Assembly (NCBI GenBank): GCA_021018995.1
Contig: CM037585.1
Coordinates: 121,170,331-121,234,330 of the forward strand
DNA from: Chloranthus sessilifolius
Lineage: Eukaryota > Streptophyta > Magnoliopsida > Chloranthales > Chloranthaceae
Direction: 5' to 3'
DNA length: 64,000 nt
Made by a program: the position numbers and the translations under genes
Notes under the pieces: generated by a model
The model's database searches: none
What the model was told of the DNA's origin: nothing
What the model saw: the letters and a program-made list of their open reading frames with translations, nothing else
Part shown: piece by piece, positions 1-64,000 of the stretch
Layout of the letters: the number at the start of each line of letters is the position of its first letter
Numbering within the stretch: position 1 is the stretch's first letter

Positions 1-1802
1 GACAATTGTTATAAAGTATTCCCTGGGAATACGACCCAAGCCCCTTTCTCACTAGGCGGCGGCGTTAAATATCACTCAACATCCCTGGGATGTGCTTACT
101 ATTACGGATAAACCTCCGCACTGGTGTACGGATTGGCCGCCGTACCGGTCACGAATATCCTGCCGCGTCAGTCGTGAGTATCCCGCCACGTCGGTGGGGT
201 ATCCTATCAAACCTCAAATAACAAAAATAACATGCGCTTTACATATAGTTGTTCACCGTGTAAGTCTGCTATCTTATATCTGTTAGGCCTCAACAGTAAT
301 TATTCAATCATACGTATACATCCCCGGGATGTATACATACCCACATCACACCTGATGCCTTTATTACTTTCTCATCCCCTGGGGATGTCTCATTCTCATT
401 AGATTACTTGATCTTAATTACTTGCATCACACAGATGCCTTTATCACATTCTTAGTGTCACACACGCACCCATTTTTTATAAAGCTTTTCATAGTTAAAA
501 TAATTTCAATTCTGATAATTATATCACTACATACATGCTCTTAAAATTAAAGTACATGTTCAAGGTGTTCCCTACCTCAATTCTCTGAAGGTCCAAGCAT
601 CGAGGTCCCACGTGGCTCCTTGTGCTCGCTTTCACGCGTACCACCTATGGTACATCATAACACATGCAATACATCACTAAAGATGTAATGAAGAAGGTCC
701 TGGACCCTCCATGAATCTCAAAGAACACTTAGAAAGTTAAGCAAAACTGTCAAAGTCTATTAATCGATTCCCAAAATCGATTAATTGAAATACAATTCGA
801 TTAATCGATTCCCAAAATTGATTAATCGAAACCCAAATCGATTAATTGATTCTCAAAATCGATTAATCGAGATTCAAATTCGATTAATCGATCCCAAATC
901 GATTAATCGAATTCTCCAACATAATGAAGTCGATTCTCAAATCGAGTGGTCGAAAGTCTGAAATCGATTAGTCGATCCCAAATCGATTAATCGAATTCCA
1001 AAATTGATTAATCGATTTCCCAACTCAATTAGTTGATTTCTCTAGGTCTCTTTTCTCCAGCCACTGGAGGTACCCAGTCGATTAGTCGATTTCCAAATCG
1101 ACTAATCGAAATCCAAATCGATTAATCAAAATACAATTCAATTAATCAAAATCGGGCTTTCATGACTTTTCAACTTCCAGGCCAAAATCGATTAATCGAA
1201 CTCTAATTTCGATTAATCGATTTGATTAGATTCAGCCCCCTTCTGGGCTGTTCTTCCAAATCTTTCTCCTTTCTTTTCTATGCCTTTAATCTACCCATTT
1301 TAAACTATAGTGACTGGATCTTAACCATCATACATCTATGCCTTAACTTCAATTTAAAACTTACCTCAAGAATCCCCTCAAGGAATTTATTTGTTGAGTT
1401 TGATGCTAGGGTTCCATCATTTGCTTCACGATCTCAATCGCTTTGAATCCATCAATGAATGCTCTAATTAGTCCTTTAATTTGCATTCACTTCTTTCTTA
1501 ATAACTCCTCTTTACTCCTCTCTCTCTCCTCTTAACTCTCTCTTCAACAACCAAAGCAAAAAAAACTAGGATTATTAAAACCCTTTTATTCTCTCTCCTG
1601 CCTTGTGTGTTAAACACATACATCAGAGATAGGTGTATGTAGTCCTAAACCAACAACATTCACTACACTTAAGTCACCTTTGCATCACGTTAGTTCATCC
1701 CTCCATGAATTCTAAGTTTGACCATCACTTGATCAAATCTACGATCAATCGGGCACAGATCTCGAGGTTAAAGTCAAGCAATCAACTTTTCGGGATATTA
1801 CA
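1..1802 (-). repeat. 3' LTR of E1, truncated by window start
   Basis: Matches the right-hand LTR from about 10513 to 12232 and ends on the plus strand in TTACA, so on the minus strand it opens TGTAATATC. It holds about 80 bp that are missing from the other LTR, inside the palindrome array near 760-850. Small reading frames at 92-286, 1222-1446 and 1633-1839 recur in other LTR copies only because the LTR is repeated; none looks like a gene. Confidence 0.93.
750..1230. promoter_or_regulatory. TCGATTAATCGA palindrome array in E1 3' LTR
   Basis: The 12-bp perfect palindrome TCGATTAATCGA occurs exactly about seven times by eye, with many one- or two-base variants (TCGATTAGTCGA, TTGATTAATCGA). Spacing is irregular, about 20-40 bp. 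A CACTGG...CCAGTCGA inverted module sits at about 1062-1082. The same words recur in the internal promoter at 3830-4430. Confidence 0.85.
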
Positions 1803-1815
1803 TTCTCCCCACCTT
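1803..1815 (-). other. Polypurine tract of E1
   Basis: On the minus strand this reads AAGGTGGGGAGAA directly before the LTR start TGTAATATC. E3, E4 and E5 carry nearly the same tract at the same place, which fixes the 3' LTR boundary and the element's orientation. Confidence 0.85.
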
Positions 1816-2077
1816 GGGAATTTTCATCCTCGAAAATAACCCAAGGGTGTGTCGTTGCTTGGGTACCCCACACTCAGGGAGTCGCGTACCCACCCACAAA
1901 ATGACGCACACATTACATAGTACAAGCAAACAGAAATGACGTAGAAATTACATGCTGAAGAAAACTGATCTAGATTTCATAAATTTCCAAAATGTACAAC
2001 TTGTTTAATTACATCATTTCAATTACATCAAAAGTGCCAAAATCAGTGATACAAAAAGAAACATCCTCGTCTCAGTC
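1816..2077 (-). other. E1 3' untranslated stretch between aORF and PPT
   Basis: No gene is visible. The plus-strand text just after the PPT (TTTTCATCCTCGAAAATAACC) is shared with E3, E4 and E5, so it belongs to the element's 3' end. Confidence 0.6.
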
Positions 2078-3580
2078 TCACGCCGTCCCCTCTCTTGGAG
2101 GATCTGATGTAGGGGCAGGCTGCTCTAGTGGGCTGGATTTGTGGTGGTCGTCTCCGTGGTTTGTGGGTGACCGTCTCAATTTGTTGTCTTTGGCATCGAG
2201 CTAGATGCATCGGTTGTAGAGGTACCCGCGTGGAAGACTGGACTCGTGTGGAAGGCGGTCCGACCTACTGTCCACGCCTCCTCCTGTGCAAGGCGCTGCT
2301 GGTAGTCTAACGGATAGATGTACCGCATAGTGTGGTATATAAGAAAGTCCATCCGCCGGTTCATCCGCTTGTTGTTGGCCTCCATCCTGGCCAACACTTC
2401 CTCGATCGTCGGAGCCTGGCGAGCCTCTCACCGGTGATATGAAGAAGTGGGTATCGCTGCCGCAAACTGCGCTGGCAGCGTAGGAGATGCAGTGGTATGG
2501 GAGGGTGCTCCCTCCGTTGGTGGCTCAATCGGGTGTGCCCCACCCACGGGCGGGCCCTGATGTGGTGGTGGTGGTGCCACTGGTGCTGCTACTGCTGGTA
2601 CTACTGGTGCAGGACCCGGAGCCGGTAGGGTCCGCTTCAATAAATTGTAGCTACGGCTCCATGAAGAGTTCGAAAATGTCTTCACTCGGTCCGTTGCCCT
2701 CTCCTCATGGGGCGATATCACGTACCCGGGAGCATTGGAGTAACACTCCAACATGCTCGAGATGAGTCGAGCGTAGGGCATCTTTTCTTTGGGCCTCAAG
2801 TTGCCCTTCATCAACTTGCCCTTAATGTATCTCATCCCCTCTAGGATGAGCATCGTGGCGTCAAACCAACGGCCACAAAAGGCCACATAGAGTGCCTGTT
2901 GCACTTTCTCCACCCTTTTAGTGTCGTGTCTCAACGGGTAGAGGTTACACTTGATTATGGACTCAAGCATCCACATGTAGTGGGGAAGGTGGACCCTCTT
3001 AATGGAGGATCCCGACCCCTTCTTCCCGTTGGTCATGCGGGTCATGATCTCCTCAAATCTCACCTCCTCCACGAAGGGTGGAAGGAGGGTGGTCTCGGGT
3101 GCGGGTGCGAAGTCGAGGTAACATTCAAGTACCTCATGGATGTGGCGACGGGTGAATGTGTAGTCGCGACCCTCTATGGTGGTCTTGACTACGTCATCGG
3201 TAGGTCCGTCCACGAGACCTTGGTAGAATAGTCTAACCAACTGACCCACGGATTGGTTTCAAGATATTGCCGAGTCCGGCTTTTAGAAGGTAATTATGAG
3301 CCCATTGGGTCTCGCCCGATACATTGGGGTTTGTAAAAAGGGTTTGATCGATGATGTACTCGATCTCAAAGGTCTTAGCCGCCCACCACTCGTTGGGTTG
3401 AAGTACATTGGTGGGTGGTGGTGGCATGCACGTAGACTCGCGCGAAGCCGCGCTTGTCGAACCGGAGGTGGTCTCCGATGCCGACGGTGATGGGGTAGGT
3501 GGTGGCGGTGCAGCGTTCTTACGCCCGACCGAGAGTTTGGAGGTTGCCTTCTTTGAAGACAAATGGGTTTTAGGCGGCAT
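2078..3580 (-). pseudogene. E1 aORF (putative plant transposon protein-like), broken
   Basis: Starts at ATG 3580 (MPPKTHLSSKK...) with a Ser/Pro/Ala-rich, basic N-terminus, then NEWWAAKTFEIEYIIDQTLF, a globular region with VRLFYQGLVDGPTDD, EGRDYTFTRRHIHEVLE, YMWMLESIIKCNLYPLRHD, FCGRWFDATMLILEGM and KMPYARLISSMLECY, and a Pro/Ala-rich linker. This layout resembles the 'putative plant transposon protein' accessory-ORF family; I could not run a profile search. An 11-nt net deletion near 3240, compared with E4, shifts the frame. A TGA at 2428-2430 follows ...SSYHR, yet the same frame continues with VLARMEANN and MNRRMDFL down to 2176. A TGA at 2078-2080 matches the conserved last codon of the E3 and E4 copies. 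It lies downstream of pol, in sense, where an env would be, but has no signal peptide or membrane segment. Confidence 0.7.
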
Positions 3581-3803
3581 TTTTGCAAAAATAGGATAAA
3601 ACTAATATTTTTATAGCTCAAATAGAAAGAAAAGACTCAAATCTAGGGTTTACCTTAGGTTTTTTAGCAGAAGGCACGCAATTTCAATCCGAAATCGATC
3701 CGAAAAGCTCTAACCCTAGATAGCTCGGTCGGTTGGAGAAGAAGAAGAAGGTGCGTAAAAATGAAAACTCCAAATGATTTCGAATGGGGAGAAATCCCTT
3801 CGA

Positions 3804-3815
3804 TTTATATATATA
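3804..3815 (-). promoter_or_regulatory. TATA box of the E1 aORF promoter
   Basis: On the minus strand TATATATATAAA lies between the palindrome array (upstream) and the aORF ATG, about 225 nt downstream. E2, E3 and E4 have a TATATATAT box at the same place. Together with the array this looks like an internal promoter separate from the LTR. Confidence 0.6.
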
Positions 3816-3829
3816 GGCTCTTGCTCGAT

Positions 3830-4430
3830 TAATCAATTTCCAAAGTCGATTAATCGAGATTCAAAACTAGGTTAAGCTACGCGAAATCGATTAATCGATT
3901 TCCAAAATTGATTAGTCGAAACTCAAAATCGATCAATCAAAACCATTTTGATTAATCGAAATCATATCCGTTAAAAATTTTAAGTTTTGGAGCTCACTGG
4001 TGTGAGCCAGTCAATTAATCGAAATTCATTTCGATTAATCAAAATTCATTTCGATTAATCGAAATGATAAAATCGATTAATCGAGACATCTCGATTAATC
4101 GAAATCGTGCAGTCCCTCAAATTTTTTCCAAATTCATTAAGTAACTCGATTAGTCGAACTTCCAATTCGATTAATCGAAATCTCAAATCGATTAATCGAA
4201 TTGTTCTTCGATTAATCGAAATCACATAAAATTCTTCAAATTCCTCAAAAATTCTTAAGTTATTCGATTAATCGAACCTCCAGATCGACTAATCGAAATC
4301 CAAAATCGATTAATCGAAACCCAGATCGATTAATCGAAATTTCCCTTCTTTCATTTCCTGAATCCACATCAAATTTCCAGTCACTGTTACATGCCAGTCG
4401 ACTAATCGACCAAAATCGATTAATCGGTTT
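3830..4430. promoter_or_regulatory. TCGATTAATCGA palindrome array upstream of E1 aORF
   Basis: Eleven exact copies of TCGATTAATCGA are countable between 3846 and 4340, with variants around them. CACTGG...CCAGTC inverted modules lie near 3995-4015 and 4381-4400. The same two components make up the LTR array. The stretch between the pol stop and the aORF (3581-4658) holds this array and the TATA box but no gene. Confidence 0.85.
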
Positions 4431-4658
4431 TGATCAAATTCTTTAAACTTTCAAAATTTTTTGTTTCCTTGATTTCTCTTGGTAACTTATGATACCAACT
4501 GTCATTGGTTCCACTAAACACTTCATCACGGCATTTAAATTACAAACATGCTTGGTATCATATGATTTCCCTTTGATAAATTGATCATAAGATCGATATT
4601 AAATTACAACATATGATTTAAATCCACAAACATGCTTGTGGTGATACAATTTTAGCTC

Positions 4659-5090
4659 TCAAATTGTTGCAAACAAGGCCGGGTATTGTTCTTTCACGTC
4701 GACCTCTCGTTCCCATGTAGCTTCCTCGGCCGGATGATGCTTCCATCGGACAAGTACTAATGAAATCACTTTTGTTTGTAACACTTGTTCCTTTCGATCC
4801 AAAATTTCCACCGGCTCTTCGATCATAGTCATGTCCTCATGCATCTCAAATGATTGACCACTCAACACGTGGTCAGGGTCATTAAGATACTTCCTGAGCA
4901 TAGATGTATGGAAGACATTATGATTATGTACTTGATCAAATAACGGTGGCAATCCAATGCGGTAAGGAACTTCCCCTACTCGACCCAAAACTTCAAACGG
5001 TCCAAGATAGCGGGGACTTAGCTTTCCTCTCTTTCCAAACCTCATCACCCCCTTCATAGGTGGCACTTTCACAAACACGTGTTCACCCAC
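4659..5090 (-). pseudogene. E1 integrase C-terminus with chromodomain
   Basis: Begins GEHVFVKV, continues through SPRYLGPFEVLGRVGEV and PYRIGLPP (the usual integrase C-terminal tail) and ends in a chromodomain-like segment with LVRWKHHPAEEATWE near residues 110-126 and a YPALF tail. In chromoviruses this segment helps target integration to heterochromatin. It is in frame with the integrase core upstream; a TAG at 5133-5135, where a Gln codon is expected in the SR-x-KSYAD motif, separates them. Confidence 0.85.
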
Positions 5091-6347
5091 CTTGAAGTCT
5101 ACACTTGTCCGCTTGATATCGGCGTAGCTTTTCTATCTGCTCTGAGCCGCTTTGAGTTTTGGCCTTATCATTCGAACATAGGTGGCATTATCTTCAAGTA
5201 TCTCGGGTCCCAAAACAAATTTCTCCCCGGTTTCTTCCCAATTGATGGGCGATCTACATCGCCGTCCGTAAAGTGCTTCATATGGTGCCATCCCAATGCT
5301 CATCTGAAAGCTGTTGTTATATGCAAACTCAATCAAGGGTGGGCGCTGATCCCACGACCCTTGCAATTCTAACATACATGCCCTAAGCATGTCCTCAATG
5401 ATCTGATTGACCCTCTCAGTTTGTCCGTCGGTTTGCGGATTGAATGTCGTACTAAAATCTAGTCGTGTTTCCATTCCTTCTTGAAATTTCCTCTAGAACT
5501 TTGATGTATACAATGGGTCACGGTCTGAAACAATGCTACTCGGAATCTCATGCAAACGAACAATCTCTTTCATATACAGCTCTGTCAGTCTTCCCGCCGT
5601 GTACATCGTGTTGTAAGGCAAGAAGTGCACTGACTTGGTCAATCGATCGACCACTACCCATATGGCATTGTACCTCTTTACCGTACACGGTAGTCCAATA
5701 ATAAAGTCCATAGAGATCGATTCCCACTTCCATTCCGGTATAGGTAGGGGCTACAATAGACCTGCGGGGTGTCTATGATCGATCTTCACTTGTTGGCACG
5801 TCAAACACCGTGACACGTACTCTGCCACATCTTGTTTCAAGCCTCTCCACCAGTAATTCTTTTTCAAATCTTGATACATCTTTATGCTTCCCGAGAGGAT
5901 AGCATAGCTTGATTTGTGTGATTCATCCAGAATTGTTCGTCGTAGGTCGGCGTTATTCGAAATACAGAAGCGGCCCTTGAACAATAAGGAACCATCCTCC
6001 TTGATCAAAAACTCATATGTAATGCCTTCAGTTACATCTTGACGAATCTTTGTTAGTGCCGGGTCTTTCATCTGTAGTTCATGGATATGCTTAAATATCA
6101 CCGGTCTCACTGAGATATTAGCCAAGAAGGCTCCTGTAGCTTGTGACTCAATGTTTACATCATATAGTGTCAGATCTTCAAACAGTTTCCATCTGTGCAT
6201 ACCCAAAATTAAACTAGCCAATTGAGCTAAACTCTTTCGACTCAAGGCGTCTGCCACCACATTAGTCTTGCCTGGATGGTACTGTATGGAGCAGTCATAG
6301 TCCTTGAGAAACTCCATCCAACTGTGCTGCCTCATATTTAGTTCCTT
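5091..6347 (-). pseudogene. E1 integrase (zinc finger and catalytic core), broken
   Basis: The HHCC finger is visible (SHKSSYAI..., ...CLTCQQVK), but the second His is replaced by Leu (ILSGS where E4 has IHSGS). The core keeps the first Asp (ISMDFIIGLP context), the second (SIVSDRDPLY) and the Glu of TDGQTERVNQ. A TAG replaces Trp after TSKF near 5492. The YNNSFQ and [14 protein letters not shown] motifs follow. The enzyme joins retrotransposon cDNA to the host chromosome; this copy is interrupted several times and should be dead. Confidence 0.85.
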
Positions 6348-7639
6348 TTATGTAAACAGATATCTGAGGCTCTTATGATCGGTGAAAATCTCAAAAGTCT
6401 CACCGTACAAGTAATGTCTCCAAATCTTGAGCGCGAAAGTGACCGCTGCTAATTCCAGGTCATGTGTCGGATAATTCTTCTCATGCTCTTTCAACTGTCT
6501 CGACCCATACGCTATCACCTTTTTGTATTGATTAAGCACACAGCCCAAACCAGTATACGAAGCATCGCTATACACTGCAAACCCTCCACTGCCTGAAGGT
6601 ATAGCTAACACTGGAGCTGAAGTGAGTCTCTTCTTAAGTTCTTGAAAACTCTTCTCGCATGCCTCACTCCATTCAAACCTTGCATCTTTCCGTGTAAGTC
6701 TCGTGAGTGGTCCTGATATTTTTGAAAAACCCTCAACAAAACGTCGGTAAAACCTGCTAATCCTAGGAAACTACGAATGTCGGTCACGGTCTTTGGTTGC
6801 TCCCAATTTACTACTACTTCGATCTTTGCTGGATCTACAGTGACACCAAGCTTTGAGACAACATGTCCCAAAAAGCTAACCTCTTGTAACCAAAACTCAC
6901 ATTTGCTGAGCTTGGCATACAGTTGGTGTTCACGTAGAGTCTGTAGGGCTATCCTCAAATGCTTTTCATGCTCTTCTTCTAATTTTGAATAGATCAGGAT
7001 GTCATCAACAAACACTACGACACAAGAGTCTAGGTGTGGTTTAAACACCCTATTCATCAGATCCATGAATGACGCCGAGGCATTTGTCAACCCAAACGGC
7101 ATCACTAGGAATTCATAGTGTCCATATCGAGTCCTGAATGCAGTCTTCTAAATATCCTCTGCCTTGGCTCTCAACTGATGGTATCCCGATCTCAGATCGA
7201 TCTTAGAGAAATACTTCGCTCCTTACAGTTGATCAAACAAGTCACCTATCCTAGGCAAAGGGTATCTGTTCTTGATGGTAAGTTTGTTCAATTGTCGATA
7301 GTCAATGCACAAACGCATTGACCCATCTTTCTTCTTTACAAACAAGACCGGTGCTCCCCATGGAGACACGCTTGGTCTAACAAAACCCTTATCCATTAGC
7401 TCTTATAGCTGCTCTTTCAACTCCTTCAACTCAGCAAGAGCCATTCTGTATGGTGCTTTAGAAACAGGCTCCGTTCCTGGTGCTAAGTCGATGGCGAATT
7501 CTACTTCTCTCTCTAGAGGTAATCCGGATAACTCCTCTAAAAATACGTCGGCGAAGTCTCGCACAACTGCTATCTCAGATATAACATTCTTCTCCTCTTT
7601 ATGTTTCTTCAAAAATGCCAAGTATCCACTACACCCTTT
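6348..7639 (-). pseudogene. E1 reverse transcriptase and RNase H, broken
   Basis: The RT palm motifs MPFGLTNA and FVDDILIYS, with the catalytic Asp pair, are intact at about 7105-6990; SFLGLAGF ends the RT core. RNase H has [25 protein letters not shown] and [11 protein letters not shown], so its acidic residues are kept. Defects: an in-frame TAG at 7148-7150 just before KTAF, a TAA in the finger region, and a one-base loss near 6750 that moves frame between RT and RNase H. It copies the element RNA into cDNA in the particle. Confidence 0.88.
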
Positions 7640-8079
7640 TCTGATCAATCGCTCGGCCCTGACTGCCGAGATAAGTGGTAGGTGTGTCGACCTCTCTCCT
7701 CTAAATCTAAATGATCTCCTCGTATTGGGTCTGAAGATAACGACCTTGTTCTTATAATCTACCGTCGCACAGTGAGTTGATAACCAATCCATGCCAAGGA
7801 TCACGTCGAATCCTTACATGTCTAACTGAATTAGGTTCGCCGGTAGCTCAAAGACATCTCCTTCCATGACCCTCATGATCATGGAGTTGCAACCCTTTTC
7901 GGTATCAACCGATTTCCCAGTAGGAATAGTCACGGTTAAAACGAAGTCTAACTCCTCTGGGTCGACTTTCATCCTCTTTGTGAAGCGAGGTGTAACAAAT
8001 GAGTGGGTAGATCCCGGGTCTATCAACACTCGAGCTTCGTATGTCACGTCGCTTCCCTTCTTATATATTTGTAACGTAC
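7640..8079 (-). pseudogene. E1 aspartic protease, second exon start
   Basis: The retropepsin-like domain has the active-site motif [10 protein letters not shown], the second conserved motif VILGMDWLS, and a [10 protein letters not shown] tail leading into RT. The first base is set by the intron's AG at 8080-8082, which restores the gag frame. A TAA breaks the frame near 7811 (before [10 protein letters not shown]). The protease cuts the Gag-Pol precursor. Confidence 0.82.
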
Positions 8080-8227
8080 CTACTCATGCATACACACATA
8101 TATAGTTTCTATCATTATACTAGAATTTATCACATGTAAGTTTCTTCTTATATTTTTCTAAATATAGATGCACCTTCTCTATCTAAAAATTTCAAGAATT
8201 GAAATTCTTTATTTAAAAGAAGCTCAC
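8080..8227 (-). other. Predicted intron between E1 gag and protease
   Basis: On the minus strand the stretch starts GTGAGC after CAAG and ends GAGTAG before GTACG; it is 148 nt and AT-rich. Removing it joins the gag and protease frames in phase 1 through one Gly codon. E3 (45880-46022) and E4 (from 59992) show the same donor, acceptor and phase. Confidence 0.75.
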
Positions 8228-9626
8228 CTTGAATGACATCGTTTGTGTTCTGAGCCTCTTGAGCTGTGACTGCGTAGGCTCTTCCTTCGACGATCAGCTT
8301 CCTCGCTTGTATAGGTCGTGGAATAGGTACTGAAGCCATCTTTCCTTTGTTCATCTCAGGGCATTCCTTGATCAAGTGACCCACCTTGCCACATCGAAAG
8401 CAACCCCGAGTGCCTATCCTATAGTCCGTTGTCCTGTGAGGCTTGCCACACTTGGCACAAGTCTCACGAGGTGTGGAAGAAGCTGCTAGAGAAGCACCCT
8501 GTGTGACTGTAGCGCCTGTAGTAATAGCAGGGCTCTCGTAGCGTATCGATCTCCCTGATGCAAGCAATGGAAATCTCTGCTGGTTGCTCTACTACGTCGG
8601 TCTCCCATAACCTCCATGGAACGGTGGTTTCTGGTTATTTGGTATGAACCTCGGCTTTTTGTTCATAGGTTCATAATTTCCTGTTCTGCTCTGATCAGTG
8701 TTCCACCTTCCTTGTTGCTCTCTCTGACGGTATTTATTATTATTCTCTTCCTCTACTACGAGTGCTTTTCTCATGACCTCACCATACGTCCTCAGTTGGA
8801 ATGGTGCTACTCCTCCCCTCACGTCCGGCTTCAAACCTTGTTGAAACCTCTTTGCTTTCATCATCTCTGTGATGACGTAGTCAAGCGCAAAGCGAGCGAG
8901 CCGCATGAACTCCACTCCATATTCTCTCACAGTCATCTTCCCTTGCACCAATTGCAAAAATTGAATTTCCATCTGGTTCCTCACCACCTTTGAAAAATAC
9001 TGCTTGTTGAACTCTTCAACAAACTCATCCCGTGTCCAGGGCATATCTGGAGTCTCCTGAGCCCTAGTCCGTGAAACGGACTTCCACCAAGGCCCAGCCT
9101 CTCCGTCTAGCATGTAGGCTGCCCAACGGACGCTCTCGTCCTCCGTGCACGTCAGTACACTAAATACTTTCTCCATCTCACTTAGCCAATGCTCTGCCAC
9201 TATGGGTTCTCCCTGTCTAAAAAAACTAGGAGGTCTCATCCTCCTAAACTCAGTAAACGCTGAAGATGCTGGCGGTGTCGGAGCCACTAGAGGTGTCGGT
9301 GGCTGATGCTGCTCATGAGCTGTATGAGCTGCCAAAGATGGTGCCTGTTGAGCCATAGCAGCTGCCATGGTCTGCATGGTGTGCATCATCCTCTAACGCT
9401 CCTCTCTATCCTCATTCTTTTCTCTAACTCTTTCCTGTTCTCTCTGATCTCGATCCTGACGATCTCAATCCTGAGCCTCTGCCTGATCTTGGCTTCCTTG
9501 GCCACCACTGCCAGAAGCCCCTCCATCTCCTATGGGTACTCTATTGGTATCCGAGATAAAATCATCTCGACTATGCAAGCTTCTGTTATGACCGCCCCTG
9601 GGTCGGCCCCTTCCTCTAGAAGATAT
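8228..9626 (-). pseudogene. E1 gag, broken
   Basis: The Retrotrans_gag core runs from EFRRMRPPSFF through HWLSEMEKVFSVL, WAAYMLDGEAGPWW and RDEFVEEFNKQYF to KRFQQGLKPDVRGG. Two zinc knuckles follow: the first has lost its last Cys (CAKCGKPHRTTDY), the second is intact (CFRCGKVGHLIKEC). The start aligned with E3's ATG (SYRGRGRPRGG context) reads ATA at 9624-9626, so the start codon is lost. Upstream stops include a TGA for CGA and a TAG for CAG (E3 has Gln there). Gag forms the particle and binds element RNA. Confidence 0.88.
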
Positions 9627-9715
9627 AACGATCTGCACGTGAAAACAAAGTTTTCATTAGCAGAAGTCCCTATGTTCTGACAAAAGAATGATTGTCAGAG
9701 TTTCTAAAAGAAATT

Positions 9716-9727
9716 GCTCTGATACCA
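9716..9727 (-). other. Primer binding site of E1
   Basis: TGGTATCAGAGC on the minus strand is complementary to the 3' end of plant initiator tRNA-Met. It lies two bases inside the 5' LTR end. Confidence 0.9.
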
Positions 9728-10589
9728 ACTGTGACAGCACGGATTTTGATACCCCAAAACCCGTGCCATCAGCACAGTCCTCCAGACCGCGCCCCAAAGC
9801 TATGCACGGAACATTAGTATAACAAGTACAATTAAAAAAATAAAGCAAATAATCTCATAAAGCGGAAACGGTTAATATGCCCAACTGACATACGCAAAAG
9901 ACAGTTCTACTTTCATGCCACTGCATGAACAGAGAACCGACCCGAACCATCGGTGATAAACAGATCACCCCAGATGGTTCGCTAAAAGAATAATTCAATT
10001 TAATTACATGTTTAACAAAAAGAAGGCTTGACATACCAAGCCGTACAATTAGCTCTCAAAAACTACTCTCTGTCAAAGTACACAGCAGAGTCTCCTAGAA
10101 GAAGTCCTCGAGTGGAGGCTCCAACTCGTCTCCAGGTACATAATCCGAATCACCCGGATCTACGTCTACCGAAGCCTCAGCTGCTGCTATCAGTGAACCT
10201 GCGACATATAGACTAAAGGGTGAGCTACATCCTAGCTCAATAGGGAACAAACACAATGAACATATAAATTAAGACTCACATATATTCCATGATATTCTAA
10301 GCATGATGTGTCTATACATTTTCTAGAAAACAATTTAAAAGCTGATAAATTTCATTCAAGTTTACTGGTAATTAGTATGTCTTACTTTACTATTGATTTA
10401 TCATGAATGACACTGAACAGGCCTAAAGCAAAACTTAAATCTTCAACTTAAGTAATCCCCGAGTAATATAGCATCGAGCCCCGATGAGATACCCTTCATC
10501 GTCGTCTAAATAGACAGTTGTTATAAAGTATTCCCTGAGAATACGACCCAAGCCCCTTTCTCACTAGGCGGCGGGGTTAAATATCACTC

Positions 10590-10960
10590 AACATCCCTAG
10601 GATGTGCTTACTGTTACGGATAAACCTCCGCACTGGTGTACGGATTGGTCGCCGTACCGGTCACGGATATCCTGCCGCGTCAGTCGTGGGCATCCCGCCA
10701 CGTCAGTGGGGTATCCTATCAAACCTCAAATAACATAAATAACATATGCTTTACATATAGTTGTTCACCGTGTAAGTGTGCTATCTTATATCAGTTAGGC
10801 CTCAACAGTAATTATTCAATCATATGTATACATCTCTAGGATGTATACATACCCGCATCACACCTGATGCCTTTATTGCTTTCTCATCCCCTGGGGATGT
10901 CTCATTCTCATTAGATTGCTTGATCTTAATTACTTGCATCACACAGATGCCTTTATCACA
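10590..10960. repeat. CATC...GATG short inverted-repeat series in E1 LTR
   Basis: Successive short hairpins such as ACATCCCTAGGATGT, CATCACACCTGATG, CATCCCCTGGGGATG and CATCACACAGATG. Equivalent series occur in every E-type LTR (about 80-440, 13660-13960, 38300-38600, 48390-48690, 52015-52325, 60885-61200), including the otherwise divergent E2. Confidence 0.7.
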
Positions 10961-11263
10961 TTCTTGGTGTCACAGACGTACCCATTTTTCACAAAGCTTT
11001 TCATAGTTAAAACTATTTTAATTCTGATAATTATATCACTACATACATGCTCTTGAAATTAAAGTACATGTTCAAGGTGTTCCCTACCTCAATTCTCTGA
11101 AGGTCCAAGCATCGAGGTCCCACGCAGCTCCTTGTGCTCGTTTTCACACGTACCACCTATGGTACATCATAACACATGCAATACATTACTAAAGATGTAA
11201 TGAAGATGGTCCTGGACCCTCCATGAATCTCAAAGAACACTTAGAAAGTTAAGTAAAACTGTC

Positions 11264-11662
11264 AAAGTCGATTAATCGATTCTCAAAATCGATTAATCGA
11301 GATTCAAATTCGATTAATCGATCCCAAATCGATTAATCGAATTCTCCAACATAATGAAGTCGATTCTCAAATCGAGTGGTCGAAAGTCTGAAATTGATTA
11401 GTCGATCGTAAATCGATTAATCGAATTCCAAAATCGATTAATCTATTTCCCAACTCGATTAGTCGATTTCTCCAGGTCTCTTTTCTCCAGCCACTGGAGG
11501 TACCCAGTCGATTAGTTGATTTTCAAATCGACTAATCGAAATCCAAATCGATTAGTCGAAATACAATTCGATTAATCAAAATCAGGCTTTCATGAATTTT
11601 CAACTTCCAAGCCAAAATCGATTAATCGAACTCTAATTTCGATTAATCGATTTGGCCAGATT
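11264..11662. promoter_or_regulatory. TCGATTAATCGA palindrome array in E1 5' LTR
   Basis: Same array as 750-1230 but shorter by about 80 bp: several units present in the 3' LTR are missing after the first copy. The loss ends inside repeat units, which suggests slippage or template switching. Confidence 0.85.
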
Positions 11663-12232
11663 TAGCCCCCTTCCGGGTTGTTCTTCCAAATCTTTCTCCT
11701 TTCTTTTCTATGCCTTTAATCTACCCATTTTAAACTATATTGACTGGATCTTAACCATCATACATCTATGCCTTAACTTTAATTTAAAACTTACCTAAAG
11801 AATCCCCTCAAGGAATTTATTTGTTGGGTTTGATGGCCAGGGTTCCATCATTGCTTCACGATCCCAATCGCTTTGAATCCGTCAATGAATACTCTAATTA
11901 GTCCTTTAATTTGCATTCACTTCTTCCTCAATAACTCCTCTTTACTCCTCTCTCTCTCCTCTTAACTCTCTCTTCAACAATCAAAGCAAAAGAAATTAGG
12001 GTTATTAAAACCCTTTTATTCTCTCTCCTGCCTTGTGTGTTAAACACATACACCAGAGATAGGTGTATGTAGTCCTAAACCAACAACATTCACTACACTT
12101 AAGTCACCTTTGCATCACGTCAGTTCATCCCTCCATGAATTCTAAGTTTGACCATCACTTGGTCAAATCTATGATCAATCGGGCACGGATCCCGAGGTCA
12201 AAGTCAAATGGTCAACTTTTCGAGATATTACA

Positions 12233-12793
12233 ATATGAAAAGGGGAGAGATAGGAAAATCCCCCCAAACCTACATAAAAATTACCAAGCTATCCAAGCAT
12301 ACTCACCACAAAAAAAAAATGTCAACAATATAAAGGAAATTATCAAAATTAATAAAATGCTACTCGAATAATACTATCAAAACCATAATCAATCATAAAA
12401 ATGAGTGTATCTAAGCTTTTGTTTTTTTTTTTTTTTTTGAAAGGGAATTAAAATTAATCTACAAGTTGTAAACACAATCCGAGTCCACCAGGATCCCAAA
12501 TTTGGATGAAATTTTTTTTAAGAATGACCATTGATTTATTTAATAGTCCCTGCATTTCTCTTATCAGGGACTTGACTACAGCCCCATGCTGTGCCCACGT
12601 TTCATCACTATGATCCCTCTCTGACCTTCCAATTCCTACCCTGTACTTGACATTCCCAAAACTACACTCTAGATTCAAATCCATTAATCATTTTTCGGCA
12701 TTCTGTTGATTATCTATGTATTCAATGAATGGACAACAGATTTGAAATTCCTCTTTCTCCCCCAAATCGAATTCACACTCATTGAAAAAGTTT
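12233..12793. other. Older flanking DNA, possible 3' end of a LINE on minus
   Basis: This stretch lies between E1 and E2. It has a run of about 18 T at 12421-12438, followed on the right by non-LTR sequence with a 76-codon minus-strand frame (12454-12684) that I do not recognise. A poly-A tail on the minus strand next to coding-like DNA fits the 3' end of a 5'-truncated LINE cut by E2, but nothing diagnostic (RT or endonuclease) is visible. Confidence 0.3.
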
Positions 12794-15156
12794 TGTGATA
12801 GCCCAGATTTCGGCACTCCGAAACCCATGCCATCGACACGTCCCTCGAGGCCGTGCCCCTCATGTACATGCACAAAACATTTGGTATATCCACGCAACTA
12901 GAAAGTAAAATATATACTAACTAACAAATACAAAACTAAAACTCCACTTCTATAAGGATAAAGCTAAATATGAAGCTCAAAAGATAATTCTAATCTTATG
13001 CCACTACATGAGCAAAAGAACTAACCCGAACCATCGATGATGAAACAGCCGTCACTCCAGATGGTTCACCAAAAGAATATCCCACAAGATATTATATTAG
13101 CTTATATAAAAGGTTGGACATACCAAGCTGTACAATTCTCTCTCAAAACAAATCAAAGTATGTAGAAGGTCCTCTAAATGAAATCCTCAGGAGGGGGCTC
13201 TGACTCCTCCCCAGGCACGTAATCCGAATCCTCCGGATCTACGTCTTCCGAAGCAGCAGCAGCAGCAGCTAACACTAGACTTGTGGCGTATAGTCAAAGA
13301 AATGAGCTACATCATAGCTCAATAAGGAAACAATCGAATGAATGTATAAGTCTATCTTACTCACATATATTCCATGATATTAGAAACATGATTTATCAAT
13401 AAAAGATAGCTAGAAAACAATTTAAGTTACTGAAAGTATGAACTAAATGCATCTGTTACTCTATATGTATTAACTTGTTTTCAATTTTATTCTCTTAGGT
13501 CAGAAGATCTGTCTTGAAACTTAAGTCAACTTAAATAATCCTCGAGCAATATAGCATCGAGCCCCTATGGGATACCCACCATCGTTGTCTAATTGAACTA
13601 TATTTCAATATAACATAACTCAAGTCCCTTTCTCATAGGCGATGGGACACATTATTCATATACATTCCTGAGATGTCTTACTGGTGTACTGATTAGTTGT
13701 CATACCGGTCACGGATATTTTACCGAGTCAGTCACGAGTATACCTCCGCGTCGGTGGGATATTCTACGAACCTTAAATCAATTGTACAAAATATATAATT
13801 TATCACCGTGTGGTTGTGCTAATTATAATATTCAAAGTTTGTTCAAGGCTCATTCTCATGATTTCTCATTTGGCTATACATCCTTGGGATGTCACATACT
13901 TATATGCATCACCTAGATGCTCACATCTCATATACATCCTTGGGATGTCATACACTTACAAGCTTACTGGTTTCTTACTTAGTGTACGCACACGCACACA
14001 CACCTCTTTAATTCACATGCTTTAGTTCAATTTCGACTAACAAGCAATTAACTATGCTCTTAATACATATATGTACATATCACATCACCACATACATGAT
14101 TTCGTAATCAAGGGTACATGTTCAGAGTATTCCCTACCTCAAAGCAAAGCCATCACTCAATCACATCAACATCACATAAGGGTCAAGCGTAACAACCATA
14201 CCTCAAACCTACATTGCATGAATCAAAATTCTCTTAGAAAAGTTCACAAGGATCTAGAAAACATAACTCCAAAGAACAAATTAAAATAAAACAAACATCT
14301 ATGCTAGACCTCGCGCGAGTGAGTACTTATCCTCGTGTGAGCGAGTACTGTCCTCGCGCGAGCGATTACTCACCCTCGCTCGACCGATTATAACTTGCGC
14401 GAGCGACCACTTGTCCTCTCACGAGTAATCACTCACACTTGCCCGAGCGATTTTAATCGAGGTCACCTGAAGCTCACGCAAGCGAGAACATAACTTATTT
14501 TCTCTCTATAACCGCGCACGCAAGGAACAACTACCTATATAGCTTAAGCTTCTCGAGAACTCTAACCTTACCCTTTTTAAAACTACATTTAATACACCAA
14601 CAAACTCATCATAAATACATCAATTAATGATCATAATTAACTAAATACATACCACAAATACTAGATTTCCCATTGATTTGGTCCATGATCTTCTCAACAA
14701 AAAAAGGTTTCAAAACCCTTTTCTCCAACTCCCCTTTAGATTAAATTCTCAGCTCAAAACCCTTAGATCTTCTTCAAGGGTTTCACCACACCTTCCTCAT
14801 CTCATAAATTTAACATCCATAAAGTAGATCTTATCTTTGGATCAAAAGAAAAACACTATCTCTAAATTTCTCTACAACTCAAACCCTCTTTCTTCTCATT
14901 CTCTATTTCACTCTGTCTCTTTACTCAAGAAAAAAGGATACCCGTATGGGACTCCTCCCCCTTTTCTCTAACTTGTAAGGAGCTAGTGTGTTACACACAC
15001 ACCCATTTAATATGTTTCATATTACTTACTCCTATGTACAACACATACACTTAAAAGTGTATAAGGCAAGTGTGGTTTCCTTGTGACCCACAAACACGCA
15101 AGCACAGTGCACGTCGCACATGACCTACACTGTTCCCAAAAACCAGGGTTATTACA
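12794..15156 (-). repeat. 3' LTR of E2
   Basis: 2363 bp, TG...CA. The left end (TGTGATAGCCCAGATTTCGG) matches the ends of the E1, E3, E4 and E5 LTRs. The right end ATTACA gives TGTAATAAC on the minus strand. The five bases before it (AGTTT) would be one target duplicate; the other was lost with the 5' half. Confidence 0.88.
14305..14490. promoter_or_regulatory. CTCGCGCGAG palindrome array in E2 LTR
   Basis: Repeats of CTCGCGCGAG and near variants (CTCGTGTGAGCGA, CTTGCGCGAGCGA) lie where E1 carries TCGATTAATCGA. The same word recurs at 17523-17640 upstream of the E2 aORF. Confidence 0.75.
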
Positions 15157-16005
15157 TTCATCTCTCCTTATAAAATTTTTGTCCTAAAAAACTGACAAGA
15201 TACAACACCAAACTAAACTACACATAGATAACAATGATAGCCATGAAAATTATTATCAGGTAGGCATTCACACCATGATAACAATGATAGCCATGAAAAG
15301 AAACCATTTGGTGTCCAATAGGTTACCTATTTAGTCCAGTCATCTAATCAAGCAATTGGTCATAAGTGACCCACAATCAAACCTGCATTAAAGCAAAAAC
15401 ACAATCTATATCTCACTATAACAAACTACATAGTACCCATTCCCCACCAACATGACAATCACACGTAGTGATTATCCATTTTCTCGTGTGAGTACCACCT
15501 ACCATAAAAACTTTCTTAATGGATTGCATTGAATGCAAAAGCAGTCAAGCATGACTACTCATTACTATGAGTACCTGCATGATAAACACTACACACAACC
15601 ACACATACCTGCAGGACAGGTTGATTCATTCTGAAGAAACTATTTCCATACACATTACGCCATTCTTACTTAAACCATGTCTCCAGTGACACACCATTCA
15701 TATTGCAACAATCATACACCATTCTCATAATGACAATGACATAATTCGAAATAGAATCACCATTCTTACTTAAACATTCAAGTTGAACCATTTAGATAAT
15801 AATGAAAAGAGCATACACATAGAACCATCAATGTATCTATTAATAAAATTGTGACAACCATGTCACCATAGTTTGAATGATCTCCATCCCCACATTTTCA
15901 TCAAAATTTCTATAGACATTACATTTACATTTTCAAAAGAGTTTGCATTTGCATTTAACATTTTCAAAAAGAATTTAACTTGGCGATGACGACCTAGTCG
16001 TCACC
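15157..16005 (-). other. E2 degenerate PPT and long 3' UTR
   Basis: 15157-15176 is a decayed polypurine tract (AAGGAGAGATGAA on minus). The rest has no gene. It contains a direct repeat, AACAATGATAGCCATGAAAA, at about 15229 and 15281, and a second repeated phrase (CATTCTTACTTAAAC) near 15661 and 15762. Confidence 0.55.
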
Positions 16006-17311
16006 CTACTCGTACTCCTCGTCATCTTCATCAGAGTTGGAAATAGAGTCATCGTCCTCCTCCTCCTCATCGTCACCATCATCATCAACCTCCTCCCCGA
16101 CAGCCCCCTCCTCGGTCGTCTCTCTAGTAGCAGCACCCGAGCTAGATGAACCAAATATGGCACCCCGAAACACATCTACGCATTCCCACAGACATACCCC
16201 CTCCTCGGTATGTTTGTGGGAATACGTGGGCCATAAGATCTATATGAAGTACCTCCTGAAACTTTTGGTGCAATCTAATCTCCCTCCCCTGTAGAAGGAT
16301 ATCACGCATCATGTTGTCATCAATGGTAGGGAAGGACTATGAAGACGAAGTGGATGGAGCGGCTGGGGCGGGTGGTGGTAGTGGTTGAGTCCCCTGCCGT
16401 GCGACCTGACTATCCCTCTTCCTCTTTTGACTGGTTTGTAGGCTCTATAAGTTTCTAGTTAAATCGTGGGTGATGATTGGAATGATGTTGTTTGTTAGTA
16501 TGGGCTCATCCCCTCGAATCTCAAAACCCTCTTTTCCATGGCATAAGTCAAAGAGTCTTGAAATCAGGCGGGCGTAGGATAGGAGATTTATGGGTGGAGG
16601 GACGACACCCCTCACATTCCTTTTATAGGCATGCATAATGCCCTTCATAGCCACCCTAGGGGCGTTAAACCACTTGTTGTGAAAGGCGGAGTGTAAAGCT
16701 CTTAAAAATGGCCCACGACACTCCTGCTTGTGGCCGATCAGGTATAAATTTTTCTTAAAAATAATGTCTAAAGGTCACATATGTGGCGGCAACTGGGACC
16801 TAGTGATAGATTATCCCGAGGCAGTATTGCCGCCAGTAATGTCAGCGATAATAGTCTGAAATTATACTTCGGGGGCAAAAGGGGGTTGTGAAAGCGGGTC
16901 CTAGATGAAGGTGTGAGGGCAGTTCATGGTGATGGCAATGTCAGCATCGCCAAAAGCAAACGCCTTTCCATCTACCTCAACGACGAGAGTGGTTTCGTCG
17001 TTAATCATTTTAAGGGTCTCATAAAATAGTTTAACAATCCTCGGATATTACCGAGCTTTAAACGGTTGCAACAATGGTTTCAAACCATTAATGCCAAGAT
17101 AGTCCGAAGTCCATTTGGTGGACGTAGGATCCCGAAAGAAACTTTCATGTATTTCCCACTCGGGCTCAAAAATTTTGGCCCCCACCAATCATTGGGTCGG
17201 TGTAGACGATTGAGGTGGTGGAGGTGGTGCTTATGGTGCCTTGTTATGAGAAGACGGCGGTTGAATCGCTATCTTCTTCCTAGGTTGAAGGTTAGGGCTT
17301 CTAGAAGCCAT
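16006..17311 (-). pseudogene. E2 aORF, broken, with acidic tail
   Basis: Opens at ATG 17311 (MASRSPNLQPRKK...). The following frame shows equivalents of the E1 motifs: IVKLFYETLKMINDETT, VDGKAFAFGDADI, IIFKKNLYLIGHK, FHNKWFNAPRVAMKGIM and LLSYARLISRLF. It ends in a D/E-rich tail (about 20 of 27 residues acidic) before TAG 16006-16008. The E1/E4 copies end in a coiled VLARMEANN region instead. Several stops and at least one frameshift break it. Homology to E1's aORF rests on order, spacing and motif shape, not on high identity. Confidence 0.6.
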
Positions 17312-17509
17312 CACAAGTTGTTTCAAATCAAATCAACAAAAATAAAGATAAACAAGGGTAGAAATCACCTTTTTAAGCACTTCTATCGGTTCGGATTCGT
17401 GAAAAACAAGTTGAAATTGGAGGTGTGAAGCCCTTGAATGCGAATCCCAAACCCTAGTGCTCTAAAACCCTCGATCGAGCAAAAGAAATGGGTGAAAAAT
17501 AGTGGACGC

Positions 17510-17521
17510 CCATATATATAT
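17510..17521 (-). promoter_or_regulatory. TATA box of the E2 aORF
   Basis: ATATATATATGG on the minus strand, about 200 nt upstream of ATG 17311 and directly downstream of the CTCGCGCGAG array, as in E1. Confidence 0.55.
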
Positions 17522-17522
17522 T

Positions 17523-17640
17523 CAGGTCCTCGCGCGAGCAATTTAAGTCCTCGTGTGAGCAATCACAGAACTATTCTAGCGCTCGATTTGCATAAGGCTC
17601 GCGCAAGCGAGCTTAAGTCATCGCCCGAGCAAGCCCAGAA
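17523..17640. promoter_or_regulatory. CTCGCGCGAG palindrome array upstream of E2 aORF
   Basis: Contains CTCGCGCGAGCAA, CTCGTGTGAGCAA, GCTCGCGCAAGCGAGC and CATCGCCCGAGC. This is the same word family as the E2 LTR array, with no run of TCGATTAATCGA copies. Confidence 0.7.
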
Positions 17641-17835
17641 ACATCTTCTAGCTCAATTTCTTATCTACTTTCACATTTTTGTGGTGTTGGCATCTGATTT
17701 TGTGTATTATAAAAGTTTCCTTTATAAAAATTCCTTTAGTTATGCAATCACCAACCATAATTAACACTCTTTCGCAAAAATAAAACTTTGATTTAGATAG
17801 CATCATTTCTTACAAATTCAAACAAGCCATGCGAT

Positions 17836-18180
17836 CTAGCTTTCCTCAAACAGCTTCGGATATTGTTCTCTCACATCCACTTTACGTTCTCAAGTTGCTT
17901 CTTCGGCCGGATGGTTCTTCCACCTGACAAGTACTAAAGGAATCACTTTCGTGCATAAAACTTGCTCTTTTCTATCCAATATTTGGGCCGCTTCTTCTAT
18001 CATGGTCATGTCTTCGTGCATTTCGATCGGCTGACCTCCTAAGATATGTGTAGGGTTATTTATGTACTTTTGGAGTATGGATACATGAAATATGTTATTT
18101 ACCTGATTAAACAACGGAAGTAATCCAATGCGATAAGTGACCTCGCTAACTCGACCCAAAACCTCAAAGGGTCCAAGGTA
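17836..18180 (-). pseudogene. E2 integrase tail and chromodomain, truncated
   Basis: Contains LGPFEVLGRVSEV, TYRIGLLPLFNQV, VLVRWKNHPAEEAT and QYPKLFEES. TGA replaces Trp in EATWE. The match to other E elements breaks exactly after the GGTCCAAGGTA word (plus strand), where T1 leader begins. Confidence 0.8.
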
Positions 18181-18182
18181 AG

Positions 18183-18257
18183 TGTGCAATAGTGGGAATC
18201 GAGATGATCCCGTCGTGACGATGCACTCTCTAACGAAAATATCATATAGAGTCGCCA
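18183..18257 (-). other. Tat-type PBS and leader stub left of the T1 LTR
   Basis: TGGCGACTCT on the minus strand (18248-18257), two bases from the LTR end, matches the start of Tat/Ogre primer sites. About 65 bp of leader then stops at the E2 integrase breakpoint. Confidence 0.6.
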
Positions 18258-18908
18258 CCTGGAGCTTTCGGTGTCCCGGGATACCTAGTTCATTTTTATG
18301 AGCACCTAAGTGCTAAAAATATGACTCTGAATCCGGTCCACACCAAAGGCTCTTGGGTAGGGGCTTCGATTATCGATCGAGAAGGTGTTAGGCACCCGAT
18401 CAACCCGCTTAACGCGGTCTCTACTAATAGCCAAAAATAAAATGAAGTAAAAGAAAATAAAATAGCTTTCTCTTGCCCAAAGGGGCTTAGAATCTTATTT
18501 GTACCCCTCTGTTCCTACCGAAAAGTCGGCGGCGTGACGGCACAAATGGGAGGAGGGAGGGAGTTAGAAAGAGATAGGAGAAGAAAGGGGAGAGCCGGAG
18601 CCCTCGGGCCCTTGTAGCACCGTAGGAGAGCCTTGCATTGGCTTGCTTTGATGAGCTCTTGAAGGCTTTGTATGGTGAAAAGTGGGGTTCTAACTCTTAA
18701 GGCTTGAAGCTAAGAGGTAGGGAAGGGAGGCTAGGGGATCACACACACCTAACCTAAGGGTTTTCTATGAAATGCTAAGGTTTAAAGGAGTTTTGTGAAT
18801 TTTAGAATTTGTATGGGGGTGTCCACCAAAGGGAGAAAGATCTTCTCACTTTAAACTCTTTCTCTCTTAGGTAGAAATTCTCAACCCTTAAGCAAGAGGG
18901 GTGGCTCT

Positions 18909-18918
18909 CTATTTATAG
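18909..18918 (-). promoter_or_regulatory. TATA box of the T1 LTR promoter
   Basis: CTATAAATAG on the minus strand, the usual plant LTR TATA form, about 310 bp downstream of the palindrome triplet. Confidence 0.7.
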
Positions 18919-19230
18919 AGAAAGGGAGGATTAGTGATGGGTTAAAGTCCTAATTGGATTAGCAAATAGGTAATGGGCAATCTAAGATTTCCTAAGGCTT
19001 TTGGAGCCTCGAAATGTGTGGAAAGGTCTTCCAATGATAGATGATGGGGTGAGGCCTTAAGCCACTTAAAGGGGTACAAATAGGCTTCAAAAGGGTGCAA
19101 CAGAACTAGCAAAGTACAACCCAAAGGTCAAGATGGTCAACAAGTCAAACCCCAAACACAAAATTTGGGGCAAAATCCAATAGTTATTATTCATATGCCT
19201 GGAAAAATCCAAACCCCAAACACAAAATTT

Positions 19231-19340
19231 GGGGCAACTATTAGTTGTGCCAAGCATAAAATGAGGGAGAATTGGCCTGGGGTAACTATTAGTTGCGCCA
19301 AGCAAAGTTTATTACTGGCGCAACTATTAGTTGTGCCAAG
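19231..19340. promoter_or_regulatory. T1 palindrome triplet in LTR
   Basis: Three copies of a GCGCAACTATTAGTTGCGC-type palindrome centred at 19241, 19289 and 19327 (spacing 48 and 38). Copies have one or two arm mismatches; the intervening bases differ. Confidence 0.85.
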
Positions 19341-19720
19341 TCCCTAAGGGGGCCCCATGACCTTAACTTTCTGCCCCCGGATTCGGTTTGCCATATCTTT
19401 TGACGTATACCTCCGATTGGGGCGATCCTTGGACCGTTGGAAAGCTGACAACCTCTACTCCTCAATGGTATGAGACTTGATCACAGTAGAGAATCGTAGG
19501 TAGTTCCAATACACCACTCTTCATCCATATCCTGAGAAGGTTAGGTTTAGGGTTTGAAATGGATTCTAAGGGTAGGGATTGGTTTCTAAAGGTTCAGGAT
19601 AGGTCCTTGAGGGATCTAGGGTGATTCCTAAAGGTTCCATACATGCCATCAAAAGCTTGAAATTGCACCTCTCTCAAAAGGTATTTCGATCGGGCCTTAG
19701 GCCAAATTTGGGTGTCTACA

Positions 19721-21410
19721 GAATGCCCTCTTTGGTATCCGATCACTAATGATCGTATGCCAAAGAAAAGAGACATCCGAAGGGGCCCAAGGTAATACTG
19801 ATGGGTCCGCTGCATTCAAAGCAAACTTCAAACATCAGGAGAGTAACACGGTGAGAAAACGAAAGCCCTGGGGTGCCAGGCAAATCATTCGTTTCTCGAG
19901 GTAATCGGTTCCCAAGCGCTTAGCGACATTACTAGGCATAATCGAGGTGGAATGAGTTGTGAAAGCCCAATAGCTAGGAAAAACATTCGCCTCTCGAGTT
20001 GCGAAAGCCCGTTAGTCGAGAAAAATGTCTGCTTCTCAAGATGATTTGAAAGTGATTGATGTTCGAGATTCATTTTGAATGCAACAGCTTCATAAGTAAG
20101 AGGGGTGATCGACCCACATTCAAAGATAGGCGCGAAGTAAACATACGCAAGGCTCCACAGTTTGTGTCCAATCCTTCAAGGCATTTGATGACCTCATTGG
20201 ATTATTTGCGGGTGCCCTGCTGAAAGCAGGGTTCGAGATCTTTGGGCGAACTCGTCGATCCCAAAGTTTATTTAGGATGACCACCCAAGCGAAGTGAATA
20301 GATGTCACAACGTTTTTTGAGAGTACGTGCCATTTTTTGAAAGCATGCCTCACCTCAGTATGACCTAGAGTATCCAGTTTCGACTTCCTTGAATAGATCC
20401 AGCCAAACATTGGGTACCTCCCAAAAGGGGGCATCCAATCCTGGCCTCTGTTGACAATGATCATAATCATCAATTAACTATGCATAATCATACACCCATC
20501 GGGAGCAATAAGCAACAACAAAGGCGATGGAAGCCCCGACCCGAACCCGCCCGAGTATGATTTACGGGGACAAACGACCATCATACGGATACCTAGATGC
20601 ATTATGTACACTTTACAAGGATACTATTTCCCATACAGGTTTTAAGCCTGCAGAAAATAAAAAGGGAAATGATCCCTTCTGAATGCATGGTTGCACATAG
20701 TTTGATTGACACATAATCTCATTCTCAATAGGTTGGTCTCAAAGAATGATTGACCTTCCAACGGAGAATTTGAAGCTTAAGACACTTAAGTTCACATGAA
20801 TCCAAAACAGAGCGCTCATCGCAAAGATTTAGCAGTGGAGTCGACTCGATCGAAACATTGGCTATTTGATCGGGACTGACATTTTTGCTCCTTCCTTGAA
20901 GTAGGATCCAAAATCCAAGGCGTGCCTTAGACATAGGACATTTATTACATTTATTATAGCACAATGGTGTTGCTGATAAAATATCGACATTTTACCGCAT
21001 CAGAATATGCATGTGCGTAGCTCTGTGGGGAATACAGATCTGTTTCTGATATATGTATTATTTTTTTGGATTTTCAAATTATTTTATGTGATTTTTTTTT
21101 TGGAATTTTGAAGTTATTATTTCCTGTGAATTTTTTTGGGATTGTTTTCGGCTTCTCTATGGGAATTCTTCTCTTTTCTTCTTTCTCTCTTTTTTTTTGG
21201 ACTTTTTATATTTCCGATGTAGGACCGAGGTGCTCATCGACCTCGGTCCGCCTTTATTTTGGCACGGCTTCCTCGGCAAGTCGACAGATGATAGAAATGC
21301 CATTCCGGGAGCGCGCTCGTCTACCGAGGGTGATAAAACAAATAAAGAGGAAGGGGGGAACCGGCCCTCCTATCTGGCCCGTACCAGGCCCAAGACCCGG
21401 CCTAAGTACC
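19721..21410. other. T1 non-coding stretch between LTR and accessory gene 1
   Basis: It begins with the PPT-like purine stretch on minus. Short frames are present on both strands but I recognise no protein. It may contain the 3' UTR of the element transcript. Confidence 0.5.
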
Positions 21411-21533
21411 TGGCATAACTAATAGTTGCGCCAGGCCACTAGGGGCCTCAAAATAGCCTGGCGCAACTAATAGTTGCAACAAGCAAAAGGAGGGCAAAAT
21501 TTTTCCTAGCGCAACAATTAGTTGCGCCAGGCT
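21411..21533. promoter_or_regulatory. T1 palindrome triplet upstream of accessory gene 1
   Basis: Three copies centred at 21422, 21470 and 21518, exactly 48 bp apart. The core is AACTAATAGTT or AACAATTAGTT with CTGGCGC-type arms. A weak TTTAAA lies just after (about 21546). Confidence 0.87.
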
Positions 21534-21723
21534 TGGCTGGGGGAATTTAAACAACCCAAGTTCGGGCTGGGGAGCTTTGTTTCGAAATTTTCTCCCCCTC
21601 CTTCTTTGAAACCGAAAACCGCCTCTTCCTAGGGTTTTCTTTTATTTCCTCATTGTTGTTGCCCTGCTTGTGTGGATCGAGTGTCGGCTTACGCTAGATC
21701 AGAGACCCATCTTCTTTCAAAAG

Positions 21724-22546
21724 GTAACCATTAAAACTTACTTCTTTTGATTTCTCTTGCTTTTTCTTATAAATATTGCTATGATCTTGCATTCTTTGAT
21801 GAATAATGGTTTATCTTCATTGTATGCTTGTTTATTGATGATATGTTGGCAATTTTTCATGAATGGTGCCCTATTTTTGTTATTTTGTAGAATTTGTTGG
21901 TGCCTAATGCATATATATATATATATATATTTTATTTTTTTTTGTTTATTTTTATTTGTGTATATAGAATGGACTTTATTTTTGTTGTTTTTTCTTTTTA
22001 TTTTTTTTTATTTTGCATATATTGGATTTTTGGTCTTTTCTTTTTTTGAACACTAAATTAGAAAGAAGAAGGGATTTTAGGTTTCTTTCTTTTGAAAATT
22101 AAGGAAATGATTTTTGACTTCTCTTGAAATTAAGAGAACAAGAGATTTTATTTGTTTGGGAAAACCAACTAAGGCATTTTAATTAATTTTTGGTTGTTTT
22201 TTTTTCTAATAATAAGGATTTTTTGTTGTTTTGTTTATTGTTTTTTATTTTTAGGAGCATAAAAGAAAGGGATTTTTTTTGTTTTGAAACATTAGATTTT
22301 TTATTTTTCTTTTCTTATTTCTTCTTCGCCCCTTTTTTGTTTAAACAAAGTAAAAAGTTTTTTTTTTGTGTTTCTCCTTTTTTTTTTGAAAGAACAAAGC
22401 AAAGTAAAAGGTTTTTTTTTTTTTTTTTAATTTTTTTTTGGAAAGAACAAAGTAAAAGGTATTTTTTTTTATTTTTTTTTGTGAAAGAAACAAAGTTGCA
22501 CGTGTATCTTTGTACTTAACTAGCTGTGATTGCCTTGTTGCCCCAG
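21724..22546 (+). other. Predicted 5' UTR intron of T1 accessory gene 1
   Basis: Donor AAAG|GTAACC at 21723/21724 and acceptor TTGCCCCAG at 22546, one base before ATG 22548. The 823-nt intron is extremely T-rich (runs of 8-16 T at 22340-22480), as plant introns are. Confidence 0.5.
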
Positions 22547-24989
22547 TATGTCAGGCGGTGATGAGCACCTTCTCGAGGAGGGACCCGAGATCCTTTGTGG
22601 CCCGCGGGGGGAGGAGTTTGTCTGGGTGGAACGGAGAGTGGGCCCATGGCTCGAGATGCAGGGTGAGGCCGCCCGGGTCGGCCTCCTTCACCAGCAGCAC
22701 ACTCATATTTCAAACTTTGGGATAGCAGGCAAGGTAAACGAAAGGTTCAATTTATTTCCATTACGCACTCTCTCTCTTTTTTTTTTTCTTTTTTGCCTCC
22801 TTGATCTGATGTGCATTTTCTTTGGGTGCAGGACCTGCCCCACATTGTGTTCCGCGAGGGGTGGCTCAACTTTCACGAGTTCTACCTCTACGTCCCCCCC
22901 ATAGTGAAGGTCTTGTTGGAGCGGGTGGGCTTTGGGGAGTTCCTGTCTTGTCCCGCCATGAGGGCTGACCCTGCCTATTTGAAGGCCCTGATTGAGAGGT
23001 TTCGCCCTGAGACCATGACATTCCATATGTCGTATGCCAAGATGATGTTGACGCCCGTTGATTGGGCCATGATTACCGGTATCAGGGTAGGGAGGATACC
23101 GATATCTGATCTCGCGGTACCAAGCCAGGAGGACATTATTCGACTGATTGGGGCCTATCCTCCTTGCGGGCAGACCCATTGCACAGAGGTCAAGATGTCT
23201 TGGCTGACCTCCCTTTTTTCCGCTAATGAGTTGGTGGACTTGGGTCAGCCAGATAGGGTGCTCTACATCGCGCCAGAGCGGGCATTCATCTTAGCTCGCA
23301 TCACGCTCCTACTCCTACTGGGCAAGACCCTTTTCACAAATGCCAGCGGGGGCCGAGTCAGCTTGGCCCTATTGAGCATGATGGACAATTGGGGTGAAGT
23401 CCCTAGGCACGAATGGGGAGGGTCAGGGTATGCGTGGTTGATGTACAATTTGTCTCGGGTTACAACCGGGGATTCGAAGTCTGCCGTGGGTTTTTAGGCC
23501 GCCCTAGAGGTAATTTCGCATCCCTTTGCCCTTGTCAAAAATTTTTTTCATGACCTTTATGTTCTATTATCCTGCTCTTATGTGTTGTCTCTCTCTTTTT
23601 TTTTTTAGGTATGGGGAAACCACCACTTCCACCTCGGGCGCCCGCTCCTTTTCTCGGAAGGGCTCACCTATCCTCTGCTCAACAACCGGCATCAGGCCCG
23701 AAGCCATGACGTGGGCCTAAAGCACCTGGAAATGGGCCTAAGGTCCCAACTTGATTTGATGGTCCCTGAGCAGGTAACAACTCTCATTTCTTTCTTTTCT
23801 TTTTTTCAACCTTTGTTTATTTTTAGCTTGGAAATTTCCTTTGACTGAGGTGTTGCTTGCTTGGTTTCTCTCTTTTTTGACTTGAGCAAATCCTCCCCGA
23901 TCCGTACCTTGCATCCCCCTTCTGGGATCGAGCAGCTGTAGGTGCCTCCCGCTTATTCAATAATCGCCACGTCGTGTTCTTTTACAGAGTGTGGGCTAAA
24001 TTTTATTACTTGGGAGAGCGAGTGGTGCACCAGTTTCAGGGCTATTATGCCATACCCGTGGACCCTCTGGCGGATGTCTGGTATTCTGTTGGCAGCATCG
24101 AGGAGCTCACAGCGGCCTTCTTCAATAATGGGCTCCCTATCCATGCCCTTCACGTGCCCAGGGACTATCACCTTTGGTACGAGTGCTTGCCCCATCGGTT
24201 CATCCTACCGTGCTTTGTTCCCAGCACCAATTTTCTGGCATTTGGTGGCCTGGTTGGTCAGGTAATTTGCCTTGGCTTGGATTAGTTCCTTTTATGCTTT
24301 TATTTGGCTTTTGCCCCCTCCAAGTGGATCTTTATTTTGTTCACAATTCGCCCTAGGGGATGATTCGGATGGTGAAGGCGAACCCAATGTGGCTGATATG
24401 TTGGGGGTGGATCCTTTTGGTGCTGGTCCCTCTGGTGCAGGTCCCTCAGGTGAGGGCTCGTCGGGTGCTGGTCCATCGGGCACTTCTCATGCTGGTATCC
24501 CTGCTGGTGATCCATCCGTAGTCTATGGGACCTTCCGGTGCCTTGATGATAGCTTCCTTTCGAGCCTCAGCACTGACGTAGATCGACAGGCACGACTCTC
24601 TGCCGAAGCGGCTCGCGTTCCCCCTCTTGAGGTGGTCCCAGGGGAAGTCCTTTGATGGCCCAATCTCCTTTCATTTCGGTTTCTTTCTGCACACGCTTTC
24701 AGGATTGTCCTGACCTTTGATATTGCATTGTTCTGAATATAGGACTTCAACTCGGCCATGGAGTATGCGGCATACCATCGTCACATGGCGAAGCTTAGGG
24801 AGGTTGAGACGGTGAGTGCCTTGCTGTTCTATTCCTCTTTATTCATTTTATCAACATTTGCCCTTTAACTGATCCTGACTCCTGACTTTGGTTTGTGCTT
24901 CGCAATGTGCTCGTGCTAAGGAATCGCGCTCCTTACTCAGCAGGATTTCACAGGCGTGGTCTAGGGTGGGGAACATGCGAAACTTTTAA
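22547..24989 (+). pseudogene. T1 accessory gene 1, plant mobile domain-like, multi-exon
   Basis: Predicted exons: 22547-22733 (ATG 22548, MSGGDEHLLEEGPE...), 22832-about 23514, 23609-23773, 23887-24261, about 24357-24655, 24743-24811, and a last exon ending TAA 24989. Most junctions have clean GT and AG. Exon 2 holds FREGWLNFHEFYLYVPPIV, RFRPETMTFHMSYAKMMLTP and WAMITGIRVGRIPI, the shape of the plant mobile domain (PMD; MAIN/MAIL-type). A GAGPSG-repeat linker is near 24415-24500 and a helical KLREVET segment follows. A TAG in exon 2 (23495-23497) and a phase mismatch between exons 4 and 5 suggest decay. Antisense to pol. PMD proteins are linked to silencing in Arabidopsis; the role here is unknown. 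Confidence 0.6.
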
Positions 24990-25410
24990 ATTTCTTCTCG
25001 CCACCGTAAGAAGTCAAAGGGCGCAAACCAGGGATAGGCCTTTAGCTTTTTGAAAAACTCAGTACTTTTTGGAATTTGATTTGGATCTATTTAAACAATT
25101 TGGGGGATGGTCAATGTGGTACTTTGGAAACAAATTTTTTTTTTTTTTTTTTTTTTGGAAGATAGTTCCGCTTTGATTTTATGCCCCGATTTCTTGGTAT
25201 CAGATCTGTTTCTCTGCAGGATGTGTTGGCCCAAATTTTTTTTGGAAAGTGACTCCTTGGGTTGCATGCCTTGATCTAGGATTAGCCCTGCACATAAATA
25301 AACAAAACAAAAGCCCAGCTGTTAAATGAACAGGGTGTGTGAAACAAACAAAAGGGGTGTAAGTCCCCCAGTTAGGTCCCGAAATGGCTGAAGAGGGGGA
25401 GTTCGGAGTG

Positions 25411-25531
25411 TGGCGCAACTATTAGTTGCGCCAGGTCAAGATCTCACACAATTTGTGCTGGCGCAACTAATAGTTGTGCCAGGCAAGAAAGGGGGCCAAA
25501 ATGCACTGGCGCAACTATTAGTTGCGCCAGG
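25411..25531. promoter_or_regulatory. T1 palindrome triplet upstream of accessory gene 2
   Basis: Copies centred at 25422, 25470 and 25518, again exactly 48 bp apart. Two are perfect GCGCAACTATTAGTTGCGC; the middle one has one arm change. Spacers are unlike those of the other triplets. Confidence 0.88.
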
Positions 25532-25554
25532 TTTAACCTGGGGAGCAGTGGGTC

Positions 25555-25562
25555 TTTATATA
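25555..25562 (+). promoter_or_regulatory. TATA box of T1 accessory gene 2
   Basis: TTTATATA, 24 bp after the last palindrome and 136 bp before ATG 25698. It repeats the array-TATA-gene order seen in the E elements. Confidence 0.6.
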
Positions 25563-25697
25563 CCTGAGTTAGTCCAAAAGTTAGTTCTTTTTTGTTAGAC
25601 TTGGTCTCTTTGACTGGTTATTTTTGCCCTTGCTTTTTCAAGGTGGGTCCATCATCATACATCGATTTTAATCTTCTCAAAAGATCCCTGTACGTTC

Positions 25698-27148
25698 ATG
25701 GACCCGCTTTCCAACCCTCCCTTACGCAGAGGGCCCAGAGCCAATTTGCCCCCCTTGTTGGGCTTGGTGCCTAAATTTTTAACGGCCTGGTTTGGGAGCT
25801 TGAATGAGAGTGAGCTCGCCGATTTGGAGCACCTCGGGCTATCTCGCCTTCCTTCCTTCCTAAAGGTTCCTCTTTGGTGGGAACTTCTTCATGTCGCCAC
25901 TTCATTTTGGGATGTGAACTTCCACATATTTCATTTTGGGAAGCGGGAGCTAACCCCAACCCTTGAAGAGCTATCTAATCTGTCTGGCCTGAAGCTTCAC
26001 AGGGGCCTTGCAAGGGTCACGCCTCGGCTGGGCTATTCCAAATCCGTTCACCTTACTCTCAGTTTGAAGAAATCCGAGTATGAGAAAAGTCTCATTAGGG
26101 GGCCCACAAGGTGTTCGCTAAAATTCCTCAAAGAACTTTTTGGCGATGAAAGTCTCCGAAAATTGCCGGGTAGGAATGTTTTTAATGTGAAAGCTCTAGC
26201 ACTCAGTCGCATCTCTGAAATCCTTTTCTTCACCGGGGGAGAGAGCTTCATTGGCGCTTAGATATTTGATGATGAGGTGGGCCGGTCCATGACGCATTTA
26301 GTGCTTGCTGAGCTATACTGATGCCTTGATTCCTTTGCCTTGGGTAAGGTGGAGGGCCTTCGGGGATGTCCCTTGTTGCTTCAGGTCTGGTTGGGTGAGC
26401 ATTTTGTTGTTTTGGGGCCTGTGCCCCGCTTTTATATTGCCCGAGGCAAGGTGGCCCAATGTTTTCTGGATAGATGCCACTTGCTCCCCCAGGGCGATAT
26501 GTCAGCTCTAAAACTTTGGTTGATCGATGCTGACCTGACATGGAGGCTTCCTTTGTTGGATCGGTCCTTCCCGATAATTCGTAGTAGAGATCACGAGGGC
26601 ATCACCCTCCTAGGATTGACGGGTATCACCTTTTACTTCCCATCCTCAACAGTTTTCCTAGTGAGGCCGCACTCTTTATGTGATTTGATCTTTCTAGGGG
26701 GGTCCTTGGGACATAGATCTGATTGCCGCTTGGGAGAGACGCACCAACCGCCGATGTGTGATATTGAGCAGGAGACCTGACTAGACTTCTCCCGAGTACG
26801 AGGCCTTGCTATCTATGACGGCTCACGATGGTCCAAATTTGTCAGAGATTATCGACATCGAGGGAGGCCTGGTCAAAGAAAGAGACGGCACTCCGAGCCC
26901 GCATCGAGTTACTGGTGGATGAGAAGAGGATCCTGCAAGAACTTTTAGCATATGAAAAGGTTAGAGTAGAAACAGCAGAGAGTGAGGTCCTTCATTTGAA
27001 GGGATCACTGAGCATCGCTTTTGGAGCCCCTGATTCTTCTCGAAAGAGGTTCAAGAGCCTGCATGGTCATTGGCTGACTGAACGGAATGTTCGGGAGGAT
27101 GACCTTCATGCAGAGATTAGCGCTTTGAGGCGCGAGCTGGGTCGCTAA
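25698..27148 (+). pseudogene. T1 accessory gene 2, mobile-domain/DUF7745-like with coiled coil
   Basis: From ATG 25698 (MDPLSNPPLRRGP...) the frame runs to 26780, with a TAG at 26259-26261 and a TGA near 26301 (where the next residues CLDSFALG keep the frame). Motifs: LWWELLHVATSFWDVNFHIF, FGKRELTPTLEELSNLSGL and CPLLLQVWLGEHFVVLGPV. This is the layout of the plant DUF7745/mobile-domain accessory proteins; a profile search would decide. A shifted frame, 26828-27148, encodes a coiled-coil-like helix (ARIELLVDEKRILQELLAYE) and a charged tail, probably the original C-terminus. Antisense to T1 pol, with its own TATA and palindromes. Confidence 0.6.
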
Positions 27149-28507
27149 CTCCTTCCTTCACACAGAACGTTTTACACAGATCAGATTTACATAAAAGGGG
27201 CGTAAAAAACCCCTTTACAGATACACACACATTTTTTGGTATACATATTTTCTTTATGTTTTAGTTGTTTTTGCTTATACATGTAAAAAGGAAAACACGT
27301 TAGTCATCACACCGATTGTTTTTTTTTTTGGGACGTCGTGTAAGTGGTACAAAAGGCAGTTCATTATATACATCTATACAGATCTATTGGCCTTTTGATT
27401 TTATTTTGTGCATTTTTTTTTTATGCCTTAACCACTGGGTGAAACTTTTAGAAACCCTGGGTCCACCTTTGAGCATGGTCGAACCCTTCCTTTAAAGTCA
27501 GACCCAGGTGGGTTTTCGGTTTTTACCGAGGCCGGAACATTGATCCCTTTAGATTGAGTCAAACCTTTCTCCTTGCCTCGGTTCATAAGTTTGACGGTGT
27601 GGTTTCACAAAGACAATTTTGGTCGAGGCCCGATTCGAACTAGCATGAGCGGCCCAATCGGACAATGAGCAACAGGGAGAGTGACAAAAGGGTTCCTCAA
27701 ACATCATTTCAATCCTTCTTTTCTTTTCCTTCTCTTTCTTTTTTTTTATCTCTTTTTTTTTCCGCCATTTCGGGTTTTCACCTCGTCCATGGATTTAGCT
27801 CTCTTACCCGAAGTGCCCTTTCGGGTTTTCACCTGGTCCGCACAAGCTCGTTGTTTTTACCCGTAATGCCCTTTCGGGTTTTAACCACGTCCATCTTGCT
27901 TTGAGCTTGTATTTTATTTATTTATTTTTTTTTTCATTTATTTTTTCAACAGCCACGACATAGACGTCGATTCCATCAGAGCCGACTGGGTGAGGTTCAG
28001 GTGTCGTTTCACAACTCAGCTTGTGTTCACTTTAACAGATGCTATGACTGTTTGTGAACCTCAAAAGAGGGCTTTTTTCAGGGTGTAGCTTGGCCATGGG
28101 TCAGGTTAGGATTTGAAGGTATGCTGGGCTAAAAAAGTGTTTCTTTGATACGACTTCAGTTTTCTCAACATACTTTCTTCCTTGGGGATCTTACTGTACA
28201 TGCCCCATGATTTTTCTATACATTTTTTTTGTTCTTTTTGCTCCATCTCAGGCAATCTTTTTTTGAGGTTTTGCTTTTTCAATTTTTTTTTAGTCTTGAT
28301 GGTAACTTTACTTCCCCTTTTTCTATATATAATACACACATTTTTTTGGAAAAGGGGTTTATTGAAAGCAAGGCCCAAGCTCAAATGGGGTAGCAAAGGA
28401 TATCATCATTTTTAGGGATGCTTTTTGGCTACTGTGTTTGGAATGATGGCCTCTTTTAAGTGGTTCTTAAGCAGTCACATATCTGTTTTACCAATACTTA
28501 CCTTATC
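27149..28507. other. T1 non-coding, T-rich stretch with short tandem repeat
   Basis: No gene recognised. At about 27765-27895 a unit of about 60 bp containing CCCTTTCGGGTTTTCACC is repeated two to three times. T-runs are common from 27700 to 28350. It probably holds the 3' UTR of accessory gene 2 and spacer before integrase. Confidence 0.5.
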
Positions 28508-29600
28508 GTGATAGACTAAGAGTAGAACCGTCAGACGTATCCAGCGTTGATGGGCTCAGGAAGATGATCTCCGTCCATGGCGGTGAGGTGGATGGCGTAT
28601 CCCGGCAGCACTTCTCAGATGACGTAAGGTCCTTCCCAGTTCGGCTTGAACTTTCCTCTCGGATCGGCGTGGAGGGATGGGATGATCTTCTTCAGCATAG
28701 TGTCTCCTACCTTTAGATCTCGACCGCAGACACGTTTATTGTAAGCGTGTGCGATTTTCCCCTGGTAAACTTGAGTGTGACACAAGGCTAGGAGTCTCTT
28801 CTCGTCCAATAAGTTTAATTGTTCAAAGCGGGATCTCTCTCTTTCTGCTTCGGGTAAGCCTGTTTCTATGAGGATTCGGAGCGAGGGTACTTCAACCTTT
28901 ACCAGGAGGACGGCCTCGGTTCCATACACAAGGGAGAATGGTGTTGCCCCTGTAGCGGTACGGATCGATGTTCAGTAGGCTCACAAAGCAAATGGCAGCA
29001 TTTTGCTTCAATCTCGATAAGTGATGACCATTTTCTCAAGGAAGAGGATGATTGTCTTGTTCGCGGCTTCCACGGCTCCATTAGTTTGAGGCCGATAAGG
29101 GGATGAGCGATGGTGCTTGATCCGGTATTGCTCGCAGAAGTCTCGGATGCGCTTATTCGTAAAGTTTGTGTCGTTGTCCGTGATGATATCTTTGGGTACT
29201 CCAAATCGCCACACAATATTGTTCTTGAGAAACTTCTCAACGTGACTGGCCGTGATGTTGGCATATGACACCGCTTCTACCCACTTGGTGAAGTATTCAA
29301 TGGCAACGAGGATGAACCGATGTCCGTTTGATGCTTTCGGATTAATCATTTCGACAATGTGAAGGCCCTAGGTAGCAAATGGCCAAGGAGTGGTCATGCA
29401 GTGAAAATCAATGACAGGAGCGTGTATTAGACTAGAGTGTTATTGAAACTTGTAGCATTTTTGAACATGTTTGCGACAATCCGATTCTATGGTGGTCCAA
29501 AAGTATCCCTGTCATAGGATTTTCTTAGTGAGCATGTGACCGTTGATGTGGGCTCCGCATACTCCCTCATGGATTTCTATCATAATATTGACCGCTTCAC
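28508..29600 (-). pseudogene. T1 integrase, broken
   Basis: From the N-terminus (29600 downward): HHCC finger pieces (HEGVCGAHINGHMLTKKI, CRKHVQKCYKFQ), core with NPKASNGHRFILVAIEYFTK, IITDNDTNF, PYRPQTNGAVEAANK, then MYGTEAV and KFKPNWEGPYVI of the Tat C-terminal tail. The expected first catalytic Asp (GID context just before INPKAS) reads His, and a TAG replaces the preceding Trp. Frameshifts split it into overlapping frames at 28615-28929 and 29008-29349. Inactive. Confidence 0.85.
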
Positions 29601-29763
29601 TTTCAGTGAGGCACCTAAGTAAGATGTTATTGTATGATCTCTTGTAGAGGCATTCCCCGTAAATGACGTAACCAGTCGTTAAACGTTGAATGGTGCGCTG
29701 GTCTGTCTTTGATGTACCCTCTGGAAAAGTTAGGGTCTCGAGGAAATTCTTGATATCTGAGAA

Positions 29764-30744
29764 CTAAGGTGGCTCATCATCAGGCTTTGTAGGTTCCTCA
29801 ATATAGAGGCAGAAGGCTGGCTCATTCCTCTGCTCGATCCTGATTGGCTTCATCTCAACACCATAGGGGATTTCAATCATTGATGCCAAAGTTGCTAATG
29901 CGTTGGCAAAGCGTTTCCTTATCCGGGGGACGTATGAGAAAGTCACATCTTGGAAGCAAGCTATCAGATCCTAGAGGTGTTCATGATAGGGGATCAGTTT
30001 CTCATCTTTCGTCTTCCAGTCACCATTCGTCTAGCATATGATTAATTGTGAGTCGCCAAACACTCGAAAGTTAGTTATATTCAAATCAAGAGCCACCTGC
30101 AGACCAGCGGCGCAAGCTTTGTACTCAGCCATATTGTTAGTGCACAGGAAGTTAAGCTTGATAGAGACCGGTACATGGTATCCTTTCGGTGAAATCAGGA
30201 TGGTGCCGACTCCTTGGCCATCGACATTTGTTGCCCCGTCAAAGTGCATTACCCATGATTCTTCTGCTTCTTCTGTATCGTCTTCTGTCATGAACAGGAT
30301 GTTCTCATCGGGGAACTCAGATCTCAAAGGCTCATAATCAGGTAAAGGATTGTCGGCAAGATGATCAGCAAACGCCTGCCCCTTGATCGACTTCTGAGTG
30401 ACGTACATAATGTCGAATTCAGATAATAAAAGTTGCCATCGTGCGATTCGTCCAGTGAGAGTTAGCTTTTCAAATAGGTATTTCAATGGGTCCATTCGGG
30501 CCAAGAGCAGAACCGCCTGAGATAGCAAGTAGTGGCGGAGCCTTTGAGTAGCCCATACAAGAGCCAGGCATGCTTTCTCCATATGAGAGTAGCGCACTTC
30601 ATAATCAGTAAACTTCTTGCTCAGATAGTAAATGGCTTGCTCTCTTCTTCCCGTTTTATCATGCTGCCCCAAGACACATCCCATCGAAACTTCCATCGTG
30701 GAGAGATACATCAAGAGTGGTCTCCCTGGTTCCGGTGGTACCAA
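29764..30744 (-). pseudogene. T1 RNase H plus second (archaeal-type) RNase H
   Basis: The first RNase H has YYLSKKFTDYEVRYSHMEK, LRHYLL and ARWQLLLSEFDI. The second begins WVMHFDGATNVDGQGVG and continues NNMAEYKA and FGDSQLI, so its D-E-D residues are visible. The 29764-29946 segment continues the linker (VPRIRKRFANALATLAS). A duplicated RNase H of this type marks the Tat lineage. A stop ends the frame at 30031. Confidence 0.88.
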
Positions 30745-30768
30745 AATAGGTGGATTAAGGAGGTAGCT

Positions 30769-31680
30769 TTAGCTTTTGATTTTTTCAAACGCTGCCTGAC
30801 AATAGTCGTTCCATTCAACGGGCGAGTTCTTCCTTAGTAACTTGAAGATCGGCGTGCAGATTGGAGTTAGCTGTGCAATGAAACGACTGATATACTGTAT
30901 TCTGCCCAGAAACCCTCTAACCTCTTTCTCGGTAGATGGCGATGGCATTTCAGTGATGGCTTTGACTTTGACTGGGTCGACCTCGATCCCCCTCCTGCTG
31001 ACGATGAACCCTAGAAGTTTCCCTGACATAGCACCAAATGTGCACTTCTGTGGATTCGATCATAGTCGATACTTCCTCAGCCTTTCAAACAGCTTCTAAA
31101 GGTTTACCAGATGGTCACTTCGCTTCGGTGACTTGGCTATCATGTCGTCGACATACACTTCAATCTCTCGGTGCATCATGTCATAAAATAGTACAATCAT
31201 AGCTCTCTGGTATGTTGCACCGGTATTCTTCAACCTGAATGGCATGACTCGATAGCAAAAGGTTCCCTAGGGGGTAATGAACGTTGTCTTCTCATGATCA
31301 ACCTCTACCATCTTTATCTGATTGTATCTCGAAAATCCATCCTTAAAAGAAGGCATCCCGTGTTTAGCTATGTTATCAACCAAGATGTTGGTGTGTGGTA
31401 ATGGGAAATCGTCCTTTGGGCTCGCTCTGTTCAAATTATGGAAATTAATGCACATGCGAACCTTTCCATCCTTCTTCGGCACAGGTATGATATTGGCTAG
31501 CCATTGCGGGTATTTGGATGCCATGAGAAACCCCGCGTCATACTGCTTGATGAACTCATCTTTGACTTTCAACATCCACTCGGGTCGGAGACGTCTCAGC
31601 TTTTGCTTGACTGGCATCATATTAGGGTAGAGGGGCAACTCATGCTCGACCAAATCAGTATCCAGACCAGGCATGTCCTC
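30769..31680 (-). pseudogene. T1 reverse transcriptase, broken
   Basis: The N-terminal part is at 31674-31267 (HELPLYPNMMPVKQKLRRL, VPKKDGKVRMCINFHNLNRA, DDFPLPHTNILVDN). The catalytic box YVDDMIAKS is intact near 31150, and the C-terminal part (GKLLGFIVSRRGIEVDPVK) is at 31029-30769. Stops lie between the segments. Confidence 0.88.
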
Positions 31681-31686
31681 GTACGA

Positions 31687-32022
31687 TCAGGCAAAAACAT
31701 CTTGGTATGATCGAAGGAAATCGATCATGCTTTTTCTTTTCTCGGGAGACAGTGATGCTCCGATTTTGGTTATCCTGGGAACCTCCTCAGCTCCTAGATT
31801 GACGTCTTCGGTCTCTTCGACAATGGGGGTAGGGCCATACTCAAAGTTGGCAAATCGGTCAAGGAGCTCATTGGGGAGCTCCTTGAAGGGGACATCCTCG
31901 TCCAGACTCGTGATCCCTACCTCTCCTTGTATTTTTATAGGGAAGGAGTCGATTTCACGTGGGACGGGCATTTTAATTGAGACATCCTTTTGTGAGATAT
32001 TTTCTGGAATTTTAAATGACAA
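31687..32022 (-). pseudogene. T1 pol linker before RT
   Basis: An acidic 111-codon frame ending SLSPEKRKSMIDFLRSYQDV, the usual spacer between Tat protease and RT. Protease itself is not found to its right. Confidence 0.6.
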
Positions 32023-32029
32023 TATATTT

Positions 32030-32300
32030 GGACTTTAGATTTTTTCAATATTTTTGAGATTTTGTGTTTTTTTCATATTTTTGAGATTTTGTATTTTTTC
32101 CATGTTTTTGAGGTTTTTATTTTCTTTGGAGACGGACCCTTGGCAAGGCGGGTTGCTATATACACAAGGTATTGTTTGCCAAGGGCTTCTCTCACTTTTT
32201 ATAGGTTGTTTTTTTTGGAAACGGGTGCCAAATGTTAGGCCACTCCCCGCTTCCAGGGTTAGGGACAAAGATGCCCAGTTGCGTACTTGAGGGATAATAT
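32030..32300. other. T1 edge with 27-bp repeats
   Basis: Three imperfect units of about 27 bp (TTTTTGAGATTTTGT core) at 32040-32125, then unassigned sequence up to the breakpoint near 32300. Confidence 0.4.
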
Positions 32301-32784
32301 CATACACATCATAATTTAAGGAAATCTCACCTCAAATCCAAGTATGAATGATTTAAGGGCTTGACTCCAAAAGCTAGGGCTCTTAGCTTTGATTCCACAA
32401 ATTCACACACGTTGCCTCCGGAAATAAATGCTCAAGTGCGTCTTCAATTCGCAATCCACACGAAATCCTTTAGCATTTACTCCCTCTTTCTCTCTAACTC
32501 TCTCTCGCTCTTCATAAATCCCTAACCACCAAAATCAAAGAGAAATAACTTCTCTTTAACTAACACCTACTTAACCGATTCCACTTCTTTAGTGCAAAGC
32601 ATTCACACATATAACAGGTGTATGTGACCTTTTAACAAGATCTAACACCATACTCATGAGCAACTCACCTCCAACCTAATTCAACCTAAGTCATCAAGTT
32701 GACTTTCACTTGGTCCAACTTACGACCAGTCAGGCACGTATCCCGAGGACACTATTAAAAATCTAAATTTTTGGGGATGTTACA
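32300..32784 (-). repeat. LTR remnant of an E3/F1-like element
   Basis: Resembles the outer 480 bp of the E3 LTR (CTCACCTCAAATC, AAGCTAGGGCTCTTAGC, GAGAAATAACTTCTCTT) and ends GGGGATGTTACA, so the minus start is TGTAACATCCCC. Its inner side is cut off by T1 and its outer side abuts the A1 zinc-knuckle frame. Confidence 0.75.
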
Positions 32785-32789
32785 ATTAG

Positions 32790-33075
32790 GCATCATATCA
32801 CACATTGGAGGTTGATTAAACCCACATATGCCATTCGGTTGACTCTACCAGTAACTTTGATCAGAATAAGACATCATAACAGACATTGGAGGTTGTTTAA
32901 ACCCCCTCATGTCATTGGGTCGTTGACTCTGCCAGTCAGCGGTGTTCCAAACATGACCGGGGTGGACTTGTTTAGTGTAATAATTTGCGTTGTTCAAGGG
33001 ACACATAGGTGTAATGTGCAATGGACTTCCACAAATAGCATATGATTCTGAATTGAATCCATGCATTGACATTAT
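32790..33075 (-). pseudogene. A1 zinc-knuckle frame, partial
   Basis: A frame from 33072 (MSMHGFNSES...) has CGSPLHITPMC, a knuckle-like motif preceded by another residue pair (AIC), then NYYTKQVHPGHVW. This looks like the tail of an Athila-type Gag. A unit of about 85 bp with GACATTGGAGGTTG and GACTCTGCCAGT is duplicated (32800-32865 and 32868-32945), which repeats FKQPPMS/FNQPPMC in the protein. The start this close to the knuckle suggests the main Gag core was deleted. Confidence 0.45.
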
Positions 33076-33079
33076 TTTA

Positions 33080-33986
33080 CCGATAACACCAATTTTTTTT
33101 ATTTATTTTAAATTCAAATTTTTTTTCCTTTTTTTCAATTTTTTTTTTTTAAATCTCAAATTTCTTTTTTTTTTCAAATTTCAAATTTTAATTTTTTTTT
33201 CTTTTTTTTTTAAAATTTAAATTCAAAATTCAAAATCAAAATTCAAATTTAAATTTAAATTCAAAATTTAAATTCAAAATCAAAATTCAAATTCAGATTC
33301 AAATTCAAATTCAAATTCAAAATTTAAATTTAAATTCAAATTTAAATTCAAAATTCAAATCCTAAAAAGGCAATAAACTAAAAAGTGAATAAACTAAAAT
33401 AAACCTACAAATCCTAAAAATCTTAAATATCCTAAAAATCCTACAAAGGCTACGAACTAAAAGGCAATAAAGTAAAATTTAAATGCTAAAATGGTAATGA
33501 ACTAAATGGCAATAAACTAAAAGATGCCTACAAATCCTACAAATCTTATAAATCCTAAAAATCTTAAAAAGAAATAAGCTAAAAGGAAATAAACTAAAAA
33601 GAAAACCTTACAAATCTATAACATCCTACAAATAAACTAAAGGAAATAATTTAAAAGAGACCTACAAATCCTAAAAATCCTACATAAGAAAAGAAAGAAA
33701 GAAAAGAAAATCTTACCAATCCTAAAGATCCTAAAAAAAATCATTAAAAATCCTAAATTAGAAATCCTAAAAATCCTACCAATCCTAAAAAAAAAATCCT
33801 ACAAATCCAAAATTTCAAAAATTCCAAACAATTCAAAATTCAAAATGTAAAATTTCAAATTTTTTTATTATTTTATTATTTTATTATTTTATTATTTTTA
33901 ACTAGTAGAAATATTGACTTAAATCTAAAGAAATTCCTAAAATTAACTATCTATTTCCTAAAATTTTGAAAATTTTTAAATCCAAT
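33080..33986. repeat. AT-rich leader of A1 with minisatellites
   Basis: 33090-33360 is made of T-runs and AAATTCAAATT words. 33361-33830 repeats CCTACAAATCCTAAAAATC-type units, mixed with GGCAATAAACTAAAA. 33868-33898 is a TTATTTTA microsatellite. There is no coding sequence. Confidence 0.75.
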
Positions 33987-34003
33987 CCCCGACAGCGGCA
34001 CCA
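33987..34003 (-). other. PBS of A1, tRNA-Asp type
   Basis: TGGTGCCGCTGTCGGGG on the minus strand differs at three places from the complement of the plant tRNA-Asp 3' end, the Athila primer. Confidence 0.75.
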
Positions 34004-34009
34004 AAAACT

Positions 34010-35098
34010 TGTTGTGAAATTAATCTTGTTTTAAACTCGCAAACGCACGAATCGGATTGTAGTTAGTGGGTGCGGAGTACGATAACGTTTCCACGGAGAT
34101 TGGTTAGAAAATCATAAAGAGAAAATAACAATTAACTAAAAGAACTACCACAGATTTAACACAAGATTTAAACTAGCTTATGAATTTTCAAGAGTATGAT
34201 GAGAATAAAAATTAAGCAATAAAATTAACTTAAATGAAGAATGAAAGAGAGGATCGGGATGCTAACTCCTCCCATCCTTGGTTTACCATTTATAAAATAT
34301 AGATCTAATGGTTGAGATGGAATATCGTCACAAGATGCAATCATGTGAATATTGAACTCAATCAATAATTTATGGAAAATATGACAATTAATTCACGAAA
34401 ATAATTATAATGTATGCTCTTTTTACTGTCGTAAAGAAAATGAGGAAAAACATTCATCGTAAAAGGGACTTCTAATGACGATAAATTAATGCCGTAAAAT
34501 AGGGCAAAACATTTATCGTAAAAGAGATGCTCCTAATGACGATGAATTAATGCTGCAAATATTATCAATAAAAAACTCGGAGTAGATTCTCTATTGCAGA
34601 TCTGAGATCATGAGAGGGGTACTAGCACCCCTATCTTAGATGGCAATCAAAAATTTACTAATTTGGCAAGAGCAATTAGGCATTGATGATCAAGGCATCT
34701 GTGATGAAATAATATCATAACTATAGATATATATTATTATAAATGAAAACTTCGGATGGGACACATTAGATCCCCATCCTCAAAGAGATTTAGCTATGCA
34801 TACTAGAAATGAAGACATAATTGAAAGACAAAATAAAAATAACATTAAAATATCATAAGAGAAGCTTTAACAATTCTAGGGTAAACTTTGATCCAAGTAC
34901 AATTCTTCTTGAAGACATAAAATAAAACTAAGCTAGAATCTAAACCTAGAAAATTGAAAGAAAAATGCTAAGGAAAATAAAAGGCTTCCCAAAGGGAGAG
35001 ACCCCAAAAAAAGAAGACCCCTGAACCCTAAACACTGCTTTGTTTAAATAGAGCTCGGATAAAAAATTTGCCAAATATAGGTCAATCGATTGAATTAA
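34010..35098 (-). repeat. A1 LTR, outer end truncated
   Basis: Starts TGTTGTGAAATT next to the PBS. GCAAACGCACGAATCGG and the TCCACGGAGATT phrase are typical of Athila-like LTR ends. A unit of about 60-70 bp (CATCGTAAAAG...AATTAATGC) is tandemly duplicated at 34450-34560. It ends with the palindrome TCAATCGATTGA at about 35082, where F1 inserted. Confidence 0.7.
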
Positions 35099-37433
35099 TG
35101 TAACATCCTGAAATTTTTCGACCTTTGAACAGTACGCCTCAGTGTGCGTACCCGACTGGTCACGTACCCGACATTGTAAAAATAATTAAGTTGGGTTAAG
35201 TCTTGAGTGAAAAAGATTGATTTAGATTTGCGTGTGGACCTTTGGATGAATTGCATACACCTAGCTATGGCATAGTGGCTTAACACCTAAGCTTAGGTTG
35301 GTTATAAATGAAAATAAGGCAAGAGAATTTATTTCTCTTATGATTTTGATTCTAGAGAGAGAATGAAAGTTTAGTTATGATTAAACAACTAGAACCTTCG
35401 AGTGAGTGATAATACCCGAGTTCTGTGTGCTAGTTTCACACCGGACCAAACTTCCATGTAAATAAAAACTAACATCTCAAATGAATGTTTTAGCTTTGCA
35501 AGAAAACCAAAACCATTAGATGGGACTAACGCACACACAAGTTGGTGTGTGTGCTTCGCAAGGGAACTAGGCCCAAGTATATGCTAAAAAAGGGGCTTCC
35601 CACATAAGCCATTGAGGCCATTTGGGTTTACAAGTGAGATTAGATCTCATTTTTAACCCTTGATGAGAAACCCACATATTGACTCATGCGTACCGGTCTA
35701 ACACCCAATAAGGCCCCAACGATATAAAGAAGCCAAAGGCATTGCAAAACCTATTTGCAAAACACGTTGAGAGCCGTGGGAGGAAGAGAGCCCCAAAACC
35801 CTCTTCACATTTTCCCCCTTGTAGTGAGATCCTAACCATTGATTTCCTCTCAAATTCCTCCACTCCATTGAATAGATTCGTGCTCTGTTTGCATTGCAAG
35901 GAAGAAACCTCGATCTCGGCATTTTTGAAGATCGTGGAGAGGGAGTGTAGCTTCACATGAGCTCGAATCACTACCGTGAATGTGAAGTGAGTGACTTAGA
36001 ACATGAAGATCATTGCGTGGTAGTGTGGAGCTTCACTTGCGCTTCGTTTCGATATAGGGCACGCGAGATTCCACTTACTTGTAACCGAAACCCCTTTTGG
36101 TATCGATCATTGCAAGCCCCATATTCGCGAGTTTTAGAAAGGTAAGGTTTAGTTTAAATTGGTTAAAATTATGTAGCTTAAATGTGTGCAAGAGATTAGA
36201 ATAAAAATAGTTGAATTTTGATGTGAAAAGGGGTTTTAGATCAAAGAAAATGAAGCCCGAAGGTTTTCTGAAACTGTCGAATTTGATCGATCGATTTTGA
36301 ATTCGATCAATCGGATTTTATAGAACATGGAAGTAAAAATTTACTGGAAAAATTCAATCGATCGAATTAGGAACTCGATCGATCGAAATGAAATTCGATC
36401 GATCGAATTTGACAGACCTTGCTGACACTACTTCTGTATTTTAGCCGTAACGTTTTACCCTGAACTCGGAATCATATGATTCTTGAGGTATTCGAAAGTG
36501 GACAACGAGCACTAAAACTTTTATGAATTAACTAACTCTTGAATCAAACTTTTGAGAGTCAAAATTGAGTGAGAAGTTGGGTCAAGTTCTGAGTTAACAT
36601 TTTTTTACTGAAGTACCAACACAACTTTGATATTTTGGCGATACCTTTTTACTCCGAACTTTGATTGATGCGATTCTTGAGGTGTTGGAAAGAGGAAAAC
36701 ACGGCCTACAATGTTTGTGTTTTAACCATTTCGTGAATCAAAAGTTTTTAAGATCAAAATTTATGAGGAAGTTACGTTAATTTCTAAGTTAGCACGAATT
36801 TGCCCATTTCAACCTCGGTTTTGAGAAAATACTTAAATATGACTAAGTTATTAGTGATTGGAGTTGATCATTGATATGTCATCATATATTTGTGATGTAG
36901 ATTGAGGGTGGAAATCCATAGATAGGGCTTAGCTTGGCTTTGCGCAACTTTGATGATAAGGTGGGGAAAGTTTTATACACAATTGCATTTTTGATTTAAA
37001 TTCAGAGATGCTTGATTATGATCGAATGAAATGTGATATATTTTAATTTTAACATGAATTAGTATTTGAACTCTTTGCAATTGAAACCTTAGATCTTTGA
37101 ATTTTGATATGCGAATGAATATTTCGAATGTTTAAAATACTCGAAAGCTTTGAATTATCGAATCTTTGATATGTTGGTTTGTTTTGGGAACTTAAAGAAA
37201 TATTAAATCAAGTAATGATTTTTGTTTTGAGCACCGTATTTTGGCCTTTGTAAGTCATATAAACAATCTCATTTTTGAACATCGTATGTGAGTTTTGCAA
37301 GTTTTGAATCAAATCCAGAAGTTAAATTTGAAGCAGATGTGAACTTTAAATTGAATCCAAATCGAATATATATATAAATTTGAATCCAAATCGAATCATA
37401 AGTTAAGAAAATTTCAAGTGGATCGCTATGGGC
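35099..37433 (+). repeat. F1 LTR, left part (plus orientation)
   Basis: Starts TGTAACATCC, the same start as the E3 and 32784 LTRs but on the plus strand; CGTACCCGACTGGTCACG matches their first 80 bp. It is split by E3 at the target site TGGGC (37429-37433) and resumes at 49978. It is the only plus-oriented retroelement in the window. Small frames near 35684-36145 look accidental. Confidence 0.8.
36276..36412. promoter_or_regulatory. TCGATCGATCGA-type palindromes in F1 LTR
   Basis: About five copies of TCGATCGATCGAA or TCGATCAATCGG-type words lie at a place like that of the E-element LTR arrays. Confidence 0.65.
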
Positions 37434-39942
37434 TGTAACAGCCCAGATTTCAACACCCCGAAACTCGTGCCATCAGCACGACCCTTTAGGCTGAGCCCCT
37501 TTAGTCCATATGGAATATTGGTATATCAAGCAACTCAAGTAAAACATGTAAACTGAACAACGTAAAATAAAGACATGCTAGTCCAAAGCAAAAGCTCAAA
37601 AGACAGTTCTACTTTCATGCCAATGTATGAAACAGAAGAACCAACCTGCACCATCGGTGATAAGCAGGATCACCCCCTGATGGTTCGCGAAAAGAATATA
37701 TCATTTAATTATATTTTTGTCAAAATAAAGGCTTGACATATCAAGCCGTACAGAATACTCTCAAAAATCTCTCTCAAAGTACTCAACTAGTCCTCTAGAA
37801 GAAGTCCTCAAGAGGAGGCTCCAATTCTTCCCTGGGCACGTAATCCGAATCTCTTGGATCTATGTCTCCCGAAGCCTCAGCAGCCGCAAGCAATGGACTT
37901 GTGATGTATAGTCTAAAAGGGGTGAGCTACATCCTAGCTCAATAGGTAAATAGTAAGTGAACATATAAGTCAAGTTCTCACATATATTCTAAAATAATTT
38001 AAAAACATGATTTATCTGATGGAATTACTAAGAAGACATTTTAAATAACTGAAAGATGTACTAGATGCAACTGTTGCTTTACATGGGTTTGTTCATTCTC
38101 AACTTGTTGATATTAGTTACTGATTCGGCCTAATTACTTAAATCTTAACTTAAATATTTCTCAACTTACTATAGAGTCTGGCACCCGATGGAATACCCTC
38201 CATCGTCATCTAAATAGACAATTTTTATATCTGTTTCTTTCTTGAATACCACCTAGGTCCCTTTCTCATAGGCGACGGGGTTTCTAGTCTCATACACACA
38301 TCCCTGGGATGTCCAAACTGGTATACAGATTGGCCGCCATACCGATCACAGATATTCTGTCGAGTCAGTCGTGGGTATCCTGCCACGTCGGTGGGGTATT
38401 TTGTTCAAACCTTAAATAATAAAAAGTATCAAATGTGTGCTACATATAGTTGTTCACCGTGTAATTGTGCTAATTCATATCGATTAAGCCTTATCAATCT
38501 TTGTTCACTTTTACTTTACAATGTCACATACATCCCTGGGATGTCTAAGTCCATCGCATCATACAGATGCCTTTATAACATTTTCATCCCCTGGCGATGA
38601 CTCATTTTCATTTATTTACTTGGTGTCACACACACACACACACACATTTAAAGACTCATATTTTGATACACAAATATTCATTTGAATCACTCTACATACA
38701 TGCTTTTAAAAATTAAAATACATGTTCAAGGTGTTCCCCACCTCACGTCTCTAAATGTCTTAGCATCAAGGTCTAACACGGCTCCTTATGCTTGTGTTTC
38801 CTCATGCCACCTATGGTACACCATGGCATATGCAAAGCATCAAGAAAGATGTAATAAAGAAGGTATAAGACCCTCCTTAAACCTCAGAGTCTAATTCAAA
38901 AGCCAACTAAAACTGTCAAAATTGATTAATCGATCTCCCAAAATCGATTAATCGACATTCCAAATCGATTAATCGATCCTGAATCGATTAATAAAAAATC
39001 CAAACTTCGATTAATCGATCCCAAATCGATTAATCGAAAATCCATACTCGATTGATTGATTTTAAAATTGATCAATCGATTTTCCTTGCTCTCCATTTTT
39101 CAGCCACTGGAAGTGCTCAGACGATTAATCGATTTTAAAATTGATTAATCAAAATTTCAGAATCGATTGATCGATTTCAAATCGATTGATCGATTTCAAA
39201 TCGATCAATCGGTTTCGGGCAATTCTACCCAGCTTACTTCTGAAAGTCAATTATGCCTAGCTTACCTCTGAACCAAAATCATTTAATCGATTTTTCCAAA
39301 TCGACTAATCGATTTTTCCAAATCGACTAATCGATTTGATCAGAAACTCAGCCATTTTTCGGGCATTTCTTCCAAATCTCTTCCTTTCTATTTTTCCTTC
39401 ATTTTTACATCTTTAATTCATCTTTTGAACAACAATTGAATGCACCACTACTTATTTACATAATCCACATTAAAATTCAGCAAAACTCACCTCAAATCAA
39501 TCTCTTGATTGATTGAATGGCTGGTTCAAAGGCTAGGGCTTCTAGCTTTTGCTTCAACTGTTCCAATCACGTTGAATGCGACCTTAAATGTTCAAACCCG
39601 TCTTCAATTCAAATCGCATTAACTTCTAGCCATTACACCTTCCTTGATCTCTCTCTCTCTCTTCTTAACTCTCCTTACTAACCCAAAACAAGAGAAATAA
39701 CTTCTCTTAGGTTATTAAGTCCCTTATAACTCCCCTTGTTTCAGTGTTAGGCATATACACCCAAGATAGGTGTACATTGTTACTCACTAAGCTTTAAACT
39801 ACACACACTTGCACACTTACTTATGACATCATCCTAACTTGTACACATGGTCATCGAGTGGACTTTTACCCGGTCAACCTATGACTAGTCATGCACGCAT
39901 CTCGAGGTCATTGTTGGACACTCAATTTTTGGAGATGTTACA
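37434..39942 (-). repeat. 3' LTR of E3
   Basis: 2509 bp, TGTAACAGCC...GATGTTACA on plus. The array at 38925-39335 mixes TCGATTAATCGA with TCGATTGATCGA and has extra units compared with the right LTR. A CA microsatellite lies at 38626-38646. Confidence 0.93.
38925..39335. promoter_or_regulatory. Palindrome array in E3 3' LTR
   Basis: TCGATTAATCGA, TCGATTGATCGA and TCGACTAATCGA units with irregular spacing. The TCGATTGATCGA subtype also appears in E3's internal array (41960-42215) but hardly in E1 or E4. Confidence 0.8.
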
Positions 39943-39955
39943 TTATCCCCACCTT
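39943..39955 (-). other. Polypurine tract of E3
   Basis: AAGGTGGGGATAA on the minus strand, one base different from E1. Confidence 0.85.
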
Positions 39956-40290
39956 AGGGATTTTCATCCTCGAAAATGTACCCAAGGGTGTGTCGATGGT
40001 GGTTCCCCACACACACAGACACACGTAGTTACCATTTAAACTAAAGTACCCGTCCTGCACAAAATGAATTACATAGATGACGATGCAAAGTAAAGAAGCA
40101 CAATTTAAGTCATGGAAAAAATTTAACTTTGATTCACTTTCGCTACAAAACAGGATAATCCCCCCATATAATGACATCCATGCCAGATGGTTTCATACAT
40201 GAGATTTTTTAAAATAATTATAGCTCAAAATGATTACAACAAAACTCCAAAAAGTAATCTCAACCAAAAAGAAATGTCATGATCTCAAGC

Positions 40291-41715
40291 TCACGCGGTG
40301 CCCTCTCCAGGCTAGGTAGCTACCTTTGGTTGCTGCAATCCCTCACCTGGTTGCTGTGGCCCCGAACCAGGTGTGCCTGCGTCAGCTACACCCTCAGCAG
40401 GAGCGTCAGGTATCCAAGTTTGCTCCTCCACGAGAAACTGCTGAAAGTCCGCGGGATAGATGTACCGCATAGTATGGTACATCAGGAAGTCTAAGCGGCA
40501 GTTCATCTACTGGTTGTTGGCCTCCATCCGGGCCAACACGTCGTCGATAGTAGGAGCGGGGCGAGTGGCTCACCGACGATAGGATGACGTAGGTGTAGAA
40601 GTAGCTAAAGGTGAACATGATGTAGTAGGAGGTGGCACTATGTGCTGCCCCTCGGGTAGCACTGAGCCATGAGACGGTGCTCTCTCAACTGGTGGATCCT
40701 GATGTGGTGGTGGGGGTGGTGGTGGTACTGATCCCTCTACTGATAGGGCTTTCTTTAACAATCGATAGCTATGGCCTCACGAAGCGATGGAGTAATGCTT
40801 CACGTGGTTCGTAGCCTTCCTCTCAACAAGTGAAATAACGTACTCTGGGGCGTCAGAGTAGCATTCTAACATGCTCGATATAAGGCGAGCGTAGGGAATC
40901 TCCTCCTTAGGTCACAAAGGACCTTTCATCATCTTCCCTTTTATGTAAATCATACCCTCAATGATGAGTTTGATTGCGTCGAACCAACGGCCGTAGTATG
41001 CTACGTATAAGGCCTGTTGGACCAACTCGACCCTCTCTATATCGTGTCGCATAGGGTATATATTACACTTGATTATAAAATCAAGCATCCACATATAAGG
41101 AGGTAGGTCTACCCTCCTTATAGATTTGACCCTTATTTCCTCTAGTCATCTCTATCATAATGTCCTCAAATTTTGCTTCCTTGGTAAATGGTGAAAAGAG
41201 GGTGGTCTCGGGCATAAAATCTAGGTAACACTCTAGGGATTCGTTCACATGGCCGCGTGAAAATGTGTAGCTGCGACCGTCAATCTCGGTCGTAACCGTG
41301 TCATCAACCTGACCCGCCCTTAGGATTTGATAAAATAGGCGCACGAGTCGAGGATAAAAGTGTCCGTGCAATGGGTTCAAAAGGTTTTCGAGACCCGCCT
41401 TTTGAAGGTATTGCCGAGCCCATTGGGTCTCACCCTCGACATCGGGGTTGGTAAATAAGCCTTCATCGATGATGACTCATCTTCGAATTTCTTTGCCGCC
41501 CACCACTCATTTGGTTGGGGCAAGTTTCCGGGTGGTGGTTGGGGTATCGACGACGACTCGCATGAAGACGCGCTCGTCGAATCAGATTCAGAATTTGATG
41601 AAGGAGCTGGTGATGATGGAGGTGATGGTGATGGTGGTGGCAGTACGGCATTCTTACGCCGAACCGAGAGCTTAGGCATCGATTGTTTCGCGGCCAATTG
41701 CGTTCGAGGCAGCAT
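40291..41715 (-). pseudogene. E3 aORF, broken
   Basis: ATG 41715 (MLPRTQLAAKQSMPK...). Same parts as E1: NEWWAAKKFEDE, VRLFYQILRAGQVDD, YTFSRGHVNESLECYLDF, MWMLDFIIKCNIYPMRHD, YYGRWFDAIKLIIEGMIYI, then a Pro-rich linker. Frameshifts fall near 41380 and 41090. A TGA at 40570-40572 follows ...SSYRR at the same codon as in E1 and E4. The frame then continues with VLARMEANNQ and FLMYHTMRYIYP. The last stop, TGA 40291-40293, follows a PGEGTA-type end as in E4. Confidence 0.7.
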
Positions 41716-41945
41716 TTTTTGGTCAAAAATTTAAAAATCTAGGGCTGTGATAAGTGAAATTGTAAAGAAATCGAAGAACTAGGGTTTACCGTGTGCATTC
41801 GATTCGATTGGCTGAAGATTTCGATTCGAAATCGATCTAAAAAACCCTAAACCCTAGCTGTTATGGCTTCTCAAAAGGAAAAAAAAATGGCACCCAACAG
41901 AAAAACCCAAACTAAATTTCCAAATGGGAAAAGAAAACCCAAAAC

Positions 41946-41956
41946 TAATATATATA
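41946..41956 (-). promoter_or_regulatory. TATA box of the E3 aORF
   Basis: TATATATATTA on the minus strand between the array and ATG 41715, 230 nt away. Confidence 0.55.
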
Positions 41957-41959
41957 GGC

Positions 41960-42215
41960 AAAAATCGATTGATCAAATTTTGTAACTTAACCTGAGCCGC
42001 GCGAAATTGATTGATCGATTTCAAAATCGATTAATCGATTTTCCAAAATTGATTAATCGAATTCCACTCGATTAATCGGAATTTAATGCATATAATTTCC
42101 AGGTTTGTCATCTCACTGGCGTGTGCCAGTCGTTCAATCGACCAAAATTGATTGATCGATTTCCACAATTGATTAATCGATTTTGGAAATCGATTAATCG
42201 GTTTTGATAGATTTC
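41960..42215. promoter_or_regulatory. Palindrome array upstream of E3 aORF
   Basis: Words of the TCGATTGATCGA/TCGATTAATCGA type plus a CACTGGCGTGTGCCAGTCG inverted module at about 42115. From 42216 to 42602 there is no gene apart from the decayed end of pol. Confidence 0.8.
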
Positions 42216-42602
42216 TCAAAAAAATTTATACTTTATTTTTCCTTCATTTTCTTGGTAATTCTTGACCAGTTGGTCATTGGCTTTGTGAAGCATGTCTTCA
42301 TTAGCTATGCCATGACGTAGAGAGCACTATGCCATGATTTTGCATCGCACCAAGGCATGGTTTCAATGCACATTCTTTCCATTCAATAGGTTGGCCAAAT
42401 GCTCAACGTTCGATTACATAAGCGGTTTTGATTTACAAAACATGCTTGCGACGATATCATTTAGCTCTCAACTTGCTGCAAACAAGGTCGGGTATTATTC
42501 TTTCACGTCGGCCTCTCTTTCCCACTTAGCTTCTTCGGCCGGATGATTCTTCCATCTAACAAGTACTAATGGAATTAGTTTTGTCCACAACACTTGTTCT
42601 TT

Positions 42603-42893
42603 TCAATCCAATATTTCTGCCGGTTCCTCTATCATGCTCATATCTTCATGCATTTCCAAAAGTTGACTAACCAAAACATAAGTAAGGCCATTAATATACT
42701 TCCTGAGCATAGATATGTGAAACACATTGTGCACTCGATCGAATAACGGTGGTAATCCAATGCTGTAAGCAACTTCCCCAACTCGACCCAAAACCTCGAA
42801 GGGTTCAAGATAGCGGGGACTCAACTTCCCTCTCTTTCTGAATCTCATCACACCTTTCATTGGTGACACTTTTACAAACACGTGTTCACCCAC
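42603..42893 (-). pseudogene. E3 integrase tail, chromodomain partly lost
   Basis: MGEHVFVKVSPMKGVMRF through LEPFEVLGRVGEVAYSIGLP to PAEILD, then a TGA-type stop. Chromodomain residues continue past the stop toward 42480 in decayed form. A TAG at 42936-42938 separates it from the core, at the same codon as in E1 and E4. Confidence 0.8.
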
Positions 42894-44115
42894 CTTATAG
42901 TCTACACTGGTCCGCTTGGTATCAGCATAGCTTTTCTACCTGCTTTGAGCCGTTTTAAGTTTTGCTCTTATCATACGAACATAAGTGGTATTATCTTCAA
43001 GTATCTCGAGTCCCAAAATAAATTTCTCATCGATTTCTCCCAATTGATGGGTGATCTACATCACCTTCCATAAAGGGCTTCATATGGTGCCATGCCAATG
43101 CTAGCTTGGAAACTATTATTGTAGGCAAATTCAATCAACGGTAGGTGTTGATCCCATGACCCTTGCAATTCGAGCAAACACGCTCTGAGCATGTCCTCTA
43201 TCAGTTGGTTCACTCGCTCTATTTGCCTATCAGTTTGCAGATGGAATGTTGAGCTGAAATCCATTCGCATCCCCATTCCTTCTTGAAATTTCTTCCAAAA
43301 CTTTGATGTGTATAACGGGTCACAATTAGAAACTATGCTGCTTGAAATTTCGTGTAGGCGCACGATCTCTTTCATATACAATTCCGCAAGTCTTCCCACC
43401 ATGTACATTGTGTTGTAAGGTAGGAAGTGTGCTGACTTGGTCAGTCGGTCTACGACTACCCAAGTGGCATTGTATCTCTTTGATGTACGCGGTAGTCTCA
43501 CAATGATGTTCATAGAGATTGATTCCCACTTCCACTCTAGTATGGGTAGAGACTGTAATAATCTCGCAAGGTGTCTATGATCGACCTTCACCTGCTGGCA
43601 GGTCAAACATTGTGACACGTACTTAGTCACGTCTTGCTTCAAACCTCTCCACCAGTAATTCCTTCTCAAATCTTGATACAATTTAGTGCTACCAAGGTGG
43701 ATCGCATAATTTGACTTGTGAGCTTCATCAAGGATAGTATGTCGCAGATCAATATTGTCTGGAAGGCAAAGATGGCCCTTGAACAATAAAGAACCATCTT
43801 CTTTCACTAAGAACTCTGGTCTAATGCCTTCAATCACGTCTTGACGAATCTTGCTTAGCGTTGGGTCTTTTGTTTGTAGCTCGTGGATATGCTCAAATAT
43901 CACTGGTCTCATTGAAATGTTAGCCAAAAAGGCTCCTGTAGCTTGCACCTCGATATTTGCATCATACAGTACAAGATCTTCAAATAATCTCCATCGGTGC
44001 ATACCCAAAATCAAACTGCCCAATTGAGCTGAATCCTTTCGACTCAAGGCATCAGCTACTACATTAGCCTTGCCTGGATGGTACTGTATGGAACAGTCGT
44101 AGTCCTTGAGAAATT
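42894..44115 (-). pseudogene. E3 integrase core, catalytic residues replaced
   Basis: The longest open stretch in the E elements (43061-44380 includes RNase H). The HHCC finger is intact ([17 protein letters not shown]). The first catalytic Asp reads Asn ([11 protein letters not shown]) and the second also reads Asn ([10 protein letters not shown]); Glu in the [10 protein letters not shown] motif is kept. Both changes are G-to-A on the coding strand. It is open but should be inactive. Confidence 0.85.
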
Positions 44116-45400
44116 CCATCCATCTGCACTGCCTCATATTTAGCTCTTTCTGTGTAAACAAGTATCTGAGGCTCTTGTGGTCGGTAAAGATCTCAAAGGT
44201 CTCACGGTACAAATAGTGTCGCCAGATCTTTAGCGCAAATATGATCGCTGCTAGTTCCAAGTCATGTGTGGGGTAGTTCTTTTTATGCTCTTTCAACTGT
44301 CGTGACTCGTAAGCTATCACCTTTTTATGTTGGCTGAGCACGCAGCCCAAACCATTATACGAAGCATCACTGTATACCACGAACCCTCCACTGCCTATAG
44401 GAATCGCTAGTACTAGAGCTGAAGTTAGTCTCTTCTTGAGTTCTTGAAAACTCTTCTCGCATTCTTCACTCCACTCAAATCTCGCATCTTTCCGTGTAAG
44501 TCTTATAAGAGGTCCCGATATTTTAGAAAATCCCTCTATAAAACATCGATAGTAGCCAACTAGTCCAAGGAAACTACGAATATCTGTTACCGTCTTTGGT
44601 TGTTCCTAATTTACCACTGCTTCGATCTTAGCCAGATCTACTGTGACACCATGCTTTGAGACGACATGTCCCAAAAAGCTAACTTCCTCCAACCAAAACT
44701 CGCACTTACTGAGCTTGGCGTATAGTTGGTATTCACGTAAAGTTTGTAGAGCAACTCTCAAGTGTTCTTCATACTCTGCCTTTGATTTGGAGTATATTAA
44801 GATATCATCAACGAATATCATGACGCAGGAGTCCAAGTGTGGTTTAAACACCCAATTCATCAAATCCATAAACGATGTCGGGGCATTCATCAATCCAAAT
44901 GGCATCACTAAGAACTTGTAGTGTCCATACCGTGTCCTGAATGCAGTCTTTTAAATATCCTTGACCTTGACTCTCAACTGATGGTATCTAGATCTCAGAT
45001 TAATCTTGGAAAAATACTTTATTCCTTGCAGCTGATCGAATAGGTCATATATCCTAGGCAAAGGGTATCGGTTCTTGATGGTGAGTTTGTTCAACTAGTG
45101 ATAGTCAATGCACAGTCACACTGACCCATCCTTCTTTACAAACAAGACCGGTGCTCCCCATGGAGACACGCTCAGTCTTACAAACCCTTTGTCCATGAGC
45201 TCTTGTAACTGCTCTTTCAACTCCTTCAACTCAGCAGTAGCCATCCTATATGGTACTTTCAAAATAGGCTCTGTTCCTGGCGCTAAGTCAATGGCGAACT
45301 CCACTTCCCTCTCTGGAGGTAATCCTAGTAATTCTTCCAGAAATACATCTTCAAACTCTCGCACCACTGCTATCTCGGAGATAATATTCTTTTCTTCCTT
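44116..45400 (-). pseudogene. E3 reverse transcriptase and RNase H
   Basis: [17 protein letters not shown] and [11 protein letters not shown] are intact (44908-44780). RNase [26 protein letters not shown] and [10 protein letters not shown] are intact. TAA at 44951-44953 interrupts before KTAF at the same codon as TAG in E1 and E4. Another TAG replaces Trp at about 44609. Confidence 0.87.
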
Positions 45401-45879
45401 ATCCTCCTTCAAGAATGCCGAATAACCGCTGCAACCATTTCTGATCAAGCGCTTGGCCCTGACCGCAGAAATAAGTGGCATATGCGTCGATCTCTCCCCT
45501 CGAAATTGAAATGATCTCCTAGTGTTAGGTCTGAAGATGACAATCTTGTTCTTGTAATCTACGGTTGCATAATATTGTGACAACCAATCCATGCCAAGGA
45601 TCACATCAAATCCTTGCATGTCCAATAATATTAATTTTACGTCCAGTTCATACGCTCCTCTATCATCGATGCCAACCATCACTGACTTACAAACTAATTC
45701 TGTGTCCACTAATTCTCTAGTCGGAATAGACACTGATAAAACAAAGTCCAATGTCTCCGGAACAATCTTCATTCTTTTTACAAACCCAGGAGTAACAAAG
45801 GAGTGGGTAGACCCTGGGTCTATCAACACTCGTGCTTCATATGTTACATAGCATCCCTTCTCGTACACTCGTAACGTAC
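45401..45879 (-). pseudogene. E3 aspartic protease
   Basis: Runs from the splice acceptor through VYEKGCYVTYEARVLIDPG (active site DPGSTHSF) to VILGMDWLS and KNKIVIFRPN. This part is open from 45868 down to 45116, so the protease sequence itself is unbroken in this copy. Confidence 0.8.
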
Positions 45880-46022
45880 CTATAACACACGTATGTATAC
45901 ATATATAGCATATATTTTATTTAGAAACTTTAACGTACAAAAGGAGTCTACCCGCTTTTCTAATGGATGCACATTCTCTATCTAAAATTTTAATGAAATT
46001 CTTTATTCAAAAGGAATCTCAC
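45880..46022 (-). other. Predicted intron between E3 gag and protease
   Basis: 143 nt, donor AAAG|GTGAGA, acceptor TTATAG|GTACG on the minus strand. It contains in-frame stops, so gag and pol join only if it is spliced; the junction then makes one Gly codon in phase 1. Confidence 0.78.
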
Positions 46023-47420
46023 CTTTGATGACGTCATGTGCATTCCCTGCTTCTTGGGCTGTGACTGCGTAGGCTCTCCCTTGTACGACAGGCTTCCTCT
46101 CTTGTATCGGTCGTGGCATAGAAGCAGAAGCCGTCTTATCCTTGTTCACCTCAGGAAAATCTTTAATCATGTGGCCCACCTTGCCACATTTATAGCAATC
46201 TCGTGTCCCTTGCCTGCAATCTGCCATTTTGTGGGACTTGCCACATTTGTCACAAGTCTCCCTAGGTATAAAAGAAGCAGCTCGTGAGAAACCCTGTATA
46301 ACTACTGCTCCAGTGGTGGCAGCAGGGCTCTCATATCGTATCGGCCTCCCCAATGCAAGCAATGGAAATCTCTTATGGTTGGTTTGCTGCACCAGTCTCC
46401 CATACCCTGCTTGAAATGGTTGTCTCTGATTAGGTGCTACGAATCTTGGGTTTTTGTTCACCAGCTCATAGTTCCCTGTTCTACTCTAATCTACACTCCC
46501 TCTTCCCTGTTGTTCCCTTTGGCGGTATCGATTATTATTTTCTTCCTCAAAAACTAAAGCTTTACTCATGACCTCTCCATAGGCCTTTAACTAAAATGGT
46601 GCCACTCCTCCTCTAACGTCCGGTCTCAAGCCTTGTTGAAACCTCTTCGCTCTCATCACATCAGTAATCACCTAATCGAGAGCGAAGCGAGCAAGCCTCA
46701 TAAACTCCACACCGTACTCCCTTACTATCATTTGTCCTTGCAAGAGTTGCAAAAATTGTATCTCCATCTGATTCCTCACTACCCCAGGGAAATACTGTTT
46801 ATTGAACTCCTCCACAAACTCATCCCATGTCCAGGGCAATCCTGGGGTCTCCTGAGCCCTAGTCCTAGAAACGGACTTCCACCAAGGCCCAGCCTCCCCA
46901 TCTAACATATAAGCTGCCCAACGGACACTTTCATCTTCCGTGCACTTAAGCATGCTAAATACTTTTTCCATCTCGCTTAGCCAATTCTCTACAGCCATCG
47001 GCTCCGCTTGCCCAGAAAATCTAGTAGGTCGCATCCTCCTAAACTCAGTAAATGCATAAGCCACTGGCAGTGTAGGACCTACTGGAGGCGTAGGTGGCTG
47101 AAGTGATCACTAGCAGTGTGAGCTACCAAGGATGCTGCTTGTTGTGCCATGGCAGTCGCCATAGTTTTCATAGTATGTATCATCCTCTGACACTCTTCTC
47201 TCTCCTGATTTCTTTCTCTTACTCTTTCCTGCTCTCTCATATCCCTTTCCAAACGATATCGATCCTGATTCTCTGCCTGATCTCGGTTCTCTGGACCACT
47301 ACCCTTGAGAACCTCTCTATGTCCCATAGGTACACTGTTCGTAGACGAGATGAAATCATCTCTACTACGTAAATTCCTCTTATGACCGCCCCTGGGTCGG
47401 CCTCTTCCCCTATAAGACAT
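46023..47420 (-). pseudogene. E3 gag, broken
   Basis: ATG 47420 opens MSYRGRGRPRGGHKRN, then a charged E/R/Q coil (REQERVRERNQEREE). The core runs from FTEFRRMRPTRF to FMRLARFALD. Zinc knuckles: the first CDKCGKSHKMADC is kept, the second (CYKCGKVGHMIKDF) has lost its final Cys. Breaks: a frameshift near 47080, and stops near 46670 and 46590. Confidence 0.87.
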
Positions 47421-47509
47421 AGCTGTCTGCACGTGAAACCAAAGTTTTATTAGCAGAAGTCCCTATGCTTTAACAAAAATAATGATTATCAGAATTTCTA
47501 AACAAAAAA

Positions 47510-47521
47510 GCTCTGATACCA
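47510..47521 (-). other. Primer binding site of E3
   Basis: TGGTATCAGAGC on minus, two bases from the LTR end; initiator tRNA-Met type. Confidence 0.9.
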
Positions 47522-47523
47522 AC

Positions 47524-49977
47524 TGTGACAGCCCAGATTTTGGCACCCCAAAACCCGTGCCATTAGCACAACCCTCTAGGCCGTGCCCCTTTAGTCCATA
47601 TGGAACATTAGTATATCAAGCAACTCAAGTAAAACATGTAAACTGAACAACATGAAATAGAGACATGCTAGTCTAAAGCAAAAGCTCGAAAGACAGTTCT
47701 ACTTTCATGCCAACGCATGAAACAGAAGAACCAACCCGAACCGTCGGTGATAAGCAGGATCACCCCGAATGGTTCGCCAAAGAATATATTATTTAATTAT
47801 ATTTTTCTCAAAATAAAGGCTTGACATACCAAGTCATATAGAATACTCTAAAAAATCTCTCTCAATGTACGCAACTGGTCTTCTAGAAGAAGTCCTCAGG
47901 AGGAGGCTCTAACTCTTCCCCGGGCACGTAATCCGAATCTCCCGGATCTATGTCTCCCGAAGCCCCAGCAGCTGCAAGCAATGTACCTGCGATATATAGT
48001 CTAAAAGGGGTGAGCTACATCCTAGATCAATAGGGAAACAACAAGTGAATATATATGTCAAGTTCTCACATATATTTTTCAACAATTTAAAAGCATGATT
48101 TATCTGATGGAATTACTGAGAAGACATTTTAAATAACTGAAAGATATACTAGATGCAACTGTTGCTTTATATGGGTTTGTTCATTCTCAACTTGCTGATA
48201 TTAGTTATTGATTCAGCCTAATTACTTAAATCTTAACTTAAATATTCCCCAACTTACTATAGAGTCGGGCGCCAGATGGAATACCCTCCATAATCGTCTA
48301 AATAGATAATTTTCATATCTGTTTCTTTCTTGAATACCACCCAGGTCTCTTTCTCATAGGCGACGGGGTTTCTAGTCTCATACACACATCCCTGGGATGT
48401 CCAAACTGGTGTATCGATTGGCCACTGTATCGGTCACGGATATTCTATCGAGTCAGTCGTGGGTATCCCTCCACGTCGGTGGGGTATTATGTTCAAACCT
48501 TAAATAACCAAAGTATCAAATGTGTGCTACATATAATTATTCACCGTATAATTGTGCTAATTCATATCGATTAGGCCTTATCAATCTTTGTTCACTTTTG
48601 CTTTACAATATCACATACATCCCTGGGATGTCTAAGTCAATCGCATCATACAGATGCCTTTATCACATTTTCATCCCCTGTGGATGTCTCATTTTCGTTT
48701 ATTTACTTGTTGTCACACACGCACACACATTTAAAGATTTATATTTTGATACACAAATATTCATTTGAATCACTCTACATACATGCTTTTAAAAATTAAA
48801 ATACATGTTCAAGGTGTTCTCTGCCTCACGTCTCTGAATGTCCAAGCATCAAGGTCTAACACAGCTCCTTATGCTTGCGTTCCCTTGTACCACCTTTGGT
48901 ACACCATGGTATATGCAAAGCATCAAGAAAGATGCAATAAAGGAATAAGACCCTCCTTAAACCTCAAAGTCCAATTCCAAAACCAACTAAAACTGTCAAA
49001 ATCGATTAATTGATCTCCCAAAATCGATTAATCGAAATTCTAAATCGATTAATCGATCCCAAATCGATTAATCAAAAACCCAAACTTCGATTAATTGATC
49101 CCAAATCGATTAATCAAAAATCCAAACTCGATTGATCGATTTTAAAATCGATCAATCGATTTTCCCAGCTCTCCATTTTCCAGCGACTAGAAGTGCTCAA
49201 ACGATTAATCGATTTTAAAATTGATTAATCAAAATTCCAGAGTCGATTGATCAATTTCAAATCGATCAATCGGTTTCGGGCAATTCTGCCCAGCTTACTT
49301 CTGAAAGTCAATTCTGCCTAGCTTACCTCTGAACCAAAATCAATTAATCGATTTTTCCAAATCGATTAATCAATTTGGTCAGAAACTCAGCCCTTTTTTA
49401 GGAATTTCTTCCAAAGCTCTTCCTTTCCATTTTACTTTATTTTTACATCTTTTATTCATCTTTTGAACAACAATTGAATGCACCACTACTTATTTACATA
49501 ATCCACATTAAAATTCAACAAAACTCACCTCAAATCAATCTCTTGATTGATTGAATGGCTTGTTCAAAGGCGAGGGTTTCTAGCTTTTGCTTCAACGGTT
49601 CCAATCATGTTGAATGCGAACTTAAATGTTCAAACCCGTCTTTCAAATCGCATTAACTCCTAGCCATTACACCTTCCTTGATCTCTCTCTCTCTCTCTCT
49701 TAACTCTTCTTACTAACCCAAAACAAGAGAAATAACTTCTCTTAGGTTATTAAGTCCCTTATAACTCCCCTTATTTCAGTGTTAGGCATATACACCCAAG
49801 ATAGGTGTACATTGTTACTCATTAAACTTTAAACTACCCACACTTGCACACTTACTTATGACATCAACCTAAGTTGTACACACGGTCATCGAGTTGACTT
49901 TCACTTGGTCAACCTATAACCAATCAAGCACGCATCCTGAGCTCACTGTTAGACGCTCAATTTTTGGAGATATAGCA
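47524..49977 (-). repeat. 5' LTR of E3
   Basis: 2454 bp, TGTGACAGCC...ATAGCA on plus; the outer end has drifted from TTACA. The array at 48995-49375 is shorter than in the left LTR. Point differences between the two LTRs are frequent, so the insertion is not recent. Confidence 0.93.
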
Positions 49978-51156
49978 TGGGCGGATTATAAGGGTGTTGT
50001 AGACTGCTACGGGTGGATTATATGACATCATGGACCACTATGGGCGGATTATATGTGCATGTGTGGACCGCTATGGGAAAATTATATGGTACCTTTTGGG
50101 TCGCTAGGGCAGAATCAAATCGACCCGACGGCTAACCATAAATCAAATCGGCATGGCGGTTAAACCCATGAATCAAACCGGTACAGCGGCTAACCGTGAA
50201 TCGAACTGGCATGGCCGTTAAACCCATGAATTGAACTGGCACGATGGGATATTCGTGAATCAAACCGACACGGCGGCTAACTGTGAATCAAACTAGTATG
50301 ACAGTCTCTGTGAATCGAACTGGCATGGCAATCTCCGTGAGTCAAACCGGCACGACAAGATATTCGTGAATCGAACTATGTAAACTATGTGACAATGTGT
50401 AAACTATGCAAGTGAGTGTGAATCGAACTAGCACGGCAGTCTCCGTGAATCAAACCGGAATGACGGGATATCCGTGAATCAAACTGTGTAAGCTAAGTAA
50501 GAAAGTGTGAAATATATAAGTAAGCTAAGTGAAAATGTGTAAGACTTGTAAGTAAGCTAAGTAAGGATTGTGTAAGACATGTAGTAAGCCAAGTAAGAAT
50601 GTGTAAGACATGTATGTAAGCAAAGTAAGATTGTGCAAGACATGTAAATAAGCCAAGTAAGAGTGTGTAAGACTTGTGAGTAAGCCACGTAAGAATATGT
50701 AAGACATGTAAGTGAATGTGTAAATGCGTAAGCAACGTAAGAAATATATGAGGTGTGAGAGAATGTGATTCAAACTCAGTAAATCAAAGATAAGAAATAT
50801 GCTTTTGATAAGAGATCAGTTTCAATTTTGTTAAGAACATGTCTTTGAAATCAGTTTTGGCTTTGATAAGAAAATGTCTTCAAAATCAGTTTGCCTTTGA
50901 AATCAATTTTGATTTTGTTAAGAAAATGCCTTTGAACTCAGTTTCAGTTTTCATAAGAGAATTCCTTTAAACTCAGTTTCAATTTTTATAAGAGAATGCC
51001 TTTGAACTCAGTTTTAGTTTTTATAAAAGAATGCCTTTGAACTCAGTTTCAGTTTTGATTAAAAAATGTTTTGATCTTGTCTTTGAATCTATGCATGTGA
51101 TGAGATGTATATTGGTATTAGTTTTCTTCACTGAGCTTAGATGTTAGCTCATCCCG
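49978..51156 (+). repeat. F1 LTR, right part, made of four tandem arrays
   Basis: Resumes after the TGGGC duplicate. In order: GGACCGCTATGGGCGGATTATATG units (49983-50130), CGTGAATCAAACCGGCACGG units of about 30 bp (50130-50480), GTGTAAGACATGTAAGTAAG units of about 37 bp (50490-50745), and TTTGAACTCAGTTTCAG units of about 48 bp (50800-51075). It ends in a TTCACTGAGCTTAGATG phrase usual near Ty3 LTR ends and is cut by E4. No gene. Confidence 0.75.
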
Positions 51157-53602
51157 TGTGACAGCCCGGATTTCGGCACCCCAAAACTCGTGCCATCAGC
51201 ACGATCCTCCAGACCGTGCCCCAAAGCTATGCACGAAACATTGGTAAACAAGAAATAATAAAAAGATAAAGCAATTAATTTCATAAAGCAGAAATAGTTA
51301 ATATGCCCACTGGCACATTCAAAAGACAGTTTTACTTTCATGCCATTGCATGAACAGAGAACCGACCCAAACCATTGGTGATAAACAGATCACCCCTAAT
51401 GGTTCGCGAAAAGAATAGTTCAATCAAATTACATGTTTAACAAAAGAAGGCTTGACATACCAAGCCGTACAACTAGCTCTCAAAACTACTCTCTGTCAAA
51501 GTACACAGCAGAGTCTCCTAGAAGAAGTCCTCGGGTGGAGGCTCCAATTCGTCTCCAGGCACGTAATCCGAATCACCCGGATCTACGTCTCCCGAAGCCT
51601 CGACAGCTGCTAGCAATGGACCTGCGACGTATAGTCTAAAGGGTGAGCTACATCCTAGCTCAATAGGGAACAAACACAATGAACATATAAATTAAGACTC
51701 ACATATATTTCATGATATTCTAAGCATGATGTGTCTATACATTAGCTAGAAAATAGTTCAAAAGATGGTAATTTCATTCAAGGTTTACTGATAATCTGTA
51801 TGTCTTACTTTACTGTTGATTTATCATGAATGAAACTGAACAGGCCTAAAGTAAAACTTAAATCTTCAACTTAAGTAATCCCCGAGCAATATAGCATCGA
51901 GCCCCGATGAGATACCCTTCATCGTCGTCTAAATAGACAGTTGTAAATAATGTATTCCCTGGGAATACTACCCAAGCCCCTTTCTCACTAGGCGGCGGGG
52001 TTAAATATCACTCAACATCCCTAGGATGTGCTTACTGTTACAGATAAACCTCCGCACTGGTATACGGATTGGCCGCCGTACCGGTCACGGATATCCTACC
52101 GTGTCAGTCGTGGATATCCCGCCACGACTGTGGGGTATCCTATCAAACCTCAAATAATAAAAATAACATGTGCTTTACATATAGTTGTTCACCGTGTAAG
52201 TGTGCTATCTTATATCAGTTAGGCCTCAACAGTAATTATTCAATCCTATGTATACATCCCTGGAATGTATACATACCCGCATCACAGCTGATGCCTTTAT
52301 TACTTTCTCATCCCCTGGGGATGTCTCATTCTCATTAGCTTGCTTGATCTTAATTACTTGCATCACTACATACATGCTCTTGAAATTAAAGTACATGTTC
52401 AAGGAGTTCCCTACCTTAAGTTTCTGATGGTCCAACCATCAAGGTCCCACGCGGCTCCTTGTGCTCGCTTTCACACGTACCACCTATGGTACATCATAAC
52501 ACATGCAATACATCACTAAAGATGTAATGAAGAAGTCCTAGACAGACCCTCCATGAATCTCAAAGAAAAATTATAAAGTTAGGTAAAATTGCCAAAGTCG
52601 ATTAATCGATTCCCAAAATCGATTAATCGAAACACAATTCGATTAATCGATTCCCACAATCGATTAATCGAAACCCAAATCGATTAATCGATTCTCAAAA
52701 TCGATTAATCGAGATTCAAATTCGATTAATCGATCTCAAATCGATTAATCGAAGTCTCTAACATAATAATGTCGATTCTCAAATCGAGTGGTCGAAAGTC
52801 TGAAATTGATTAGTCAATCCCAAATCGATTAATCGAAATCCAAAATCGATTAATCGATTCCCAACTCGATTAGTCTATTTCCCCAGGTCTCCTTTCTCCA
52901 GCCACTGGAGGTACCCAGTCGATTAGTCGATTTCCAAATCGACTAATCGAAATCTGGCTTTCATGACTTTCCAACTTCTGAGCCAAAATCGATTAATCGA
53001 ATCCCAATTTCGATTAATCGATTTCGCCAGATTCAGCCCCCTTTCGGGCTGTTCTTCCAAATCTTTTTTCCTTCTTTTCTAAGCCTTTAATCTATCCTTT
53101 TAAGCATATTTGACTGAATTTAATCACTACACATCTATGCATTAACCTTGATTTAAAACTTACCTCAAGAATCCCTTCAAGGGATTGATTTGTTGGGTTT
53201 GATGGCTAGGGTTCCATCATTTGCTTCACGATCCCAATCGCTTTGAATCCATCAATGAATGCTCTAATTAGTCCTTTAATTTGCATTCACTTCCTCCTCA
53301 ATAACTCCTCATTACTTCTCTCTCTCTCTCTCTCCTCTTAACTCTTCAACAACCAAACAAGAGGGAAATAGGGTTATTAAACCCTTATATCCTCTCTTGG
53401 CCTTGTGTGTTAAACACATACACCAAAGATAGGTGTATGTGACTGCAACTTAACACAATACTTTACATTTAGGTCACACTAATCTCACATTAGTACCTAA
53501 CTTCATGAACTCAATGTTTGACCATCACTTGGTCAAACCTACGATCAATCGGGCACGGATCCTGAGGTCAAAGTCAAACGGTCAATTTTTTGAGATATTA
53601 CA
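51157..53602 (-). repeat. 3' LTR of E4
   Basis: 2446 bp, TGTGACAGCCCGGATTTCGG...GATATTACA. Closely similar to the E1 LTRs. Palindrome array at 52600-53025. Confidence 0.93.
52600..53025. promoter_or_regulatory. TCGATTAATCGA array in E4 LTR
   Basis: Around ten exact copies by eye plus variants; the CCACTGGAGGTACCCAGTCG module is at about 52898. Confidence 0.83.
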
Positions 53603-53615
53603 TTCTCCCCACCTT
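53603..53615 (-). other. Polypurine tract of E4
   Basis: AAGGTGGGGAGAA on minus, identical to E1. 53616-53891 is 3' UTR without a gene. Confidence 0.85.
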
Positions 53616-53891
53616 GGGAATTTTCGTCCTCGAAAATAACCCAAGGGTGCTCGCTTTGGTACCCCACGCATTGGGGTAGGACATAACCACACACACAAAA
53701 GTTGACGGATACATTACACAAAGCGAATAAACATAGTTAATTCAAGCACATCCTCAAAAAGTTTCTGTATTTCATTAAATTTATCAAAATTTACAAGTCT
53801 CTTTCACTTTGCTCCATAATTACAGTGGGGAATGTAAATACAACTATATTACAATATCCAAAAATGTCAAAATGAAACTATCATCAGCTGC

Positions 53892-54260
53892 TCACGCCAT
53901 CCCCTCTCCTGGCTGATCCGATGCAGGAGTGGGCTGCTCTGACTGGACTGGCGGCACTGGCGGTGGCTGGGTCATCTCTATAGGCTGTGGGTGACCCATC
54001 TCAGGTGGCTGCTCGGGCTGCTGTGGCACCGAGCCAAATGCATCGGCCGCAGAGGTACTCCCACGGAAAATGGCACCCGTATGGAATGCAGTCCGTCCTG
54101 CTGTCCACTCCGCCTCCTGCGCGAGGCGCTACTGGTAGTCCAACGAATAGATGTAGCGCACTGTATGGAACATCAAAAAGTCCATCCATCGGTTCATCCT
54201 CTCGTTGTTGGCCTCCATCCTAGCCAACACGTCCTTTATCGTCCGAGCCTGGCGAGCCGC
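53892..54260 (-). pseudogene. E4 aORF, in-frame extension past an internal TGA
   Basis: Same frame as the 396-codon ORF upstream: TIKDVLARMEANNERMNRW, FHTVRYIYSLDYQ, a TAG, then a Gln/Pro-rich end GEGMA and TGA 53892-53894. VLARMEANN and the G-x-G-x-A end are shared with E1, E3 or E5, so the original protein probably ended here at about 519 residues. Confidence 0.55.
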
Positions 54261-55451
54261 TCACCGACGATATGAAGAAGTCGGTGTGGCCGCCGCGGAC
54301 TGCGCTGGCGGCATAGGTGAAGCGGTGGTATGGGAGGGTGCCCCCTCCGCCGGTGGCTCAACCGGGTGTGCCCCACCCACGGGTGGGTCCTGACGTGGTG
54401 GTGGGGGTGGTGGTGGTGCCACTGCTGCTGCTGCTACTGCTGGTGCGGGACCCGGAGTCGATAGGGTCCGCTTCAGTAAATTGTAGCTACGGCTCCATGA
54501 AGAGTTCGAAAACGTCTTCACTAGGTCCATCGCCCTCTCCTCATGGGGCGATATCGCGTACTCGGGAGCATTGGAGTAACACTCCAACATGCTCGAGATG
54601 AGCCGAGCATAGGGCATCTTCTCCTTAGGGCTCAAGTTGCCCTTCATCAACTTGCCCTTTATATATCTCATCCCCTCTAGGATGATCATTGTTGCATCAA
54701 ACCAACGGCCACAGAAGGCCACATACAGTGCCTGCTGTACCAACTCTACCCGCTCAGTGTCGTGGCGCATCGGGTAGAGGTTGCACTTGATTATGGAATC
54801 AAGCATCCACATGTAGTGTGGGAGATCAACCCTCCTAATGGATGATCCCGACCCTTTCTTCCCGTTGATCATGCGGGTCATGATCTCCTCAAATCTCGCC
54901 ACTTCCTCGAAGGGTGGAAGAAGGGTGGTCTCGGGTACGAAATCGAGGTAGCACTCAAGTACCTCATGGACGTGGCGACGGGTGAATGTGTAGTCGCGAC
55001 CCTTTATGGTGGTCTTGACTACGTCATCGGTAGGTCCGTCCACGAGACCTTGGTAGAATAGTCTAACCAACCGAGGGTAGTAGGACCCACGGATTGGTTT
55101 CAAGACATTGCCGAGGCTGGCTTTTAAAAGGTAATTACGAGCCCATTGGGTCTCGCCCGGTACATCGGGGTTTGTAAAAAGGGTTTGATCGATAATGTAC
55201 TCGATCTCAAAGGTCTTAGCCGCCAACCACTCATTGGGTTGAAGTACAATGGTGGGTGGTGGTGGCATGGGCGTAGACTCACATGAAGACTCGCGCGAAG
55301 CCGCGCTCGTCGAACCGAAGGTGGTCTCCAATGCCGACGGTGATGGAGTCCTCATCGGTGATGGGGTAGGTGGTGGCGGTGCGGCGTTCTTATGCCAGAT
55401 CGAAAGTTTAAAGGTTGCCTTCTTTGAAGACAACCGAGTTTTAGGTGGCAT
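54261..55451 (-). CDS. E4 aORF, 396 codons, best preserved copy
   Basis: ATG 55451 (MPPKTRLSSKKATFK...). Residues 1-65 are basic, then Ser/Pro-rich. A folded-looking region at about 70-320 has NEWLAAKTFEIEYIIDQTLF, PRLVRLFYQGLVDGPTDD, KGRDYTFTRRHVHEVLECYL, MLDSIIKCNLYPMRHDTERV, FCGRWFDATMIILEGMRYI and KMPYARLISSMLECYSNAP. A Pro/Ala linker follows. It resembles the 'putative plant transposon protein' accessory ORF type. No catalytic motif, signal peptide or membrane helix is visible. Preceded by its own TATA box and palindrome array. The TGA at 54261-54263 may be a decayed Arg codon (E5 has CGC there). Function unknown; a DNA-binding or anti-silencing role is only a hypothesis. Confidence 0.7.
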   Translation of the reverse strand: MPPKTRLSSKKATFKLSIWHKNAAPPPPTPSPMRTPSPSALETTFGSTSAASRESSCESTPMPPPPTIVLQPNEWLAAKTFEIEYIIDQTLFTNPDVPGETQWARNYLLKASLGNVLKPIRGSYYPRLVRLFYQGLVDGPTDDVVKTTIKGRDYTFTRRHVHEVLECYLDFVPETTLLPPFEEVARFEEIMTRMINGKKGSGSSIRRVDLPHYMWMLDSIIKCNLYPMRHDTERVELVQQALYVAFCGRWFDATMIILEGMRYIKGKLMKGNLSPKEKMPYARLISSMLECYSNAPEYAISPHEERAMDLVKTFSNSSWSRSYNLLKRTLSTPGPAPAVAAAAVAPPPPPPPRQDPPVGGAHPVEPPAEGAPSHTTASPMPPAQSAAATPTSSYRR

Positions 55452-55695
55452 TTTGGTGAAAAGTTTAAGAAACTAGGGTTTTTTGACTCAATTTGAAACA
55501 AAAGACTCGAATCTAGGGTTTAATAGCTCAAATTTAACAAAACTAGGGTTTACCATAGGTTTTTTATCCGATGTAATGCGATTTTGATCCGAAATCATCT
55601 CGAAATGCTCAAACCCTATGTTGCAAAATCGGTCGGAGAGAAGAAGAAGAAGGTGTGCAAAGAAATGAATTCGAATGGAAAGAAAATCCCTTCGA

Positions 55696-55707
55696 TTTAT
55701 ATATATA
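55696..55707 (-). promoter_or_regulatory. TATA box of the E4 aORF
   Basis: TATATATATAAA on minus, 245 nt upstream of ATG 55451, next to the array. Confidence 0.6.
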
Positions 55708-55719
55708 GGCTCCGGCTCA

Positions 55720-56335
55720 ATTAATCGATTTCTAAAGTCGATTAATCGAGATTCAAAACTAGGTTAAGCCGCGTGAAATCGATTAATCAATTTTCAAAAT
55801 CGATTAATCGATTTTGTCGAAACTCAAAATCGATTAATCGAAATCGTATCCGTTTAAATTTTTAAGTTTTGGAGCTCACTTGTGTGAGCCAGTCGATTAA
55901 TCAAAATTCATTTCGATTAATCGAAATCCTAAAATCGATTAATCGAGATTCATTTTGATTAATCGAAATCGTATAGTCCATCAAATTTTTTCTAAAATTC
56001 TTAAGTAACTCGATTAGTCGAACTCCAGTTCGATTAATCGAAATCCCAAATCGATTAATCAAATTTTACTTTGATTAATCGAAATCGTAAAATTTCTTCA
56101 AGTTCCTCTAAAATTCTAAAGTTATTCGATTAATCGAATCCCCAGATCGATTAATCGAAAACATCAATCGATTAATCGAAACCAAAATCGATTAATCAAA
56201 ATTTTACTTTGTCATTTTTTTTAATCTCTTTTCAATTTCCAGTCACTGGCGCATGCCAGTCGACTAATCGACCAAAATCGATTAATCGAATTTCCAAATC
56301 GATTAATCGATTTGAAAATTGGTTAATCGGTTTTG
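55720..56335. promoter_or_regulatory. TCGATTAATCGA array upstream of E4 aORF
   Basis: Dense exact and near copies, with ACTGGCGCATGCCAGTCGA at about 56246-56264. It collinearly matches E1's 3830-4430 array. 56336-56640 has no gene. Confidence 0.85.
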
Positions 56336-56639
56336 ATCAGATTCTTCAGATTTAAAATTTTTTTATGTCTCCTTGATTTCTCTTGGTAAACTATGATACC
56401 AACTGGTCATTGGTTCTACAAAATACATTATTCCAATTTCGCGTTCAACACAGCGTTTCAGATTCTATGTGGATAAAATTATTCTCTTAAGTAATTTGAT
56501 CATAAGATCGACATTGAATTACAACACATGATTTAAATCCACAAACATGCTTGCGGTGATACAATTTTAGCTCTTAAGTTGTTGCAAACAAGGTCGAATA
56601 TTGTTCTTTCACGTTGGTCTCTCGTTCTCATGTAGCTTC

Positions 56640-56999
56640 TTCGGTTGGATGATGCTTCCATCAGACAAGTACTAATGGAATCACTTTTGTTCACAACACT
56701 TGTTCCTTTCGATCCAAAATCTCCACCGGCTCTTCGATCATAGTCATGTCCTCATGCATCTCAAATGATTGACCGCTCAACACGTGATCAAGGTCATTAA
56801 GGTACTTCCTGAGCATAGACACGTGGAACACATTGTGTACTTGATCGAATAATGGCGGCAATCCAATACGGTAAGCAACTTCCCCTACTCGACCCAAAAC
56901 TTCAAAAGGTCCAAGATAGCGGGGACTTAGCTTCCCTCTCTTTCCAAACCTCATCACCCCTTTCATAGGTGACACTTTCACAAACACGTGTTCACCCAC
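56640..56999 (-). pseudogene. E4 integrase tail with chromodomain, broken
   Basis: MGEHVFVKVSPMKGVMRF, SPRYLGPFEVLGRVGEVAYR, SMLRKYLNDLDHV, EILDRKEQVL, then a stop; the chromodomain continues in decayed form to about 56590. TAG at 57042-57044 upstream matches E1 and E3. Confidence 0.82.
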
Positions 57000-58228
57000 C
57001 TTGAAGTCTACACTCGTCCGCTTGATATCGGCGTAGCTTTTCTATCTGCTCTGAGCCGCTTTGAGTTTTGCCCTTATCATTCGAACATAGGTGGCATTAT
57101 CTTCAAGTATTTCGGGTCCCAAAACAAATTTCTCCCTGGTTTCTTCCCAATTGATGGGCGATCATCTACATCACCGTTCGTAAAGAGCTTCATATGGTGC
57201 CATCCCAATGCTCGTATGAAAGCTGTTGTTATATGCGAACTCAATCAGGGGTAGGTGCTAATCCCACGATCCTTGCAATTCTAACATACATGCCCTAAGC
57301 ATGTCCTCAATGATCTGATTGACCCTCTTAGTTTGTCCGTCTGTTTGCGGATGGAATGCCGTACTGAAATCTAGTCGTGTTCCCATTCCTTCTTAAAATT
57401 TCTTCCAAAACTTTGATGTATACAATGGGTCATAGTCTGAAACAATGCTACTCGGAATCCCATGCAAACGGACAATGTCTTTCATGTATAGCTCTGCCAG
57501 TCTTCCCGCCGTGTACATCGTGTTGTAAGGCAAGAAGTGCGCTGTCTTGGTCAATCGATCGACTACTACCCATATGGCATTGCATTTTTTGTAGTACGCG
57601 GTAGTCCAACGATGAAGTCCATAGAAATCGATTCCCACTTCCATTCCAGTATAGGTAGAGGTTGCAATAATCCTGCGAGGTGTCTATGATCGATCTTCAC
57701 TTGTTGGCATGTCAAACACCGCGACACGTACTCTACCACATCTTGTTTCAAGCCTCTCCACCAGTAGTTCTTTTTCAAATCTTGATACATCTTTGTGCTT
57801 CCCGAGTGGATAGCATAGCTTGATTTGTATGATTCATCCAAAATTGTTCGCCGCAGATCGGCATTGTCCATAATACAAAGACGGCCCTTGAACAATAAGG
57901 AACCATCCTCCTTGATTGAAAACTCAGATGTAATGCCCTCAGTCACATCTTGACGAATATTTGTTAGCACCAGGTCTTTCATCTATAGTTCAAGGATATG
58001 CTCAAATATCATCGGTCTCACTGAGATATTAGCTAAGAAGGCACCTGTAACTTGAGACTCGATGTTTGCATCATATAGTGCTAGATCTTCCAACAACTTC
58101 CATCGGTGCATACCTAAAATTAAACTAGCCAATTGAGCTGAACTCTTCCGACTCAAGGCGTGTGCTACTATATTAGCCTTGCCTGGATGGTACTGTATAG
58201 AACAGTCATAGTCCTTGAAAAACTCCAT
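57000..58228 (-). pseudogene. E4 integrase core, broken
   Basis: HHCC finger ([23 protein letters not shown]; the first His of the finger reads Tyr). The first catalytic Asp (ISMDFIVGLP) and the second (SIVSDYDPLY) are kept, but the catalytic Glu reads Lys ([10 protein letters not shown]), a G-to-A change. A frameshift near 57580 and a TAA near 57394 break it. Confidence 0.84.
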
Positions 58229-58237
58229 CCATCTGTG

Positions 58238-59450
58238 CTACCTCATATCTAGTTCCTTTTGTGTGAACAGATATCTGAGGCTCTTATGATCGGTGAAAAT
58301 CTCAAAAGTCTCACCGTACAAGTAATGTCTCCAAATTTTGAGCGCAAAAATGACCGCTACTAATTCCAAGTCATGTGTCGGATAGTTCTTCTCATGCTCT
58401 TTCAACTGTCTCGACCCATACGCTATCACCTTTTTGTGTTGATTAAGCACACAACCCAAACCAGTATACGAAGCATTGCTATACACTATAAACCCTCCAC
58501 TGCTTGAAGGAATCACTAACACTAGAACTAAAGTGAGTCTCTTCTTGAGTTCTTGAAAACTCTTCTCGCATGTCTCACGCCATTCAAACCTTGCATCTTT
58601 CCGTGTGAGTCTCGTGAGTGGTCCTGATATTTTTGAAAAACCCTCAAGGAAACGTCGATAGTAACCTGCTAATCCAAGGAAACTACGGATATCGGTCACG
58701 GTCTTTGGTTGCTCCCAATTGACCACTACTTCGATTTTTACTGGATCTATAGTGACACCAAGCTTTGAGACGACATGTCCCAAAAAGCTAACTTCTTCTA
58801 ACCAGAACTCGCACTTGTTGAGCTTGGCGTATAACTGGTGTTCATGTAGAGTCTGTAGGGCTACTCTCAAGTTCTTTTCATGCTCTTCCTCTGATTTTGA
58901 ATAGATCAGGATGTCGTCAACAAACACTACAACACATGTATCTAGGTGTGGTTTAAACACCCTATTCATCAGATTCATGAATGATGCCGGGGCATTTGTC
59001 AACCCAAACGACATCACTAGGAACTCATAGTGTCTGTATCGAGTCCTGAATGCAGTCTTCTAAATATCCTCTTCCTTGACCCTCAACTGATGATATCTAG
59101 ATCTCAGATCGATCTTTGAGAAATACTTTACTCCTTGCAGTTGATCAAACAAGTCATCTATCCTAGGCAAAGGGTATCGATTCTTAATGGTAAGTTTGTT
59201 CAATTGTCGATAGTCAATGCACAAATACATTGACCCATCTTTCTTCTTTACAAACAAGACCGGTGCTCCCCATGGAGACACGCTCGATCTAACAAAACCT
59301 TTGTCCATTAATTCCTGTAACTGCTCTTTCAACTCCTTCAACTCAGCAGGAGCCATTCTATATGGTGCTTTAGAAACAGGTTCCGTTCCTGGTGCTAAGT
59401 CGATGGCAAATTCTATTTCTCTCTCTGGAGGTAATCCGAGTAACTCCTCC
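58238..59450 (-). pseudogene. E4 reverse transcriptase and RNase H
   Basis: Open 59017-58238: [47 protein letters not shown], then RNase H. RNase H's first Asp reads Asn (YSNASYTG). Upstream, [19 protein letters not shown] and [12 protein letters not shown] are open until TAG 59060-59062, the stop shared with E1 and E3. Confidence 0.88.
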
Positions 59451-59991
59451 GGAAATACATCGACAAAATCTCGCACAACTGCTATCTCAGAGATAACATT
59501 ATTCTCCTCTTTATGCTCCTTCAAAAATTCCAAGTATCCACTACACCCTTTTCTGATCAATCGTTCGGCCCTAACTGCCGAGATAAGTGGTAGGTGTGTT
59601 GACCTCTCTCCTCGAAATCTAAATGATCTCCTCGTGTTGGGTCTGAAGATGACGACCTTATTCTTACTATCTACCGTCGCATAATGAGTTGATAACCAAT
59701 CCATGCCAAGGATCACGTCGAATCCTTGCATGTCTAATAGAATTTGGTTCGCCGGTAGCTCAAAGACATCTCCATCCATGACCCTCACGATCACGGAGTT
59801 GTAACCCTTTTCAGTATCAACCGCTTTCCTAGTAGGAACAGTTACAGTTAAAACGAAGTCTAACTCCTCTGGGTCGACTTTCATCCTCTTGGTGAAGCGA
59901 GGTGTAACAAATGAGTGGGTAGACCCCGGGTCTATCAACACTCAAGCCTCGTACGTCACATCGCTTCCCTTCTTATATATTTGTAACGTAC
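59451..59991 (-). pseudogene. E4 aspartic protease
   Basis: [15 protein letters not shown], then [19 protein letters not shown] and [18 protein letters not shown]. Open from 59941 to the RT stop; a TGA for CGA precedes it at 59942-59944. The acceptor is at 59992-59994. Confidence 0.8.
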
Positions 59992-60043
59992 CTAACCATA
60001 CATACACACATATATATATATATATATATATATTGTTTATTAT
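59992..60043 (-). other. E4 intron remnant interrupted by E5
   Basis: The acceptor end (TTAG|GTACG on minus) and a (TA)n run of about 25 bp are visible before the E5 LTR starts. ATTAT (60039-60043) is E5's left target-site candidate. Confidence 0.7.
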
Positions 60044-62565
60044 TGTGACAGCCCGAATTTCGGCACCCCGAAACCCGTGCCATCAGCACGATCATCTTGA
60101 CCATGCCCCTTAGCTATACGCGGAACATTGGCATATCAAGCATAAAATGAAATAATAAATGAAACTGTGGAATTTAAATCTATATTAAAGCAATTCTCCA
60201 AAAGACAGTTCTACCCTCATGCCTCTGCATGAATGGAGAACCGATCCGAACCATCGATGATAGGAATCATCACGGATGGTTCGCCCCAAAAGAATAATCT
60301 CAACTCAATATATACATAGTTTAACCAAAACAAGGCTTGACATACCAAGCCGTACAATCCCTCTCAAAAAGCCCTTAAAGCGGCACAACGGAGTCCTCTA
60401 GAAGAAGTCCTCAGGAGGTGGCTCCAACTCGTCGCCGGCCGCAAGGTCCGACTCACTGTGCGTCTCCTGAAGCCTCGGCCGCTGCTAGTAGTGGACCTGC
60501 GACGTATAGTCTATAGGGTGAGCTACATCCTAGCTCAATAGGGAACAGAGCACAGTTGAACATATAAATTATTACTCACATATATTCCATGATACACCAT
60601 GCATGATGTGTCTATGCAGTTATTGATGAAACCAGTTAAAAAGTATTGCATTTTACTGGTAATTACTTATGGTTTCATTTATTCATGAATGATGCTGAAA
60701 AGGTTTAAAGCAAAACTTAAACTTTCAACTTAAGTAATCCCCGAGCAATATAGCATCGAGCCCCGATGAGATACCCTTCATCGTCATCTATATAGACACT
60801 TTTAACGTATTCCCTGGGAATACAATATAGTACCCAAGCCCCTTTCCCCTGGGGATTGGTGGCGGGGTTTCACTTGTCTCAAATCAACACCCCTGGGGTG
60901 TGCTTACTGTGTACGGATAAGCCTCCGCAGCCTAGGCCACGCACCGTATCGGTCACGGATATCCTGCCGTGTCAGTCGTGGATATCCCGCCACGTCGGTG
61001 GGGTACCCTATCAAACCTCAAATAACAAAAATATTGGTGCCTTTTATATAGTTATTCACCGTGTAAATGTGCTATCTTATATCAGTTAGGCCCTATCAAT
61101 CATGATTCAATCTTGGATACATCCCTGGGATGTATCCATTCACTTGCATCACACCTGATGCTCTTATCTCTTGACTTCTTCATCCCCTGGGGATGGCTCA
61201 TTATAATTACTCTTATGGATGTCACACACACACACTTTTCACAATTCTTAAGTAATAAAACATTTGAATTTGAATTCTATATCACTACATACATGCTCTT
61301 ATAAAATAAAGTACATGTTCAAGGTGTTCCCTACCTCAAGTCTTTGTTTGCTCAACGCATCAAGGTCCCACGTGGCTCCTTGTGCACTAGCTCACACGTA
61401 CCACCTATGGTACCACATAACAGGTGAAACACATCACTAAAGATGCAATAAAGGAGGTCCAAGACCCTCCATGAAGCTTAAAGTCAAACTCAAAAGTCAA
61501 TAAAATTTAGCACAGTCGATTAATCGAACTCCAAAATTGATTAATCGAATCTGATTCGATTAATCGATTTCCAAAATCGATTAATCGAAAATCAATATCG
61601 ATTAATCGATTCTCAAATCGATTAATCGAGATTCCCATTCGATTAATCGAAACCCAATTCGATTAATCGAAATTCTCCACTCTATCTGTCGATTCTCAAT
61701 TCGAGTAATCGAATTTCCAAAATCGATTAATGGATCCCAAATCGATTAATCGAATTCCCATTTCGATTACTCGATTTCTCCAATCTATTTTTCTTTCCTC
61801 CACTGGAGTTCACTGTAGGCTCCCAGTCGATCAATCGATTTCCAATTCGATTAATCGAAATCTAAAGTCGATTAATCGAAATTCAATTCGATTAATCGAG
61901 ATCGGGGTCCTCTGACTTTTCAACTTCTTGGCCAATTTCGATGAATCGAAACCCAATTTCGATTAATCGAAATTGCCAGATTCAGCCCCTTTCGAGTTGT
62001 TCTTCCCAACCTTTTTCCACTTTTTCCTCTACTTTTTCTAAACCATCATCCTACAATCTAAACCATTTTTCAACTAAAATTAACCTCTACAATCTATGCA
62101 TTTTATTCACAAAAATTTACCTTTAATCAATCTCAAATTGATTTCAAATCAAGTGGTTGGAAGGCTAGGGATCCAGCTTTGGCTTGAACGGATTCCTTGC
62201 GCAGAATCGGCCTCTTTAATACATGAATCCCCCTTCCAATCACCCACAATGACTCCTTGCTTTATCACTCTCTTTACTCCTCTCTCTCTCTTCTTTACTT
62301 CTCTCTCAACAACCAAGCTATTTGATTTTAGGGTTATTAAACCCTTTTATCTTTCCCCCCTTCCTTGTGTGTTGAGCACATACACCGCAGTAGGTGTATG
62401 CGACTTCGCATTTTCCATCATACACTACATAGACACTCAACCCATCACATCTCATCCGTTCATCACACCCCATACTAACTATTGGACTTCTATTTGGTCA
62501 AACCTATGACCGATCGGGCACGGATCCCGAGGTCACAATTTGGTGTGATTTTTCGGGCTATTACA
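60044..62565 (-). repeat. 3' LTR of E5
   Basis: 2522 bp, TGTGACAGCCCGAATTTCGG...GGCTATTACA. More diverged from E1 and E4 than those are from each other. Array at 61515-61985. Confidence 0.92.
61515..61985. promoter_or_regulatory. TCGATTAATCGA array in E5 LTR
   Basis: About ten exact copies, with CCACTGG...CCCAGTCGATCAATCGA near 61800-61838. Confidence 0.83.
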
Positions 62566-62578
62566 TCCTCCCCACCTT
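62566..62578 (-). other. Polypurine tract of E5
   Basis: AAGGTGGGGAGGA on minus next to TGTAATAGCC. 62579-62985 is 3' UTR with no gene recognised. Confidence 0.85.
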
Positions 62579-62985
62579 GGGAATTTTCGTCCTCGAAAAT
62601 AACCCAAGGTTCGTCGGTCTGGGTCTCTCCCCCCCCCACACTCTCAGGTGAGGTGGTCTAGTAGGCTTAGACGCATACAGATAGTTACAATATACCAGCA
62701 TCTAATTTAAATGTTGACGAATTGAAACAATTTACACAAAAATTTTGGATTTCTATTAATATCATAAAATTTTTACAAGGCGCCACATGAGTTGGCGTAC
62801 AAAATAATCTACAGCTATACAAGAAAAACTCGATAAATACAAGACTCAGCGTCCCGCCAGTGGTGGTCTTTGGCAGTGCTCGATCTGGCGATGCTATGGC
62901 GGTGGTGGGTCTGCTGGGCTGTCTCAGGCGCGGTGGAGACTGTCTTTGGAGGCGATCGGAGTGGCGCAGTGGTGGAAGGTGTCGG

Positions 62986-64000
62986 TCAGTGAGGCGGATG
63001 AGATGTGGAAGGAGCCACGTCTGTAGTGGCTGCGGTAGGATGGAAGACGGGTCCTCGGTGGAAGGCGGTGCTCCCGGCTGTCCACTCCTCCTCCTGGGCG
63101 AGTAGGCGGTCAGTCGGTGTAGGGTAGATGTGGCGGAGGGTGTGGAAGAGAAGGAAGTCCATCCTCCGGTTCATCCTTTCATTGTTGGCCTCCATACGGG
63201 CCAACACCTGCTCTATGGTCGGCCCTGATGAAGCGGCGCGCCGGCGGTAAGATGAGGTGGGTGTCACGGGCGTGGAGTGGGCTGGTGGTGTCGGTGAGGC
63301 TGCTGTGTGAGAGGTAGCCCTCTCCACGGATGGCTCGGCTGTGGCAGGGTGTGCCCCACCCACGGGTGGGTCCTGCTATGGTGGTGGGGGTGGCGGTGGT
63401 GCTACTGCTGCTGCGGCGACTGGAGCGAGACCCGGAGCCGGTAGGGTCCGCTTGAGCAGATTATAGCTACGGGTCCATGAAGACTTGGAGAACGTCTTCA
63501 CGCAATCCGTAGCCCTCACCTCATGAGGTGAGATGAAGTAAGAGGGATCGTTGGAGTAGCACTCCAACATGCTCGAGATGAGGCGAGCATAGGGCATCTT
63601 CTCCTTGGGCCGGAGGTTGCCCTTCATCAATTTTCCCTTTATGTACATCATCCCCTCAAGGACGACCATGGTGGCGTCGAACCACCAGCCACAGATGGCC
63701 GCGTAGAGTGCGTGTTGCACTCGATCCACGCGCTCGGTGTCATGGCGCATTGGGTAAAGGTTACACTTGATCACTGAATCAAGCATCCACATGTAGTGGG
63801 GAAGGTCAACCCTCTTTATGGAGGAGCCCGACCCCTTTTTACCATTGGTCATGCGGGTCATGACCTCCTCAAAGGGGGGGTCCTCCTCGAAGGGTGGGAA
63901 TAGGGTGGTCTCAGGGGTGAAATCGAGGTAGCACTCGAGCACCTCGTGTATATGACGACGTGTGATCGTGTAGTCGCGACCCTCGATGGTGGTCTTGATC
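62986..64000 (-). pseudogene. E5 aORF, right end outside window
   Basis: From the edge: TIEGRDYTITRRHIHEVLE-like start, LPHYMWMLDSVIKCNLYPMR, CGWWFDATMVVLEGMMYI, KMPYARLISSMLECYSNDP, linker, TSSYRRRAASSGPTIEQVLA, MNRRMDFLLFHTLRHIYP and a C-terminus ending at 62986. Only one stop is seen (TAG for CAG in PPPPP-x-QDPP, about 63373-63375). The codon that is TGA in E1, E3 and E4 is CGC here, so the frame passes through. This is the copy that shows the linker and C-terminal coil joined. Confidence 0.7.

Follow-up and report, generated by a model that had tools for sequence, protein, structure and literature searches.

Architecture of the T1 element

The window (the whole stretch of DNA that was analysed, 64,000 nt) holds an Ogre/Retand-type Gypsy retrotransposon, T1, on the minus strand, and the palindromes described here belong to it. 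An archaeal-type RNase H lies between the RNase H and the integrase, as is diagnostic of the Tat clade (Ogre/Retand), and a long region with extra ORFs separates pol from the 3' LTR. These include a PMD gene, identified by profile match and typical of Ogre, and a DUF7745-like gene, both antisense to pol and located between the integrase and the 3' LTR. The reverse transcriptase is fragmentary in the window. The left edge of the LTR lies at 18182-18200; at the right edge, homology ends at 19718-19725 in 12 of 20 sampled LTR loci, continues into the internal region in six and is undetermined in two. A second LTR was looked for in the window and none was detected.

~18183..19720, minus strand: 3' LTR of the T1 Gypsy element, delimited by loss of homology at its edges among copies
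22548..22733, plus strand: probable first coding exon of accessory gene 1, with predicted splice sites
22832..23494, plus strand: PMD-coding exon of accessory gene 1 (PF10536, E 3.4e-13)
25698..26258, plus strand: DUF7745-like exon of accessory gene 2 (PF24924, E 0.0018; sub-threshold, at 17.8 bits under the Pfam cut-off of 26)
26822..27148, plus strand: ORF downstream of accessory gene 2, coiled-coil rich by impression, with no curated Pfam match
29008..29367, minus strand: integrase core of T1 pol (rve, E 6.2e-16)
30031..30768, minus strand: RNase H, then a second, archaeal-type RNase H of T1 pol (Pfam domains RT_RNaseH, E 2.8e-26, and RVT_3, E 4.1e-7)

Both accessory genes carry coding constraint, which points to past purifying selection: the median dN/dS is 0.55 over 27 comparisons for the PMD exon and 0.54 over 9 comparisons for the DUF7745-like exon, the latter falling to 0.23 against the relative most diverged by dS (L067, dS 0.92). 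The window copy of the PMD exon has an in-frame TAG at 23495, while in the genomic copies L036 and L040 this exon contains no stop. Gypsy elements often encode PMD proteins, which have been related to silencing proteins of the host; in Arabidopsis, silencing is controlled by MAIN and MAIL1, two domesticated members of the family. A domain search found no DNA-binding domain in the PMD or DUF7745-like protein, comparison of the two exons with protein databases gave nothing at E 0.001, and a scan of four window ORFs for DUF1985 yielded no match at E up to 1. For the PMD exon, AlphaFold gives a model with a pLDDT of 37, too low to be of use.

Three palindrome triplets and their putative promoter context

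The pattern GCGCAACTANTAGTTGCGC matches the window nine times at 0-2 mismatches, and not once in 100 dinucleotide-preserving shuffles. The informative width of the palindrome is 25 bp (CTGGCGCAACTAWTAGTTGCGCCAG), with the common core GCGCAACTAWTAGTTGCGC. The matches form one triplet in the LTR and two internal triplets, A1 and A2, listed here with the neighboring TATA-like sequences.

18912..18917, minus strand: TATAAA in the LTR, putative promoter element
19229..19253, centre 19241, unstranded: LTR palindrome 1 (pattern match; 25-bp width)
19277..19301, centre 19289, unstranded: LTR palindrome 2 (pattern match)
19315..19339, centre 19327, unstranded: LTR palindrome 3 (pattern match; 38-bp interval)
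21410..21434, centre 21422, unstranded: A1 palindrome 1 (pattern match)
21458..21482, centre 21470, unstranded: A1 palindrome 2 (pattern match)
21506..21530, centre 21518, unstranded: A1 palindrome 3 (pattern match)
21546..21551, plus strand: TATA-like TTTAAA, with the last A1 centre 28 bp upstream of it, putative function
25410..25434, centre 25422, unstranded: A2 palindrome 1 (pattern match)
25458..25482, centre 25470, unstranded: A2 palindrome 2 (pattern match)
25506..25530, centre 25518, unstranded: A2 palindrome 3 (pattern match)
25555..25562, plus strand: TATA-like TTTATATA, with the last A2 centre 37 bp upstream of it, putative function

A preliminary description of this DNA had listed nine palindromes spaced by 48 bp in five of six intervals and by 38 bp in the sixth. 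Our search recovered every centre and exactly these intervals (48 and 38 bp in the LTR, 48 and 48 bp in A1, 48 and 48 bp in A2), and the triplets do lie where it had placed them: in the LTR, 5' of the PMD gene (A1) and 5' of the DUF7745-like gene (A2). The sequence ATTTAAA at A1 is kept in all five subfamily rows and TTATAT at A2 in four of five. T1 has the layout known from Sireviruses, with palindromes in the LTR upstream of a TATA box and upstream of an internal gene. The LTR array stands ~324 bp from the LTR TATAAA, which is downstream of the nearest palindrome centre in the sense of pol, and the relative L035 has lost its LTR array; both observations count against reading the arrays as operators.

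Copies across the genome

In the 2.17 Gb genome, 12,638 sites match the 19-mer exactly, where ~0.02 are expected and the reversed control has none. Among the matches listed (50 exact sites of the 12,638, forming 36 clusters), all 36 clusters sit at four positions of the T1 element family: 20 in the LTR, 5 at A1, 4 at A2 and 7 at a further array, A3. This fourth array, missing from the preliminary list, lies upstream of gag in relatives of T1; an array at this position was looked for in the 64,000-nt window and none was detected. Several LTR copies carry four palindromes at a spacing of ~97-48-38, so the LTR triplet of the window looks derived. The 97-bp gap of these LTRs contains no degenerate middle palindrome, the best candidates having 8-11 mismatches of 19. 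Elsewhere, 257 Gb of contigs from prokaryote genomes gave four matches (~1.9 expected) and IMG/VR gave one; all were treated as chance. Searching the literature by sequence string gave no match to the palindrome itself.

Conservation of cores, spacers and spacing

The conserved cores and strongly differing spacers had been taken as a sign of constraint on the palindrome. The contrast is found between units, sites and subfamilies, and is lost among close copies. At A1, 30 close copies, all aligned in the correct orientation, score 0.94 in the spacers and 0.91 in the 19-bp core, the spacer being slightly higher; spacers as conserved as cores, the outcome that the preliminary description had named as refuting its proposal, occur at this range only, and count there against an operator reading. 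Between subfamilies, once the one ascertained exact palindrome per locus is masked, the core exceeds the spacers of its own class at 14 of 14 palindrome positions, and it does so in all four site classes. Only 7 of the 14 positions exceed 95% of 13-mer windows in the flanks (two of the A1 triplet and the outer ones of A3 fall below), the smallest samples behind these values comprising 19 base comparisons, which also counts against operators.

The flanks of A3 are not homologous to those of the other arrays, and its cores nevertheless share an identity of 0.82-0.83 with those of A1, A2 and the LTR. The corresponding spacer identities are 0.24, 0.32 and 0.25, compared with 0.24, 0.26 and 0.25 after shuffling, and are thus at the shuffled level against A1 and the LTR. 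The spacers of the LTR, A1 and A2 resemble one another more (0.39-0.43 against 0.27-0.28 when shuffled), mostly in the same orientation. Taken between subfamilies and between sites, these comparisons support constraint on the palindrome.

The spacing is nearly constant. All 48 short intervals between palindromes measure 46-48 bp, whereas 4-25% of comparable flank intervals are shifted by at least 2 bp. LTRs also contain intervals of 37-38 and 96-101 bp, and the number of units varies in register between subfamilies; gain or loss of units in register could keep the spacing by descent. The earlier proposal of constraint on phasing finds moderate support. We set aside a helical-phase reading, in which 38 and 48 bp are about one turn apart, as it rests on one inherited LTR interval.

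A predicted operator module and its alternatives

We propose, with a probability of about 0.7, that this giant Ogre/Retand-type Gypsy retrotransposon uses the palindrome sets as cis-regulatory operator arrays. A DNA-binding protein with two-fold symmetry, probably a homodimer, would recognize each 25-bp palindrome, and three to four such sites at ~48 bp would make up one module, common to the U3 of the LTR, the leader upstream of gag and the DNA that immediately precedes the TATA-like boxes of the two antisense genes. In favour of this reading are the copy number, the confinement to one element family among the matches listed, the core shared by non-homologous sites and better conserved than spacers between subfamilies, the near-constant spacing, the TATA-like boxes that closely follow A1 and A2, the lack of an excess of paired changes across the dyad and the constraint on both accessory ORFs. 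Because the same module recurs at the LTR, the gag leader and both accessory genes, one protein could act on all promoters of the element, and may do so jointly. From the sequence we infer protein binding, by a dimer or, as had been suggested before, a multimer, together with promoter activity and coordination; activation seems more likely than repression.

The protein in question may be a host transcription factor exploited by the element, as stress factors are by many plant LTRs, a possibility to which we give somewhat less than an even chance. Between palindromes 1 and 2, the LTR gap also contains a GTGGGGYCCAC-like block, which may resemble a TCP site and would favour a host factor. Most plant factor sites are, however, shorter than the 25-bp palindrome, and no palindrome lies outside the element family in the 36 clusters among the matches listed. 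LTR repeat arrays that recruit host factors are the usual plant case, according to background in the available part of PMC2829016. A binder encoded by the element itself, in the PMD or DUF7745-like gene, would instead create a self-regulating trans-acting circuit, comparable to that of foamy virus Tas, which acts on the LTR and an internal promoter, or to VANC proteins, which act on short-motif arrays of the transposon that encodes them. This appears rather unlikely given that neither accessory protein has a recognizable DNA-binding domain or a solved relative that we could find, but it draws on the arrays in front of both accessory genes and in the LTR, on the confinement of the motif to T1 (36 of 36 clusters among the matches listed) and on the past purifying selection that both ORFs show. 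It also agrees with excerpts reporting that, in Arabidopsis, genes sharing a promoter motif require the PMD proteins MAIN and MAIL1 for their expression (PMC7156037) and speculating on a TE anti-silencing role for captured PMD (PMC5418596). More specifically, an antisense-encoded PMD or DUF7745 protein would bind the phased 25-bp palindromes as a dimer at the LTR, the gag leader and 5' of both accessory genes, and the whole element would be switched on, or shielded from silencing, in one step; we consider this version unlikely. The available portions of the cited PMD literature describe no DNA target, and the circuit, if true, would give the family a biochemical role and its first DNA target.

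Readings that dispense with a binding protein are less probable. The palindromes might act as hairpins, formed either by the genomic RNA or as cruciform DNA, that serve packaging, silencing or the production of siRNA. Folding is far stronger in the arrays than in shuffled sequence (z -5.0 to -10.1 across four folds), as expected of any palindrome, and this strong folding of their symmetric RNA counts against operators; Sirevirus LTR palindromes are reported to be small-RNA hot spots (Bousios 2016, cited in the accessible part of PMC10760457). Yet among 124 unique palindromes there are 18 double changes across the dyad against 27 expected by independence, 12 of the 18 preserving pairing, so there is no excess of structure-keeping covariation. 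Letters, beyond pairing, are preserved across non-homologous sites, A1 and A2 sit upstream of TATA-like boxes, and an siRNA effect would be costly, and no reason to conserve the sequence, all of which leave hairpins improbable. We find it very improbable that the arrays are relics of tandem duplication, with units and spacing inherited and no selection now or earlier. Spacers that match cores among close copies, in-register changes in unit number and the residual likeness of LTR, A1 and A2 spacers, which hints at a common unit, fit such an origin; cores retained where spacers diverge to chance level, their advantage at every position compared and a spacing preserved without indels do not.

Comparison with known systems

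The operator arrays proposed for T1 look like a common regulatory switch; Sireviruses have one of this kind, and the layout in T1 is new. A specific 25-mer present in more than 12,000 copies, and at element promoters among the matches listed, makes a role of the accessory proteins directly testable. Foamy virus Tas sites are not known to be palindromic triplets. Tas/Bel1 resembles the T1 case in using one type of response element in the LTR and an internal promoter, in an animal retrovirus where the element-encoded binder is proven (PMC517496, PMC4929722 and PMC8670036, in part). Ogre/Retand elements share with T1 the RT-RH-aRH-INT order, the long region between pol and the 3' LTR and the antisense ORFs; PMD occurs in 57% of Ogre, and in maize the gene23 of Grande is served by an antisense promoter of its own. 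The available sections of these papers describe tandem repeats, and no palindrome common to the LTR and accessory promoters (PMC6317226, PMC11963269, PMC7264820).

In Arabidopsis, VANC and VANDAL21 offer another parallel: the non-coding regions of the TE itself contain short-motif arrays, and there is one motif set per TE family. VANDAL21 is, however, a DNA transposon with a 9-bp motif in one orientation within rapidly diverging tandem repeats, VANC has DUF1985 where the T1 proteins have PMD or DUF7745, and motif binding is demonstrated for VANC whereas the T1 sites are predictions (PMC5735166 and PMC10398659, in part).

The closest precedent is the palindromic repeated motif (RM) of Sireviruses, a short dyad-symmetric motif that is repeated many times upstream of the TATA box in the LTR, stands again upstream of the additional internal gene env, and is retained, as in T1, while its flanks diverge (PMC2829016, in part). 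Sireviruses belong to Ty1/copia and T1 to Ty3/gypsy (Gypsy-type RT_RNaseH/aRH before integrase), the RM serves a sense env gene where T1 has antisense accessory genes, its core is CGG-CCG instead of GCGCAACTAWTAGTTGCGC, and it mostly reaches a higher copy number per LTR. What distinguishes T1 is the fixed 48-bp phasing, not described for the RM in the available part of that paper, its four site classes, compared with the LTR and the region upstream of env, and its antisense target genes (PMC2829016). T1 would thus be a second, independent retrotransposon lineage that repeats one palindrome at its LTR and accessory-gene promoters, a likeness to Sireviruses that points to convergent regulatory design.

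Palindrome arrays of the T1 family

Motif matching in the window confirmed the nine palindrome centres of the preliminary description, three at each of three sites, together with their intervals (48, 38, 48, 48, 48 and 48 bp); 100 shuffles gave no match. Alignment round the dyad of 116 units, drawn from the sampled clusters as well as from the window, gave a palindrome 25 bp wide, CTGGCGCAACTAWTAGTTGCGCCAG, with information content dropping steeply past position 12 from the dyad. The exact 19-mer occurs 12,638 times in the 2.17 Gb genome, whose element content points to a plant, against about 0.02 expected, and its reversed control not once in the same 2.17 Gb. The first 50 listed exact sites, which reach 68 Mb along contig C1, fall into 36 clusters, namely the sampled loci L001-L004 and L041-L072, with L002 and L003 as one cluster, plus L015. 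The T1 family holds all 36: 20 in LTRs, 5 before the plant mobile domain (PMD) gene (class A1), 4 before the DUF7745-like gene (A2) and 7 upstream of gag (A3).

Within the window T1 lies on the minus strand, with these LTR features:

about 18183-19720, minus strand: T1 LTR, from homology edges among relatives
18917-18912, minus strand: TATAAA in the LTR, by sequence match

Homology comparison places the left LTR edge at 18182-18200. On the right, homology ends at 19718-19725 in 12 of 20 sampled LTR loci, continues into internal sequence in 6 and has no clear edge in 2. As no second LTR was seen in the window, this copy looks incomplete. The pol domains run RNase H, archaeal-type second RNase H, integrase, and between pol and the LTR lie two genes antisense to pol, PMD (Pfam match, E 3.4e-13) and a DUF7745-like gene whose Pfam match falls under Pfam's cut-off. 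Compared with the window copy, the PMD exon has a median dN/dS of 0.55 (range 0.29-1.26, 27 comparisons) and the DUF7745-like exon one of 0.54 (0.23-0.61, 9 comparisons); for the latter exon the comparison of largest dS (0.92, locus L067) gives 0.23. Two long ORFs related to each other, measuring 276 and 403 aa between stops, at 2428-3258 and 54261-55472 (minus strand) adjoin other Gypsy copies.

Copies chosen without regard to the palindrome

A first look gave 2,950 candidate matches for the A1 flank and 4,107 for the A2 flank, 40 of each being scored. Among 29 A1 loci picked by flank similarity, not by palindrome (L006-L034), 28 carry three palindromes and L013 two, at intervals of 47-49 bp with 48 predominating. 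The A1 array is likewise present in every one of six longer copies (L035-L040). At A2, three palindromes occur in four of these copies; L040 has two, 103 bp apart, and homology of L036 to the window ends before A2. LTR arrays are present in three; homology skips from 19202 to 19344 in L035, which has no LTR array, and LTR homology begins only at 19668 in L039 and 19683 in L040. An outer palindrome and gap of relatives' LTRs are missing from the window LTR (19202-19226).

The A3 array, between the 5' LTR and gag (e.g. L073:3590-3740; also L044, L048, L056, L059, L060, L064 and L071), holds up to four palindromes 46-48 bp apart. By site positions an LTR cluster adjoins it in 5 of 7 cases (L044, L048, L056, L060, L064), at a distance of 0.8 to 2.4 kb and on the expected 5' LTR side, and gag-type ORFs lie beyond it in both loci traced further, L073 and L074 (Retrotrans_gag in L074, E 7.1e-13). 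Arrays therefore stand at the LTR, the gag leader and both accessory genes. Repeat-like, proline-rich reading frames occur between A3 and gag (L074:1-1020, L073:1700-3100).

Spacing and conservation

The 79 intervals below 160 bp comprise 49 at 46-48, 10 at 37-38, 15 at 96-101 and 5 other; those of 37-38 and 96-101 bp are located in LTRs, mainly in the pattern 97-48-38. All 48 intervals of 40-56 bp measure 46-48, whereas 48-base flank stretches are off by at least 2 in 25% of cases at A1 (n=97), 20% at A2 (n=115), 10% at A3 (n=162) and 4% at the LTR (n=508). That palindrome spacing is steadier than the flanks is suggestive, the rows being related and the comparison thus having no valid p value. 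Gain and loss of units keep the register: three A1 relatives have two palindromes and one A2 relative has four. The gap that separates the first two LTR palindromes (for instance L036:709-780), which the window LTR lacks, contains a conserved block, CAAATGYACAGTAAAACAGT ... GGGTGGGGYCCAC; its GGGTGGGGYCCAC end is reminiscent of a TCP site.

Agreement of core (palindrome), spacer and flank. Close copies use core-19. At subfamily depth one exact palindrome was masked in each ascertained locus, and cores count only palindromes with <=5 mismatches, which biases toward cores.
A1, close (30 rows): 0.911, 0.940, 0.896
A2, close (6 rows): 0.905, 0.860, 0.915
LTR, close (8 rows): 0.869, 0.760, 0.809
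A1, subfamily: 0.842, 0.752, 0.702
A2, subfamily: 0.864, 0.607, 0.778
A3, subfamily: 0.850, 0.741, 0.808
LTR, subfamily: 0.868, 0.670, 0.730

The preliminary description had cores conserved and spacers differing strongly. This fails among close A1 copies, whose spacers are at least as conserved as their cores, the outcome that the preliminary description itself named as refuting it; 11-bp-level CpG decay depresses the A1 core somewhat (0.929 without window CpG columns). It has support at subfamily depth: with cores defined by reference columns, which removes the core-favouring bias, all 14 palindrome positions exceed their own class's spacer mean, but only 7 have <=5% of flank 13-mers equally conserved (A1 1/3, A2 1/3, A3 2/4, LTR 3/4). 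Between site classes, core agreement is 0.82-0.85 across the six comparisons. A3 spacers agree with A1 and LTR spacers no better than shuffled ones do. Those of LTR, A1 and A2 are somewhat alike (0.39-0.43 vs 0.27-0.28 shuffled) and have in common a G-rich centre, equally oriented and some 24 bp from the dyads, so these three arrays may descend from one unit. The centre hints at a trace of a common 48-bp ancestral unit, or at a second protein site.

Duplex sites or hairpins

The palindromes would serve as duplex-DNA sites for a symmetric protein, a reading to which we give a probability of about 0.7. Two arrays end near TATA-like boxes: A1 ends 28 bp before a TATA-like box kept in 5/5 subfamily rows, and A2 37 bp before one kept in 4/5. 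Action as hairpins is less favoured. Single strands of the arrays fold stably (z -5.0 to -10.1), as palindromes necessarily do, and pairing is kept in 12 of 18 double changes across the dyad; but among 124 unique palindromes such changes show no excess, 18 being observed against 27 expected. The protein proposed to bind the duplex sites could be host-encoded, a tentative preference; that T1 itself encodes it seems rather unlikely.

Comparison with known systems

Literature searches by sequence string and by topic returned no published match to the palindrome letters within that range. The T1 pol domain order is given for Ogre and Retand in the available part of PMC6317226. Antisense ORFs and tandem arrays are reported for Retand by Vicient 2025 (PMC11963269), the accessible portions of which describe no shared palindrome. 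VANC/VANDAL and foamy virus Tas resemble T1 by functional analogy only. The nearest precedent is the Sirevirus repeated motif, for which the available text of PMC2829016 describes palindromic boxes that precede the TATA within the LTR and recur 5' of env, with a suspected regulatory function. T1 differs in lacking Ty1/copia membership and the CGG-CCG core, but its arrays follow the same design.
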